Assembly: GCA_031260285.1 (NCBI GenBank)
Contig: JAIRKD010000002.1
Coordinates: 1-64,000 of the forward strand
Direction of reading: 5' to 3'
Length of the DNA: 64,000 nucleotides
Source of the DNA: Gemmatimonadota bacterium
GTDB lineage: Bacteria > Gemmatimonadota > Gemmatimonadetes > Longimicrobiales > Longimicrobiaceae
The position numbers and the translations under genes are program-made. Shown one piece after another: positions 1-64,000 of the stretch; position 1 is the first letter of the stretch; each line of letters opens with the position of its first letter. Below the pieces are notes generated by a model. The model ran no database searches, was not told the DNA's origin, and saw only the letters and a program-made list of their open reading frames with translations.

Positions 1-802
1 GGATCGGTTCGACGGAACCGAGTCGCTGGAAGTCCTCCGTTGCCTCTTCTTCCGCCACGTCGAGGAGGTCGTCAACCGTCACGATTCCCACCAGCGTGCC
101 GTCCGAATCAAGAACGGGAAGCGCCACCTGGTCGTACCGTCGGATCACCCGCACCGCTTCCGCGCTGTCGGCGGAGGCGGGAACACTCACGAAGGAGTGG
201 TCCATGATGTCCGCCACCAGGTCGTCCGGATCAGCAAAGATGAAGCGGCGCAACGCGATATCGTCAACCAGATGCCAGTCGGCGTTGACGACGTAGATCC
301 GGTTGATGGTTTCACTGGTCTTCCCCGCCTGGCGGATGTGGCGGAGCGCCTGCTCAACCGTCCAGTTCTGCTTCACCGCGATATAGTTGGGCGTCATCAG
401 CCGCCCGATGCTTCCCTCCGGGTACCCCAGCAGCCAGCGTGTCTCGCGCAGGTCAGCCGGGCTGAGGAGGTTGAGCATCCGCTGCGTGACCTGGCCGGGG
501 AGCTCCTCCAGCAGGTGCGTCCGATCGTCCGGCAGCATGTTGGCGAGCAGCTGCCGGGTCTCTTCGTCGGTCAGAGCGCGCAGCAGTTCGTCCTGGTCGC
601 CGGGATCCAGGTGGGAGAAGACCCCGGTTGCGCTTTCCCGCGGCAGAGCCCGGAAGAAGATCGCCCGATCCCCCGCGGGAAGGCTGAGCAGCAGGTCCGA
701 GAGTTCCGGGGCGGGCCAGACCTCCAGCGCGTCGCGAAGCACACCCCAGTCCTTGTTCCGGATCAGCTCCTCGATCTCCGGTCTCAGCAGCTCTTTCAGC
801 AT
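1..802 (-). CDS. mgtE: Magnesium transporter MgtE, N-terminal and CBS domains (3' end beyond left edge; possible alternative start at 868)
   Basis: Reverse-strand translation reads MLKELLRPEIEELIRNKDWGVLRDALEVWPAPELSDLLLSLP...GYPEGSIGRLMTPNYIAVKQNWTVEQALRHIR...VALPVLDSDGTLVGIVTVDDLLDVAEEEATEDFQRLG, typical MgtE_N plus CBS. Open to the left edge, so absent from the ORF track. Confidence 0.88.
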   Translation of the reverse strand, partial: MLKELLRPEIEELIRNKDWGVLRDALEVWPAPELSDLLLSLPAGDRAIFFRALPRESATGVFSHLDPGDQDELLRALTDEETRQLLANMLPDDRTHLLEELPGQVTQRMLNLLSPADLRETRWLLGYPEGSIGRLMTPNYIAVKQNWTVEQALRHIRQAGKTSETINRIYVVNADWHLVDDIALRRFIFADPDDLVADIMDHSFVSVPASADSAEAVRVIRRYDQVALPVLDSDGTLVGIVTVDDLLDVAEEEATEDFQRLGSVEPI

Positions 803-1083
803 CGATTCAACAGAACCATCCTCGGGATCAGTCAGGCAGCAGTCCGGGACCGCGCAGCAACTGTGCATACCATCCCGGAGCTCCCGGGTCAATCCCGCAG
901 GGTCCGGCGGATGCCCCGATTCCCGTCCCGCGACGACTCGAAAACGGATCTCAGAAACGGAGGAGAAACGGAGGAGAAACGACAGAGTGCAGCTCTCTAT
1001 CATTCTCCTTTTCATCTTCCCGCCTGGCACTTAGTAGTTCTGAGAACTAACTACTGTTTCGAGAGTATCAGGGGGTTTGAAAA

Positions 1084-1110
1084 CCTCTCCCTCCCTTCTC
1101 TTGGGAGAGG
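1084..1110. terminator. Hairpin CCTCTCCC...GGGAGAGG between divergent mgtE and autotransporter genes
   Basis: Inverted repeat CCTCTCCC-N11-GGGAGAGG; no clear U-tract, function uncertain. Confidence 0.3.
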
Positions 1111-1260
1111 TAAGAAGCAGATAGTGGAGAATTCCCCTCCCATGTGGTTCTGTACGATCGAAGTACGCCTGATCAGAAAACGATGAGGTGTGGTTTGTCA
1201 GCAGATGCTGGTGAGCATTTCCCTTCTGGCGGTTCACGATCAATCTCGGAAAGGTAGAAG

Positions 1261-4200
1261 ATGGGTGTTCCTTTCGGATGGAAGAAGCCCGCTCCGGTGG
1301 CTTCTTCAAGTGCCCGTGATCAATGGCGGATGCTGCTGATCACCTCGGTGGTGGTTGCGCTTGCTTTCGGATCAGACCCGGCCAGCGCGCAGCTGGTTCC
1401 CGTACCTGCCGGTGGGGACCTCGCGGTGGAAGGGACCACAACACCCCCGAGTGGTACGATCTACGAACTTGTGGGAAATGCGGTGATCGGTACAACCATC
1501 ATCGCGCCGGATAACGGTATACTCACCATCATCGCTCCCGCAGCGGGCTCCACGATCACCTCGGAAGCAGGTGGTGAGCGCGCGATCACCCTGTTCAGCG
1601 CGGATCCGGCAACGGGGCTCTACTCCGGACTGACGCTGGATCTGGAGGGTGGCCCGATCACCCTGACGGGATCAACCGGGTTTGGTGGCTTCCTGGGGCG
1701 AGAGGATTCTGATGTGTCCTCCAACGGAACCATCACCATCAACGGTGACCTGGGGCTGCTGGAGAACACCAGCCTGACCGGGGGCGCGGGGATCTTTTCC
1801 GTTGATGGGGATGTGGTCATCAACGGCTCACTGGTAGCGGAAGGCAATACGCAGGCGATCCTTACCCGGTCGCTCGACAAGCCCGCCGATGTGGTTGTGA
1901 CCCACGACGTTGTCCTCACCGATAATGAGTCGCTTTCGGCGACATATACCGGTGGCGCGATCGGGGCGATGGGCAGCGTTTCCCTGGCTGAACAGGGTGA
2001 CAGTGTCATGATCAGGGGGAATTCCTCTGCCTCAAATGGCGGTGCGATCAGCGCTCTGGGGGATGTGACAATCGGCAATCTCACCAGTACCGACAGTATC
2101 CACTATAACCACGCCGGGACTGCCGGGAATGTGGGTAATAATAGCGGAGACGGTGGTGCGATCTTCGTCGGAGGTGAATCGGGTACCGTCACTATTGTCG
2201 GTGGCAATACCAGGATTTCATCTAACAGCGCAATCGGAAGTGGTGGCGCAATCGCGAACCTGGGCCAGTCTTCCAGTTCCGATATCGTGATCAGCGATCG
2301 GAATGGCGAACTGGATGTGGATTATAACACCGCCGGTAATGCGGGCGGCGCGTTATTCATCTCCGCTCAGGGTGGGAGCGTTGATATTACTGGCAATAAT
2401 GTCCATATCCGTCACAACTATGCCGCTGGTGGGCAGAATCAATCGACGAGTGGCGGTGGAACCTCGGGTGGTGGCGCGATCGCGGTCCTTGGGGGCGATG
2501 TTCTCATCCGCTCGGTTGGTGTCCACCCGGATAGCACCAGAGAAATTCATTTTGTAGACAACGTCGCCGGGTATGATGAAACCGCCGACACACATCTGGG
2601 CGGTGGCGCGATCTACGCCGCTGGTAAGGTTCAGATCGAGTATGAGGGGATTGTCAGATTCCTGGATAACCTGGCCGGATATGGTGAGAATAGAGTTGAA
2701 ATAGAGGGGTCCAATGTGTCTGGCGGCGCAATCGTCGCTGGCGGGCCTGTACTGCTGAAGGGCACCATAGAGGTCTCTGGCAACAGAGCAACGGGCAACG
2801 GCGGCGCGATCTATTCCACAAGCGCGCCGACCATCACCCTTGATGGTAAAGGCCGGCTGGATATTCATGGCAACGAGGCTGGTTACTATGAAGGTATCGG
2901 AGATGGTGGCGCGATTTACGGTGGTGCGTCAACGGATGTTATTCTGGGACTCACCGCGGACACCATCGCGATTGGAGGGAACGTCGCGCACCATGGTAGC
3001 GGTGGGGCTGTCTACACCGGCGGTAATGTGGAGATCGGCGGTATGTCCATCCTCACATCGATCACCGGTAACAAGGCTCAGGATGGAGACGGTGGCGCGA
3101 TCCGGGCTGGTGGCAATGTCACGATCACTGGAACACAGATCAGTGACAATGAGGCTGGCGGTAACGGTGGTGCCATCTCCAGCGCCAGCTTTACGCTGAA
3201 CGCGACAACGACGGATACCATCAGCAATAACAGGGCTGGTCTCCTGGGCGGCGCGGTTTATGTGGATCGCAATGTTACCCTGAACGCTACAGGTGGCGAT
3301 ATCCTGTTCCAGGAAAACACGCAGAATACGAGCTTGATCACGGAAGCAAACGCGATCTGGCTCAACAATACAGACAGCGACGGTGTTGCAACGTTCAACG
3401 CTGCCCCCACCAGAACGATCACTTTCTTCGACCCGATCCGGAACACCGCCGCCAACGGGCTGCTGACGGTGAACAAGACGGGTACGGGTACGCTGACGTT
3501 TGACGGTGCGCAGCAGAGCGCGGCCTCGGACCGGTGGTCAGTGGTCTACGGAAACACTGCAGTGCAGGCCGGCACTTTCCTGGTTCAGAACAACGCTGTC
3601 TATGGCGCGCTGGGCGCGGATGTCGGGCAGATCAACCCCTCGCTCTTCCTCGTGAACAGTGGCGCCACGCTGGCTCTCGGGATGGGTGAAGTCCGGGCGG
3701 ATTCGGTCAACGTGAGCGGAACGCTGAAGGGTACGGGTACCGTCACTTCGGGAACGGTTGTTGTCGCGGCCAACGGGGTGCTTGATCCGGGTGGAGTTGG
3801 TGCCAGCGGCCCGGTCGGGGTGCTCACGATCAACGGCGACCTCCGGCTGAACAGCCTGGCAGTCCTCAACTATAACTTTGGTGAGGTCAACGCCAACGGC
3901 GCAGACACTGCGACGGGACCAAACGGTGGTGGCGGTCTGCAGAACGACCTGACGGTGGTGACCGGAGACCTGACTCTGGACGGAACGCTGAACGTCACAG
4001 CCACACCGGGTGGGCTTTTGCCGGGTGTGTACCGCGTCATCAATTATGCGGGTACCCTCACCGATAATACGCTTGCCCTCGGCGGTATGCCTGCCGGCAG
4101 CGAGCAGGTGGTACAGACCTCGGTGGCCAACCAGGTGAATCTGGTGGTGGTGCGTCAGAGAGATATCCCGGGTCAGGATACGTTCTGGGATGGCGCGGCC

Positions 4201-6033
4201 GGTCCTCACGGGAATGGAGCAATCAACGGTGGGAACGGGGTCTGGCAGAGCGGAGCAGGGAACGACAACTGGACGAATGTAGCCGGAGACTCGATCGGTA
4301 CATGGGATGACGGCCAGTTCGCTTTCTTCCAGGGTACGGCGGGAACGGTGACGGTGGACAACAGCCTGGGCCAGGTAACCACATCCGGGATGCACTTTGA
4401 CACCAACGGGTATGTGATCGCGGGTGACTCGCTGGAACTGGTGGGTGACTCAGCGCTGATTGGGGTGGGTACGGGTTACACAGCGCGGATTTCTTCGAAG
4501 CTGGTGGGCAATTCATCACTGGTGAAGACGAGCCAGGGGACGCTTGTGCTCTCGGGTGCAAACAGCTACACCGGGAACACCTCGGTGCTGGCGGGGACGC
4601 TGCAGATGGGTGCGGCCAATGTGCTGCCCTCAAATACCCGGGTGACGGTGGCGGCAGCCGGTACGCTGGATCTGGCAGGCTTCAACCAGACGGTGGAAGA
4701 TGTGACCAACTCGGGGCTGATCAGCTTCGGAACGGGTACGGCACCGGGCACCACCCTGACGGTTGACGGGAATTATGTGGGGAACGGAAACGCTGCAATC
4801 GCGCTGAACACGGTGTTCGGTGGTGACAACAGCGCGACGGACAAACTGGTGATCAATGGAAGCGCTTCGGGTACCACAACGCTGCGCTTCACAAACGTTG
4901 GAGGCCAGGGCGGAGAGACGGTGCAGGGGATCCGGGTGGTACAGGCAACCGGCACCGGCACCACAACCGCAAACGCGTTCACCCTCGGCGGCCAGCGGTA
5001 TACGGCGGGTGCGTTTGAGTACCTGCTGGAGCGGAAGAATCAGGACTGGTTCCTGGTGAACGGAGTCCGTCCGGAGACGCCGCTGTACGCTCCGATCCCG
5101 GCGATGGGCCGCAGCCTCGGGCTCTTCACAGTTCGGACGCTGCATGAGCGTGTGGGTGAAGAAGAGAACCTGCGTGGCCAGGCGGAAAGCCGCAGTGTCC
5201 TGAACGGACTCTGGGCTCGCGCACTGGGTGAGCGTCAGACGAACACCTTCAGTGGCGTCGGGAACCCCTCTGCGGATGGAAACCTCTGGGGTGGCCAGTT
5301 GGGTCTGGATCTGTACCGCCACACGACAGACGGCGGTCATCAGAACCACTTCGGCGCGATGGGCAGCTACAGCGGCTTCAGCTCGAACCCGGTTCGTGGT
5401 GACGCGCTGGGCGAGACGGATATCAAAGTTGGAGAGCTGGAACTGAAGGGCGCCTCCGCGGGTCTGTACTGGACGCACTTCAGTCCGACCGGCTGGTACC
5501 TGGATGCTGTGGGTCAGGTCAGCCGGTTTGATGTGAAGGCTGCTTCACTTTCCGGTACGCACCTGAATACCGATATGGGCGGGGTCACGGCTTCTCTGGA
5601 GACCGGATACCCGATTCACATCGGCACAGACGGAATGTGGCTGGTTGAGCCCCAGGCGCAGGTGATCTGGCAGGGCTTTGATGTGACCGATGCCCGGGAC
5701 GAGCTTGCGGATGTCTCCTGGAACACGTCGAATGCCTGGACGGGTCGTCTGGGTGCGCGTATCCAGCAGAGTGAAGGGCCGCTCTGGCAGCGGTATGGCC
5801 TGATCAATGTCTGGCACGACTTCAACGGAACAGACGGGATTGTGTTTGACGGGGCGAACCCGGCGAACACACGCTTCGGTGGAACGGCGCTGGAGGGCGG
5901 TCTGGGAATGACGGCGAAGGCAGGCCGGCTGCTGAGCATCTACGGCGAAGCGACCTACCGTCACTCGGTGGGCGGCGGTCCACGTGAATCAACCGGTGTC
6001 TTCGGGACGCTGGGTGTGCGCCTGAACTGGTAA
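1261..6033 (+). CDS. Autotransporter (type V secretion): signal/leader, Pmp-like GGA(I/L/V) repeat passenger, PATR-like repeat, C-terminal beta-barrel domain
   Basis: 1590 aa; many GGAI/GGAL/GGAV motifs and FxxN-type motifs (FVDNVAG, FLDNLAG); PATR-like 'SSLVKTSQGTLVLSGANSYTGNTSVLAGTLQMG'; C-terminus 'GVFGTLGVRLNW' ends in an aromatic residue as expected for a beta-barrel. Confidence 0.9.
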   Translation: MGVPFGWKKPAPVASSSARDQWRMLLITSVVVALAFGSDPASAQLVPVPAGGDLAVEGTTTPPSGTIYELVGNAVIGTTIIAPDNGILTIIAPAAGSTITSEAGGERAITLFSADPATGLYSGLTLDLEGGPITLTGSTGFGGFLGREDSDVSSNGTITINGDLGLLENTSLTGGAGIFSVDGDVVINGSLVAEGNTQAILTRSLDKPADVVVTHDVVLTDNESLSATYTGGAIGAMGSVSLAEQGDSVMIRGNSSASNGGAISALGDVTIGNLTSTDSIHYNHAGTAGNVGNNSGDGGAIFVGGESGTVTIVGGNTRISSNSAIGSGGAIANLGQSSSSDIVISDRNGELDVDYNTAGNAGGALFISAQGGSVDITGNNVHIRHNYAAGGQNQSTSGGGTSGGGAIAVLGGDVLIRSVGVHPDSTREIHFVDNVAGYDETADTHLGGGAIYAAGKVQIEYEGIVRFLDNLAGYGENRVEIEGSNVSGGAIVAGGPVLLKGTIEVSGNRATGNGGAIYSTSAPTITLDGKGRLDIHGNEAGYYEGIGDGGAIYGGASTDVILGLTADTIAIGGNVAHHGSGGAVYTGGNVEIGGMSILTSITGNKAQDGDGGAIRAGGNVTITGTQISDNEAGGNGGAISSASFTLNATTTDTISNNRAGLLGGAVYVDRNVTLNATGGDILFQENTQNTSLITEANAIWLNNTDSDGVATFNAAPTRTITFFDPIRNTAANGLLTVNKTGTGTLTFDGAQQSAASDRWSVVYGNTAVQAGTFLVQNNAVYGALGADVGQINPSLFLVNSGATLALGMGEVRADSVNVSGTLKGTGTVTSGTVVVAANGVLDPGGVGASGPVGVLTINGDLRLNSLAVLNYNFGEVNANGADTATGPNGGGGLQNDLTVVTGDLTLDGTLNVTATPGGLLPGVYRVINYAGTLTDNTLALGGMPAGSEQVVQTSVANQVNLVVVRQRDIPGQDTFWDGAAGPHGNGAINGGNGVWQSGAGNDNWTNVAGDSIGTWDDGQFAFFQGTAGTVTVDNSLGQVTTSGMHFDTNGYVIAGDSLELVGDSALIGVGTGYTARISSKLVGNSSLVKTSQGTLVLSGANSYTGNTSVLAGTLQMGAANVLPSNTRVTVAAAGTLDLAGFNQTVEDVTNSGLISFGTGTAPGTTLTVDGNYVGNGNAAIALNTVFGGDNSATDKLVINGSASGTTTLRFTNVGGQGGETVQGIRVVQATGTGTTTANAFTLGGQRYTAGAFEYLLERKNQDWFLVNGVRPETPLYAPIPAMGRSLGLFTVRTLHERVGEEENLRGQAESRSVLNGLWARALGERQTNTFSGVGNPSADGNLWGGQLGLDLYRHTTDGGHQNHFGAMGSYSGFSSNPVRGDALGETDIKVGELELKGASAGLYWTHFSPTGWYLDAVGQVSRFDVKAASLSGTHLNTDMGGVTASLETGYPIHIGTDGMWLVEPQAQVIWQGFDVTDARDELADVSWNTSNAWTGRLGARIQQSEGPLWQRYGLINVWHDFNGTDGIVFDGANPANTRFGGTALEGGLGMTAKAGRLLSIYGEATYRHSVGGGPRESTGVFGTLGVRLNW

Positions 6034-6052
6034 CAACAGGCAGACAGCAATG

Positions 6053-6097
6053 ACAGAAAAGGCCGGGGAGCGGAAAATGCTTCCCGGCCTTTTCTGT
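6053..6097. terminator. Strong near-symmetric terminator hairpin after the autotransporter
   Basis: ACAGAAAAGGCCGGGGAGC-loop-GCTTCCCGGCCTTTTCTGT with A- and T-tracts flanking. Confidence 0.85.
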
Positions 6098-6328
6098 AAG
6101 GCGGTTATCATTTTTATCACCTCATACCTTGCGAAGAAGGCCGATACCTGTTCCGTTAGGGAGGACGGTGCGGCACGATATGCAGGCTGTCGTCACCGAT
6201 GGGTCGGTCGCCTGGATATCTCACCGTTTGTCGGCTTCTCAGGCCGACGGATGATGTGAGGGTTCATCCCGACCGGATACTCATGATCCCTGGTTTCCAG
6301 ATCCAAGCTTAATCCTGGCAGAAACACA

Positions 6329-6898
6329 ATGAATGATGCGGAACGGTCTTCTCGGTTTTTATCGCTTGGACGTCGGATGCGGACGATTTCTCTCGGGGCT
6401 GGCGCCCTGTTCCTCGGCGCGCTGATTGCTCCCTCCGCGAACGCGCAGAGTGGTCTTCCCGGCGGCGCAAATTCGCTTCGCGAGGTGCATGGTGACTGGG
6501 TGGTCATCTGCTCGGCTCAGGATGGCGCCAAGGCTTGTGTAATGCAGCAGGAGCTGCGGGTTCAGCAGTCGGGTCAGCTTGTACTTGCGGTTGAGCTGCA
6601 GCCGAAGAGCGGCGGTGCGGAGGGGAACCTGGTGCTTCCCTTTGGTCTCGCTCTCGCCAGGGGCACGTCAATTCAGGTGGATGAGGGCTCATCCACCTCG
6701 CTTCCGTTCCGCACCTGCCTCCCCGTGGGCTGCGTAGCGTCGGTGAACTTTGATGCAGCCACACTGGGCGCACTGCGCCGTGGGACGTCGCTGAACGTGT
6801 CCGTGACTCCGGATGGTGGCCTGCCGGAGATGCAGTGGGCTGCCTCGCTTCAGGGCTTCGGGTCGGCCTATGACAGAGCGGCTGCTCTGCTCCAGTAG
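6329..6898 (+). CDS. Invasion-associated locus B (IalB)-like secreted protein
   Basis: Signal peptide then 'REVHGDWVVICSAQDGAKACVMQQELRVQQSGQLVLAVEL...LPFGLALARGTSIQVDEG...FRTCLPVGCVASVNFD', IalB family pattern. Confidence 0.8.
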   Translation: MNDAERSSRFLSLGRRMRTISLGAGALFLGALIAPSANAQSGLPGGANSLREVHGDWVVICSAQDGAKACVMQQELRVQQSGQLVLAVELQPKSGGAEGNLVLPFGLALARGTSIQVDEGSSTSLPFRTCLPVGCVASVNFDAATLGALRRGTSLNVSVTPDGGLPEMQWAASLQGFGSAYDRAAALLQ

Positions 6899-7022
6899 CT
6901 TGAGGGGAGTATTCTGCTGACGGCGGCGGTACGCCGGATCAACCGCGGATAGCGGTGCCGGGATGTGCTGCTGATAACGCAGAAGAGTGGTTCGGCACGG
7001 AAAACAGAGGTTTGCAGCATCA

Positions 7023-7056
7023 GAGACCCGGCTCCCTTTCAGGGAAACCGGGTCTC
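7023..7056. terminator. Terminator-like hairpin downstream of the ialB-like gene
   Basis: GAGACCCGG ... CCGGGTCTC inverted repeat; no strong U-tract. Confidence 0.5.
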
Positions 7057-7490
7057 GCTGTGTCCGCCTGTCGCCTGAATGCTGTCTATCCTGCGCATCC
7101 AACGTCCTGCTGCGGGGGACTGGCCTTGCAGGGACAGGTTTCAAACCCACCCCCTCACCTTATCTCCAGTGGAGGGCATTTCCAGCTGCGTGCAACGCTC
7201 CCGCCACAAACGGGGAGATACCCGCTCAGAATTCCCCGTCCATACCTCACCGGGTCCCGGACGAAAAATCCCTGATCAACAGGGAGATCAGCAGAAGTCC
7301 CCCATCCCTCTCCCCAATTTTGACACCGGACATATCTTCCATTCATCGTCGTTGAAGGAATGTTGAGGGAATAATGTCTTGCCGGAAGCATACCTGGTCG
7401 CCTCCGTGGCCTTTCAAACCGGAGATCCAGCCTGGTGATCAGACCAGCGTTCCATCGGCAAACCAGCGGATAACACCGAAGGAGAAGCGG

Positions 7491-8984
7491 GTGAATACAA
7501 TAATTGCGGCGCGTGGGAAGGCCTTCGAACAGGCGGAAGAGGCGGGACAGCTGCCGTTCAGGGTAGCGGATCTCGGTCTGGCGGACTTCGGCCGACGCGA
7601 GATCCGTCTGGCGGAACATGAGATGCCGGGATTGATGGCCCTGCGCGAGGAGTTCGGCGCTGAGAAGCCGCTGGCGGGCGCAAGGATCATGGGTTCGCTG
7701 CATATGACCGTGCAGACCGCCGTCCTGATCGAGACGCTGGTGGATCTCGGCGCGGACGTCCGCTGGGTCTCCTGCAACATCTTCTCGACCCAGGACCACG
7801 CGGCTGCGGCTGTTGTGGTCGGGCGTGACGGTACGGTGGAAGATCCCCGGGGGACGCCGGTCTTTGCCTGGAAGGGTGAGACGCTTGAGGAGTACTGGTG
7901 GTGTACCGAGCAGGCTCTTCTCTGGCCCGACGGAAGTGGGCCGAACCTGCTCCTCGACGATGGTGGCGACGCAACCCTCCTGATCCACAAGGCGGCGGAG
8001 TACGAGGAGGCTGGACGCATCCCCGGGTTCAATCCGGACGAGGACCCCGAGGAATGGGGAGTGATCCTCGATACCATCCGGAGCACGATGGCCGCCACAC
8101 CGACCCGCTGGTCAGAGACCGCGGCAGCTGTACGGGGTGTCTCCGAGGAGACCACCACGGGTGTCCATCGCCTCTATGAGATGGAGAAGAAGGGTATACT
8201 TCTCTTCCCGGCGATCAACGTCAACGATTCTGTCACCAAGTCGAAGTTCGACAACATCTACGGTTGCCGGCACTCCGTGATTGACGGGCTGAACCGTGCG
8301 ACGGATGTCATGATCGCGGGCAAGCTGGCGCTGGTCTGCGGGTACGGCGAGGTGGGGAAGGGCTGCGCCCAGGCGCTGAAGGGGCAGGGCGCGCGGGTGG
8401 TGGTCTCCGAGATCGACCCGATCTGCGCGCTGCAGGCTGCGATGGAAGGGTTTCCCGTGGTCACGGTGGAGGACGTTGTTGAAACCACGGATATCTTCAT
8501 CACCGCAACCGGCAACTTCGACATCATCACCGCCGGACACATGGCGCGGATGAAGGACAAGGCGATCATCGGCAACATCGGCCATTTTGATAATGAGATC
8601 GACATGGCCGGCCTGAAGAAGATCCCGGGTGTCCGCCGGAACAACATCAAGCCGCAGTACGATGAGTGGGTGTTCCCCGACGGGCATGGGGTGCTGATCC
8701 TCGCTGAGGGGCGGCTGATGAACCTCGGCTGTGCGACGGGACATCCGAGCTTTGTGATGTCCGCCAGCTTCACCAACCAGGTGATGGCCCAGATCGAGCT
8801 GCACCGGAACGCGGGTGCCTACGGGAAGAAGGTGTACGTGCTTCCCAAACACCTTGATGAAAAGGTCGCCCGGTTGCACCTGGAGAAGCTCGGCGTACAT
8901 CTGACGGAGCTTTCAACCCGCCAGGCGGAGTACATCGGGGTACCGATTGAAGGCCCCTACAAGCCGGACCACTACCGGTACTGA
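7491..8984 (+). CDS. ahcY: Adenosylhomocysteinase
   Basis: '[37 protein letters not shown]', '[41 protein letters not shown]', C-term '[10 protein letters not shown]'. GTG start at 7491 preceded by GGAG preferred over the longer ORF start at 7374. Confidence 0.96.
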
Positions 8985-9083
8985 GCCGGGGCTGGCGCAG
9001 ATTTTCGGGTAGAAGAAGGGAAGCAGCGGGGCTCTGCTGACGGGATGCTGGAGCGCCCGTCTCTGGTGAGGGGTGGTTGAACG

Positions 9084-9127
9084 GAAAGGGAGGGGAAACG
9101 CCATGAACCGCGTTTCTCCTCCCTTTC
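9084..9127. terminator. Hairpin terminator between convergent ahcY and the AP2 gene
   Basis: GAAAGGGAGGGGAAACGC / GCGTTTCTCCTCCCTTTC, 18-bp stem with one mismatch. Confidence 0.7.
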
Positions 9128-9225
9128 ATCTATGACCGCAAGCTCGAAAGCTCTGGGAACCCTCGACACCGCCTGTCAGCCGCCACCGTCATCCCGGCCA
9201 TGTTCAGCCGGCTGTGACTGTGAAG

Positions 9226-9774
9226 TCAGCCGGCGACTGCCTGTCCGAGGGTATTGGTGTTCTCCTCCATATAGTACTCGCCAGCTTCCTCCATCTGTTC
9301 CTTCCGCCGCCGCCGCGGGCGGTTCGGGAAGTTGAGGACGCCAACGCGACCCCGGTACTCAAGTACCGCGTCGTCATAGGCACGGGCGGCTTCCTCAGCC
9401 GAGGTGAAGCTGCCCAGCCACTTCAGCTTGCCGGCGATACGGATCGTAGCCTGCCACTTCCCCCGGTAGGGAGAAACACCTTTGTACACGCAGGCACCCT
9501 GCGCCGGCCGGGCGGTGGCCAGAACGCTCCGCTCCAGAATGTGCAGGTTGCCCCGGCTGCAGTTCCGCGGATCACCGTCAAGGAACCGTACGATCCGGGC
9601 GTCACGCACCTCAAGAACTTCCCGGTGCAGCCGACGGATTCTGCCCTCGTCATCCCGAAGACAGACGTGCTGATTATGAACAAAAAGCCTGGTCTTCCAG
9701 AACCTTCTGAAATCCTGATCGTCGAGCTTTACCACTGACCCGTCGTTCAGACGAAGTTCACGTATGATAGACAT
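9226..9774 (-). CDS. AP2-domain DNA-binding protein with N-terminal degenerate HNH-like module
   Basis: AP2: '[54 protein letters not shown]'; N-terminal HNH_3-like '[32 protein letters not shown]'. Confidence 0.85.
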
Positions 9775-10124
9775 GGAAGCACTCTAACCACTCATGAGGA
9801 ACGTTTATCAAGAATCGTTCATCAACGTAATGTCTCAAAAACGGGCATCGGGGAAAACGTCCCTAATGGGACATAACTTATGATTAGTAATAACTGGCCG
9901 GGCCTCGCGGGGGTTCCCGGATCCATCCGGATTCCGGAAAAAAAACAACTGCGGAGAGTCGTGAGGAGATGAGGAAAAGCGTCTGACTGAGCCACTTGAA
10001 GTGCTCTGGAGGGTTAAAGATAGCACTTCCAGGCCGATTGTGGGATATGGGAGGCGTAAATTGGCATATACCATGCACTTGAGGAGTTCTGCCCCCTTGT
10101 TTTTCCTTCGATTCGGGTATCGAC

Positions 10125-10694
10125 ATGATGCGTCGAAGCCGCTGTCACCGATGTTCCGCACGGGTCTCTCACCGGGGAGGTCGCTGCGGTCTGTGTGGTG
10201 TGCGGCTTCCCGCCCCCGAGGGGAGCTGGCGGAGGATCGTGTGGGTGGTTGCGCTTGCCGCTTCCGCTCTCGCCTGGGCAACTCCCGGGATTGTGAGCCG
10301 GGTTCTTCCGGCGCTTTCGGAGTGGTACCTCGATCTTGCGGTGCCGAACGCGGTGAGATCCACGCGGAGGTTGGTCGCCCGGCCGGTTGAAACGCCCTTT
10401 GAGGTCTGTGCCAGTCGCGCGGTGAAGGCCGCCCGCCGTCAGGCCCCCGACACCCTGATCACCTTTGCGCCTGAAGAAGAGAGCACTGTCACCCGTCTCT
10501 CGGATGACCTGTTGATCATTCTTGCTTCATTTGAAGAGCTGTTTATGAACGGTCAACGGGGGACCAGGTACTTCTCCTGTGCCAGCCGTCGGGAAGGGGA
10601 AAGGGGGTGGCAGGTGGAATCGCTGAGCTTCTGGAAGCGGGGGGTGCAGGCCGGGCCCATCGCTCCTGCACCTGGCGGAGCGGCTCCTGATTGA
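10125..10694 (+). CDS. Zinc-ribbon membrane-anchored protein of unknown function
   Basis: N-terminal 'CHRCSARVSHRGGRCGLCG' zinc ribbon, then a hydrophobic segment 'IVWVVALAASALAW'; coding-like composition. Confidence 0.6.
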   Translation: MMRRSRCHRCSARVSHRGGRCGLCGVRLPAPEGSWRRIVWVVALAASALAWATPGIVSRVLPALSEWYLDLAVPNAVRSTRRLVARPVETPFEVCASRAVKAARRQAPDTLITFAPEEESTVTRLSDDLLIILASFEELFMNGQRGTRYFSCASRREGERGWQVESLSFWKRGVQAGPIAPAPGGAAPD

Positions 10695-10843
10695 GCCACT
10701 CCCGACCGGATGATCCGGTTACGTGATTCTCCTCCCTCCCCCGATTTCTCCGGGAAGAGAAGACCTCGGGGAAAGAAGACCCCGGACGGATGCTTCCTGA
10801 GCGGGATGATTCCCGTCAGAAGCGTCCGGCCGGGGTTTCCGGT

Positions 10844-12703
10844 TTACAGCGCTGTTGCGCGGGGGATCCGCAACCGTGGAGTGGCAGGACCCTCTGTTCC
10901 CGGGGTGAAATCCTCTCCCGGGTTGAGGAAGCGTTCCGCCTCCCAGGCGTACTGACGGTCATGGAGCTCCCGGTACCGTCCATCCGCGGCCATCAGTTCC
11001 GCGTGGGTCCCTCGCTCGATGATCCGCCCGCCTTCCAGCACCAGAATCTGGTCCGCGCTGCGAATGGTGGAGAGCCGGTGCGCGATCACGAAGGTGGTGC
11101 GCCCCTGACGGAGGTGCTTCAGCCCGTCCTGGATAAGCGCCTCGCTCTCGCTGTCCAGGCTGGAGGTGGCCTCATCGAGAACGAGAATCCGGGGATCCGC
11201 CAGGATCGCGCGGGCAATCGCGACACGCTGCCGCTGGCCGCCCGAGAGCTTCACCCCGCGTTCACCCACGATGGTGTTGTAGCCATCCGGGAGAGAGCGG
11301 GCGAACTCGTCACAATGTGCCACACGGGAAGCCTCGATGACCTCCTCCAGAGTCGCGTCCGGACGCGCAAAGCGGATGTTCTCGGCGATTGTTCCATCGA
11401 AGAGGAAGTTGTCCTGGAGCACAACTCCGAGGAGCGAACGGAACTCACCCAGCCGCAGATCAGAAAGATCCCGTCCGTCAATGAGAACCCGACCGGTCAG
11501 AGGGCGATGGAACGCCATGGCGAGACCGATCAGCGTGCTCTTCCCCGAGCCGCTGGAGCCCACAAGCGCCGTGGTTGAACCGGCGGGTGCGTGGAAGTTG
11601 ATATCGTGCAGAACCGGCGAGCCGGCGTTGTACTCGAAAGAGACATCCTCGAACACCACATCCCCAACAATCTCACCCACCGGCTGGCGGGAGCGATCCT
11701 CTTCCATCTCCGTCGGCATGGAGAGCAGTTCGCGGATACGGTCAAGCCCGGCAAACGCCTCGCTGATCTGGGTGGAGATTGAAGCGATCTGGACTACCGG
11801 CGCCGCGATCAGCATGGTGAAGGTGAAGTAGGTGATCAGGTCACCAATCGTCATCTCGCCGGCTGCAATCGCCCGTCCACCCACGGTGAGCATAAGCACG
11901 CCAACCGCTCCCATCACCACTGTCGCCAGTGCGGTGACCGCTGAGGTACCGGTGATTGTGCTCGCGACGTTCCGGAAGAGCTGGTGCGCTCCGCGGGTGA
12001 AGACCCGGTCCTCACGCTTCTCCGTACCGTACGCCTTGACGATGCGGATGCCGCCCAGCGACTCCGCCAGACGGCCTGTGACCCGGGCGTTCAGCTCCCC
12101 GCGTGCCCGGAAAATCGGACGCAGTCGGGCAAAGCCGAAGGCCATGACGCCCGCAAAGAGCATCAGCAGAATCAGGATGCCAACCGTCAGCACCCAGTTC
12201 AGCCAGAGGAGCACACCGATCGCAACCAGTGCGGTGATCAGACCGCCCGCCAGCTGGACGATGCCGGTTCCTACCAGGTTCCGGATCCCTTCCGCATCGG
12301 TCATGATCCGGGAGATCAGCACCCCGCTCTGGGTCGAATCGAAGTACGAGATCGGCAGCCGCGCAACATGAGCCTGCACCCGGCGACGCATCTCGGTGAT
12401 GGCGCGCTGGGCGGTGATGCTGATGATCTGGGAAAGACTGAACGACGTGATGGCCTGGATCAGAGCGGCGGCCCCGACAGCCATGGCGAGCGGAAAGAAG
12501 AGCTCGGTTCTTCCCTGGCCGATGATATAGTCGAGGAGCACCTTCGGGCTGGCCGGAAGCACCAGACCCGCAAGGCGGCTCACGAGCATCAGCGCAAAAC
12601 CGATCGCGAGATGGCGCCGGTGCCGCCAGACCAGCTCGCGGGCCTCCCGCCAGACGACCTCGTTCGAAACCTTTTTCTTCTTCTGCCGTCGCGTATCGCT
12701 CAT
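10844..12703 (-). CDS. ABC transporter, fused permease and ATPase (MsbA-like exporter)
   Basis: Six-TM region plus Walker A 'LVGSSGSGKSTL', signature 'LSGGQRQRVAIARAI', Walker B 'ILVLDEATSSLD'. Confidence 0.95.
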   Translation of the reverse strand: MSDTRRQKKKKVSNEVVWREARELVWRHRRHLAIGFALMLVSRLAGLVLPASPKVLLDYIIGQGRTELFFPLAMAVGAAALIQAITSFSLSQIISITAQRAITEMRRRVQAHVARLPISYFDSTQSGVLISRIMTDAEGIRNLVGTGIVQLAGGLITALVAIGVLLWLNWVLTVGILILLMLFAGVMAFGFARLRPIFRARGELNARVTGRLAESLGGIRIVKAYGTEKREDRVFTRGAHQLFRNVASTITGTSAVTALATVVMGAVGVLMLTVGGRAIAAGEMTIGDLITYFTFTMLIAAPVVQIASISTQISEAFAGLDRIRELLSMPTEMEEDRSRQPVGEIVGDVVFEDVSFEYNAGSPVLHDINFHAPAGSTTALVGSSGSGKSTLIGLAMAFHRPLTGRVLIDGRDLSDLRLGEFRSLLGVVLQDNFLFDGTIAENIRFARPDATLEEVIEASRVAHCDEFARSLPDGYNTIVGERGVKLSGGQRQRVAIARAILADPRILVLDEATSSLDSESEALIQDGLKHLRQGRTTFVIAHRLSTIRSADQILVLEGGRIIERGTHAELMAADGRYRELHDRQYAWEAERFLNPGEDFTPGTEGPATPRLRIPRATAL

Positions 12704-13126
12704 TCCGTCACCCGTGGCGCCATCCGTGAAACACGGAATATCCGGTTATTCGGAGACTCCGCGCGACTTTTTGCGTAAGGAAATTCATTACACCCGTCAC
12801 CGGGAAGAGTGCGGGTGCGGAGAATGAAAAAAAAGAGGCTGAAGCCGCAGGCGGGCCGATCACCCGAAAGCTCTACGGGCAGGAGAACTTTTGGTTTCAC
12901 GGGAAGTACGAGCATTGCAATATTCCCCGTTTCCGCCGGATGGCGCTTCTCCGGCAGGCCTCGCTCCATCAGGGGCTCCGTCTCTTCAGGGGTCCTGTTC
13001 TGTCGGGCAGGCGTTGTCGCGCTCTGTTCTCTCCGGGAGAGGGGCTGAGACCAGGGCGGTTGCCGGGGCCGGGATGGACCGGAGGGGAATCTGGTGAGAA
13101 CTGTTGTTTTACAGGAGAAGGAATCC

Positions 13127-13714
13127 ATGGCCGGAATTACTCGTCTGATCTGCCTGGGGACGCTGTCGCTTGCTGTTGTCGCCTGCGGTTCCGCTGGCGG
13201 GTTTCCCGCTAACAGTGTTGCGGTGGCGACTCCGCTGTCGCTGGAAGGCCCTTCCATCTATTCGCTGCTGGGCTTCCGGAACGATCTGAAGCTGACTTCC
13301 GAACAGGTGGTTTCCCTCGATTCCATCGCGATTGCGATTCGTGAGGAGAACCGTGACCTGATCGCGGAGCTGCGGGAGGTGGACGGGAAGGGGAACTCGA
13401 TCGGGCAGCCGATTGTGGTCACGGAAGAGGGCCGCCCGATTCTGGAGGCGATCCGCGAGAACCACCGTGGCGCGGTTGCGGCGGTTCGAGAGCTGCTGGA
13501 TGAGACGCAGCGGAATCAGGTGTGTGACATCGTGGCACGGCCGGGTCAGGCACGGGGGCGAAGCGGGAGACCGGCCGGACCCGAGAACCGGGCTCCGGAT
13601 GGAGGAGCTCCGCGGGGAGAAGCCCGGGACTCTCTGGACGAACGGTCGCGGCTTTCCCGACCCGTCAGCTGGGACTGGTGTGAGGATCGGGGAACGGAAC
13701 GGCGCGAGTCATAG
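13127..13714 (+). CDS. Putative lipoprotein with LTxxQ/Spy-CpxP-like helical segment
   Basis: Lipobox 'LAVVACGSAGG'; 'FRNDLKLTSEQVVSLDSIAIAIREENRDLIAELREV'; RBS AGGAGAAGG upstream of ATG at 13127. Confidence 0.6.
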   Translation: MAGITRLICLGTLSLAVVACGSAGGFPANSVAVATPLSLEGPSIYSLLGFRNDLKLTSEQVVSLDSIAIAIREENRDLIAELREVDGKGNSIGQPIVVTEEGRPILEAIRENHRGAVAAVRELLDETQRNQVCDIVARPGQARGRSGRPAGPENRAPDGGAPRGEARDSLDERSRLSRPVSWDWCEDRGTERRES

Positions 13715-13761
13715 GCTGCTGGCCATGACGCCGCTCCTGACGACCGCTTTGAATGGGCTGG

Positions 13762-14235
13762 TTACGATGCTGAAAGCGAAGACTCCAGGGCCCGCGCTAC
13801 CGCCAGTGCGTGTCCCTGGGGTTTGACCTTCTCAAAAACGCGGGATACCTGCCCGTTCCGGTTGATCAGGAAGGTTGTGCGCTCCACACCCATCAAGTGG
13901 TTCCCGAAGAGCCGTTTGGCTTTCCAGACCCCATAGGCCATAGCCACCTCGTGGTCGGTATCCGCAAGCAGCTGGTAGTTGACGCCGAGCTTCTCTCCGA
14001 AGCGGGTCACGCTGGAGACCGGATCGGGGCTGATACCGAGGAGAACGGCGTCGAGGTCGTCAAAAAGCGTCCGGTTATCCCGGAACTCACACGCTTCCGT
14101 TGTGCAGCCGGGGGTATCGGCGCGAGGGTAGAAAAAGAGTATCACGGGCTTCCCGCGGAGCGCGGAAAGACGGACGCGCGAACCATCGTTCGTGGTCAGC
14201 TCGAAGTCGGGGGCGTCCTGGCCGGGGGTGATCAT
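13762..14235 (-). CDS. bcp: Peroxiredoxin, bacterioferritin comigratory protein type
   Basis: 'GQDAPDFELTTNDGSRVRLSALRGKPVILFFYPRADTPGCTTEACEFRD'. Confidence 0.93.
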   Translation of the reverse strand: MITPGQDAPDFELTTNDGSRVRLSALRGKPVILFFYPRADTPGCTTEACEFRDNRTLFDDLDAVLLGISPDPVSSVTRFGEKLGVNYQLLADTDHEVAMAYGVWKAKRLFGNHLMGVERTTFLINRNGQVSRVFEKVKPQGHALAVARALESSLSAS

Positions 14236-14289
14236 TGTTCCGGGCTCCATCCGTTTGAGAGCTCTGTCCACCGCTTCAGGGAGAGCGGT

Positions 14290-14778
14290 TCAGGAGGCCC
14301 ATGGAAGGTCAGGATCCCCAAGCGGGTTGAACTCCTGACCCATCATCCGGATCTGCTCGAATGTGAGTTCGTGGCGACCCGCAAACCCCTCATCGGTTTC
14401 ATGCCAGCCGACGATGGAGGGCTCTCCCTGTCGCCAGCAGAGATAGACCCATCGGCCCTGCCATATTGTGGGGAAGTCGATCAGACCGTACTCCAGCCCA
14501 CCCGAGGGGAAGCAGATCCCCCGGGCCCGGATCTCACGATCCACGATCGTTTCAATCTCACCCATCAGCATGGTGATGCGCGCCCGGAAGTTCTGCGCTT
14601 CCTGGTAGTCGGGGTTATCCTCAACCAGAATCGCCGTTCCCCAGATGACATCAAGGACCTGGAGACGTTCGGCTGTGCACTGAATCCGGTCTATCCGGTG
14701 ACCGATATCCGAAAGTACCGCCTCCATTTTCGGAAGCAGGAGATTCGCTTCAGCTACCGTAAATGCTTTCCGGTTCAT
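14290..14778 (-). CDS. DUF2203 family protein
   Basis: 'FTVAEANLLLPKMEAVL...GGLEYGLIDFPTIWQGRWVYLCWRQGEPSIVGWHETDEGFAGRHEL'. Confidence 0.85.
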   Translation of the reverse strand: MNRKAFTVAEANLLLPKMEAVLSDIGHRIDRIQCTAERLQVLDVIWGTAILVEDNPDYQEAQNFRARITMLMGEIETIVDREIRARGICFPSGGLEYGLIDFPTIWQGRWVYLCWRQGEPSIVGWHETDEGFAGRHELTFEQIRMMGQEFNPLGDPDLPWAS

Positions 14779-14996
14779 GGGTCGATGGCGTCGAATTGGT
14801 TAGTCGCCAGCATATATAGCTCAAAACCCGTCCGAACGCGATACATCGATCTGTCAGGAGTTTTATGTTTTCGTAAAAGGATTCTGCCAGCAGAAGGAAG
14901 GGGAACGCTGAAGTTGTTTCTATCCCGGGACTTACGGAAAACGGAAAATGGAGCCGGATTTTCCATCCCCGGGTGCCTGCTGATCCGGCTCCGATC

Positions 14997-15473
14997 CTAT
15001 CTTCTGGATGTGGTTCCGGGTGCGCAGCGGTCGACAATTGCCCGCGCATCACCGCGTACATGGTCCGAAGGTGTGCCCCGGGTGCGGTCCTGATCACCTA
15101 CGATCAGCATGCCCGAGGTGGTTTCGAGCGTATTTCCCTCCGGGTAGGGGCGGGTATAGACAAAGACGGTAAGCTCGTCGTACCGGGTACGGGGTCCACC
15201 CGCCAGTCCGACTGTGATGACTTCGGTTGCGGCTGCACCCGCGCGTCGTGCTGTTTCACGGATCCCCGTGATCTCCCGCCGGCCCTGCAGGAGGCCGCCC
15301 ACTGTATCCGCGAGTACAACGTCGTATTCCAGCGTCTGGAGCTGGGCGAGTGCGCAGCCGAACGCGTCACGTAATGGGTAGGGTGTGGCGCGCGTGTAGG
15401 AGTTCGGCGCTCCGCACGCCGTCAGCACCAGCGCGACCGGGATGATGGATCGAAGGAATCGCATACGCCTCAC
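14997..15473 (-). CDS. Putative lipoprotein, unknown function
   Basis: Signal/lipobox 'MRRMRFLRSIIPVALVLTACGAP'; coherent ORF. Confidence 0.55.
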   Translation of the reverse strand: MRRMRFLRSIIPVALVLTACGAPNSYTRATPYPLRDAFGCALAQLQTLEYDVVLADTVGGLLQGRREITGIRETARRAGAAATEVITVGLAGGPRTRYDELTVFVYTRPYPEGNTLETTSGMLIVGDQDRTRGTPSDHVRGDARAIVDRCAPGTTSRR

Positions 15474-15587
15474 AGGTAGCCGCCGTCAACAATCAGGCAA
15501 CAGAACTCAAACGTCGGCATTCAGAGGTCCGCAGTCAAATGCCCGTCATTGAACCTTCTGTATCCGATCGCCGGTTCCGGGCCGGTT

Positions 15588-16517
15588 TCAGTGTTCCAGC
15601 TCGGGGATGGTTTCACGGGACCATACCCGTTTCCCCAGCGCGGACAGGGTAAGGCTCACCGCGAGTTCCGCGGTTGTGTTCCGCTCATCAAGAACCGGGT
15701 TCACTTCCACAACATCCAGACCGAGCAACCGGCCGGAGGCGGAAAGCAGCTCCATGGCGAGGTGCCCCTCGCGCACCGTCAGACCCCCCGCTGACGGGGT
15801 TCCCACACCGGGTGCGATGGAGGGGTCCATCACATCAAGGTCGAAACTGGCGTAGATCCCATCGGTATCCGTGCCGGCGATGTGAATCGCATGTTCCATC
15901 ACCCGCCCGATCCCGTACCGGTCGATCACGGCCATCGAAAGAACCGTCACACCCGCGGTCTTCAGCAGATCAGCTTCCTTCGGATCGATATCGCGGGCTC
16001 CGACGATAACAATTCCTGCGGGATCAACCGCACGCTCCGGGGCACGCCATCCATCCATCGAAACAAGGCGGGGGAAGCCGAGGCCGGCCAGCGCCGCGAG
16101 CGGCATCCCGTGAACGTTGCCCGTGAGGGTGGTCTGATGGGTGTTGAAGTCGCCGTGAGTATCAATCCAGATCACTCCCACCCGGTGTGTGCGGCTGGTG
16201 GCGGCGATGGATGCGAGACCAACGGAATGATCACCGCCGAGAACCAGGGGAAAGCGACCCCGGCTGTGGGTACCGGCAACCGCCTCGGCGAGGGCGCGGT
16301 GGACAACCAGGATCTCATCCAGATACCGGAGCCGGGGGTCACCGATCACCGCATGACCGCGGACGGGTACATCCACATCACCAACATCGGTTACTGAATG
16401 CCCAAGTGCCGCCAGTTTCTCCACCAGCCCCGCGATCCGGATGGCCGCAGCGCCCATCTCCACACCGCGCCGTCCCGCGCCGAAGTCGATCGGAGCTCCA
16501 ATGATTTCGATGTCCAT
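15588..16517 (-). CDS. rocF: Arginase
   Basis: 'VLGGDHSVGLASIAA', 'VIWIDTHGDFNT', 'ASFDLDVMDPSIAPGVGTPSAGGLTVREGHLAMELL'. Start at MDIEIIGAPIDFGAGRRGVEMG. Confidence 0.92.
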   Translation of the reverse strand: MDIEIIGAPIDFGAGRRGVEMGAAAIRIAGLVEKLAALGHSVTDVGDVDVPVRGHAVIGDPRLRYLDEILVVHRALAEAVAGTHSRGRFPLVLGGDHSVGLASIAATSRTHRVGVIWIDTHGDFNTHQTTLTGNVHGMPLAALAGLGFPRLVSMDGWRAPERAVDPAGIVIVGARDIDPKEADLLKTAGVTVLSMAVIDRYGIGRVMEHAIHIAGTDTDGIYASFDLDVMDPSIAPGVGTPSAGGLTVREGHLAMELLSASGRLLGLDVVEVNPVLDERNTTAELAVSLTLSALGKRVWSRETIPELEH

Positions 16518-16555
16518 GCCCACCCCACAGGCGAGAGGTGTGCCGTCACCGGGCG

Positions 16556-17077
16556 TTACGCGTCCGGTGCCCGGAGAAACGAGAGAGTGGTATCGCCAAA
16601 CGTCAGCCGGAAGCCCGCATCCGGGAAGTGATGGTCGGTTGCGTGTTCGAAGGTGAGGATGCGCGAAAACGGACGTGCCCGCCACCGTTCCACAAGGCGG
16701 TCCAGCTGTCGGGACTGATAGGGCGGGTCGGCCAGAACGATATCGTACCGCCCGTCCGGGATCGAGTTGATGAACAGGAGAGCATCGCGGACAAATACCC
16801 GGATTTTCGCCCGCGTATGGGTCGCGGCGATGTTCGCCTTGAGCGCATGCAGCGCGGACCCACCGTTCTCTACAAAGTCGCAGCTCGCCGCCCCGCGCGA
16901 GAGGCCTTCCAGCCCAACCGCGCCGCTTCCCGCGTACAGCTCCAGGAGCCGCGCCCCCGGAAGATCCGCCTTCAGCTCCGAGAGCCAGGCGTCCCGGACT
17001 CCCTCCGCCGTCGGCCGGACGCGGCCTGAGGGGGAGACCAGATTGGTACCGGCAAGTTTGCCACCGAGTATTCGCAT
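16556..17077 (-). CDS. rsmD: 16S rRNA (guanine(966)-N2)-methyltransferase RsmD-like
   Basis: 'MRILGGKLAGTNLVSPSGRVRPTAEGVRDAW', 'LLELYAGSGAVGLEGLSRGA', 'DIVLADPPYQ'. Confidence 0.9.
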   Translation of the reverse strand: MRILGGKLAGTNLVSPSGRVRPTAEGVRDAWLSELKADLPGARLLELYAGSGAVGLEGLSRGAASCDFVENGGSALHALKANIAATHTRAKIRVFVRDALLFINSIPDGRYDIVLADPPYQSRQLDRLVERWRARPFSRILTFEHATDHHFPDAGFRLTFGDTTLSFLRAPDA

Positions 17078-17244
17078 AACCGGAATCTCGCTTGTTGGCC
17101 CTTCAACTACAACCTCCCGTGAACAGGCACCCGTCTGACCTCCAGGCGCTCCATCCACCCGGGCAGGAGTCCGGCCCACCGGCGTCACCGGAGTGGAAAC
17201 AAGAATGGTCCCCGGATGGTAACATGATGAAATCATAGCAACTT

Positions 17245-18756
17245 ATGGAACAGCATGGTCTCCGGGGTCGTCTGCCCGGGGTGGTAATCCCGCTGTATCT
17301 GAACTCCTCCGCGGTTCCTGCTGGACCTGGTTTGAAGGGCCCCTCCATGTGCAGAAATTCATCCAGACGCCCGCGTGAAAAGCTCGCCTCTTTCCGTGTG
17401 TTTTATTCTGCCTGGTTGTCCGGAACAGCTCCTGTCAGGGGTTCGGGGAAACTGTCCGGGAAGCGGTCCGGGAGATTCCTGGGGAGGCTGAAGAGTCTTG
17501 CGTCCACGGCGGTGCCGCTGGCGGTTTCGGTTCTGGCGCTGGCGAGCCCCCCGGGTGAGGGGGTGAGGGCGGGTATCATGGGGATGATCGGGAGGAGTAC
17601 TCCCGTTGTACTCGGGCCGGTGGTCGCGAGTTACCTGACGTCGGGAAGCGCACCTGTTGGAGGGCTGATCGTGCCGGCGTTTGAGGTGGTGGCTCCGGCG
17701 CAGGTCGGGCTGAATCCGAAGAATCTGGAGCGTGCGGAGGCGGCGGTCTCTACAGATGTGCGGCGGGGTCTGATTCCCGGGGCCGCACTGGTTGTGGGGC
17801 GGGGAGCGGAGGTGGTGGAGAAGAAAGGGATCGGACGGCTGGGGAGCGGGCTGGCGGAGGTTGACCCCGATTCAACCATCTACGACCTCGCATCGCTGAC
17901 AAAGGTTGTGGCAACAACTTCTGCGATCATGCTGCTGGTGGAAGAGGGGAAGGTGGAGCTGGATGCGCCGGTCCAGCGGTATCTGCCGGAGTTCCAGGGC
18001 GGGCTGAAGAACCGGGTCACGGTACGACAGCTGCTGACCCACACCTCGGGGCTGCCGGCGGGGGCGAGTCCGCCGAAGGGTACGCCGGATGAGACGCTGA
18101 AGCGACTGATCGCCACTCCGCTGAAGACAAAGCCGGGGGAGCGGATGGTTTATTCGGATCTGGGGCCGATCATTCTCTTCGCGGTCGCGGAACGGGTTGC
18201 GGGGGAAGCGGTTCCCGTGATGCTTGAGCGCCGGGTGTTTGCGCCGCTGGGGATGACATCCACGAAGTTCGGGCAGCTGGATGCGTGTGATGCGTGCGCG
18301 CCAACCACCAGCGGAACGCGAGGACTGGTGCATGATCCACTTGCGCGGCGTCTCGGGGGGGTGGCGGGGAATGCGGGGCTTTTTTCGACGGCCTCGGATA
18401 TCGGCCGGTTTGCCGCGATGATGGCGGGTGGCGGGGCGCTGGGTGAGGTCCGGATCTTTCGCGAAGAAACCGTGCGGGAGTTTACAGCCCGTCAGAAAGG
18501 GGCTGGCGATCGCGCTCTCGGATGGGTTACGCCCGGTACCCGGCGGGCGACCGGTTCGGAAGGTGAACGGATTTCTGATTCCGCGTTTGGTCACACGGGG
18601 TTCACGGGAACGTCTCTCTGGATTGACCCCGAGCGTGGTACCTGGGCGGTGCTGCTTTCGAACCGGACCTATATTGCCGGTGCGCCGAACCGGATGCAGG
18701 CGCTGAGGCGCACGATCAATAACCTGGTGTCCGCAGCTGTGGACGCGGGGTCGTGA
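17245..18756 (+). CDS. Serine hydrolase, beta-lactamase class C/esterase family (start uncertain)
   Basis: SxxK motif 'YDLASLTKVVATTSAIMLLVEEGKVELDAPVQRYLPEF', 'YSDLGPIIL', 'HTGFTGTSLWIDPE'. Confidence 0.88.
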   Translation: MEQHGLRGRLPGVVIPLYLNSSAVPAGPGLKGPSMCRNSSRRPREKLASFRVFYSAWLSGTAPVRGSGKLSGKRSGRFLGRLKSLASTAVPLAVSVLALASPPGEGVRAGIMGMIGRSTPVVLGPVVASYLTSGSAPVGGLIVPAFEVVAPAQVGLNPKNLERAEAAVSTDVRRGLIPGAALVVGRGAEVVEKKGIGRLGSGLAEVDPDSTIYDLASLTKVVATTSAIMLLVEEGKVELDAPVQRYLPEFQGGLKNRVTVRQLLTHTSGLPAGASPPKGTPDETLKRLIATPLKTKPGERMVYSDLGPIILFAVAERVAGEAVPVMLERRVFAPLGMTSTKFGQLDACDACAPTTSGTRGLVHDPLARRLGGVAGNAGLFSTASDIGRFAAMMAGGGALGEVRIFREETVREFTARQKGAGDRALGWVTPGTRRATGSEGERISDSAFGHTGFTGTSLWIDPERGTWAVLLSNRTYIAGAPNRMQALRRTINNLVSAAVDAGS

Positions 18757-18820
18757 CCCCCCCCACCCGCATCCCCTCCGTCACGCATCACGTATCAACC
18801 CATGCGGATGAACCGCCCCG

Positions 18821-18849
18821 TGGAACGACCAGCGCTCTCTGTCGTTCCA
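18821..18849. terminator. Hairpin between convergent serine-hydrolase and P-type ATPase genes
   Basis: TGGAACGAC...GTCGTTCCA inverted repeat. Confidence 0.4.
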
Positions 18850-18915
18850 TCACGCATCCCTGCGCGGGCGAACCTTCTTTCCCGCTTCGTTCCCTGACCT
18901 GACGCCGCCTGCCCG

Positions 18916-20982
18916 TCACCTGTGCGGGTGGCCTTTCGCCTGCCAGTCGGCCGGCACATCGGGAGCATGCGGCTTCCCCCGGAGGAGCCGAAGGCCATTT
19001 GCAGCGACCAGCAGTGTGCTTCCCTCATGGGCGACCACCGCCAGCGTCAGCCGGATTCCCACCACCAGTGACAGAATCACCAGGAAGAACATCCACCCCA
19101 CACTGAACCAGACCTTCTGGCGAACCACACGCCGAGCACGCCGCCCGAGGTGGATGACGTAATCGATCTTCTCGACATCGTCACTCATAAGCACCACATC
19201 AGCGGTCTCGATCGCGACGTCGGTCCCGATCGCGCCCATGGCGATGCCCAGGGTGGCGGCGGCCATGGCGGGAGCGTCGTTGACCCCATCTCCTACCATG
19301 GCAACCCCGCGGGAACTCTTCGTCAGCTCCCGGATCACCTGAACCTTCTCGTCGGGGAGAAGGCCGGCGCGTACCTCATCCACCGCCAGACCCGCGGTGA
19401 CCGCCGCAACAGCCTGGGGATGATCGCCTGAAAGAATCGTGATCCAGCGGACGCCTTCATACTTCAGATGGCGGATGCTCGCCACCGCATTCGGCTTCAG
19501 TGTATCTCCCAGAGCCAAAGCGCCGATCACCTGGCCGCCATGACCCACGTAGACAACCGAATACCCCGCGGATGCCTGCTCCGCGATCCACCCGCGCGCA
19601 ATCGGCGGGATCTCCGTTCCCATCCGGTCAGCCATCTTCTCGTTGCCGACCCATGCCGTATGACCGTCCACTGTTGCAGAGACACCTTCCCCCGCAACCG
19701 CCACAAAGTCTGTGGCGCGCGTGCCCGCGATCCCTCTTTCTTTTGCGGCTTCGAGGATCGCGCGGGCCGTATGATGTTCCGAGGTATTCTCCACCGCCGC
19801 GGCAACCGCGATAACTTCGACCTCGTCCTCGGCAGAGGTAGGGGATGGTGCATGTGAGCGGGTTGCGTCTTCCCCCGCAGGAGAGGGGCTTCCCCCGGCT
19901 TCTCCGATCTGCTGCCGGGTGAGGATATTCACCAGCCGCGGCCGACCCCGGGTAAGCGTGCCCGTCTTGTCGAAGGCAACCGTATCAATCGTGCCCGCCA
20001 GATCAAGGTGTGCCCCGCCCTTGAAGAGGATTCCGTTACGGGCCCCGTTGGCGATGCCGGAGAGAATCGCGGAGGGCGTGGAGATCACCAGCGCACACGG
20101 ACTGGCAACCACAAGCAGCGTCATCGCCTGATAGAACGCCTCACCCCAGGGGCGCCCGAAAAACAGCGGTGTGACTACGGCGACAAGGACGGTGACGCCG
20201 AGTACCAGAAGTGTGTACGGGTGCGCAAACCGGTCGACAAAGTGCTGGGCGGGCGCGCGTTTTTCGCGGGCTTCCTCAACAAGCCGGATGATCTTGGCGA
20301 GCATCGTCTCACCCGCATCCCGGGTGACTGTAACGATCAGTGCGCCGCCCTGATTGATGGTGCCGGCGTAGACCTCGTCGCCGACGTCCTTGGTGACGGG
20401 GACTGATTCACCCGTGATCGCCGCCTGATCCACCCCACTGCGCCCGAAGTGTACTTCGCCGTCCGCCGCGATCCGCTCTCCCGGACGGACAAGGATCATC
20501 TGGCCGGGCTTGAGCTCCTCAACGGGTACCCTGCCCAGCTCCTCACCTTCAGCCCCGACAACCATCGCCTCCTGGGGGCGGAGGTCCAGGAGCTTCGAGA
20601 GCGCCTGGCGGGTGCGCCCCATCGCGAAGTGCTCCAGGGTGTTGGAAAGGCTGAAGAGGAAGATGAGGATCGCTCCCTCAAGCGGACTCCCGACAACCGC
20701 CGCGCCAACCGCGGCGGTGCCCATCAGGAAGTCGATCGAGAGTTTGTGTTCATCGCGAAGCGTCTCCCAGCTGTCTCGCGCGATCCGTCCGCCGCCGATC
20801 AGGTAGGCGATCCCGAGAGGCAGCCACCGCCAGGGAGATGGCTCCGCAGGGAGCAGTTCGAGAGCTGCGCCGGCGATAAGCGCGATCAGGACAACCGTCG
20901 TTACCCGCAGGTAGTACCGCGTTTCGGCGCTTTCGGGGTCTTCCTGTTCCCGGGAGAAGAGGAGCTGGAAAAAGCTGTTCAT
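18916..20982 (-). CDS. Heavy-metal translocating P-type ATPase (P1B, SPC-motif type)
   Basis: 'VVASPCALVISTPSAILSG', 'DKTGTLTRGRP', 'AMVGDGVNDAPAMAAATLGIAMG', C-terminal 'AHEGSTLLVAANGLRLLRG'. Confidence 0.93.
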   Translation of the reverse strand: MNSFFQLLFSREQEDPESAETRYYLRVTTVVLIALIAGAALELLPAEPSPWRWLPLGIAYLIGGGRIARDSWETLRDEHKLSIDFLMGTAAVGAAVVGSPLEGAILIFLFSLSNTLEHFAMGRTRQALSKLLDLRPQEAMVVGAEGEELGRVPVEELKPGQMILVRPGERIAADGEVHFGRSGVDQAAITGESVPVTKDVGDEVYAGTINQGGALIVTVTRDAGETMLAKIIRLVEEAREKRAPAQHFVDRFAHPYTLLVLGVTVLVAVVTPLFFGRPWGEAFYQAMTLLVVASPCALVISTPSAILSGIANGARNGILFKGGAHLDLAGTIDTVAFDKTGTLTRGRPRLVNILTRQQIGEAGGSPSPAGEDATRSHAPSPTSAEDEVEVIAVAAAVENTSEHHTARAILEAAKERGIAGTRATDFVAVAGEGVSATVDGHTAWVGNEKMADRMGTEIPPIARGWIAEQASAGYSVVYVGHGGQVIGALALGDTLKPNAVASIRHLKYEGVRWITILSGDHPQAVAAVTAGLAVDEVRAGLLPDEKVQVIRELTKSSRGVAMVGDGVNDAPAMAAATLGIAMGAIGTDVAIETADVVLMSDDVEKIDYVIHLGRRARRVVRQKVWFSVGWMFFLVILSLVVGIRLTLAVVAHEGSTLLVAANGLRLLRGKPHAPDVPADWQAKGHPHR

Positions 20983-21319
20983 GGTCTGGGCGCTGCTCCT
21001 CGTTCCCGAGAGAATGGTGGCAGGATCAGGCTTCGTCTGCCATGATATTTCCGGATCCGGCCCGCGAATAGCGGATCCGTCAAATAATATCGTCCTCCCA
21101 CCGGATAACCAACATAACGCAGGCGGTTGTTCCCCCGACAACCCGGGTCGGGCGACGCAGAGCTGATGACGCTTTCCATTGTGGCGGAGGAAGTTTGAGG
21201 AACAACGGCGGGCCGCTATATTTTCGGGTTGTCAAGTCTGATTTCCGGAAGGTGTAAACCCTTACTCGCGGGGCCTTTTGAACGTATCCAGCCAGGACGT
21301 GGTCCGGTCCCGGGACAGT

Positions 21320-23764
21320 ATGGGGGATTCCGGTCCGGTACAGGGACGGGATTTTGTTCGCGCGATTGTCGCTGACGATCTGAAGACAGATCGGACGGGC
21401 GGGCGTCTGGTGACACGCTTCCCCCCCGAGCCGAACGGGTTCCTGCACATCGGGCACGCGGCTTCGATCTGCCTGAACTTCGGCATCGCGGCGGAGAACG
21501 GCGGGGTCTGCCACCTCCGGTTCGACGACACCAATCCGGAGACGGAAGAGGTCCATTTTGTCGACGCGATCATCAACGATGTCCGCTGGCTGGGGTTCGA
21601 CTGGGGAGACCATCTCTACTTCGCGTCGGACTACTTCCCCCGGATGTATGAGTACGCGGAGCATCTGATCCGCGAGGGGCGGGCGTACGTTGACAGCCTG
21701 AATGAGGAGCAGATCCGTGAGTACCGGGGAACGGTGATGGAACCGGGACGGCCGGGTCCCTACCGTGACCGGACCGTGGAAGAGAACCTCGACCTCTTCC
21801 GGCGGATGCGGAAGGGTGAGTTCCCCGATGGGGCGCATGTACTGCGTGCCCGGCTGGATCTGGCCTCGCCGAATATGCGGCTGCGCGACCCGGTGATCTA
21901 CCGGATCCGTCACGCACACCACTACCGGACAGGTGACAGCTGGCCGATCTATCCGCTGTACGACTTTGCGCACCCGATCGAGGATGCGATTGAATGCATC
22001 ACCCACTCGATCTGTACGCTGGAGTTTGTCGAGAGTCGTCCCTTCTATGACTGGGTGGTTGAGAACATCCCCCGTGATCAGCCGGGGGACGGGTTCAGCA
22101 TCCCTGCCTGGAGTCAGCCGCATCAGTACGAGTTTGCCCGCCGGAATCTGGATTACACGGTGATGAGCAAGCGGAAGCTGCTCCAGCTTGTGCGCGAAAA
22201 GCTTGTGCGCGGCTGGGACGATCCGCGGATGCCGACCATCGCAGGGATCCGGAGGCGCGGGTTTACACCGTCTTCCATCCGCGCGTTTGCGGAGCTCATC
22301 GGGGTGGGGAAGACAGAGAACCGCACGGATATCGGGAAGCTGGAGTTTGCGATCCGCGATGAGCTGAACTATTCCGCGCCACGGGTGCTCGCCGTTCTCC
22401 GGCCGCTGAAGGTGGTACTGACCAACTATCCCGAGGGGGAAGTGGAGGAGTTTGACGCGCCGTACTTCCCCCGTGATATCGGGCGGGAGGGCTCCCGTAT
22501 GGTTCCGTTCTCGCGCGAACTGTATATCGACGGGAGTGACTTCGAGGAGGATCCACCCGCCGGATACCATCGGCTCGCGCCGGGGCGTGAGGTGCGGCTG
22601 CGTTACGGTCCGGTCATCCGCTGTGACGAGGTTGTACGCGACCATGCGGGTGGTATCACCGGGCTGCGCTGCTCGGTTGTTTCGCCGGGAGGTGGTGCGG
22701 CCCCCTCCACTGGAGAGACAGCGGAGGAGAAGTCGGGAGGCAGCCGTCCGGCGCGCGGATCAGTCGGGACGATCCATTGGGTTTCCGCCGCTCACGCGGT
22801 TCCGGCGGAGGTGCGGCTGTATGACCGGCTGTTCAGCGTTCCGGACCCCGATGAGGGGGAGGGTGACTTCAAGGATTCGCTGAACCCTGAATCGTTGGTG
22901 GTTGTGGAGACCGCTCTGGTGGAGCCGAGCGTCGCCCGTGACCCTGTGGAGATGCGTTATCAGTTTGAGCGTCTCGGGTACTTCTGGCGTGACCCGGTGG
23001 ATTCATCCCCTGACCGGCTTGTCTTCAACCGGATCGTGACGCTGCGGGACGCCTGGACAAAACAGGCTGAATCTCCGTCCGCCCCCGCGTCTTCCGCGAC
23101 GGGGACGGGTTCAGCGGGCGGGCAGGGTGGTGCGAGCGCTGGTAAGGCTCCCTCTCGCCCGGATGCCGGGGGGAAGGGTGATTGGCGGGGGGGTGAGGAG
23201 AAGCGCGCGGAGCCCTCGCGGTCTCCGGAGCTGGAGGCGCGTCGGGAGCGTTATGTGAAGGAGCTGGGGGTGGGCGAGGTTGAGGCGGAGGTGATCACCC
23301 GTTCGGATTCGTCCGTATCCTTCTTTGAGGTGGCGCAGGGGTCAGGTGCCGCGCCCCGGCTGGTGGCGAACTGGATGGTGCACGACCTTCAGCGCGAAGC
23401 TGGTGACCGTGACCTCGATGAGCTGCCGTTTACCGGCACGGAATTCGGATCGCTGGTCGCTCTGGTGGACAACGCGACGCTTTCGAGCTCCGCCGCACGT
23501 CAGGTGCTTGCCGCGATGGCTGCAACAGGTGAGACACCGGAGGTGATTGTTGAACGGCTTGGCCTTCGGCAGATCAGTGAGCCGGTTGTTCTGGAGCCGC
23601 TTGTCCGGGTGGTGATCGAGAGGTTTCCCGGCAAGGTTGCGGAGTATCGCGGGGGGCGGGCCGGGCTGCTCGGATTCTTTGTCGGCCGGGTGATGGAGAT
23701 GGAGGGGCGGGCGAATCCCGAAGTGGTGAAGCGGTTGATCCAGGAGGGGCTGGCGGGTGAGTGA
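21320..23764 (+). CDS. glnS: Glutaminyl-tRNA synthetase with C-terminal GatB/YqeY-like tail (possible TTG start at 21278)
   Basis: 'VTRFPPEPNGFLHIGHAASICLNF', 'YTVMSKRKLLQLV'; C-terminus 'TGTEFGSLVALVDNATLSSSAARQVLAAMAATGETPEVIVERLGL...VKRLIQEGLAGE'. Confidence 0.95.
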   Translation: MGDSGPVQGRDFVRAIVADDLKTDRTGGRLVTRFPPEPNGFLHIGHAASICLNFGIAAENGGVCHLRFDDTNPETEEVHFVDAIINDVRWLGFDWGDHLYFASDYFPRMYEYAEHLIREGRAYVDSLNEEQIREYRGTVMEPGRPGPYRDRTVEENLDLFRRMRKGEFPDGAHVLRARLDLASPNMRLRDPVIYRIRHAHHYRTGDSWPIYPLYDFAHPIEDAIECITHSICTLEFVESRPFYDWVVENIPRDQPGDGFSIPAWSQPHQYEFARRNLDYTVMSKRKLLQLVREKLVRGWDDPRMPTIAGIRRRGFTPSSIRAFAELIGVGKTENRTDIGKLEFAIRDELNYSAPRVLAVLRPLKVVLTNYPEGEVEEFDAPYFPRDIGREGSRMVPFSRELYIDGSDFEEDPPAGYHRLAPGREVRLRYGPVIRCDEVVRDHAGGITGLRCSVVSPGGGAAPSTGETAEEKSGGSRPARGSVGTIHWVSAAHAVPAEVRLYDRLFSVPDPDEGEGDFKDSLNPESLVVVETALVEPSVARDPVEMRYQFERLGYFWRDPVDSSPDRLVFNRIVTLRDAWTKQAESPSAPASSATGTGSAGGQGGASAGKAPSRPDAGGKGDWRGGEEKRAEPSRSPELEARRERYVKELGVGEVEAEVITRSDSSVSFFEVAQGSGAAPRLVANWMVHDLQREAGDRDLDELPFTGTEFGSLVALVDNATLSSSAARQVLAAMAATGETPEVIVERLGLRQISEPVVLEPLVRVVIERFPGKVAEYRGGRAGLLGFFVGRVMEMEGRANPEVVKRLIQEGLAGE

Positions 23765-24881
23765 GGTGGTTCGGTACCGGATGAACGGGTTCCCGCCGCC
23801 GGTGATTGATTGGGCGAGACTCGTTCCACTGATCGGCGAGGCGAACAGAGCCCTCGCGCGATACGATGGCCTGGTGGCGAGTATCCCGAACCGGAACATT
23901 CTGCTCTCGCCGTTGACCACCCAGGAAGCGGTGCTCTCCTCCAGAATCGAGGGCACCAATGTTACAATGGGTGAAGTCCTTGAGATCGAAGCCGGGGCGG
24001 GTGGTAATCTCGAACCATCCAAGCATGAGGATGCGGAAGAGATTATTAATTATCGTCGAGCGCTGAACTCTGCGGCCAGTGCGTTGCAGGAGGGCCGTCC
24101 TCTTTCACTACACCTTCTGCGCGAGACGCACTCCCTCCTGATGAGGGGTGTCCGGGGGCACGAGAAAGACCCGGGCGCATTTCGTACCGAGCAGAACTGG
24201 ATCGGGCCAGCCGGGTGCAAGGTTGATCAGGCGAGCTTTGTTCCGATTCCCCAGGAGCACCTTCTCGCTGGTCTGGACCTCTGGTCAACCTATCTCCAGG
24301 GCCAGGAACTTGATCCTCTTGTTCAACTGGCTGTGATTCATGTTGAATTCGAGGCGCTGCATCCATTCAAGGATGGCAACGGGAGGCTCGGCCGTATGCT
24401 TATTCCGTTGTTCCTTTATGAGCGGGGGATTCTGAGCGAGCCTTACTTCTACATGAGTGGCTACCTCGAGGCTCGGCGGGATCAGTATGTGGAGTCGATG
24501 CGGGCTGTCTCCCGGGAGGGAGCATGGACTGATTGGTGTGCTTTCTTTCTTCAGGGAGTGATCGCGCAGGCGTCTGATAATCAGAGAAAAGCGCAGTTGA
24601 TCATGAACCTCCATACTCGTATGCAGCACGAGATTCCCGAGCGTATCCGTTCGCCATATGCCGCACGGGTTGTCGATTTCCTCATCTCCTGGCCGATTTT
24701 TTCACCTGTAGATTTTATTAGAAGGACAGAAATTCCTTATCGCACGGCCCACAGAATTCTTCAGACACTGCGGGATGGTGATACTCCTGTCCTCCGGACT
24801 CTGCGGGAAGGTTCCGGTAGCCGGCCCGCTATCCTGATCTTCCCTGAACTTCTGGACATCGCGGAGGGGATGGCCATTTGA
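23757..24881 (+). CDS. Fic/DOC family protein (predicted AMP-transferase) with N-terminal inhibitory motif
   Basis: Catalytic 'HPFKDGNGRLGRML'; (S/T)xxxE(G/N) motif 'SSRIEGT'; GTG start overlaps the glnS stop by 8 bp. Confidence 0.93.
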   Translation: MSEVVRYRMNGFPPPVIDWARLVPLIGEANRALARYDGLVASIPNRNILLSPLTTQEAVLSSRIEGTNVTMGEVLEIEAGAGGNLEPSKHEDAEEIINYRRALNSAASALQEGRPLSLHLLRETHSLLMRGVRGHEKDPGAFRTEQNWIGPAGCKVDQASFVPIPQEHLLAGLDLWSTYLQGQELDPLVQLAVIHVEFEALHPFKDGNGRLGRMLIPLFLYERGILSEPYFYMSGYLEARRDQYVESMRAVSREGAWTDWCAFFLQGVIAQASDNQRKAQLIMNLHTRMQHEIPERIRSPYAARVVDFLISWPIFSPVDFIRRTEIPYRTAHRILQTLRDGDTPVLRTLREGSGSRPAILIFPELLDIAEGMAI

Positions 24882-25104
24882 CGGCCATCCGTGGCACACA
24901 AATAATTTTGCGTGCCATAAATCCATGATCCGTGGCACACAAATAATTGTGCGTGCCATCCATGGCTCTCAAACCGGCCCTGGCGGGTTCCGGGCCTATT
25001 GGGTAGAGTTGAAACCTGCTTTATCCAAAAAAAGCTTCAAACATTTCCATCGCATCTTCGTTTTTGACGGCCATCCGTGTCGCACAAAATATTTTGTGCG
25101 ACAC
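24877..25104. repeat. Cluster of three palindromic repeat units (24887-24918, 24928-24959, 25077-25104)
   Basis: Units 1 and 2 are 32 bp with one mismatch, 41 bp apart: ATCCGTGGCACACAAATAATT(T/G)TGCGTGCCAT. Unit 3 is a perfect 28-bp palindrome GTGTCGCACAAAATATTTTGTGCGACAC. TTTGACGGCCATCCGTG precedes units 1 and 3. Confidence 0.85.
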
Positions 25105-25164
25105 AAATCGCGTTTCATGGCGCACAAACGTCTTTCCCGGTCGCAGCCATGACCCTCGAAGTCC

Positions 25165-26319
25165 TCAAGATCCCACCGTTCCATCCCCCGCAATCAGCAC
25201 AAACCCCAGCGTTCCCGCCTCCGCTCCATTAATCAGAAGCGTCACCTGGTGCTCCCCCTCATGGAGCCGACGTGTGGTCATCAACCGCATCGGGTGCAAC
25301 CTGGCGATCGTCACCTGCTCATCCGTGCGCGCCTTGACCCGTTTCAGCTTGAACACCTTCCGCGCCCCCCGGCCATCGCCTCCCCCTGTGAACCTCACCG
25401 CGTAGTCGATCAGCAGCGTCTGTTCCCGGTGTGACTGCAGCGTCAACGAAAACCGGAACTCCTCACCCACCCGGACCACCGGAGTGTCGGTACTGAAGTC
25501 CGACAGCTCGATCGCCGGGGCATCATCAAAACCCAGAAGCGCCAGCGCGCCGGCATGCCCCTGCTTCACCAGAGTCCGCAGGGCGTGTTCGGTGATGTAC
25601 CTCATCTCAGCCTCCGTCTGACCTCCCGTTGCCCGCCACCGCTGGAGTACTTCCACCACCAGCTCCGGATCCACCTTGCTGATATCGTTCAGATGGTTGG
25701 CGACTGAACGGGTCACGAAGCGGGTGCTGTCCACAAAAAGGAGATCAAGGAGCTCCAGCGGGGCGTGGTAGTCGATGTGAAGGCCGATTCCCCAGGGCAG
25801 AGACGGCCGCGTCCCTTCACTCGTCAGCCGGCGGACATGGTAGTTCCCGTCACGGGCGCATTCACGAAGAAACTTCAGCGTCTCTTCCGGATACGAATTA
25901 AGGAAATCACGAATCGCGTACTCCGCCGAAAAACGTTTGGTGATCTCGCGGATCGCGGGGAGGGAAAGCTCCAGATGCTCCCGTCCGATCCCGTACTTCG
26001 CGACAAAGGCGGAAAACGATGCCGTGATGAATTCGCCGAAGTCGTTATCCGTGAGTGATGGGTCCAGCTCCGGCGGCAGCGCCCGCAGAAGCACCGCCAG
26101 CGCCTCGGGGAAGGGAAGCGCGAGGTGGTTGTTCAGTTCATCCGCGATATGTGTGATCCGCTCCTTGAGCTTGAGCGTCGGGAACGCCTCCACCACCGAG
26201 ACACGGAACCGTTCTCCGGGGAAATCCGGTTGGGTCTCACGGATCCGGTTCACAAGCTGATCCACCGATCCGGCGTTGAAGAGCTGGTCCGCGAGCGAGA
26301 AACGGGTATCTGCTTTCAT
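25165..26319 (-). CDS. DNA alkylation repair protein, HEAT-repeat AlkC/AlkD-like with C-terminal Ig-like domain
   Basis: HEAT-like helices with 'NGYHVRRLTSEGTRPSLPWG'-type segment (here 'NYHVRRLTSEGTRPSLPWG'), C-terminal beta-rich 'VRVGEEFRFSLTLQSHREQTLLIDYAVRFTGGGDGRGARKVFKLK'. Confidence 0.85.
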   Translation of the reverse strand: MKADTRFSLADQLFNAGSVDQLVNRIRETQPDFPGERFRVSVVEAFPTLKLKERITHIADELNNHLALPFPEALAVLLRALPPELDPSLTDNDFGEFITASFSAFVAKYGIGREHLELSLPAIREITKRFSAEYAIRDFLNSYPEETLKFLRECARDGNYHVRRLTSEGTRPSLPWGIGLHIDYHAPLELLDLLFVDSTRFVTRSVANHLNDISKVDPELVVEVLQRWRATGGQTEAEMRYITEHALRTLVKQGHAGALALLGFDDAPAIELSDFSTDTPVVRVGEEFRFSLTLQSHREQTLLIDYAVRFTGGGDGRGARKVFKLKRVKARTDEQVTIARLHPMRLMTTRRLHEGEHQVTLLINGAEAGTLGFVLIAGDGTVGS

Positions 26320-26402
26320 GATTCTGAAGATAGGCGTGTCTGGTGATGCTTCCGCTCAGGAATTAGTATGCATGCGGGTTGAAACTTCAATGGGGAGAGA
26401 CG

Positions 26403-27122
26403 ATGGACTCATCAGACTGGCGTTTTCGGGGGATGGTTGTGCTCGCGCTGGGAATCGCGCTGGGTGGTGGCCTGGCGGGTATGGGGTTCTCCCGGGGGCG
26501 CGTCGCGGAGCGGTTTGTAACGGTTAAGGGAGTCAGCGAGAGAGAGGTCCAGGCGGATCTTGCTGTCTGGCCGCTTCAGATCACCGCCGCCAGCAACGAC
26601 CTCTCCACGGCTAATGCGCAGCTCGGGCGCACCATCACCGGTGTGCGTGACTTCATGGCGAGGCAGGGGCTGGATACGACGCAGGTCGCACTCACCGGCT
26701 ACTATGTGGAAGACGCGGCCGCAAACGTGTACATGAGCACAGAGCCCCGTAACCGGTTTGTTGTCCGGCAGACGCTGGTCATCCGCTCGGATCGTCCGGA
26801 TCAGACGCTGGCCGCGAGTCAGCGGATCAACGAGCTTGCGTCGCTGGGTGCTGTAGTCTCTTCCGTTGGTGAGGGCCCGACGTTTGTCTTCACCCGTCTG
26901 AACGATCTGAAGCCTGAGATGATTGCGGAAGCCACTGCCCGCGCCCGGGAGGCGGCAGAGCGGTTCGGGCAGGATGCAGACAGCCACCTGGCGGGAATCC
27001 GACGGGCAAACCAGGGTGTGTTCGAGATCCTCGCGAGAGATCAGGCACCGGGAATCTCTGAATCCAGCCAGATCGCCAAAACGGTGCGGATCGTGTCCAC
27101 AATTGAGTATTCGCTGGAATAG
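26403..27122 (+). CDS. SIMPL (DUF541) domain periplasmic protein
   Basis: 'FVTVKGVSEREVQADLAVWPLQITAASNDLSTANAQL...VALTGYYVEDAAANVYM'. Confidence 0.85.
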   Translation: MDSSDWRFRGMVVLALGIALGGGLAGMGFSRGRVAERFVTVKGVSEREVQADLAVWPLQITAASNDLSTANAQLGRTITGVRDFMARQGLDTTQVALTGYYVEDAAANVYMSTEPRNRFVVRQTLVIRSDRPDQTLAASQRINELASLGAVVSSVGEGPTFVFTRLNDLKPEMIAEATARAREAAERFGQDADSHLAGIRRANQGVFEILARDQAPGISESSQIAKTVRIVSTIEYSLE

Positions 27123-27130
27123 ACTCGAAT

Positions 27131-27162
27131 GAAAAAGGGCCGGGTAACTCCCGGCCCTTTTC
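27131..27162. terminator. Rho-independent (likely bidirectional) terminator
   Basis: GAAAAAGGGCCGGG-TAACT-CCCGGCCCTTTTC. Confidence 0.85.
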
Positions 27163-27245
27163 TATCATGTCATCACTGGCAGCAGGTACTGGAAGTAACA
27201 CCCTGTACATACTAGGTATATCTCTTCAGGCATGCCCCTGCCGGA

Positions 27246-30200
27246 TCACTCCATTCCGGCGGCAGCTCTGTCCGAAGAGATCATCCTTATCCGCGGCCTC
27301 GCCGGGGAGCCGGGGGACCGGAAGCGGCCCATCCACTGTGCGGGAGTGGTGTTCCCGGGTGTTCCGGGTCCGTCGTTACGGCTCAGCCGGGAGCGGATCT
27401 CTTCCGGAACGTCCGCCTCCGCAATGTCGCTGAACCCCGCGCTCCGGTAGAGCTGGCGTTCGTTGGCGATCCGCTGGAGCGCCCGCGTGCCCCGATCTTC
27501 ACCGCCGGCAACGCGAACGATCAGCTGCCGGACGCCCAGGCTGGCAAGAGGATCCGCAGATCCGCGCATCGGCGCTTCACCCAGCTGGCGCAGAAACGAC
27601 TCGCCGATTCCCGCTCCCCAGAGGCCCGCCGGCACATAGAAGTCGCGCCAGTTCCAGAAGAGACATCCCCCGGCTGAGCTTCCCGTTGTTTCCACGCCCG
27701 CCGTCTCTGCCCCGGCCGTTTCCGCCCTTGAGACGAGGATCAGTGCTGACTGCAGCCAGAAGCTGCTTTCCCGGTAGCGCAGCCTCATCCGGAAGGGAAG
27801 GAAAAGCTGATCAGATGCGGGTTCCTCCCGACCTTCCGCCGTCCAGCACTCCCGGGCGAAGCCGTTTGCCGCGGTTGTCGGAGCATCGATCCCGCCGTCC
27901 ACCGAATCCGGAGGTCCGTCTCCGTGAACGTTGTAGACACGCTCCACAAATCGCGTAAATGGCCGTGGGTACATCGTTTTCAGCACCGGCCACCACATGC
28001 GGAAGAGAGGCGCTGACGCCCATCGTCCGAAATAGTTGATTGTACCAACATACAGCGGGTGGTTGTGGAGCTCCTCAAGGTTCTCGCGGATATAGAGGTC
28101 CTCCATCAGCGCCAGCGCGCGGCGGAGCACATGCAGAGAGGCCGCCATCCCGTCCTGCTCCCGCTGTGCCGGTGGATCTTCAGATACCCGGTCCGCATCC
28201 TGCCTCCGGATCCCCCGGTACACAACTGCGGGCCGTTCCACGAAACCCGGTTGAATGGCGTCGGGGTGCGCAGCTTCGTTGAGCTTTTCCACCTCCACAC
28301 GATCATTCTCCGGGAGATCCTCTTCTGCAAAAACCCTGAGCCCCCGCCCATCCTCCAGGATATCGATTTCTTTCAGGACTTCGCGAAGCAGTGTTCTGCA
28401 CCCCGGCTCACGCAGCATTTCATCAAGCACCGCGGCCTGTTCGGCAAAGTAGGAAAGCCGGTCGCCGAAGCCGGCGGGAACCGGTTGCCCCTCACGCCGC
28501 GCCCGGGCAAAAAGCTGGGTGACATAGCTGGTGCTCCCGGGATCAAGATCCGGAGCGAGCCGGTCAAACGCACTCTCCACCGCATGCTCCCCCAGCCCGC
28601 GATATGACTCCCACTGTGCCTCGTCGTAGAACTGATCTGTGGTTGATTCGTGGGGGAATACGGGGTTGTGAGAGCGGTACTGTGCGATATCAGCGGGCTC
28701 CTGTCCCGTAAGCGCCGGCTTGAAGAGCAGCAGCGTCCCGGTATCCCCTTCCGGGTAGTGAATGTCACCCGCAACCATTGTCTGCCGTGCATGGCCATGT
28801 TCATCCGGATGCAGCGGCGAGAGGTCGATGCGGATCTCGACGCCGAAGTCCGACCGGGCTCTGCGCACGAGATTTCCGAGGTCGGCGAAGGTCACATCGG
28901 GGTCCATCCCGCAGTCTGAGGCGATGATAAAACGGCAGTGCCGGCGGATGAGTTCGTACAGCCCCATATTCTCAAAATGTCCACCATCAGAAAGGTGAAC
29001 ATGCCTGCCGTCCGAGTGGGCGATTCCGAACATCTCCTGAAGGAACGGGAGGCCGCGCAGCAGAGAGTGGTGCAGCCATGCTCTCCATGGACCTTCCGTT
29101 TCCCGGTCAACCCAGAGGCCGAGCCGGAGGTTGAGAGCGGCCATCAGGAAGGTGACAGCGGGGCCGAGTTCCCTTGATCTGTCCCCCATCAGGGTGTTGA
29201 ACGCCGCTCCGGAAGCCGTGATCGCCGCGCCGAGAGACGGCGGTGACTCATTCGCGATCCAGTCACGCCGGAAGTTGCCCACCGAGAACCCGGCGGACGA
29301 AACCACTGCGCTCTCCGCGCCCCGCCGCAGGTTGCCCAGTTCATTCTGTCCGAGATCGTTTGCCGCGCAGCAGATGAGATGGCAGGGGCCGGTGCTCAGG
29401 TCAGAGAGATCCGGATCGTCGTCTTTCTGTTCCTCCGTTCTTCCTCTTGCCTCGGGGTTCCGGTTCGAGGCGCCGAGATAGGCGCGCGCCAGCCGGGCGC
29501 GATAGAAGGAGTGCAGGCCGACCACACTGGCGTCCATGACCACTAGCGCGGACAGAACGATCAGGACGGCTGCGATCGCGATCACCAGAGGGGCGGGACG
29601 GCTCAGCCATTCGAGGCGGTCGGAGGCCACCAGCAGCGCCGTCACCCCGATGACCATTCCGGTCACCGCGCCGTACGCGAGAAGTTGTGGCAGAAAGGGA
29701 CCCAAACGCGTCATCAGGCTGGCGGGCGGAGGGGTGTTCAGCTGTTCGCTGATCTGTTTCCGCAGCCGGGTGAAGAGGCCTGAAAGCAGGGCGACGGTGC
29801 CGGTGAGGCCGGCAGCCACCTGGAGCTCCCGCTCGGCCGCCGCAAACTGATAGAGTCGCGCGCCACCAGTCCAGAGCAGCGTGATGACCAGCCAGCTCAC
29901 CAGCGCCAGCAGGAGGCGGGAGTGGACCCGGTCGAAAGGAGCGCGCCTGAACCTTCCGTTCCAGGAACCGGCATTTCTGGAGGTGAAAAGTCGACCCAGG
30001 GCAAAGAGTATTGCCACTGTTCCCCAGACAACCACTGGTGCGAGCAGGAGGGTGGTGGGTACCGAACCATCCGGCAGCACCGGAAGCAGACTGCCGTCCT
30101 GGTAGAGCACCGGCCCGGTTGTTCCCGGCAGGAGCACCGCGCGGAATCCCCACCCCAGACTGGTCAGCAGCAATCCACAGAGCAGGGCAAACAGGTAACC

Positions 30201-31034
30201 GAGGGGGCTGTCCTCCTCCCCGCGTTTCCGCCAGACTCTTTCTGTGATCCAGAGGAAACTGCCGGTCAGCCCCAGAAATGTGGCGGCGGAGAGTACCGGC
30301 CCCCCGGAAAAGAGCCCGTACACCGCCAGACACCAGCTGAGCATCATCAGCGCGATCACGGAAAGCGCCGTAAGCAGAGAAGGGACAATCGGGCTGAGCA
30401 GGGAGACCATCACCCGGCCGGTATCCCAGGAGAAGATCCCCAGCCGGGGGGAGAGGTAGTTGCTGAACTCCCGCAGATGCCTCAGCTCCGCCGCTTCCGC
30501 GCGCCCGTCGTTTCCAGTGAGCTCGGGGAATACCCTGTGCTCCCCGGCCGTCTCCGTCCCTTCGGTCTCTCCGCTCGCTCCACTGTCTGGCAGCGATGAT
30601 GCGTAAGCGGCCCCATTCGGTCTGGGTGCCTCCCCGGTCTTTCCGCCCGCTCCACTCTCCGGCTGCTTCCGGGAGCGCCAGGCCGACCAGAAGCCACCGA
30701 TATACCCGCCTCCCGAAACAGTGGAGAGGTAGTCGAGGCGGGAGAGCAGACCGAAGCGGTGGAGACCCTGGAGCAGGCCCAGGTTGAAGGTCGCGCTCCG
30801 GATCCCGCCCCCTGAGAGGGAAAGCCCGAAGAGGTCCCGGGAGGGTTCCGTCACCCGCGCGGGGTTCACGCCGGTCGGGGCTTCCCCCGTTTCGCGCCCG
30901 ATCAGCTCCCGGAGAGCCCGGATTGCGCGGTCGTCAGCTGTCTCCGGGGCTGTTCCCACCGGGGCAGGGCTGCCGGCGGGCAAGCGCGCCGCGTCGGAGG
31001 GAAGTATATTACTCACAGGTATTTGGGTCGCCAT
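27246..31034 (-). CDS. Large patatin-like phospholipase with central multi-TM region
   Basis: 'GLSLSGGGIRSATFNLGLLQGLHRFGLLSRLDYLSTVSGGGYIGGFWSAW', hydrophobic helices mid-protein, 'LSDGGHFENMGLYELIRR'. Confidence 0.88.
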   Translation of the reverse strand: MATQIPVSNILPSDAARLPAGSPAPVGTAPETADDRAIRALRELIGRETGEAPTGVNPARVTEPSRDLFGLSLSGGGIRSATFNLGLLQGLHRFGLLSRLDYLSTVSGGGYIGGFWSAWRSRKQPESGAGGKTGEAPRPNGAAYASSLPDSGASGETEGTETAGEHRVFPELTGNDGRAEAAELRHLREFSNYLSPRLGIFSWDTGRVMVSLLSPIVPSLLTALSVIALMMLSWCLAVYGLFSGGPVLSAATFLGLTGSFLWITERVWRKRGEEDSPLGYLFALLCGLLLTSLGWGFRAVLLPGTTGPVLYQDGSLLPVLPDGSVPTTLLLAPVVVWGTVAILFALGRLFTSRNAGSWNGRFRRAPFDRVHSRLLLALVSWLVITLLWTGGARLYQFAAAERELQVAAGLTGTVALLSGLFTRLRKQISEQLNTPPPASLMTRLGPFLPQLLAYGAVTGMVIGVTALLVASDRLEWLSRPAPLVIAIAAVLIVLSALVVMDASVVGLHSFYRARLARAYLGASNRNPEARGRTEEQKDDDPDLSDLSTGPCHLICCAANDLGQNELGNLRRGAESAVVSSAGFSVGNFRRDWIANESPPSLGAAITASGAAFNTLMGDRSRELGPAVTFLMAALNLRLGLWVDRETEGPWRAWLHHSLLRGLPFLQEMFGIAHSDGRHVHLSDGGHFENMGLYELIRRHCRFIIASDCGMDPDVTFADLGNLVRRARSDFGVEIRIDLSPLHPDEHGHARQTMVAGDIHYPEGDTGTLLLFKPALTGQEPADIAQYRSHNPVFPHESTTDQFYDEAQWESYRGLGEHAVESAFDRLAPDLDPGSTSYVTQLFARARREGQPVPAGFGDRLSYFAEQAAVLDEMLREPGCRTLLREVLKEIDILEDGRGLRVFAEEDLPENDRVEVEKLNEAAHPDAIQPGFVERPAVVYRGIRRQDADRVSEDPPAQREQDGMAASLHVLRRALALMEDLYIRENLEELHNHPLYVGTINYFGRWASAPLFRMWWPVLKTMYPRPFTRFVERVYNVHGDGPPDSVDGGIDAPTTAANGFARECWTAEGREEPASDQLFLPFRMRLRYRESSFWLQSALILVSRAETAGAETAGVETTGSSAGGCLFWNWRDFYVPAGLWGAGIGESFLRQLGEAPMRGSADPLASLGVRQLIVRVAGGEDRGTRALQRIANERQLYRSAGFSDIAEADVPEEIRSRLSRNDGPGTPGNTTPAQWMGRFRSPGSPARPRIRMISSDRAAAGME

Positions 31035-31532
31035 CTGGGGATCGGTTTATGGCGTACGTTATGCCGCGGGGGCGGATGTGGGGGTAACCCTGCCTCTGCA
31101 GAGACAGTTCCCTGATGGCGCGGCGCGGATACAGCTGCGGGTCAGCTGCCTGACAGCGCTGATGACCGGGCGCGGAGTCGGGCAGGGAAGGAAGAATGGT
31201 TCCAGGAGCGGGATCCAGAAAGAGGGCTCGGGGAAACCAGCCTCGCAGCTGACCGTCCGGGCAGCCTGACGTCGGGGTTTCCGGAGTTGGAAATCCGAGG
31301 CGGTTCCGGTTCGGTCGCTGCTTCGGGAACCCCTGAGGGGTCGGGGCCGTACCATCCCGTTGATCCCGACTTCAACAGCCGCGTGGCGCTGAGGAAAGAA
31401 TTTATCCTGTAAGCGGTTCGCCCCGTCGGGAGTTTTGGAGTAAGTTATCCTGCGGCCGGAGGAACAGGGTTCCGGTCATACTGGCGCTTCTGGCGAGGAG
31501 TTGAGCTCCCGCCGTCGATGGAGGGTGATTGC

Positions 31533-31931
31533 ATGAACAGAAAACGTGTTGCGTGGGCTCTGCTTCTCCTGGTTCCGCTGCTGACAGCGGTGGCCGCTCC
31601 GGAGCTGAGCGCTGAGCGGAACAAGGTGGTTCATATCACGATCGAGAAGTCCATGCCCTCGGACGGCTCCAGGGTTTCGGGGGTGTCAGAGGTCCGGCTC
31701 TTCTTCACTGGCGCGCCGCTCCTCCGCGGCGCTTCAGTGAGAATTGTTACTGCCAACCGTACGCTTGTGCGCAGCAGCCCGCCAGCGGCGGATGGAAGAG
31801 ATCCCCGACAGCTGTTCACCACGCTTGAGGCGGCGCTTGCGCCGGGTGTGTACGTGGTACAGTGGCGCTGCATCGCGGATGATGGTCACGTGATGAGAGG
31901 TGACTTCCGGTTTGAGGTCACAGGCGACTAG
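31533..31931 (+). CDS. CopC-domain periplasmic copper-resistance protein
   Basis: Signal peptide; 'SMPSDGSRVSGVSEVRLFFTGAPLLRGASVRIV', 'PGVYVVQWRCIADDGHVMRGDFRFEV'. Confidence 0.85.
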   Translation: MNRKRVAWALLLLVPLLTAVAAPELSAERNKVVHITIEKSMPSDGSRVSGVSEVRLFFTGAPLLRGASVRIVTANRTLVRSSPPAADGRDPRQLFTTLEAALAPGVYVVQWRCIADDGHVMRGDFRFEVTGD

Positions 31932-31994
31932 GGACCGGAACCGGCCTGAAGGCCCGGGTTCCTTTTCAACAACTTTATCGATGAGGGTGTCATC

Positions 31995-32822
31995 GTGAGA
32001 ATTCAGAGCGCTTCGACCATTGGTGGGCATGATGTGCGGACAGCTGGCTCCGGCGCATATGGCATCAGCTGGCGCTTCGCGGCGCTCGGAACTGTGCTGG
32101 CCCTTTCCGCCGGATGCGGGAATGGTGGTGCAAGCGCGGGCACCTCTGCTCTCGCGGAGGGGCGGGTGCTGTACGAAGCGAACTGTATGAGCTGTCACGG
32201 CCCCACCGCGCAGGGTGATGGTCCGGATGCCGGCTCGCTTCCCGTGCGCCCCGCGACACTTACGGAACACCTCGGCCACCATACGCAGGCGCAGTTCATC
32301 CAGCTTGTCCGCGGGGGAGTACCACCCGCAATGCCACCGGCCGACCTCAGCGAAGATCAGGTCCGTCTTGTTGTTGACTACCTCTGGACACTGGTGCCTG
32401 AGGAGCAGGTTGAGGCGCTGCGCGCGATGCAGCACCAGACGGAAACAGGTGGAGATGCGGGAATGGCGGGGATGGACCATTCAGCCCATACGGCCGGTGA
32501 CTCTTCTTCCATGCCCGGCATGTCAGAAGCGGACCACGCGCAGATGATGCAGGGGATGTCCGCGACTGAGCAGGCGCAGCACAACCAGATGATGCAGTCA
32601 CTCTCCGCAGACGACCATATGCGGATGATGCAGATGATGATGGCCATGCCGGAGGCCGACCGGATGGAGCATATGCGGATGATGATGGCGCTGCCGGAAG
32701 CGGAGCGTATGCAGCATATGCAGCAGATGATCCAGAAGGCGCCCGCCGGGTCGGATATGTCGGGAATGGACCACTCGCAGCACATGATGCCAGCGACCCC
32801 GGAAGCCGCTGCCGGGCACTGA
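31995..32822 (+). CDS. Cytochrome c lipoprotein with Met/His-rich C-terminal (putative Cu-binding) domain
   Basis: 'ANCMSCHGPTAQGDGPDAGSLPVRPATLTEH' (CxxCH), 'GVPPAMPPADLSEDQVRLVVDYLWTL', then 'DHMRMMQMMMAMPEADRMEHMRMMMALPEAERMQHMQQM...MDHSQHMM'. Confidence 0.88.
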   Translation: MRIQSASTIGGHDVRTAGSGAYGISWRFAALGTVLALSAGCGNGGASAGTSALAEGRVLYEANCMSCHGPTAQGDGPDAGSLPVRPATLTEHLGHHTQAQFIQLVRGGVPPAMPPADLSEDQVRLVVDYLWTLVPEEQVEALRAMQHQTETGGDAGMAGMDHSAHTAGDSSSMPGMSEADHAQMMQGMSATEQAQHNQMMQSLSADDHMRMMQMMMAMPEADRMEHMRMMMALPEAERMQHMQQMIQKAPAGSDMSGMDHSQHMMPATPEAAAGH

Positions 32823-32922
32823 TCGGCGGAGGTGTTGTCGGCGCATCAGTGAGAGCGTGGGCGGAATGAATCCCGGCAGAGGTAAGCCCGGCAGCTGAGC
32901 CGGGTACCCTGAGTCCGGTAAC

Positions 32923-34020
32923 ATGAACAGTGTGGAGAGGCCGCGGATGATCAGCCGCAATTGCATATACAACTGGAGCGCGACGACCGTCCTTCTTGGA
33001 GCGTCGCTGCTTGCGCTTCCCCAGAGCGCGCTTGCGCAGGCCTCGGGAAGCCTTGCCAACTATGAGGCCGTTTTTCAGCGTAACTATCCTGAGGTGCACG
33101 CGCTGGTCCTGCGGTTGAACCATGCGCAGGAGACGCTTTTCGGAGAGCTGGTCGCTGAGGGGATGGCCGTACGGTCGAGCCCGGATCTGCTGCCCAGCCC
33201 GACCTTCGAGTTTGATATGCTTGAACGTCTGGGTATTCTGGCCGGTGAGGGCGGGGAGCTGGACGTGGATGAGGGCGGAAGCGAAAGCGGCTACGCCACG
33301 CTTGGCAGCCGTGCGGCCGGAATCATCGAGTGGGGCAATCAGTTCCGTCTGGCGGTGATGGGGATTATCTCCGATCCGACGCTGACGGAGTTCCAGGCAC
33401 GACGGGCGAAGCTGGCGGAAGCGGTTGCTCTCTACCAGGCGCGGCCGGAAGCAGCCCTGCCCACGGTTCCCAAGAACATGGATATCCTGTACTCGCACGC
33501 GCAGGCTCAGGCCTTCCGGACGGGATACACCGACCTCGACGGGCTGATCTGGGCGGGGCACTGGTACAAGCTGGCGATTGCCAAGCCGTTTGTGGATCTT
33601 TCCGGGGCGGAGCGGGTGGCGGGTCTGGATACCATTCAGGCGCGTTACTTCGCGAAGTTGTCCTATGGTGATCCGCCCAACTTCTTCCCGAGTGAACTTC
33701 CGCTCGCTCCGGCGATCGCTCCTGAACTCTCGTTCCTGAACCCGCAGACAGTCGCGATTCTGGATAACCTTACGATGTTTGAAGAGGTGATCGCGGATAT
33801 CCTGGTTTCGCCAACCGTGCCGGATGAGCGGGCGGGGGTTGAGACAGCTGTGGACTTCTTCCTTGACCCGAAGCGTGGAGTCACAACCTCCGTCGAGTTC
33901 GGCGCGATGGCGCTCCGTCACGGGATCTTCTTCCAGGGTGGTTTTCCGCTGATCTATATGGCGGAAAGTGAACGTAACGCGGGCGGGCATCACGGCGGAC
34001 ATGTCGGGGGTGGGATGTGA
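32923..34020 (+). CDS. Secreted protein of unknown function with His/Gly C-terminal tail
   Basis: Signal peptide 'TTVLLGASLLALPQSALAQA'; tail 'ESERNAGGHHGGHVGGGM'; sits in the CopC/cyt c gene string. Confidence 0.65.
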   Translation: MNSVERPRMISRNCIYNWSATTVLLGASLLALPQSALAQASGSLANYEAVFQRNYPEVHALVLRLNHAQETLFGELVAEGMAVRSSPDLLPSPTFEFDMLERLGILAGEGGELDVDEGGSESGYATLGSRAAGIIEWGNQFRLAVMGIISDPTLTEFQARRAKLAEAVALYQARPEAALPTVPKNMDILYSHAQAQAFRTGYTDLDGLIWAGHWYKLAIAKPFVDLSGAERVAGLDTIQARYFAKLSYGDPPNFFPSELPLAPAIAPELSFLNPQTVAILDNLTMFEEVIADILVSPTVPDERAGVETAVDFFLDPKRGVTTSVEFGAMALRHGIFFQGGFPLIYMAESERNAGGHHGGHVGGGM

Positions 34021-35102
34021 CCATTCGTTGTCTGTCGCGGCCGTGGGCCGCGGTTCTCGGTGCTGTTGCTGTTACACTTGTGGGGTGCGGGGGTGGGGAC
34101 GCTCCGGTTTCCGTCGGACCTCCGTCTCCGCCGGCGCCCACGCTTCAACGGTTGACGCTGGATACGCTCTTCCAGATCGGCGCGGAGAGCGGCGAGAGCT
34201 GGCAGCGTTTCGGGGGGATCTGGGATGTGGATGTCTCCTCATCCGGTCAGATCGCGGTACTCGACATCGAAACCGGACAGGTCCATGTCTATAACAGTTC
34301 GGGTGACCACCTGGGTTCGGTGACGGAGTCGGGGTTGGAGCCGGGTGCTCTGGAAGGCCCGACGGGCCTCGCCTGGCGGGATGCGGACAACCTTCTTGTC
34401 TGGGACCCCGGCTCTTCGTGGATCTCGCGTTTCACCGTGGGGAAGGGTGTTTCCTTTGCGGATCAGTCGCGCGCCTTTGCCTTCGGAGAAACGGGTTTCT
34501 GCGCGGAGGGAGATCGGGTCTACCTGAGTTACTGGCAGGATGATCTGGTGGTCCATCAGCTCGCGAAGGAAGGCCCGGTCCGTTCTTTCGGCACGATGCC
34601 GGAGATCCCGGGAATGGCCGAGCTGGGCCCCGAACTTCAGGAGATCGGGATCGAGGAACTGACCCCATCGGGGCTGCTCTGCACTCCCTCGGGGGTTCTG
34701 GACGTCGCGTTCTACGGATCGCGGGTTCGCATGCATGACGCCAGCGGCTCGCTCCTCTGGGAGACGGAGCTGGCCGACTTCAATCCACTCTCCGTTTATT
34801 CCCCGGACGGAATGGGACTCGGCAGGCAGTTTGATGCCGCGGAGGGTACGCAACTCCTCCGGTCGCTGGTTGCCTGGGGTGACGAATACGGGCTCGTCCA
34901 GTATGAGGTGCGTACCCGCGAGTACCCGGAGGAAGGGGAGGTTCCGGTGATCGAATCCCGCCTCGTCCGTCTCTCGGATGGCGCGGAGGTTGATCGCACG
35001 CGGGATCTTCCGGTAGTGCTCTCTTCCTGGGGGCGTCGTCTTTTCCTGCCGGCGACGGAGCCTTTCCCTCGGGTGATCGTGGCGGAGGTTGCAGGGAATT
35101 AA
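34017..35102 (+). CDS. Beta-propeller (6-bladed/NHL-like) lipoprotein
   Basis: Lipobox 'VTLVGCGGG'; 'FGGIWDVDVSSSGQIAVLDIETGQVHVYNSSGDHLGSV...GPTGLAWRDADNLLVWDPGSSWISRF'. GTG start overlaps the upstream stop by 4 bp. Confidence 0.75.
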   Translation: MTIRCLSRPWAAVLGAVAVTLVGCGGGDAPVSVGPPSPPAPTLQRLTLDTLFQIGAESGESWQRFGGIWDVDVSSSGQIAVLDIETGQVHVYNSSGDHLGSVTESGLEPGALEGPTGLAWRDADNLLVWDPGSSWISRFTVGKGVSFADQSRAFAFGETGFCAEGDRVYLSYWQDDLVVHQLAKEGPVRSFGTMPEIPGMAELGPELQEIGIEELTPSGLLCTPSGVLDVAFYGSRVRMHDASGSLLWETELADFNPLSVYSPDGMGLGRQFDAAEGTQLLRSLVAWGDEYGLVQYEVRTREYPEEGEVPVIESRLVRLSDGAEVDRTRDLPVVLSSWGRRLFLPATEPFPRVIVAEVAGN

Positions 35103-35168
35103 CAGTGGTTTCCGGCGGGAAGCGGGTGAGGTGCAGGGCAGCTGCATAAAAGCTCCGGGGTAACAGGA

Positions 35169-35216
35169 AAGTGGCCGATGTCTCAGCTCTCCAGTGTGAG
35201 CGGACATCGGCCACTT
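35169..35216. terminator. Strong hairpin terminator for the CopC-cyt c operon
   Basis: AAGTGGCCGATGTC / GACATCGGCCACTT, 14-bp perfect stem. Confidence 0.7.
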
Positions 35217-35270
35217 CAGTTTCACCCGGCTACAAGGGCAGGTCGATCCGTCATGGATGGGGCGGAACGG

Positions 35271-35351
35271 AAGGGCTCACACGAAAGGCATGAAGGACAC
35301 GAAAACTGCTTTGTTTTTCTTCGTGTCCTTCATGCCATTCGTGTGAGCCTT
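35271..35351. repeat. Long inverted repeat with 9-bp periodic arms
   Basis: AAGGGCTCACACGAAAGGCATGAAGGACACGAAAAC ... TTCGTGTCCTTCATGCCATTCGTGTGAGCCTT; about 30-bp stem with one mismatch and one bulge; 9-mers ACGAAAGGC/ATGAAGGAC/ACGAAAACT. Confidence 0.9.
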
Positions 35352-35430
35352 CTTCATTCCCTTTCCGGAGGAGTCAGCAGGCGATCGTACTCACGCTCCC
35401 CATCTGCGTCCTGACTCAACTGCTCCTCGT

Positions 35431-36660
35431 TTACTTCGGAGTTGCGCGGTACAGCCCGCCCGGGTTGTTGTTCTCCACAAACCAGATCGCGCCGTCGGGG
35501 GCCACTGCGGCGTCGCGGACGCGGAAACTCATATCCCAGCGTTCCGCCGGCGTTGCGCCTCCCCGGCCATCAAAGGTGATGCGGGTGAGGGAGCTGCTCC
35601 CCATGCCCGTCGCAAACGCGGAGCCTTCCCATGCGGGGAACATGCGACCCGTATAGAAGGTGAGGTTGCCCGGCGCGATGACAGGTGTCCAGTAGATCAC
35701 CGGCTTCGCCAGATCCGAACGGGTATCCGGGCTGGGAATCGCTACACCGTTGTAGTTCATGGAATACGATGTCAGCGGCCAGCCGTAGTTCTTCCCAGCC
35801 TCGATCAGGTTCAGCTCATCCCCCCCGCGCGGACCATGCTCCAGCTCCCAGAGCCGCCCATCCGGACCAAAAGACAGGCCGTAGGGAGTGCGGTGCCCCG
35901 AACTCCAGATTTCAGACGGAGTCCGGTTCGGGCCGGAGAAGGTATAGGTACGCACCACCGGGGCTGTCTTCGCCGCTTCCGTATCGCTGGGCGGGTTGGT
36001 GATCGGCACACTGGCTGATCCGGTCACACCAGCCTGCGGGTTCCCCGGCGCGGGCTGACCATCCAGCGTCAGCCGCAGAATCTTCCCGAGCGGGGAGTTC
36101 GGGTCCTGCGCCGGCGTCATCCGCTGCCGGTCACCCACTGCCAGGAAGAGGTACTGGTTGTCGGGGGAGAAGGCCACCGCTCCGCCGAACTGTCCACCCC
36201 GGCCACCCGCCTCATCGTGCCAGATCACCCGCACCCCTTCCAGACCCGCTGACCCATCCCCGCTGATGGCCAGGCGGGCGCGGGCCAGCGCGAGGCTGGA
36301 TCCGTCCGTATGCGGTTCCGAGTAGGTAAGGTAGACGCTGCTGTCCGTCTCGTAGTTGGGCGAAAGATAGATGCCGAGCATTCCGCCCTGCCCGCCATAG
36401 ACGATTTCCGGCACGCCAGTGACAGGCGTCTTTTCGCCCTGCTGGGTGACAAGCCAGACCGGACCCACCTTCTCGGTCACCAGCATCTGCCCGTCCGGCA
36501 GGAAGGCGATCCGCCAGGGCAGATTGAAGGATGCTACCTTCGTCACATTGAATGGCGGGTCTCCTCCACGCTGCTCTCCCGCGTTCACCTGCGCCGCCAC
36601 CGGCGCAGCCGCCGCGAGAATCAGCGCGGTTGCTCGCGCCAGGTTACGAATCGACTTCAT
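35431..36660 (-). CDS. PQQ-dependent soluble aldose sugar dehydrogenase (YliI/Asd-like)
   Basis: 'LPWRIAFLPDGQMLVTEKVGPVWLV', 'GGQGGMLGIYLSPNYETDSSVYLTYSEP', 'HGPRGGDELNLIEAGKNYGWPLTSYSMNYNG'. Confidence 0.92.
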   Translation of the reverse strand: MKSIRNLARATALILAAAAPVAAQVNAGEQRGGDPPFNVTKVASFNLPWRIAFLPDGQMLVTEKVGPVWLVTQQGEKTPVTGVPEIVYGGQGGMLGIYLSPNYETDSSVYLTYSEPHTDGSSLALARARLAISGDGSAGLEGVRVIWHDEAGGRGGQFGGAVAFSPDNQYLFLAVGDRQRMTPAQDPNSPLGKILRLTLDGQPAPGNPQAGVTGSASVPITNPPSDTEAAKTAPVVRTYTFSGPNRTPSEIWSSGHRTPYGLSFGPDGRLWELEHGPRGGDELNLIEAGKNYGWPLTSYSMNYNGVAIPSPDTRSDLAKPVIYWTPVIAPGNLTFYTGRMFPAWEGSAFATGMGSSSLTRITFDGRGGATPAERWDMSFRVRDAAVAPDGAIWFVENNNPGGLYRATPK

Positions 36661-36979
36661 GAAGCTCTCTCCATCGAGGGGGATTCCGGGCACTCAGATA
36701 ATGATCACCCCATTGAGAGAAAAACGTTTCAAACCTCCGTGCCGAAACCGCCTGGTCAGACGAAACGATCCTTGAAGCACGGGATCAGCCGGAAACCCTG
36801 TTCTTCCGGCAGAAGCTCTCATGGAAGAAATGAGAGACAGTGGGACAGAGCGGCGGCGGTTCCTCCGGTAATACGCCTGCGGGTCATATCGGAGGGATGT
36901 GCCTGTTCCTCCGGAACTCCCTTGATAGCCCCGATTCTATCAATTGGTCAGGCATGCATTGAATTCCATCACACCCGAA

Positions 36980-37906
36980 CTATATTCTGTCTGTTAGGCG
37001 AGTTTCATAGGCCTTCAGATGAGCGTAGGCGGTGCGGAGGAGTGGAGATGCATTCTCTCCATCCGGATCCCGGCGCAGGAGGTCTCCGATAAGATGTTCC
37101 GCCTCTGTGCGGGAGCCGCGTTCGATATCGCGGAGCATGGATGCGGCAAGGGAGGATCCGGGTGCGGTCATGAAAGACAGATTGCGTTCCACAGACGCGG
37201 GAGAAGGAGGAAATCCGTTGCGGGAGGCGATGGCTGCACATTCACGGACAAACTCCTCCGCAAACGGACGTGAGCCGGTATCGATGATATCGCCGACAGG
37301 GCTTCGCATCAGGCAGGTGAGGCCCGCAAGCGCAGCGATGAACGCCCACTTTTCCCACATATCCTGAAGAATGTTGTCGCTGTATCGGGCTTCGAATCCG
37401 GCGTCGGACAATATGCTCCGGACGGCCATGAGACGGGGAGGGGAAGAATGATTCCGCGGTCCGAAAACGATCGTATGCAGAGGAGTGAAGTGCAGGATCC
37501 GTCCCTCGGGATCAAGGGTGCTGGTGATCAGGCAGAGCCCGCCGAGGACTTTCTGCGCGCCGAAGCGTGCGTCCAGCGTATCCAGATGCCGGAGGCCGTT
37601 CAGCAGCGGAAGGATCAGTGTATCCGGCCCGACTGCCGGGGCAACCGATTCAATCGCTCCCTCAAGGTCGTACGCCTTGGAGGACAGAAGGATGAGGTCG
37701 AAGGGGGTCTGGATTTCCTCCGTCCGGACTGTTGGCGGGGCCGGTACTTCCAGATCGCGGACCGGGCTTCGGATGCTCAACCCCGTTCTGGCCAGCTCAG
37801 CGGCTCGACGGGGTCGGACCAGGAACGTTACGTCACGTCCGGCCTCCAGCAGTCGCCCTCCGAAATACCCTCCCACCGCTCCCGCGCCAACCACAAGAAT
37901 GCGCAT
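36980..37906 (-). CDS. panE: 2-dehydropantoate 2-reductase (ketopantoate reductase family)
   Basis: 'MRILVVGAGAVGGYFGGRLLEAGRDVTFLVRP', 'DLILLSSKAYDLEGAIESVAP', 'MWEKWAFIAALAGLTCLMRSPVG'. Confidence 0.92.
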   Translation of the reverse strand: MRILVVGAGAVGGYFGGRLLEAGRDVTFLVRPRRAAELARTGLSIRSPVRDLEVPAPPTVRTEEIQTPFDLILLSSKAYDLEGAIESVAPAVGPDTLILPLLNGLRHLDTLDARFGAQKVLGGLCLITSTLDPEGRILHFTPLHTIVFGPRNHSSPPRLMAVRSILSDAGFEARYSDNILQDMWEKWAFIAALAGLTCLMRSPVGDIIDTGSRPFAEEFVRECAAIASRNGFPPSPASVERNLSFMTAPGSSLAASMLRDIERGSRTEAEHLIGDLLRRDPDGENASPLLRTAYAHLKAYETRLTDRI

Positions 37907-38175
37907 CTCTTCCTGACCTCCCCGTCATCCCGACGGTTCAAGTGGAATCTGGCGCGTCCGCCCGAAGCGGCTGACGGCCGTGTGCAACTATGGGGAGCTC
38001 CGGCTGTCAGGCAAGAGTTCACCTTTTACAGAGTCAGAGTATGGCTGGTTATGCAACCGGGCATACGGTTCAACATATCCGGGTGATCGAAGGAAAGTGA
38101 GATGAAGACCAGGAGAAATTCTGTCGGAGTTCATGGTAGTGGTTCCGAGGTTGTGATATCACTTCCGGGGAGGGT

Positions 38176-39555
38176 ATGACCATGCTGACAGTGGAAGATC
38201 GATTGCTGGAGGGACAGCTTGATTTCTGGCGACGCTATCTGGCCCGGAAAAAGACTGTTTCCTCCGCCGGAGTTGCGGATGAGCCGGAAGACCAGCTGCG
38301 TGAGGAGGTGGATCGTCTGACGGGTGGGGGGCTCACCCATGATGAGGCGTTTCTGGTGGCGGTCAAAAGGTTGGGCATTCCGGATTCCCTCTCCCGGGAG
38401 TTCTCGCGTGAGCAATCTGGCCGTCTCTGGAGGCAGCCGGGGACAGATGCTCTCGAGGTCGGGAAGAGCTGGAAGCAGTTCTGGAACGAGGCAGGGGTCG
38501 TTTTTGCTCTCGCGCTCTGGGCGGCGGTGCTCATCAAACTGCCGGAGTTGTTCGGGGTTCGGATCAACAGGAATCCGAGCTTTCATCTCAGGAATATGAG
38601 TCTGTTTGTACTGCCGCTGCTCACCGGATACCTCGTCTGGAAGCGGGGCCTCTCGGGGACGGTGGTGCGCTGGCTGATCGCAGCATTTGTCGCGGCTGCG
38701 GTGTTTGCCAACATCTACCCGTTTTCGTCGGGGGGGAATACAGAGGTGCTCGCCGTCCTCCATATGCCGATTGCGCTCTGGATGGGGGTTATGGGGGTGG
38801 CGTATGCGGGAAGCCGGTGGAACACCGTAGAGGGCCGGATGGAGTTCCTCCGCTTCACCGGAGAGCTGATCATCTACTACGTGCTGATGGCGCTCGGTGC
38901 AGCTGTATTTACAACGTTTGTGGAGATGCTCTTCTCTGCGATCGGGATCAATCTGGAACCGTTCTACGGGAGCTGGGTGCTGCCCTGCGGCGCGATGGGT
39001 GGAGTGCTGGTGGCTGCCTGGCTGGCGGAAGCCAGGCGGGGTCTGATCGATATCGTCGCTCCCGTGCTGACCCGCCTCCTCACGCCGCTCTTTACCCTGC
39101 TGATGGTGGCTTTCCTTGTGACGCTCGCAGTCACCGGTCGCGGGGTGAATATCGAGCGGGATATGCTGATCGCGTTTGATTTTCTGCTGGTAGTGGTGCT
39201 CGCGCTGCAGCTCTACTCGATCTCTGCCCGGCTTCCTGACGCGGCGCCAGGGGTGTTTGATTACCTCCAGGTCGCGTTGGTGATCAGTGCCCTGCTGGTA
39301 GATCTTGTTGTACTGATGGAGGTTGCCATCCGGGTGGGTGAGGGTGGCTTTACCCCTAACCGGATTGCCGCTCTGGGGATGAACATCATCCTGCTGGCGA
39401 ATCTGGCCTGGTCGGCGGTGTTGTACATCCGGTTTCTGCGCGGACGGGGCGCTTTTGCGGAGCTGGAGGAGTGGCAGACGGGTTACCTGCCGGTATACGC
39501 GGCCTGGGCAGCCGTTGTGGTGGTGGTATTCCCGCCGTTGTTCGGGTTCGGGTGA
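38176..39555 (+). CDS. Polytopic membrane protein, possible DUF4153 type with cytoplasmic prefix domain
   Basis: N-terminal 'QLREEVDRLTGGGLTHDEAFLVAVKRLGIPDSLSREFSRE', then about 10 hydrophobic helices. Confidence 0.65.
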   Translation: MTMLTVEDRLLEGQLDFWRRYLARKKTVSSAGVADEPEDQLREEVDRLTGGGLTHDEAFLVAVKRLGIPDSLSREFSREQSGRLWRQPGTDALEVGKSWKQFWNEAGVVFALALWAAVLIKLPELFGVRINRNPSFHLRNMSLFVLPLLTGYLVWKRGLSGTVVRWLIAAFVAAAVFANIYPFSSGGNTEVLAVLHMPIALWMGVMGVAYAGSRWNTVEGRMEFLRFTGELIIYYVLMALGAAVFTTFVEMLFSAIGINLEPFYGSWVLPCGAMGGVLVAAWLAEARRGLIDIVAPVLTRLLTPLFTLLMVAFLVTLAVTGRGVNIERDMLIAFDFLLVVVLALQLYSISARLPDAAPGVFDYLQVALVISALLVDLVVLMEVAIRVGEGGFTPNRIAALGMNIILLANLAWSAVLYIRFLRGRGAFAELEEWQTGYLPVYAAWAAVVVVVFPPLFGFG

Positions 39556-39701
39556 GATCATCGGGGGACGGGGATCAAACCGCTTCCGGGTGGGTGATCC
39601 CGGGGCTGTCAGCCTTCCATGTATTCACCGGCCTCTCTATCGTCGGGAATTGCAGAGGCGTTGCATACACGTCTATGGGTATCCTTCACGGTATCCGGGG
39701 A

Positions 39702-39728
39702 CAGGGGCGGGTCTGAATCCCGCCCCTG
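39702..39728. terminator. Hairpin between convergent genes
   Basis: CAGGGGCGGG-TCTGAAT-CCCGCCCCTG. Confidence 0.6.
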
Positions 39729-39761
39729 CCGGACGTGAACCCCGGATATAAATCTCCGCAG

Positions 39762-41594
39762 CTACAGCTGCACCGCCCGCTGATAAAGCTCCGGATCCAC
39801 CGGCACGACGGGGGCATCCATATAACCCTTGTTCGCGGCGACATCCACCCCCTCGACGTACAGCTCCCGCGCGATGGCGGTGATCACCCTCGGCTGGTCA
39901 GGCATGCTGGGAACGTCACCTACCGGTTTTCCGAAGCTCAGCTGAGCGGCCAGGTTGAAGCAGTGGATGTTCCGGACCCACTCCGCACCCGTACCGGCTC
40001 TGGGCAGAAGCTCAAACGCCGGCCCCAGATATGGATGCGCTGACATCGCTCCGTTTTCTTCCCCCGCCTCCGGCTGGTAGAGGTCGTTCCAGCGCGCGAC
40101 GTACTCATGGACCCGGGCGAATTCAGGCTGTGCGGACAGATCAATCTGGTAGCCGGTGCCCGCGATGATGTAGTCGAAGGGCAGCTCCCGCTCCTCAACG
40201 GAGACGATCACCTTCGCGCCGCGGACCGCAACCGCTGACCAGGGGGAGTTCAGATGCAGACGGAAGCCGGGGAAGGCCATCACTCGTTCAATCGAATCCC
40301 GGGGTACGGAAGCCGGGCGTCGCTCACCGGCGAGGAAGTTCCGCCAGCGCACGGGATCGGGTAGATCAGCGGAGAGCTCCGACACGCTGGAATGGCCACG
40401 ATCCACCGGCGCGGCACCCCTCGGCGCTCCTCCCGGGTAGTCGATGTACGCCCGGCGGCTGAAGAGATGGACTTCTGCTGCGCCTCCCTCCAGCGCAACT
40501 GCTGCCGCATCAAACGCGGAAGCACCGGCGCCGAGTACCGCCACCACCCTTCCCGCAACAACCTCGAAGGGCACCGGTCCGGAGCTGTGCATCCACCGGT
40601 CAGCGGGCAGATCACGCAGGAACCCGGGGATGCTGGGCCCGCCTGCCCCGGCAAACCCGGTGGCGATCACCAGCTTGCGGGTGGTTTCGATACGCTGCTG
40701 GCCATCCGATTCCAGATGAAGCCGGAGCAGATTCCCCGCAGGCTCCACCTCCAGCAGCCGGGTCCGGTAACGGACGGAGGTGCCGGTTGTCTCTCTGAAC
40801 CAGTCCAGATAATCAGCCCAGGTCAGGCGGGGGATGCGGTCAAGGGCGTCAAACGCCTGAGTTCCGTTCAGCGTTTCGAACCAGGCCCGGAAGCCCAGCG
40901 CCGGATTGCCCATCTCCGGGCCTGGCATGGTCTTCGGAGTCTGGAGCTGGCGCATCCGCGCAACCGATCGCCAGATCCCTGCTTCCCCTGGCGCGGCCAT
41001 ATCGATCACCTCCACCCGACCCACTCCCTTGCGCCGCAGCTGGTACGCGATGGAAACGCCGCTCTGTCCTCCCCCGACAACCACCACGTTATGGTCAGCT
41101 TCCTCCCGCGTCCGGACCCAGTCAGCCCGGTCGGTACCCGCCCAGCGGAGAGCATCCGCCGTCTGCCTCTCCAGCTGCTCCGCGGGGGTTGGCCGGGGGG
41201 GATTGGCGGCGTTGGGTTGAGGGGACGGGTTGGCGGGGAGGGGCTGCCCCGGCGCGCACCCTGCCGCCGCGGCGCTGAGGCTGCCCGCGAAGATCGCGGC
41301 CCCACGCAGAAATCCGCGCCGGTCCATCGAAGCCGTTACTGCCGGACCGCTCAGCTCTCGTTGACTCAGCTCCCGTCGACTCATCCCCGGTTGATGCACA
41401 GCCGGTTCATCTGTGCCCTGTTCGCCTACGGCCGGTTCATTGAAGTCCGAAGCGATCATGTCCGGAGGGTTCACATCCGAAGCGACTTCATCCGAAGCGA
41501 TCCCGGAGGCAATCACACCCGAAACATTCACGGCTGAAGGTTCGGGAGTGGACCCCGTATGCTTTTTGTGCGATGGGTGATGGCTTTCAGTCAC
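39762..41594 (-). CDS. Tat-exported flavoprotein monooxygenase/NAD(P)-binding protein (start likely downstream of 41594)
   Basis: Tat/lipobox 'MDRRGFLRGAAIFAGSLSAAAAGC'; 'VVVVGGGQSGVSIAYQLRRKGV'; 'VVAVLGAGASAFDAAAVALEGGAAEVHLFSRR'. Confidence 0.85.
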   Translation of the reverse strand: MTESHHPSHKKHTGSTPEPSAVNVSGVIASGIASDEVASDVNPPDMIASDFNEPAVGEQGTDEPAVHQPGMSRRELSQRELSGPAVTASMDRRGFLRGAAIFAGSLSAAAAGCAPGQPLPANPSPQPNAANPPRPTPAEQLERQTADALRWAGTDRADWVRTREEADHNVVVVGGGQSGVSIAYQLRRKGVGRVEVIDMAAPGEAGIWRSVARMRQLQTPKTMPGPEMGNPALGFRAWFETLNGTQAFDALDRIPRLTWADYLDWFRETTGTSVRYRTRLLEVEPAGNLLRLHLESDGQQRIETTRKLVIATGFAGAGGPSIPGFLRDLPADRWMHSSGPVPFEVVAGRVVAVLGAGASAFDAAAVALEGGAAEVHLFSRRAYIDYPGGAPRGAAPVDRGHSSVSELSADLPDPVRWRNFLAGERRPASVPRDSIERVMAFPGFRLHLNSPWSAVAVRGAKVIVSVEERELPFDYIIAGTGYQIDLSAQPEFARVHEYVARWNDLYQPEAGEENGAMSAHPYLGPAFELLPRAGTGAEWVRNIHCFNLAAQLSFGKPVGDVPSMPDQPRVITAIARELYVEGVDVAANKGYMDAPVVPVDPELYQRAVQL

Positions 41595-41700
41595 GGTTCT
41601 TCAGGGGCGGAAAGTTGGGGAAGGTGAGGCAGACGCGTAACAGTACAACAGGCGTGAACCGGCTGACGGGGGTACCGCCAACCGGTTCGCACAGAAGCGC

Positions 41701-42483
41701 TCAGGGTACGGAAACGGTCCGGTTGATCCAGGGGATGTTGTCCCAGCTCATCACCTTCTCGCTCCCGTCAAACAGATCCGCATAGCTGCCGCCACCCGCG
41801 CGGAAGGAGAACTCCCTCACCCGGTCCGGAGGGTTGGTGGTGGCGTTGCGGGCGATATCCAGAAGCTGCTCCTGACTGGAGATCTCGACATAGTTCGGGT
41901 TGACCGAAGAGTAGAAACGGGCGTCAGATACCCCGCCTCGGTTCCCTACTGCACGCTCCAGCGTCACATTCATCTCGATGAACTCACCCGTCGGAGCGGT
42001 GAACACCCACTTCTGGGTATCCAGAACCGGCCCGCCTTCCCCCGAAACCGTGCGGCTGAAGGAGAGCCGGGAGGCGGGCAGGTAGTTCCCGAACGGCCCC
42101 GGGGTGTCCGCCGGATCCCCCGTGATTCCCCCGATCACCAGCTGCCCCGCGGTTCCGTTCGGATCACGCACGGGAACGGTCAGGTAGACAAGCTGGTTCG
42201 ACCCCGAGCGCACCGGCCGCCTCTCCGCGTCGTGAACCGTCTGCCGATCGATGAAGATGACCCGCAGATTGACGTTGGCCGCGGGCCCCTGGGCGGAGGC
42301 AGCCAGTGTAAAACCCGCGGGAAGCCGGGACTCGATTGCGGCCGCGGGCGCCGTAAAGTCGAGCTGGAAACGCGCTTCGGAACTGGATTCAATCACAGTC
42401 TGGGCGCGAGCGGCTCCAGTACAGACAAGAACGGCCAGGAGCGCAAAAGAACACGCGCGGGAAGCCAGACGGGTTCTCGACAT
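41701..42483 (-). CDS. Secreted protein, possible acetoacetate-decarboxylase-like fold, function unknown
   Basis: Signal peptide 'ACSFALLAVLVCTGAARAQ'; 'PAAAIESRLPAGFTLAASAQGPAANVNLRVIFIDRQ'. Confidence 0.6.
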   Translation of the reverse strand: MSRTRLASRACSFALLAVLVCTGAARAQTVIESSSEARFQLDFTAPAAAIESRLPAGFTLAASAQGPAANVNLRVIFIDRQTVHDAERRPVRSGSNQLVYLTVPVRDPNGTAGQLVIGGITGDPADTPGPFGNYLPASRLSFSRTVSGEGGPVLDTQKWVFTAPTGEFIEMNVTLERAVGNRGGVSDARFYSSVNPNYVEISSQEQLLDIARNATTNPPDRVREFSFRAGGGSYADLFDGSEKVMSWDNIPWINRTVSVP

Positions 42484-42698
42484 ACTTCTTTCAGGTCGGG
42501 AAGGTGGGTGGGCAGGGAAAAACGGCATCAATAACGGCATCAATACGGTAGGGATGGAGGAATCGTGAGTCAAGAAAGAACCTTCTTCCTGATCCTGTTA
42601 TTCTGGTGTTTCCGTCCGGATATTCCGGTTCCGGGGATGACGGGACACGCCCGTTGCCCTGATTTTCCCCTCGGTCTCACACTCTGAACATCCTGATT

Positions 42699-42956
42699 AT
42701 GCCCGCTCCCGATTCGCCTCTCCGGATACACCTTTCCGAGGATCGCCGCCGGCTGTTGATCAAGGAGATCATGGCCTGGTTCCAGGATGAATATGATGAG
42801 TCGCTGAGCGAGTTCAGGGCGCAGGGGGTACTCGACTTCTTTATCGCCGCGCTGGGTCCGGCTGTTTACAACCAGGGTGTGCAGGATGCTCGTGGTTACC
42901 TCCAGGACAAGCTTGCCGATCTGGAGGGCGAGGTCTATGAGCCGGAGAGGCGCTGA
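42699..42956 (+). CDS. DUF2164 family protein
   Basis: 'IHLSEDRRRLLIKEIMAWFQDEYDESLSEFRAQGVLDFFIAALGPAVYNQGVQDARGYLQDKLADLEGEVYEPER'. Confidence 0.88.
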   Translation: MPAPDSPLRIHLSEDRRRLLIKEIMAWFQDEYDESLSEFRAQGVLDFFIAALGPAVYNQGVQDARGYLQDKLADLEGEVYEPERR

Positions 42957-43075
42957 CTCCGGAGGGATTCACCGGAGGGGTGCCGGGAAGGCCCGCTGAG
43001 CTTTTTTTGTCAGGATCGGGGTCCGGAATCGATCAAACTGTTGCGCGGAGAGGCGTTTGCCCCCACTCTCACCAC

Positions 43076-43852
43076 ATGAAAATCTTTTCCAGACAGTTCC
43101 GGATGATGTGGGCCGTGGTTGGCCTGACGGCGGTGGTGGTTCTGGTGATGTGGCCAGTGATCGCGTACCAGCCGGAGCCAGCCGCGCGTGCCGCACTGGT
43201 CTCCGATGCGCTTGTCCGGGTGGTGAAGACAGACAGCGCAATCGGTTTTTTCCCGACGGATACCGCCAGGGCGGGGGGTGTCGGCTTCCTGTTCTTCCCC
43301 GAAACGCTGGTGGATCCCATCTCGTACGCGCCGCTCGCGCGAGCCACGGCGGAGGCGGGTTTCCCGACCTGGATCATGCCTCTCTCTCATCGGGGGGTGG
43401 GCGGAACGGATGACCCGGTCCTCTATACGCGTGCTGAGGCGCTGCTTCGCGCTACGGGTCCGGCGGGTGGATGGGTGGTTGGAGGACATTCGCACGGGGC
43501 GGGGGTTGCGACCCGGATGGCCGCGACGGGCCATGGACGGATCGCGGGCCTGGTGGTCATCGGCGGGTCGGATCCGAAGGATATCGATCTGAGCCCCTTG
43601 CTGATTCCCTCCGCGAAGATCGTCGGAACCCGTGACGGGGTGGCTTCTCCGGATGCGGTCCGGGAGAGCGCAATGCTCTCACCGGTGGAGACGGTCTGGA
43701 CCTGGGTGGAGGGTGGTAACCACTCGGCGTTTGGATGGTACGGCTTCCAGCCCGGTGACCACCGCGCAACCATTTCCGCGGAGGAACAGCGCGCGGTGAT
43801 GATCCGGGCCGTGGTCGAGGCGCTCCGGCGGGCGGAGGGGTGGCACGGATAA
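43076..43852 (+). CDS. Alpha/beta hydrolase (fold-5 type)
   Basis: N-terminal TM anchor; 'GVGFLFFPETLVDPISYAPLARATAEAGFPTWIM', 'VVGGHSHGAGVATRMA', 'EGGNHSAFGWYG'. Confidence 0.82.
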   Translation: MKIFSRQFRMMWAVVGLTAVVVLVMWPVIAYQPEPAARAALVSDALVRVVKTDSAIGFFPTDTARAGGVGFLFFPETLVDPISYAPLARATAEAGFPTWIMPLSHRGVGGTDDPVLYTRAEALLRATGPAGGWVVGGHSHGAGVATRMAATGHGRIAGLVVIGGSDPKDIDLSPLLIPSAKIVGTRDGVASPDAVRESAMLSPVETVWTWVEGGNHSAFGWYGFQPGDHRATISAEEQRAVMIRAVVEALRRAEGWHG

Positions 43853-44009
43853 CCGCCATCCTTCTCTTGTGCTGAACGGTACTCCCGCATGATCTGAACT
43901 GTTACATCGGGATGACAGGAATCTCTCTGGAGAACGGTAACATCCGGTCTTACGGGAAGTTTCCCGACCACGGTATCCCGTAACCCATTTTATACAACTT
44001 CCGGGAACG

Positions 44010-44378
44010 ATGGCGCGGTCTTTTCATGGCATCGGGGGTGGCTCCGTGCTGGAGACGCGGGTGAGCCGACGGCAGGCGGTGGAGCTGGCGGTGGGGGTCC
44101 GGCTGGGGGAGGGCCGGGGGCCCGTGGCCGGGATGATGACGGATCTCTCAACGGCGGGTGCCCGTGTGATTCTTCCCGCTCCGGTTGAGGAAGGCCGCCT
44201 TCTGGAGCTCCGCTGTATCGCATTTACGGGGACCGCCCGGGTGGTCTGGTGCCGGGAGATGGAATCGCGGGTTCATGCAGGGGTCCGGTTTGTGTCCATC
44301 GCGGAAGGCAGAGACGCGCTGAACGCTCTTGCGGGCAGGAACCCCGAGCTGCGGGATGTCCGGATGGCGGGTGGGTGA
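44010..44378 (+). CDS. PilZ-like domain protein
   Basis: 'RVSRRQAVELAVGVRLGEGRGPVAGMMTDLSTAGARVILPAPVEEGRLLELRC...ESRVHAGVRFV'. Confidence 0.72.
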   Translation: MARSFHGIGGGSVLETRVSRRQAVELAVGVRLGEGRGPVAGMMTDLSTAGARVILPAPVEEGRLLELRCIAFTGTARVVWCREMESRVHAGVRFVSIAEGRDALNALAGRNPELRDVRMAGG

Positions 44379-44609
44379 CCTGTCACACAGATACCGATTT
44401 CCGAAGTGCATCCTCCGCTTATCCTCCTTCTGCTGGTTCTGATGTTCCGGTCGGGACTCAACCCGGGATTCAACAATCGCTCCGGGTATTCTCCTGTCAT
44501 CTGCAGTCCGTCATTTTTCCCGTTGCTGTCGTAGTGTTGATCGCCCTGTGAATCACTTTCTTCCAGGATCAGCGGTTCTTTCCGGAACCGTTCCTGAAAG
44601 CTGTAGCGG

Positions 44610-45368
44610 ATGGAGCTGCTGAGAGACCCGAATACCTGGATCGCGTTTGCGACGTTGACGGCGCTCGAGATCGTTCTGGGCATCGACAACATCATCTTCA
44701 TTTCGATTCTTGCGTCCCGACTCCCGCCTGAGCGTCGGAATGCAGCGCGGCTGACCGGCCTCGCGCTGGCGATGTTCACGCGCTCCCTGCTTCTGCTGGG
44801 CCTCGCCTGGATGATGCGGCTCACCGCGCCGCTCTTCGTCGTTATAGGGGAGGAGATCTCGGGCCGCGATATCATCCTGATGGCGGGGGGTCTCTTCCTG
44901 GTGGCGAACAGCACCCACGAGATCCATGACAAGCTTGAAGGCCATGAGGGAACACCCGCCCGTCGCCGGCGGACGCCGTCGTTCCCGATGATCATCCTTC
45001 AGATCCTCATTCTGGATATCGTTTTTTCGCTGGACTCCGTGATTACGGCGGTCGGAATGGTGGATGAGGTGAACATCATGATCGCGGCGGTGATCGCGGC
45101 GATCGGGGTCATGATGGTCTTCGCGGGCCCGATCGGGCGTTTTGTTGAAACCCATCCGACCATCAAGATGCTCGCCCTCAGCTTCCTTCTGCTGATCGGG
45201 GTGATGCTGATCGCGGAGGGTTTTGATCAGCATATCCCCCGGGGGTACATCTATTTTGCGATGGCGTTCTCACTGCTTGTGGAGATGCTGAACCTGCGCG
45301 CAGGGGCCCAGGAGAAGCAGCAGATGACCGGAGCGGATGGGGGTGGACGGGTGGATCTGGGGCAGTAG
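44610..45368 (+). CDS. TerC family integral membrane protein
   Basis: 'TLTALEIVLGIDNIIFISILASRLPPERRNAARLTGLALAMFTRSLLLLGLAWMM', 'IVFSLDSVITAVGMVDEVNIMI'. Confidence 0.94.
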   Translation: MELLRDPNTWIAFATLTALEIVLGIDNIIFISILASRLPPERRNAARLTGLALAMFTRSLLLLGLAWMMRLTAPLFVVIGEEISGRDIILMAGGLFLVANSTHEIHDKLEGHEGTPARRRRTPSFPMIILQILILDIVFSLDSVITAVGMVDEVNIMIAAVIAAIGVMMVFAGPIGRFVETHPTIKMLALSFLLLIGVMLIAEGFDQHIPRGYIYFAMAFSLLVEMLNLRAGAQEKQQMTGADGGGRVDLGQ

Positions 45369-45482
45369 AGGGGGGATGCGGTTCAGGTAGCGCGGCAGGG
45401 GCGGGCCTGTCCCTGCAAACCAATTCCATTCTGCGGCCAGCTGCGGGGGGCTTCATCCTTCACCCCCCACAGCTTCCGCCTG

Positions 45483-47102
<1,620 letters not shown>

Positions 47103-47393
47103 GATGCCCGATGATCCCGGTACTGGTTTCTGATGATCGTGCGTTGATCGGAACGGACGTCAGGCCGATCGGTTTTCTCCGGTTCCGAACCAGTCATAGT
47201 ACGTACTAACAAAGAATACAGGGATCGGTACTGGAGACACAACGGGGGAGCCGCGCCGGGGCCGGATCCGCGATTATCTGCCTTCTGCGGGGCGGGTGTA
47301 AATCTGCCCTGCCGCCGGACGTGAAGAGTGTTCATAAGGGCTTACATAACACCCAATATAATGAGTCAGAGACGGAAAGGCTGGAGAGGAATT

Positions 47394-48686
47394 TCAGCGG
47401 GTTCCCGGGTCGGTGCCGTTGTAGGCCGCGGCCAGGAGCTCCACCGTATGCCGTACGGGAAGAGGCCGCCCCAGCTGACGGAGGTGGTGCCCGATCTGGG
47501 TTGCGCACCCGATATTTCCGGTTGCGATCAGCTCCGCGCCCGTCTCCAGAATCATCCGCGCCTTCCGCTCTCCCAGCTGATCCGCGATCCGGGGCTGCTC
47601 GATGTTGTACGTGCCCGCGGATCCACAGCATAGATCCCCCTCCGGAATGGCTGCCAGCGTCACACCCGGGATGGAGTTCAGCAGCCGGCGCGGGGCCTCG
47701 CGGACTCCCTGTCCATGCGCCAGATGGCAGGCGTCGTGGTAGGCAACCGTGAGCGGGCGGGGGAGCGGAGGCGGGATGAGAGCTCCCAGTTCGTCCAGCA
47801 GTTCGCTCACATCCCGGACCTTTGCCGCAAGCGTGTGGGCCCGGTCCTCGTGCTCTGTACCCGCAAAGAGCAGCGGATACTCGTGCATGCCGGAGCCGCA
47901 CCCCGCCGCGGTAGTGACCACCGCGTCCACATCCCCCGGGTCGAGCCGGTTGAAGTTGCGCAGGGCAAGTTCGCGGGCCTCTTCCGCAGCACCTGTGTGC
48001 ATCGAGAGTGCGCCGCAGCACCCCTGGTCCGGAGGAACCACAACCTCAACCCCGTTGGCTACCAGCACCTGGATCGCTGCTGTGTTGATCTCGGGGGCAA
48101 GCACCTGCTGCGCGCATCCCGTGAGGAGCGCAACCCGGGCACGGCGAGGGCCAGCCGCCGGATGGAGCGGTGAGGTGACGGCTGCGGGAGGAAGGGTTTC
48201 CGGAAGCAGCCCGAGCATCGCCCGGAAGGGTTCGGGCAGGAGCGGGTCGGGCAGAAGTCGGGCAAGGGATTTCCCCAGCCGCCCGGCCTGTGCCGCCATA
48301 CGGAAGCGGTCCGGATAGGGAAGCGTCTGGTTGATGAGCGTTCTGGTCACCTTCTCCGCCAGTGGCCGGTGGCGTCGTGACTCAGCCAGTGCACGGAAAG
48401 GTGTGATCAGATTGCCATACTGTACCCCTGAAGGGCAGGCACTGACGCACCCCAGGCACCCCAGACATCGGTCGATATGGGGAAGGACCTCCTCCAGCGG
48501 CAGCTCACCCTCCAGCACCCCTTTCATAAGGATGATGCGTCCCCGGGGGGAGTCCATTTCCTCTTCGAGAAGGTTGTAGGTCGGGCAGGCCGGCAGACAG
48601 AATCCGCAGTGCACACACGACTCAACCGCGCCGGCCATGGCTTCACCGGAGGGCCCCAGCGTATCAACGGGGATCTGATGCTGCAA
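47394..48686 (-). CDS. glcF: Glycolate oxidase iron-sulfur subunit (TTG start inferred)
   Basis: Two 4Fe-4S motifs '[14 protein letters not shown]' and '[18 protein letters not shown]', Cys-rich CCG repeats; adjacent to glcE/glcD. Confidence 0.9.
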
Positions 48687-48715
48687 GGGATTGAATCCTT
48701 TCCGGTCCGGAATGG

Positions 48716-50011
48716 TTATCCGTGTGAGACGTCCGCCCGGGGCCAGATTCCGGGGAGGTCGAAACGGTTGTCGGGGTCGAGGGCGGAGGTGATCCGCTCC
48801 AGGAACGGCCCGCCGGGGATGGTCCCGATCCAGGGCTGTCTGGAGGGCGGGCCATCCACCCGCAGTGCTCCGAGCCCCGCCGCTCGCAGTAACCGGTTGA
48901 GTTGTGACTCCTCCCCCGGCCAGGCGACCCATGCCGTCTGGGCGCCGGAAGTATAACGGCGGATTGCTCCCTCCGCGCTCCAGCTCCGGTCCAGAGCCGC
49001 CACCCGCGCCGGGGTCACCGGAACCCGGTACAGAGACCATCCCTCCGGACACCAGTTCATTTCCGCCATTGCGGCCCAGTGGGTCACATCGTGATCGGGG
49101 GTTCCGGATGTGGAGACCAGGACGGGTGAAACGGAGACCGGAGGGGCAGATGCACCCGACTGGTTCCCGCCCGTCAGGAACTCCGCGACCTGTCTCTGGC
49201 GCGCCGGAAGGCCATCCGCCACACCTCCGATGCGAGCGAGGAGAGTAGCCCCCGAGGCAGGTCTGCCCTCCGTCCGGGACTCTCCGGGTACCGATCCTTC
49301 CTGCGTCCGGGGTTCTTCTTCTGATATCGATCCTTCGGAGATCATCAGGCTTCCCGGCACCAGATCCAGCGCCTCCAGATCAAACCGGCTGCGGGTCAGG
49401 CGGATCAGCGCTTCAAGAGCCAGCTCCAGCGAAGGAAACTCCGCGTACACGGTGGCGGTTGCGGCAGGGGCGGGGAAGACCTTGAAGGTGACTTCCGTGA
49501 GGATCCCCAGCCGGCCCAGACTTCCCACCATCAGACGGGGGAGGTCGAAACCCGCGGCATTCTTCACCACCTTCCCTCCCCCCCGGATCAGCTGGCCGCG
49601 GCCGTCCACAAAACGCGCGCCGATCAGGAAGTCGCGGACCCCACCGAACCGGTACTGCATCGACCCCGCGAGCCCGGTTGCGACTGTTCCCCCAAGGGTG
49701 GCGCCCCGGGCGGCGAAGGGTGGGTCAAAGGGAAGGTACTGATTCCGTTCCGCGAGCATCGCGGAGATCTCGGCGACGGGTGTTGCCGCGCCCGCTGTAA
49801 AGGTGAACTCCCCCGGATCGTACTCAACCACCCCGCGCAGCGCGGAGACATCGAGAAGCGTAACCGGAGTATCATCCGGACTGCTGCCTGAAGGGCTGAT
49901 CAGCGGGCTGGAGAGTGCTGGTTTGCTTCCCCCTCCCACGGAGAGAAGGCGAGGGTGTGTCTGAACCGCTTCCTGGACATCCTGCACGTCCCGAATGGGT
50001 ACTCTCGTCAT
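48716..50011 (-). CDS. glcE: Glycolate oxidase FAD-binding subunit
   Basis: '[56 protein letters not shown]', '[36 protein letters not shown]'. Confidence 0.92.
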
Positions 50012-51402
50012 GAGAGCCCTCCGGGCAGCATCTTTCCACGGTTCGCGATCCGTTCCGGGTCCACAGCGGCGCGAAGCTGTTCCATACACGCCAGCTCTGC
50101 CGGGCCGAACATCTTCGGCATGTGCGCCAGCTTCTCGATCCCCACCCCGTGCTCTCCCGTGATCGAGCCGCCGAGCTCCACGCAGAGCGCGATGATCTCT
50201 CCCGCCAGCTCCTCCGCCCGCTCAAGCCCTCCCGGAACCCGCCCATCATAGAGGATCAGGGGATGGAGATTTCCGTCTCCCGCATGGAAGACGTTTGCCA
50301 CCTCCAGCCCGTGTATCCGGCTCAGACGTTCGATACCCACCAGGGCTTCCCCCAGCCGGCCGCGGGGTACCACCCCGTCCTGTACAATGTAATCGGGTGA
50401 TAACCGACCCACCGCGGAGAAAGCTGATTTGCGGCCTTTCCAGATGCGGGCGCGTTCATCCGCGTTGTTCGCGACGCGGATTTCGCGGGCGCCGGACGTG
50501 CGGATCACCTCGACGAGACGGGTGAAGTCCGCTTCCACGGTCCGGGCTTCACCCTCCAGTTCGACGATCAGCAGAGCGGCTGCGTTCAGGGGATATCCCG
50601 CTCTGGCGCCAACTTCCGCCGCCTTGATCGCCAGCCGGTCCATGATCTCCATCGCACCGGGGAGGAGTCCGGACGCGATCACCGCGGTGACTGCATCACC
50701 CGCGGCTTCGAGGGAGTCGTAGGCGCCAAGGATCGTCCGGTAGAGCGCAGGGATCGGCAGAAGGCGGAGGGTGGTTTTCAGCGCGATTCCGAAGAGGCCT
50801 TCGCTGCCCACAAAGAAACCGTTGAGGTCCGGACCCACACTGTCCCGGCTGTCGCCGCCGACTTCGGTGACGGTGCCGTCGGGGAGGAGCAGCTCCATCC
50901 CCAGGACGTGGTTGCCCGTCATTCCGTATTTCAGGCAGTGGGCGCCGCCGGAGTTGAAGGCAACATTCCCACCGATGGTGCAGACCGCCTGGCTGGACGG
51001 ATCCGGCGCGTAGTAGAGGCCGAACGGCTCCGCGGCGCGGGAGACAGCCAGATTGACGACACCCGGCTCAACCACCGCGATCCGTTCATCGGGGTCGAGG
51101 CGGAGGATGTGGTTCAGCCGGTTGAGCGCGATCACCACCCCTTCCGCAACTGGAAGGGAGCCGCCGGAGAGGCTGGTTCCGCTGCCTCTGGCGACAAAGG
51201 GGATCCCGTTCCGGTGACAGAAGCGCACTGTTTCCACTACTTCCGTCGCGGTTTCCGGAATCACCACCGCCCCGGGGAGCTGGTTGAGCGCCGCAAGTGC
51301 GTCCGACCCGTACACCGCCATCCGCGCGGGGGTGGTCAGGATCCGGTCGGGCGGGAACAGCTGCCGCAGGCCGGAAAGCGAGGAGGAAAGAGCTCTGGTC
51401 AT
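50008..51402 (-). CDS. glcD: Glycolate oxidase subunit GlcD (FAD-linked oxidase)
   Basis: '[36 protein letters not shown]', '[33 protein letters not shown]', '[12 protein letters not shown]'. Confidence 0.95.
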
Positions 51403-51496
51403 GCCCGATGATACCGGGCTCCGACCTCCGACGCAAAGGCGCGGGGTACGGAATGGTCTCCGCGCCCCGCGCCTCTGCAGAAGTCCTTTCTCCGGA

Positions 51497-52225
51497 TTAT
51501 ATCTCGTCGAGAGGTTTTCCTTCCGTATCCCCCGCCTGACGGACAACATCCCGGATCTCATTTGCCGCCCGTTCCAGAATCTCCCGGATCCGGTTGACGG
51601 TGGCCGGGTCGTCGCTCAGCCGGGTCATCTGCTCGATCCCCTCCCGGAAGACTTTCATGAACGAGCGGAAAACTCCCTTCACCTCTTTTGCCTCCGAGGT
51701 GAAGCGGTTGGCGAACTCCGAAACGCGATCCATGACATCGTCAGCGCGCTTCGAGTGCTCGTCCAGAAAGGCCCGTCCCTCGTCGGTCACGCTGTATATA
51801 TGACGTCCGTCCGTCTCCTGAGAAGTGACGTAGCCCTGATCCCGCAGGAGCTGGAGAACCGGGTAGACCGATCCCGCGCTCGCTGAATACCATCCCCGGG
51901 ATCTCTCTTCCAGTGCCTGCATCACCTCGTACCCGTGCATGGGTTTGGTCGCAAGCAGACGCAGGATGGCGTACTTCAGATCTCCACGGTCAAAGATCCG
52001 CCGGCCCGGCCCGCGCCGGCCTCCAAAGCCTCCTGCTCCCCCTCCTCCCGGCCCGCGCCGGCCTCCGGGCCCACCCCATGGCCCGCCGAACGGTCCATCA
52101 AATGCACCCTCAAACGCTCCGAAAAAACCGGCGGGTGGCCCGAATCCGGCCGGCGGCTCACTTCCCTCGCCGAACCAGGAACTCCACACCGACCGCCATT
52201 CATTCTCATGCTTCCGGTTCTCCAT
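51497..52225 (-). CDS. PadR family transcriptional regulator with Gly/Phe/Pro-rich N-terminal extension
   Basis: '[74 protein letters not shown]'. Confidence 0.93.
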
Positions 52226-52247
52226 ACCAGACTCCTCCTTCTTAAAG

Positions 52248-52288
52248 CGATATATCGTGAAGTCGAAATGATAATACCGATATATCGG
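52248..52288. promoter_or_regulatory. Twin palindromic operator sites upstream of padR
   Basis: CGATATATCG (52248-52257) and CCGATATATCGG (52277-52288), centres 30 bp apart, immediately upstream of the padR ATG. Confidence 0.75.
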
Positions 52289-52649
52289 CAAAAAGGTTTC
52301 CAGCGGATTTCCAGGGAGGGTTACGGCGGAATGAGTGCATGTGGCGGATGGAGAGGGATGGAAGAGGGAGAGGACAGGGGAGTGGGAAAGTGGACAGGCG
52401 GAGTCGATAACCGTCTCTGTGCGGAAAGTGCGCTGGTCCGCACAGCATCCGTGCGCTTGCGGAGTCGATCCGCGAGAGGACAGGTGAGGCATGGGGAAGT
52501 GATTGTCAGGCAGCGGTCAGGCTATCGTTACAGAGGGATGAGGTGCAGCCTTGTTCGGCGGGGTACGGGGACCCATGATTCACTCTTCGAACGTATTCCG
52601 GGGGATCAGGGCTCCTTCGGATCGGTTAAGCTCAACGGGAAGGGATGGA

Positions 52650-53522
52650 ATGATGAGATATTCAGCACGGATGTTCGGAGTTCTGCTGCTGGCGGCGGGA
52701 TGTTCCGCGCCGGAGACGCGTGAGGTGCCCGAGACCGCGGCAACCGAGATGACCACTCTGTCAGGTGCGTTGCCCGCAAGTGCGGAAGAAGCGCAGGCCC
52801 GGCTGGCGGCATCTCCGCGCCATGGGGAGTGGGCGATTGTACATACCAGTCCCACAGACAGCGTGCGCGCCTGGGTGGTCTATCCGGAGCGGAGCACCCC
52901 GGCGCCGGTGATTGTTGTGGTTCACGAGATCTTTGGACTGTCACACTGGGTGCGCGCGGTTGCGGACCAGTTCGCGGCGGAGGGTTTCATCGCCATCGCG
53001 CCGGACCTCCTGACGATGAACAACATTCCACTCGGGGGAGACGGGGCGCCGGATGCGGATATCGCGCGGGCCCAGATCGCGACGCTGAACAACGATGTTG
53101 TTCACCAGCAGCTGCTGGCGGTTGCTGAATACGGGATGTCGCTCCCGGCGGCGGAGAAGCGCTATGGGATTGTCGGCTACTGCTGGGGTGGCGGGATCTC
53201 CTTCGAGCATGCGATCCGTTCACCGTCTCTGGGCGCATCGGTTGTGTACTACGGAACCAGCCCTGATACCACGCTCTACGGTTCGATCAACGCGCCGATC
53301 CTCGGCCTGTATGGCGGGAACGACGAGCGTGTAAACGCAACGATCCCGAGAGCGCAGGAGGCGATGGCGCGGCTGGGCAAGCGGTATGAGGCGGAGATCT
53401 TCGCGGGTGCGGGCCATGGCTTCCTTCGTCAGCAGGATGGCATGGACGGAGCAAACCTGCGGGCGACCGAGGCTGCCTGGCCGCGTACGATCGCCTGGTT
53501 CCGGGAGAACCTCGAACGCTGA
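52650..53522 (+). CDS. Dienelactone hydrolase family lipoprotein
   Basis: Lipobox 'VLLLAAGCSAPE'; 'VIVVVHEIFGLSHWVRAVADQFAAEGFIAIAPDLL', 'VGYCWGGGISFEHA', 'GAGHGFLRQQ'. Confidence 0.92.
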   Translation: MMRYSARMFGVLLLAAGCSAPETREVPETAATEMTTLSGALPASAEEAQARLAASPRHGEWAIVHTSPTDSVRAWVVYPERSTPAPVIVVVHEIFGLSHWVRAVADQFAAEGFIAIAPDLLTMNNIPLGGDGAPDADIARAQIATLNNDVVHQQLLAVAEYGMSLPAAEKRYGIVGYCWGGGISFEHAIRSPSLGASVVYYGTSPDTTLYGSINAPILGLYGGNDERVNATIPRAQEAMARLGKRYEAEIFAGAGHGFLRQQDGMDGANLRATEAAWPRTIAWFRENLER

Positions 53523-53640
53523 GCTTCGGGCGTCCGGAGAGCTGTACTGTGATCGGGGCCTGTCCGCAGACGCGGGAGTCCGCGGTGAGGAGGCGGGCTC
53601 CTTCACTTCCAAATCATTCTGCCTTCAACCAGTCCGGCTC

Positions 53641-54570
53641 TTGAATCAACATCGCGGAACTCTCAGGACAGAGCTGGGGCTGGTGATGGTAGCGGCCATC
53701 TGGGGCCTCAACTTTGTTGTGGTGAAGAGCGCTCTGGGGGTGCTGGCGCCTCTGGGGTTCAACGCGATGCGGCATCTGGTTGCGTCGGGGTTCATGCTGG
53801 TTGTGCTGCTGGCGAGCGGTGGCGTGGGTCGTCCGGAGCGCGAGGACTGGCCGCGGATTGTGGGGATGGGCGTTCTGGGGATCATCTGCTACCAGATGGC
53901 GTTCATGTTCGGCCTGGACCGCACGAGGGCGGGGAATGCGAGCTTGATGCTCGCCCTCGCGCCGATCTTTGTTCTCCTTTTTGGTGGACGGAGCGGGGAG
54001 GGTGGCGTGCGCGCTTGGCTTGGCGTAATTCTCTCGGTTCTGGGGATCGCGATTGTCAGCTGGAACACCTTTTCGCTTACCGGTGGTTCCACACTGATAG
54101 GTGATCTGATCCTCATCGGCGCCGCCGCGATCTGGGCGCTCTATACCATCGGTTCGAAGCCGCTGATCAGCCGTTACGGGCCGATCCGGGCGACTGTCTG
54201 GCCGCTCTGGATCGGATCGATCGGGGTGGTTCTTGCTGGCGTCCCGGCGCTGGTCCGTCAGGACTGGTCGGTGGTCGGGCCTGCCGCCTGGGGTGGTGTC
54301 CTCTACTCCGCGTGTTTTGCGATCGGAATCGCGTACCTGCTCTGGTACCGCGGTGTTGAGCGGGTGGGTGGCGCCCGGACGGCGGTTTTCTCCAACCTCG
54401 CGCCCGTTGTGGCGATTGCCGCCGGCGCGGTCTGGCTTGGTGAAGCGTTCACCATCCATTCCCTTGCTGGCGCACTGCTCGTGATCGGCGGGCTGATTCT
54501 CGTTCCCTCCGGTGGAACCGGTGAAGACGCCCCCGCCGATCAATACGCCCCGGCAGGCTCTGCCCGATAA
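53641..54570 (+). CDS. EamA/DMT family transporter (TTG start inferred)
   Basis: 'LGLVMVAAIWGLNFVVVKSAL', 'GLDRTRAGNASLMLALAPIFVLLFG', second EamA repeat 'DLILIGAAAIWALYTIGSKPL'. Confidence 0.9.
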   Translation: MNQHRGTLRTELGLVMVAAIWGLNFVVVKSALGVLAPLGFNAMRHLVASGFMLVVLLASGGVGRPEREDWPRIVGMGVLGIICYQMAFMFGLDRTRAGNASLMLALAPIFVLLFGGRSGEGGVRAWLGVILSVLGIAIVSWNTFSLTGGSTLIGDLILIGAAAIWALYTIGSKPLISRYGPIRATVWPLWIGSIGVVLAGVPALVRQDWSVVGPAAWGGVLYSACFAIGIAYLLWYRGVERVGGARTAVFSNLAPVVAIAAGAVWLGEAFTIHSLAGALLVIGGLILVPSGGTGEDAPADQYAPAGSAR

Positions 54571-54643
54571 CATCCGTTATCGATCGATAATGATGCCGCT
54601 GTCGGATACATATACCGCACACATTCCACGGAGGTCATGACCT

Positions 54644-54961
54644 ATGCTTGTCCTTACGACAAACAATATTGAAGGGAAGCGGATCACTCAGTATCTGGGG
54701 CTTGTGGCGGGCGAAGCGATTCTCGGCGCCAATATCTTCCGTGACTGCAGTGCTGGCATCCGCAATGTGATCGGCGGGCGCGCCGCTGCCTACGAGGAAG
54801 AGATCCGGAAGGCCCGGCAGATCGCGATCCGGGAGATGGTCGAAGAGGCGACTGCGCGTGGAGCCAACGCGGTGATCGCTGTGGATCTTGATTACGAGAC
54901 CGTCAACACGGGGATGCTGATGGTGAACGCCAGCGGCACCGCCGTTCTCTACGAGGAGTGA
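54644..54961 (+). CDS. YbjQ family (UPF0145, heavy-metal-binding domain) protein
   Basis: '[84 protein letters not shown]'. Confidence 0.93.
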
Positions 54962-54968
54962 GTCGCCG

Positions 54969-57725
54969 GTGATTCCTGACAGCAATGGTCGTCCCCGCCT
55001 TTATCTGATTGACGGATATGCCCTGATCTACCGGGCGTTTTTTGCGCTGATCTCGCGGCCACTCATCAGTTCGCGTGGAGAGAATACCAGCGCTGCCTGG
55101 GGTGTCACGCGCTTCCTCCTCAAGATCCTTGAGCAGCATCAGCCCGAGTATCTGGGGGTTGTTTTTGACGCGGGAAACTCCGAGCGCAACATCCTCTACC
55201 CGGAGTACAAGGCGACCCGCGACAAGATGCCCGACGACCTTGAGGCGTCTCTTCCACGGATCTACGATCTGGTGCGCGCCTTCAATGTTCCCGTCCTCCG
55301 GCTGGAAGGGTTTGAGGCGGATGATGTGATCGGAACGCTCGCAAAACAGGCAAACGCTGCCGGTCTGGAGACGGTGATTGTCTCCGGGGACAAAGACTTC
55401 TACCAGCTGATCGAGCCGGGAGTGGTGCTGCTGAACCCGGGTCGGGGTGGGCCTACGGCGGTGGAAGAGGAGTGGGTGGACCTCACCAACGCACACGAGC
55501 GGCTTGGCGTGGCGCCTCACCATGTCACCGACTACCTCGGCCTGATTGGTGACAGCTCCGACAACGTCCCCGGTGTGAAAGGGATCGGCCCGAAGACGGC
55601 GATCTCGCTGATTGAACAGTATGGTTCCGTTGAGGAGATTCTCCGCCGGGTTCCGGAGATCACCAACAAGCGGGCGCGGGAGTCGCTGGAGGCGTTTGCG
55701 GAGAACGCCCGGCTCTCAAAGACGCTGGTGACAATCCGCACCGACCTGCCGATGGAGCTGGATCTGGATGATCTGCGCTGCGGCGCGCCGGACCGCGAGG
55801 CGTTGAAACGGATCTTCCTGGAGCTGGAGTTCCATACGCTGGTGCGCGAGTACGGCGCGCCCGAACCGGTGGCAGCCGCGGAGGCGCAGCCCACCAGTTA
55901 TCGGACGCTTGTCGAGCCCGCCGAGGTGGAGGCGCTTGTCCGGCGACTCCGGGAGCTGGGCAGCTTTTCTGTGGATACGGAGACCACCAGCATTGATCCG
56001 GTGCGCGCGGATCTGATCTCCATCGCCATCTCTCCGGAGCCGGGAGAGGCGTTCTACCTTCCCTTCGCGCACCGGGCGCCCGTCGCGGATCTGCTGGATA
56101 CACCCCCTCCCGTCCAGAACCTTCCGCCGCTGCTTTCCCCCGCGATGGCTCCGCTGGTTGAACTGCTCCGGGACCCTGGGGTGCGGAAGACGGGGCAGAA
56201 TCTGAAGTACGACTTCCTGGTGTTCCGGCGCGCGGGGGTTGAGATGCGCGGGATCACCTTTGATACGATGGTCGCGAGTTATCTGCTTGATCCCAACCGG
56301 CGGGAGCATGGGCTGGACTCGCTTGCTCTCCAGCACCTCGACTACCGGACTACCACCTACGAGGAAGTGGTGGGGAAGGGGAAGACGGAGCTGCTGTTTG
56401 CGGAAGTGGAGATCGACCGGGCACGTGACTACGCGTGTGAGGATACGGACATCACCCTCCGGCTGGCCCGGCTCTTCGCTCCCGAGCTGGAGCGGCTGGA
56501 GCTGGTGCCGCTTTTTGAGTCGGTTGAGGTGCCGCTGATCGAGGTACTCGCGGATATGGAGTGGGAAGGGATCCGTGTGGACGCCGCGTTTTTCGCGAAG
56601 CTGGAACGGCGGCTCGCGGACGAACTGGCGGTGCTGCAGACCGAGATCCACAAGGAAGCCGGGCTTGAGTTCAATATCGGATCGACTCACCAGCTTCGGG
56701 AGGTGCTATTTGAGCGGCTGAAGCTGCCGGTGATCAAGAAGACCAAAACCGGGGCTTCGACGGATGTCAGTGTGCTGGAGGAGCTGGCCGCAATGGGTCA
56801 CCGGCTTCCGACGCTGCTGATGGAGTACCGTCAGCTCGACAAGCTGCTCTCGACGTATGTCACCGCGCTTCCCCGCGCAATCAATCCGGCAACCGGGCGT
56901 GTGCATACCTCGTTTAATCAGACTGTGGCGAGCACCGGCCGGCTGGCATCGAGTGATCCGAATCTGCAGAACATTCCCATCCGGACCGATCTGGGCGCGG
57001 AGATCCGCCGGGGGTTCATTCCGCGTGACGGCTGCATCTTCCTCTCCGCGGACTATTCACAGATCGAGCTGCGGGTGCTCGCCCATTGCTCCAACGACCC
57101 CACCTTTGTGGAGGCTTTCCGGAGCGAGGCGGACATTCACCGCGAGACAGCTGCACTGGTTTTCGGCGTTGACCCCGCTGATGTGACCCGAGCGATGCGT
57201 GACCGCGCAAAGACGGTGAACTTCGCGGTGATCTACGGGGTGGGATCCTTCTCACTGGGTCGCCAGCTCGGAGTTTCGAACTCCGAGGCGAAGGAGTTCA
57301 TCGACCGGTACTTCGAGCGGTTCCCGGGGGTGCGGGCGTATCTGGACAGCCAGGTTGAGCTGGCCCGGCAGCGCGGCTATGTGGAGACGCTTACCGGCCG
57401 CCGGCGTTATATCCCCGAAATCAGTTCGAAGAACTTCAATATCCGGTCGTTCGGGGAGCGGGTGGCAACCAATGCTCCGATCCAGGGAACCGCCGCGGAT
57501 CTGATCAAGATCGCGATGATTGATATCCATCGGACGTTGAAGCAGAGTGGTTCGGGTGCGCGGATGCTGCTGCAGGTGCACGACGAACTGCTGTTTGAGG
57601 CGCCGTATGGGGAGGTGGAGGCGACGCTGGAACTGGTGCGCGAGCGGATGGAGCATGCGATGGAGCTGCGGGTTCCCCTGCGGGTGGAGACGGGGACGGG
57701 GGGGAGTTGGCGGGAGTGTAAGTGA
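54969..57725 (+). CDS. polA: DNA polymerase I (5' exo, 3'-5' exo and polymerase domains)
   Basis: 'LIDGYALIYRAFFAL', 'FSVDTETTSIDPVRADLISIAIS', 'TGRLASSDPNLQNIPIRTDLGAEIRRGFIPRDG', 'LLQVHDELLFEAP'. Confidence 0.97.
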   Translation: MIPDSNGRPRLYLIDGYALIYRAFFALISRPLISSRGENTSAAWGVTRFLLKILEQHQPEYLGVVFDAGNSERNILYPEYKATRDKMPDDLEASLPRIYDLVRAFNVPVLRLEGFEADDVIGTLAKQANAAGLETVIVSGDKDFYQLIEPGVVLLNPGRGGPTAVEEEWVDLTNAHERLGVAPHHVTDYLGLIGDSSDNVPGVKGIGPKTAISLIEQYGSVEEILRRVPEITNKRARESLEAFAENARLSKTLVTIRTDLPMELDLDDLRCGAPDREALKRIFLELEFHTLVREYGAPEPVAAAEAQPTSYRTLVEPAEVEALVRRLRELGSFSVDTETTSIDPVRADLISIAISPEPGEAFYLPFAHRAPVADLLDTPPPVQNLPPLLSPAMAPLVELLRDPGVRKTGQNLKYDFLVFRRAGVEMRGITFDTMVASYLLDPNRREHGLDSLALQHLDYRTTTYEEVVGKGKTELLFAEVEIDRARDYACEDTDITLRLARLFAPELERLELVPLFESVEVPLIEVLADMEWEGIRVDAAFFAKLERRLADELAVLQTEIHKEAGLEFNIGSTHQLREVLFERLKLPVIKKTKTGASTDVSVLEELAAMGHRLPTLLMEYRQLDKLLSTYVTALPRAINPATGRVHTSFNQTVASTGRLASSDPNLQNIPIRTDLGAEIRRGFIPRDGCIFLSADYSQIELRVLAHCSNDPTFVEAFRSEADIHRETAALVFGVDPADVTRAMRDRAKTVNFAVIYGVGSFSLGRQLGVSNSEAKEFIDRYFERFPGVRAYLDSQVELARQRGYVETLTGRRRYIPEISSKNFNIRSFGERVATNAPIQGTAADLIKIAMIDIHRTLKQSGSGARMLLQVHDELLFEAPYGEVEATLELVRERMEHAMELRVPLRVETGTGGSWRECK

Positions 57726-57749
57726 GATCAGCTGACAGGGAGGAATGAG

Positions 57750-58214
57750 ATGGCATCCGTGATGAAACGGCCTCGGCTGGCAGCGGTTGAGACTCTGCCA
57801 GGATACCGGCTCTGCATGACGTTCATCGACGGGAACGTGATGGAACTGGATATGACTCCGCTATTCGAGGAGAGCCCGGGGTTGGTGCCGCTTCGGGATC
57901 CCGCAATATTCGCGGGGGCTTGAATCGGTGAAGACGAGGGCTGGACTGTCGAATGGCCGGAGCAAGATATCCAGATCGGAGCTGATACGCTCTGGCTTGA
58001 TGCCCGGGCGCAGAATGCTCCGGATGAGAATGCGAGGATCTTCGCGCAGTGGCGAGCGCAATATGGGCTTACGTTGACCCAGGCCGCGGACGCTCTCGGA
58101 ATGACGCCACGGACAGTGAGTGCCTATGGAACGGGAGCGCGGCCCATGCCGCGGTACATCGCACTTGTGGTGAGGGGGTGGGAAGCGGAGTACCGTGCCC
58201 GGAGGCGTGATTGA
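57750..58214 (+). pseudogene. DUF2442-HTH protein interrupted by in-frame TGA at 57921-57923
   Basis: Same frame before and after stop: MASVMKRPRLAAVETLPGYRLCMTFIDGNVMELDMTPLFEESPGLVPLRDPAIFAGA*IGEDEGWTVEWPEQDIQIGADTLWLDARAQN...FAQWRAQYGLTLTQAADALGMTPRTVSAYGTGARPMPRYIALVVRG. Confidence 0.75.
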
Positions 58215-58280
58215 TTCTGAGTGAGTATCGCACCCGCTATCTGGGGATAGCGTAGTCCCGGGCTTTGAGGCATACCGCTG

Positions 58281-58553
58281 TTATGCCGCCCTCCCCAGCG
58301 CCCGCGCTACCTCCTCCGGAATCCGCAGGATGACCCGCAGGTACTGCTCGCTCGCAGCATCCGGCCGCCTGCGCCCCTGTTCCCATTCCCGGATTGTAGC
58401 GACCGGAATGCCGTAGGTCTTCGCAAAATCCACCTGTGACAGACCCGTGCCCGCCCGCGCATTCCGCGCCAGCATGGCAAAAAGGCCGCGTTCAAACTCA
58501 TCATCCGTTGGTGGTCGATCTTCATCAGATTCGTCAAATACGGGGCACTCCAT
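58281..58553 (-). CDS. HTH (XRE-type) antitoxin, partner of BrnT-like toxin
   Basis: 'GLFAMLARNARAGTGLSQVDFAKTYGIPVATIREWEQGRRRPDAASEQYLRVILRIPEEVARAL'. Confidence 0.82.
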   Translation of the reverse strand: MECPVFDESDEDRPPTDDEFERGLFAMLARNARAGTGLSQVDFAKTYGIPVATIREWEQGRRRPDAASEQYLRVILRIPEEVARALGRAA

Positions 58554-58805
58554 CGTACATCCTCCGCTCTTTGTTATTGGCCAGCCGAACGCTGATGATC
58601 CGGTAATGTGAATCCCGCAGCGTATATACACACATCCAGACCCGATCATTCACCATGCCGTACGAGAATCCTCTCCGTATTCAAATCGAAGATCCAAGGA
58701 CACTGCAAGGTTCGGATCTGCAAGTACGTACTCTCCAAACGCGAGAGACACACCATGCTTCTCCCGGTTCAACTCATCCTTGTGAGGATCAAATTCAATC
58801 TTCAT
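58534..58805 (-). pseudogene. BrnT-like toxin with frameshift
   Basis: Frame 1: MKIEFDPHKDELNREKHGVSLAFGEYVLADPNLAVSLDLRFEYGEDSRTAW*; continuation in another frame: GMVNDRVWMCVYTLRDSHYRIISVRLANNKERRMYDGVPRI*. 272 nt total, consistent with loss of 1 nt. Confidence 0.78.
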
Positions 58806-59154
58806 ACAAGAAGTACGGCAGTGACGTATATGATGCAAGGTCTGTGCGTGAGGGGAGGGAAGAGCCTGAGGAGATATTGCGGCTTCCTGGGGGAGTCCGT
58901 GGTGATTCCGATGCCGTCGGTTGGAGGGGTCAGGGGTGACGCAGCTGTCAACGATCTGTGAGCGGCGCCCTGGATTGAGCTCGGTGCGAAGAAACAGATG
59001 CCCGGTATGATTACGCGGAAGACCAGAGGAAGGACAGCGGAGGTGTGTATCCCGTGAATTTCAGTGGTTTTCAGTCACTTCCGGGCGAGAGATTACATAC
59101 AGAAGAACTGCCATCCACCAGTACAGCCCGAGCCGTTCAACGCCCCGGCCCGGC

Positions 59155-62100
59155 TCAGGTCACTTCAGGATCCACCACCAACCCCCCGCGCGGCGCAAAC
59201 ACCAGCTCCGGAAGAACCACCTCCCAGCTGTCGCACCGGCATTGAGCTTCAAACTCAGAACTGTCCCGCTTCCGCCAGCCGATCACCGCACTCACTCGCG
59301 CTTCCACGCACTCCAGTCCCACCGGCGGCACAAATCTTTTCGCCAGCCGACCCACCATGATTCCCGCCGCATTCTCCAGCCGTACCCCCATCCCGTCATC
59401 GACATAGCGCAACCGATCCCCTGCGCGGAGCCCCGCAATCGCTCGATGGACCGGATGATTCGCGTCCTGCCGTCCCGCAAACCCCAGATGGACCTCCTTG
59501 AGGCTGGGCGTCCGGTACCGGTATTCCAGCGGACCGGGGGCGGGCATCCACTGGAATGGCGACCGGTGCAGTAGTGCGGGGTGGCCCTTCTGCACTTCAT
59601 CAAGAAATGGATTTCCCCTCTCCATGCGCGCCAGAGTCAGAGTTGAACGCGCCCGGGTCATGGCGACATAGTAGAGACGGCGCGGAGCGTCCGGATCCTC
59701 TTCCCGGCTTACCCGCCACTCTCCATCAAGAACAAATACATGATCAAACTCCAGCCCCTTGGCGCGATGAGCGGTCAGCAGAAGCACCCCCGTCTGGAGA
59801 CGGCGGGTCGCCCAGCCCCATTCAGTCAGCCAGTCCCGGAAATACTCCAGCGTCACCTCCTCCCCATGTGTATCCTCCGCAAAGGCGGTGATCGCCTCAT
59901 CAAGCGCAGGCCACCACCCATCCGTTCCACGGGTGGTGATCCAGTTTTTCAGATCTTCGGCCTTCAGCAGATGGGGTCGAGAGGTAGCTGAACGCTGCTC
60001 CAGAAACGCCATCAGTTCCCGGGTCTCCCGGAGCCGCCAGAGAGGAGGTGCTTCCTCATTCGCCATCGCGACAGGAACTCCCGCCGCCTCCAGTGCCGCT
60101 CTCACAGGTTCGAGATACTTCCACTGACGGGCGATCACCGCGGTTCGGGCAGGATCAAGCCCGAGCGCTATCAGCCGCCGCAGCTCGGTGTGAACTGCCA
60201 TTGCCTGCTGCTGATTATCGTTGCCGGCGGGGAGGATCTGTACCCGGCCCTGTGTGACCGAATCGATCTGAGCCCAGTCACCCCCCGGTGGAGATTTGAC
60301 GCGCCCGGTGTTGATCCGGATCTCCTGCTTCTCCTCCGCCTTCATCCGTGATGCCGCCGGTGCGATCATCAGATTGGCCGCATCAATGATATGGCGGGTG
60401 CTCCGGTAGTTCTCGATCAGGAACTGGGGCCGGGCCTTCCAGTCCTCCGAGAAGCGGCGGATGAACTCGTTTGAAGCTCCTGCAAACGCGTAGATGTTCT
60501 GATCGTCATCCCCCACGGCAAACAGGTTGAGGCGCCCGTCCTCCTCAGCGAGTTTCCGTCCTGCCAGAGCAGAGATCAGCTCGTACTGACGCTCATCGAT
60601 ATCCTGGTACTCATCCACCAGAATCCACCGGAAGCCCGCAAGCAGACGGTCGCGCTGCACATCCGCATCTTCAGGGGGAAGACCCTGCCCGCCCAGCAGG
60701 TTCTTCGCCTCTGTCAGTACCGCGTCAAAGTCGGCCTGTTCGCCGCCGCGATCCACAAAGCTGGTGCCCACCAGTCGCATCGCGAGCCCGTGACAGGTAA
60801 GCACAGTAACCCCCAATGCATCGTCCCCGATCAGGTCAAACAGCCGTCTCCGGATCTCCAGCGCGGCGTGGCGGTTGTAGGCAAGCGCCAGCACACTGCG
60901 CGGATTTTCCCGGCGGATACGGATCAGATATGCGATCCGATGGACCAGCACCCGGGTCTTCCCCGATCCGGGGCCGGCGAGCACCAGAACGTTGGTGTTC
61001 TCCCTGTCGTCCGTGACAATATTCCGTTGGTGCGGTCGGGAGAGATCCTCAACAATGGCTTTCCAGGACTGCGGAGTGGTCTGGCGCGCCAGTTCACCCT
61101 CGCGGCCGGGCAGCCAGCGCCTGCAGAACTCTGCGCGCGGCAGACGGAAGTAGTCCATCGCCAACCGGGTTGCGTCAGCCATTTTCAGATTGCCACGCTG
61201 CGCGTACTCGGCCATGATATGAATCTGCAGCGTTACTTCGTCATAATGTTCAGCAAGTGGCTGATAGCTGTTCTGTTCAAACTGGAGCTTCCGGTTGCTG
61301 TCGAGGTACAGCGTCATAGCGGAGCGGAAGATGGCCAGTCCCTTGCTCAGCCGCAGCACTTCCTGCTCATGAAGCCAGAGAAGCGCCCGCTCCACCAGTT
61401 TGCGCATGCGGGAGTCAGATGTCTCAGCGGCGAGCAGCGCATCCCCCATAACTGCTGCTCCGAGCTGGCCCATAGTACTTTCCGCCAGCTGATCCACACC
61501 GCGAGCGCCTGACGGCAATACAGAAAGCCAGTGTTCGAGAAGCTTCTCAGCAGCAGCGCGGCGACGTTGCGCGAGCCTGCCTATTCCGTCCCAGGGCCGA
61601 TTCAGCGCGAGATGCATCATCTCGGTGTTTACGCCGCGCTGGATGGAAAGGCTTCCGGTATTGCTTCCCTCGTCGCGACCGTCACCGGCCAGCCCTTCGA
61701 TGATCTGGCGCAGCCGTTGTGGCGGAGAGGAAATTCCCTGATCCTTCAGCCGTTGCGACAATAGACGCAGATACAGAGGCCAGGTTTTTCCGGTCTCCAG
61801 ATCCGGCGTTTCCTCCTGAAGGGTGGCAATGACGGCTTTCTCCAGACTGCAGGCCTCTGCAAAGCGTTTTCTGGACGAATTCTCACCCCCGACATGAAGA
61901 TAAGCGGTGATCGCCATATCGTTGCTGGCGATCTTCAGTCGGTCAAAGAGGAAAAAAGTCTCTCGCAGTGTTTCGATCTTCATTCCAGCTACCGACAGTA
62001 ACTCATCTGTAGAAATGGACTGCCCCGTTGGTGTGGACAATAAAGTCTGAACAATGGTCAGACACTGCTGGAGATATCCAGCCTTTATCTCCGGCACACT

Positions 62101-64000
62101 CAGCAGCCGCTGTCTGGCATCCTGAAGGTTCTTCACTCTTAATGAGGAAGGGAAGACCTGCACAGAGTTCTCCTCGCGACGTACCAGCCCTGCATCTTCC
62201 AGCCATGAGATGGCGGTACGGGCGAGGGTATCATCCGTCGCGGTGTCGCGTTTGATGCTGCCTTCCTGATCCTCGTTCAGGATTTCGCCGGAAGTCGCGA
62301 TCAGCGTCTGATCCCGACCCTTCTTCCGGTGCAGTTGACGGAGAGCCCGCAGCACACTCTGGATATCACGCCGGGAGAGGCGGGAGAACGCGGACATACT
62401 GTGCTGCCGCTCTACATCGTCTTCCACATAGAGAAGGACGCAACGCGCCTGTGCGCGATCCCGACCGGCGCGGCCAGCCTCCTGAAGATAGTTCTCCAGT
62501 GAGCCGGGGATGTCCGCATGAACGACCAAGCGCACATCAGGCTTATCGATCCCCATCCCGAACGCGTTGGTTGCAGTGATTACACGCAACTCCCCGGTCA
62601 GAAAAGCCTTCTGTGTATTCTTCTTGGTTTCCGGTAGCAGCCCAGCGTGGTAATGAGCAGCGGCCAGACCCTTCTGACGAAGAAAGGTCGCCAGCTCTTC
62701 CGTCTGTTTGCGTGTAGCGCAATATACAATTGCGCCTCCGGATGTCTCGTCCGGCAGATAGTGCTCGATCAGGCGGGCTGCGCGGGAAAACTTCTCCCCC
62801 GCGGTTGTCTGGATGACCTCGAAGACAAGGTTGTCCCGCTCCGCCCCACCATTGAAAATACGAAGTTCAACATCCAGCTCCTTCCGGAAGTGACTGACAA
62901 TGTCAGTGACCACCTCGGATCTGGCGGTGGCCGTCAGGCACTGGATCAGCGGAGGTCTGGCTCCCGAACTGTTCCGGATTGTTTCGCGGATAAAACGGGA
63001 GACGTACCGGTAGTCCGGACGGAAGTCCTGTCCCCATTTGGAGAGGCAGTGCGCTTCGTCGAATATCCAGGCGCCGATCTCTCGCTGCTGTAGCACCTTG
63101 CGCACACTCATACTGCGCAGCTGCTCCGGCGCGATCAGCAGAACCGCCGCGTCACCCAGTCGTACCTGATCCAGCGCCTCGCCACGCTCCGGCATGGAGA
63201 GGAGACCATTGATGGCGGTGCAGCTGTGACCTCGCTCCCTCATCCCCTTCACCTGGTCTTCCATCAGCGCCACCAGCGGCGAGATGACAACTGACAGGGA
63301 GCCGGTCCGTACAAACTGTGACAGGGCGGGTAGCTGGTAACACAGCGATTTCCCTGTCCCGGTGGGAAGGATTCCCAGATTGTGCTCACCGCGTATTGCG
63401 GATTCTACAATCTTCTGTTGCAGCGGAAGTCCACTGATGCTGTCGATCGGCTCCGGCCGGAATTCGTAGTCCTGCCCGAACCACTGTTTCAGCTGCGTGA
63501 GAGAATCAAACTCCCGGCGACACCAGCTGCAGCCTGTGTCGGTACAGGGTGTGTTGCGCAGCGCGTGGATCAGCCTGCCTGTTGCGGGAAACTGATGCCG
63601 GACCCATGGCGGGACCACGGAATTGCTGATTACGGAGACGGTTCCGGCTCCGGAAATACTACCTGCATCAGAAGCGCCGGCTGATTGGGGGATTTCTGCA
63701 GCAACCGCTCCGGCGACGGAATTGTTGTCTGACCTGGGGTCTGCACTCACGGCAGCGCTTCCACCCGCTACCGAGAACCATGCAAGCGCATAGGCCAGCG
63801 CCCATGCGGAATCCCGCGCTTCGGAAACAACTCTCTCGCTGGCGGATCTGCAGCCGGTGTTCGCCAGCAGCCCGCTGATCGCCAATCGGGCCTGGGCCTC
63901 TCCAGGACGCGCAGCATTTCGCGCCGTTCTGAAAACCGCGTCACAACCAGCCGGGTCACTTCCCTGTATTGTCAGCCAGTGCCATGCAACAAGGAGATCC
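59155..64000 (-). CDS. Fused RecQ-like/UvrD-like superfamily helicase, N-terminus beyond right edge
   Basis: RecQ Walker A 'GILPTGTGKSLCYQLP', 'IFDEAHCLSKWGQDFRPDY'; UvrD/Rep part 'VLVLAGPGSGKTRVLVHRIAYLI', 'ILVDEYQDIDERQYELISALAG', 'VGDDDQNIYAFAGAS', 'LLTAHRAKGLEFDHVFVLDG'. Frame stays open from 63885 to 64000. Confidence 0.93.
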   Translation of the reverse strand, partial: DLLVAWHWLTIQGSDPAGCDAVFRTARNAARPGEAQARLAISGLLANTGCRSASERVVSEARDSAWALAYALAWFSVAGGSAAVSADPRSDNNSVAGAVAAEIPQSAGASDAGSISGAGTVSVISNSVVPPWVRHQFPATGRLIHALRNTPCTDTGCSWCRREFDSLTQLKQWFGQDYEFRPEPIDSISGLPLQQKIVESAIRGEHNLGILPTGTGKSLCYQLPALSQFVRTGSLSVVISPLVALMEDQVKGMRERGHSCTAINGLLSMPERGEALDQVRLGDAAVLLIAPEQLRSMSVRKVLQQREIGAWIFDEAHCLSKWGQDFRPDYRYVSRFIRETIRNSSGARPPLIQCLTATARSEVVTDIVSHFRKELDVELRIFNGGAERDNLVFEVIQTTAGEKFSRAARLIEHYLPDETSGGAIVYCATRKQTEELATFLRQKGLAAAHYHAGLLPETKKNTQKAFLTGELRVITATNAFGMGIDKPDVRLVVHADIPGSLENYLQEAGRAGRDRAQARCVLLYVEDDVERQHSMSAFSRLSRRDIQSVLRALRQLHRKKGRDQTLIATSGEILNEDQEGSIKRDTATDDTLARTAISWLEDAGLVRREENSVQVFPSSLRVKNLQDARQRLLSVPEIKAGYLQQCLTIVQTLLSTPTGQSISTDELLSVAGMKIETLRETFFLFDRLKIASNDMAITAYLHVGGENSSRKRFAEACSLEKAVIATLQEETPDLETGKTWPLYLRLLSQRLKDQGISSPPQRLRQIIEGLAGDGRDEGSNTGSLSIQRGVNTEMMHLALNRPWDGIGRLAQRRRAAAEKLLEHWLSVLPSGARGVDQLAESTMGQLGAAVMGDALLAAETSDSRMRKLVERALLWLHEQEVLRLSKGLAIFRSAMTLYLDSNRKLQFEQNSYQPLAEHYDEVTLQIHIMAEYAQRGNLKMADATRLAMDYFRLPRAEFCRRWLPGREGELARQTTPQSWKAIVEDLSRPHQRNIVTDDRENTNVLVLAGPGSGKTRVLVHRIAYLIRIRRENPRSVLALAYNRHAALEIRRRLFDLIGDDALGVTVLTCHGLAMRLVGTSFVDRGGEQADFDAVLTEAKNLLGGQGLPPEDADVQRDRLLAGFRWILVDEYQDIDERQYELISALAGRKLAEEDGRLNLFAVGDDDQNIYAFAGASNEFIRRFSEDWKARPQFLIENYRSTRHIIDAANLMIAPAASRMKAEEKQEIRINTGRVKSPPGGDWAQIDSVTQGRVQILPAGNDNQQQAMAVHTELRRLIALGLDPARTAVIARQWKYLEPVRAALEAAGVPVAMANEEAPPLWRLRETRELMAFLEQRSATSRPHLLKAEDLKNWITTRGTDGWWPALDEAITAFAEDTHGEEVTLEYFRDWLTEWGWATRRLQTGVLLLTAHRAKGLEFDHVFVLDGEWRVSREEDPDAPRRLYYVAMTRARSTLTLARMERGNPFLDEVQKGHPALLHRSPFQWMPAPGPLEYRYRTPSLKEVHLGFAGRQDANHPVHRAIAGLRAGDRLRYVDDGMGVRLENAAGIMVGRLAKRFVPPVGLECVEARVSAVIGWRKRDSSEFEAQCRCDSWEVVLPELVFAPRGGLVVDPEVT

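Follow-up and report, generated by a model that had tools for sequence, protein, structure and literature searches.

The closest described systems to the locus analyzed here are those built on CopC and CopD and the locus of the copper-dependent thiocyanate dehydrogenase (TcDH). In Bacillus subtilis, CopC and CopD domains support copper import (PMC13344008). The tcdh locus is flanked by copCD (PMC5744179, PMC6504805), and the electron acceptor of the enzyme is CytC552, a cytochrome with disordered, histidine-rich ends whose His83 has been proposed to take part in the electron path (PMC9456337, from which all CytC552 residue numbers are taken). The window, by which we mean the whole stretch of 64,000 nucleotides that was analyzed (contig JAIRKD010000002.1 of a Gemmatimonadota bacterium, order Longimicrobiales, family Longimicrobiaceae), holds four consecutive genes for CopC, a cytochrome c, a protein outside annotated families (here P3), and a beta-propeller. 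We assign a probability of about 60% to the reading that these four genes constitute a periplasmic or envelope module for copper redox and delivery.

RESULTS

Four exported proteins encoded on one strand

All four open reading frames called in the first-pass annotation of this DNA are present on one strand (Table 1), and the 4-bp overlap (GTGA) that it placed between the last two genes is seen in the reading frames of P3 and the propeller. It had also credited every product with an export signal, and each has one predicted from its sequence: Sec signals on CopC and P3 and lipoboxes on the cytochrome (LSAGC) and the propeller (LVGC). An SD-like GGAGG precedes the CopC start codon (ATG at 31533), intergenic gaps of 63 bp and 100 bp separate CopC from the cytochrome and the cytochrome from P3, and a promoter scan returned a single weak match, within P3. 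The strong hairpin proposed at the 3' end is indeed stable (-34.3 kcal/mol versus -16.1 kcal/mol when shuffled; z score of -6.1), with arms of 25 nt at 35158-35182 and 35203-35227, but because it has no T-run it is not a canonical terminator, nor is it listed by a terminator scan.

Table 1. Features of the copper-linked locus, in coordinates of the window
Feature	Positions	Strand	Evidence or description
CopC gene	31533-31931	+	Pfam CopC, E 1.6e-15; CopC/PcoC matches in PDB
Cytochrome c lipoprotein gene	31995-32822	+	Pfam Cytochrome_CBB3, E 7e-11; CytC552-like
Cytochrome-P3 gap, 100 bp	32823-32922	+	Short CCCGGC/GCCGGG stem
P3, exported all-helical protein	32923-34020	+	No Pfam, NCBIfam or PDB match; helical model
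NHL-type beta-propeller lipoprotein gene	34017-35102	+	NHL profile match; structure model
Hairpin 3' of propeller gene	35158-35227		Near-palindromic, without T-run

Two further features lie on the flanks. Between the propeller gene and a convergent GSDH gene there is a near-perfect 30-nt inverted repeat, GGCTCACACGAAAGGCATGAAGGACACGAA, at 35274-35349; the idea that it is a genome-wide repeat was rejected, as it is almost unique in the genome. Upstream of the module, on the minus strand (27246-31034), is a gene whose 1262-aa product has a patatin-like motif at its N terminus, scoring just under the Pfam cut-off.

CopC, cytochrome, and propeller

The window CopC matches the full length of PF04234 (positions 1-92 of 92; 58.3 bits against a cut-off of 23.3) and keeps the DxH of the copper site (ADDGH), which is aligned in its CopC and PcoC matches in the PDB. 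The histidine aligned with His1 of CopC is kept in the window protein and its relatives, several residues inside the predicted mature start, and a cysteine common to most window-type relatives precedes the copper site (WRCIADDGH).

The cytochrome has a single heme (CMSCH, with the axial Met in PPAMPP), and its open reading frame encodes 31 Met and 16 His, with a C-terminal tail rich in both. CytC552, its nearest solved relative, has features that are all present in the window protein, namely, CxxCH, a short loop to the axial Met, EHxxHH, and a His-rich extension; His83 of CytC552 aligns with an invariant histidine of the window cytochrome family, and the HH pair that follows is invariant there as well. 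In one relative (G147), the cytochrome carries a C-terminal CusF-like domain, and in another (G145), where no CopC or cytochrome was found, a CusF protein (Pfam E value of 1.7e-12) follows the propeller. The first pass had already named the Met/His-rich cytochrome as a plausible metal ligand. Plasmid records contained no instance of the window cytochrome.

The propeller matches NHL domains by profile (E value of 2.9e-25), the Pfam NHL repeat itself being sub-threshold. The best structural matches of its model (pLDDT of 83.7) are the NHL domains of TRIM2 and Brat (Foldseek E value of 7e-9) and BamB. Two Cys and two His are invariant, and orthologues beside P3 are 50 to 63% identical; weakly similar NHL-type propellers are abundant in genomes of the order, and hence the propeller need not be copper-specific. 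It is the sole propeller at the window locus, where no TcDH homologue was found.

P3, so far seen only in Gemmatimonadota, has a conserved His/Met tail

P3 belongs to no family above the cut-off in Pfam or NCBIfam and has no sequence match in the PDB. Its model is helical (pLDDT of 87.8, pTM of 0.85) and has no Foldseek neighbor in the PDB at an E value of ≤0.001, but Foldseek is weaker on helical folds, so we do not claim a new fold. Assignment to gluconate 2-dehydrogenase subunit 3 (PF13618) was considered and rejected, at 17.4 bits against a cut-off of 23.4 and with a match in 1 of 51 family members. By profile search, the family is present in 89 of 298 Gemmatimonadota genomes, and it occurs in 44 of 154 genomes of the order. 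When contigs from 84,980 species were scanned with an alignment-based pattern, 75 loci were confirmed, every one carrying a Gemmatimonadota lineage in its title; a scan of genome contigs for close relatives, with P3 alone as the query, found nothing, and no paper on the family turned up in the literature covered on Gemmatimonadota with CopC.

Six histidines are invariant in P3 clades B and C (H69, H139, H142, H213, H284, and H287 in window numbering), and their positions fall on four long helices in the window P3 model. Taken alone, the excess of His in invariant columns is modest (P = 0.03); more telling is the retention of all six in clade C, which is distant. Judged from these alignments, a metal site is likely in the two sister clades. 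In the clade of the window protein, four of the six are mostly replaced, and because the window P3 itself keeps only H213, its own metal site beyond the tail is uncertain. In the tail, HxxH is found in 17/17 window-type and nearest sequences and GM in 16/17, so the window's HHGGHVGGGM, which had been singled out as a plausible metal ligand, represents a shortened version of the conserved HxxH...GM motif at this end.

One possible, if on balance doubtful, interpretation is that P3 represents a new family, specific to the phylum, of helical metal proteins of the periplasm, the metal probably being copper. In the main clades, the six His of the four helices and conserved Asp/Glu would then form a metal site in a fold without a solved relative; the window-type clade would have lost most of this site while becoming linked to the CopC-CopD-cytochrome module, keeping the His/Met tail. 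The P3 family is probably part of how Gemmatimonadota handle copper.

Across its clades, the P3 family goes along with copper genes. Other P3 genes have other neighbors. In all 57 loci with enough upstream sequence, clade-B P3 immediately follows an outer-membrane barrel gene (PF13557 match), and in the stretches fetched for clade B, a P1B ATPase, CsoR, or CopC/CopD is present at 23 of 63 loci (the one such ATPase sampled is Cu-type). These barrel-P3 loci (L118-L179, L089, and L030), often near CsoR, a P1B ATPase, or CopC-CopD, constitute a second copper-linked locus of Gemmatimonadota, one that is unnamed and much more common. At L074, L081, L083, and L085 (and L072), a window-type P3, mostly without a propeller, adjoins cl7, a cytochrome/weakly Cu-monooxygenase-like protein (E value of 0.066), and cl8, an unannotated exported protein. 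A P3 paralogue in G108 (L087, 5969-10518) adjoins a cl24, cl35 cluster that appears by eye to comprise a GMC oxidoreductase and a gluconate-dehydrogenase-type small subunit.

The four genes are linked across genera in two divergent halves

Neighborhoods were fetched for genomes of the order, and marker proteins were mapped by tblastn. Close relatives of the propeller (≥50% identity) occur in 12 genomes besides that of the window, among the 154 of the order, and these 12 span three genera. P3 and the propeller are adjacent and co-directional in 13/13 genomes that have both (window included), CopC is beside P3 in 12/13 (11/12 without the window), and CopD and the same cytochrome are each found at the locus in 9/13, with several of the missing cases at contig ends. 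This cytochrome, recognized by EHxxHH and the axial Met, joins a CopC-CopD unit in 7 other propeller genomes and stands beside CopC in an eighth. Given about two CopC genes per genome, one is expected within 2 kb at a chance of about 0.25% per genome, and the linkage in 12/13 is therefore not due to chance (about 1e-30 before shared ancestry, the genomes being related and not independent). The first-pass annotation had named conservation of the gene neighborhood as its check, and absence of synteny as grounds for abandoning it; the neighborhood proves to be conserved. Copper, too, is well supported as the theme of the locus, since P3 and the propeller repeatedly have CusF domains, CopD, and this cytochrome for partners.

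The proposal of a single operon held in part: the four genes are linked, but their co-transcription as a set is not conserved. In the usual layout of relatives (G047, G130, G132, G133, G138, G147, and G108), P3-propeller is divergent from CopC-CopD-cytochrome; in the window, both halves run in the same direction without CopD, which is also missing from the G140 locus. The 100-bp gap between the cytochrome and P3 is likely the joint of two units that are divergent in relatives, and the four window genes may form two transcription units.

Within the window locus, no CopA multicopper oxidase, CopB, or CopD was found, nor any CusA in the operon. The earlier view of a unit without CopA, CopD, or CusA partners is correct for CopD locally but not beyond, as CopD accompanies the locus in most relatives and a second CopC with an overlapping CopD is present on contig C105 of the window genome. 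The missing CopD is a local loss, not a sign of a CopD-free system.

P-type ATPases and descent of the block

The P-type ATPase at 18919-21141, about 10 kb away and previously noted as a nonadjacent P1B ATPase, was rejected as a partner: it scores as Zn/Cd-type, has an SPC motif, falls below the Cu cut-off, and is not a copper pump. The window genome has one Cu-type P1B ATPase, on contig C12.

In the P3 tree, the window protein nests, on a long branch, within sequences from a different family of the order (100/99 support), and the second P3 of the same genome (contig C105) falls in the portion of clade B that belongs to its own family. A mis-binned contig was considered and rejected, because polA on the window contig is 72% identical to that of a same-genus genome and has its best match within the same family. 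The contig is thus native, and the copper block appears acquired or differentially lost; from these phylogenetic placements, the probable history is either acquisition of the module from the other family or its loss from the other members of the window's own family, a conclusion that we hold loosely.

DISCUSSION

In a copper-redox and delivery module of this composition, CopC would capture Cu(II), the CytC552-like cytochrome would exchange an electron with the copper, and the resulting Cu(I) would be held by the Met/His-rich tail of the cytochrome or, in relatives, by a CusF domain. P3 and the propeller, perhaps in complex, would act as an accessory pair that binds copper, passes it on, or tethers the carriers to the membrane. 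The recipient of the copper would then be CopD, encoded next to the module in most relatives and elsewhere in the window genome, or a periplasmic copper enzyme. What has been observed is the gene content, the conserved linkage, the fusion to CusF, and the sequence motifs; copper binding by the tails, electron exchange with copper, and a P3-propeller complex are inferred from them. For the window-type module, we weakly favor copper supply over detoxification; detoxification would also fit the presence of CusF, CsoR, and Cu-ATPases near other P3 genes.

The main rival to this copper-redox reading is detoxification, which we regard as rather unlikely. The cytochrome would oxidize periplasmic Cu(I) with the respiratory chain as the sink, replacing CopA/CueO, and CopC, the tail, and P3 would sequester Cu(II)/Cu(I), all of which accords with the absence of CopA and CusA from the window operon, the CusF partners in relatives, the P1B ATPases (one sampled, Cu-type) and CsoR near sister-clade P3, and a Met/His-rich tail suited to buffering. 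Met-rich Cu(I) sites, however, tend toward high potentials, which favors Cu(II) reduction over Cu(I) oxidation by a cytochrome, and no CsoR or Cu-ATPase was found in window-type loci. CopD, moreover, is the usual partner, and in B. subtilis its domain supports the import of copper and the loading of cuproenzymes (PMC13344008).

The locus could instead serve a copper enzyme, with the propeller or P3 as a copper oxidoreductase, the cytochrome as its acceptor, and CopC as the copper supplier, but we consider this improbable. TcDH is itself a beta-propeller, and in some genomes P3 is found with the cl7/cl8 pair (cytochrome plus monooxygenase-like) instead. The parts further resemble those of the TcDH locus in the association of copCD with a CytC552-like cytochrome (PMC5744179, PMC9456337). 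The window propeller, however, is NHL-type and most resembles the TRIM2, Brat, and BamB structures, not TcDH; its two invariant His are too few for the multi-copper site of TcDH; and the Cu-monooxygenase match of cl7 is weak. That the four are independent exported proteins, neighbors by chance or co-transfer, is highly improbable: the nearest relatives of the module are in another family and polA is native, so the block may have moved as DNA, and the 63- and 100-bp gaps allow separate promoters, but the same partners recur in varied orders and orientations across three genera and the window genus, and in 12/13 genomes against an expected 0.25% per genome.

Read as a copper-redox and delivery module, the locus supplies a function-linked context for a large unannotated family (P3, in 89/298 genomes) of the widespread, poorly studied Gemmatimonadota. 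It also brings out a repeated association of CopC/CopD with a cytochrome that has an exposed heme and a Met/His tail; through this association, the way in which periplasmic copper changes its redox state ahead of uptake or enzyme loading would become directly testable.

Several known systems share parts with the module. As in CopC/CopD systems (PcoC/CopC, YcnJ, and YobA-YebZ), the window CopC is a bona fide Pfam CopC and, in relatives, pairs with an overlapping or adjacent CopD; unlike in those systems, the window locus lacks CopD and adds the cytochrome, P3, and propeller, and its CopC carries a Cys close to the site but is not predicted to have an N-terminal His brace. It also differs from the CopABCD/PcoABCD resistance operon in that CopA, CopB, and CopD do not neighbor CopC. 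A CusF domain (Pfam CusF_Ec) occurs fused to the cytochrome in G147 and standalone after the propeller in G145, but the window has no CusF, and no CusABC was seen in P3-propeller operons. With the CytC552/TcDH locus of Thioalkalivibrio, the module has in common the closest solved cytochrome, EHxxHH with His83, the His-rich extension, and a copper-linked setting with copCD; the window cytochrome departs from CytC552 in a tail that is also Met-rich and in a relative fused to CusF, and the window propeller is NHL-type. That propeller shares its fold and repeat profile with NHL/six-bladed propeller lipoproteins but belongs to a P3-tied orthologous group (50 to 63% identity) with invariant Cys and His pairs. 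Compared with type 3 copper proteins, with their four-helix, six-His dinuclear site, P3 clades B and C have six His, and the window-type model is without a fold match in the PDB. All parts but P3 are of known kinds, and their combination makes a new variation on CopC/CopD copper handling.
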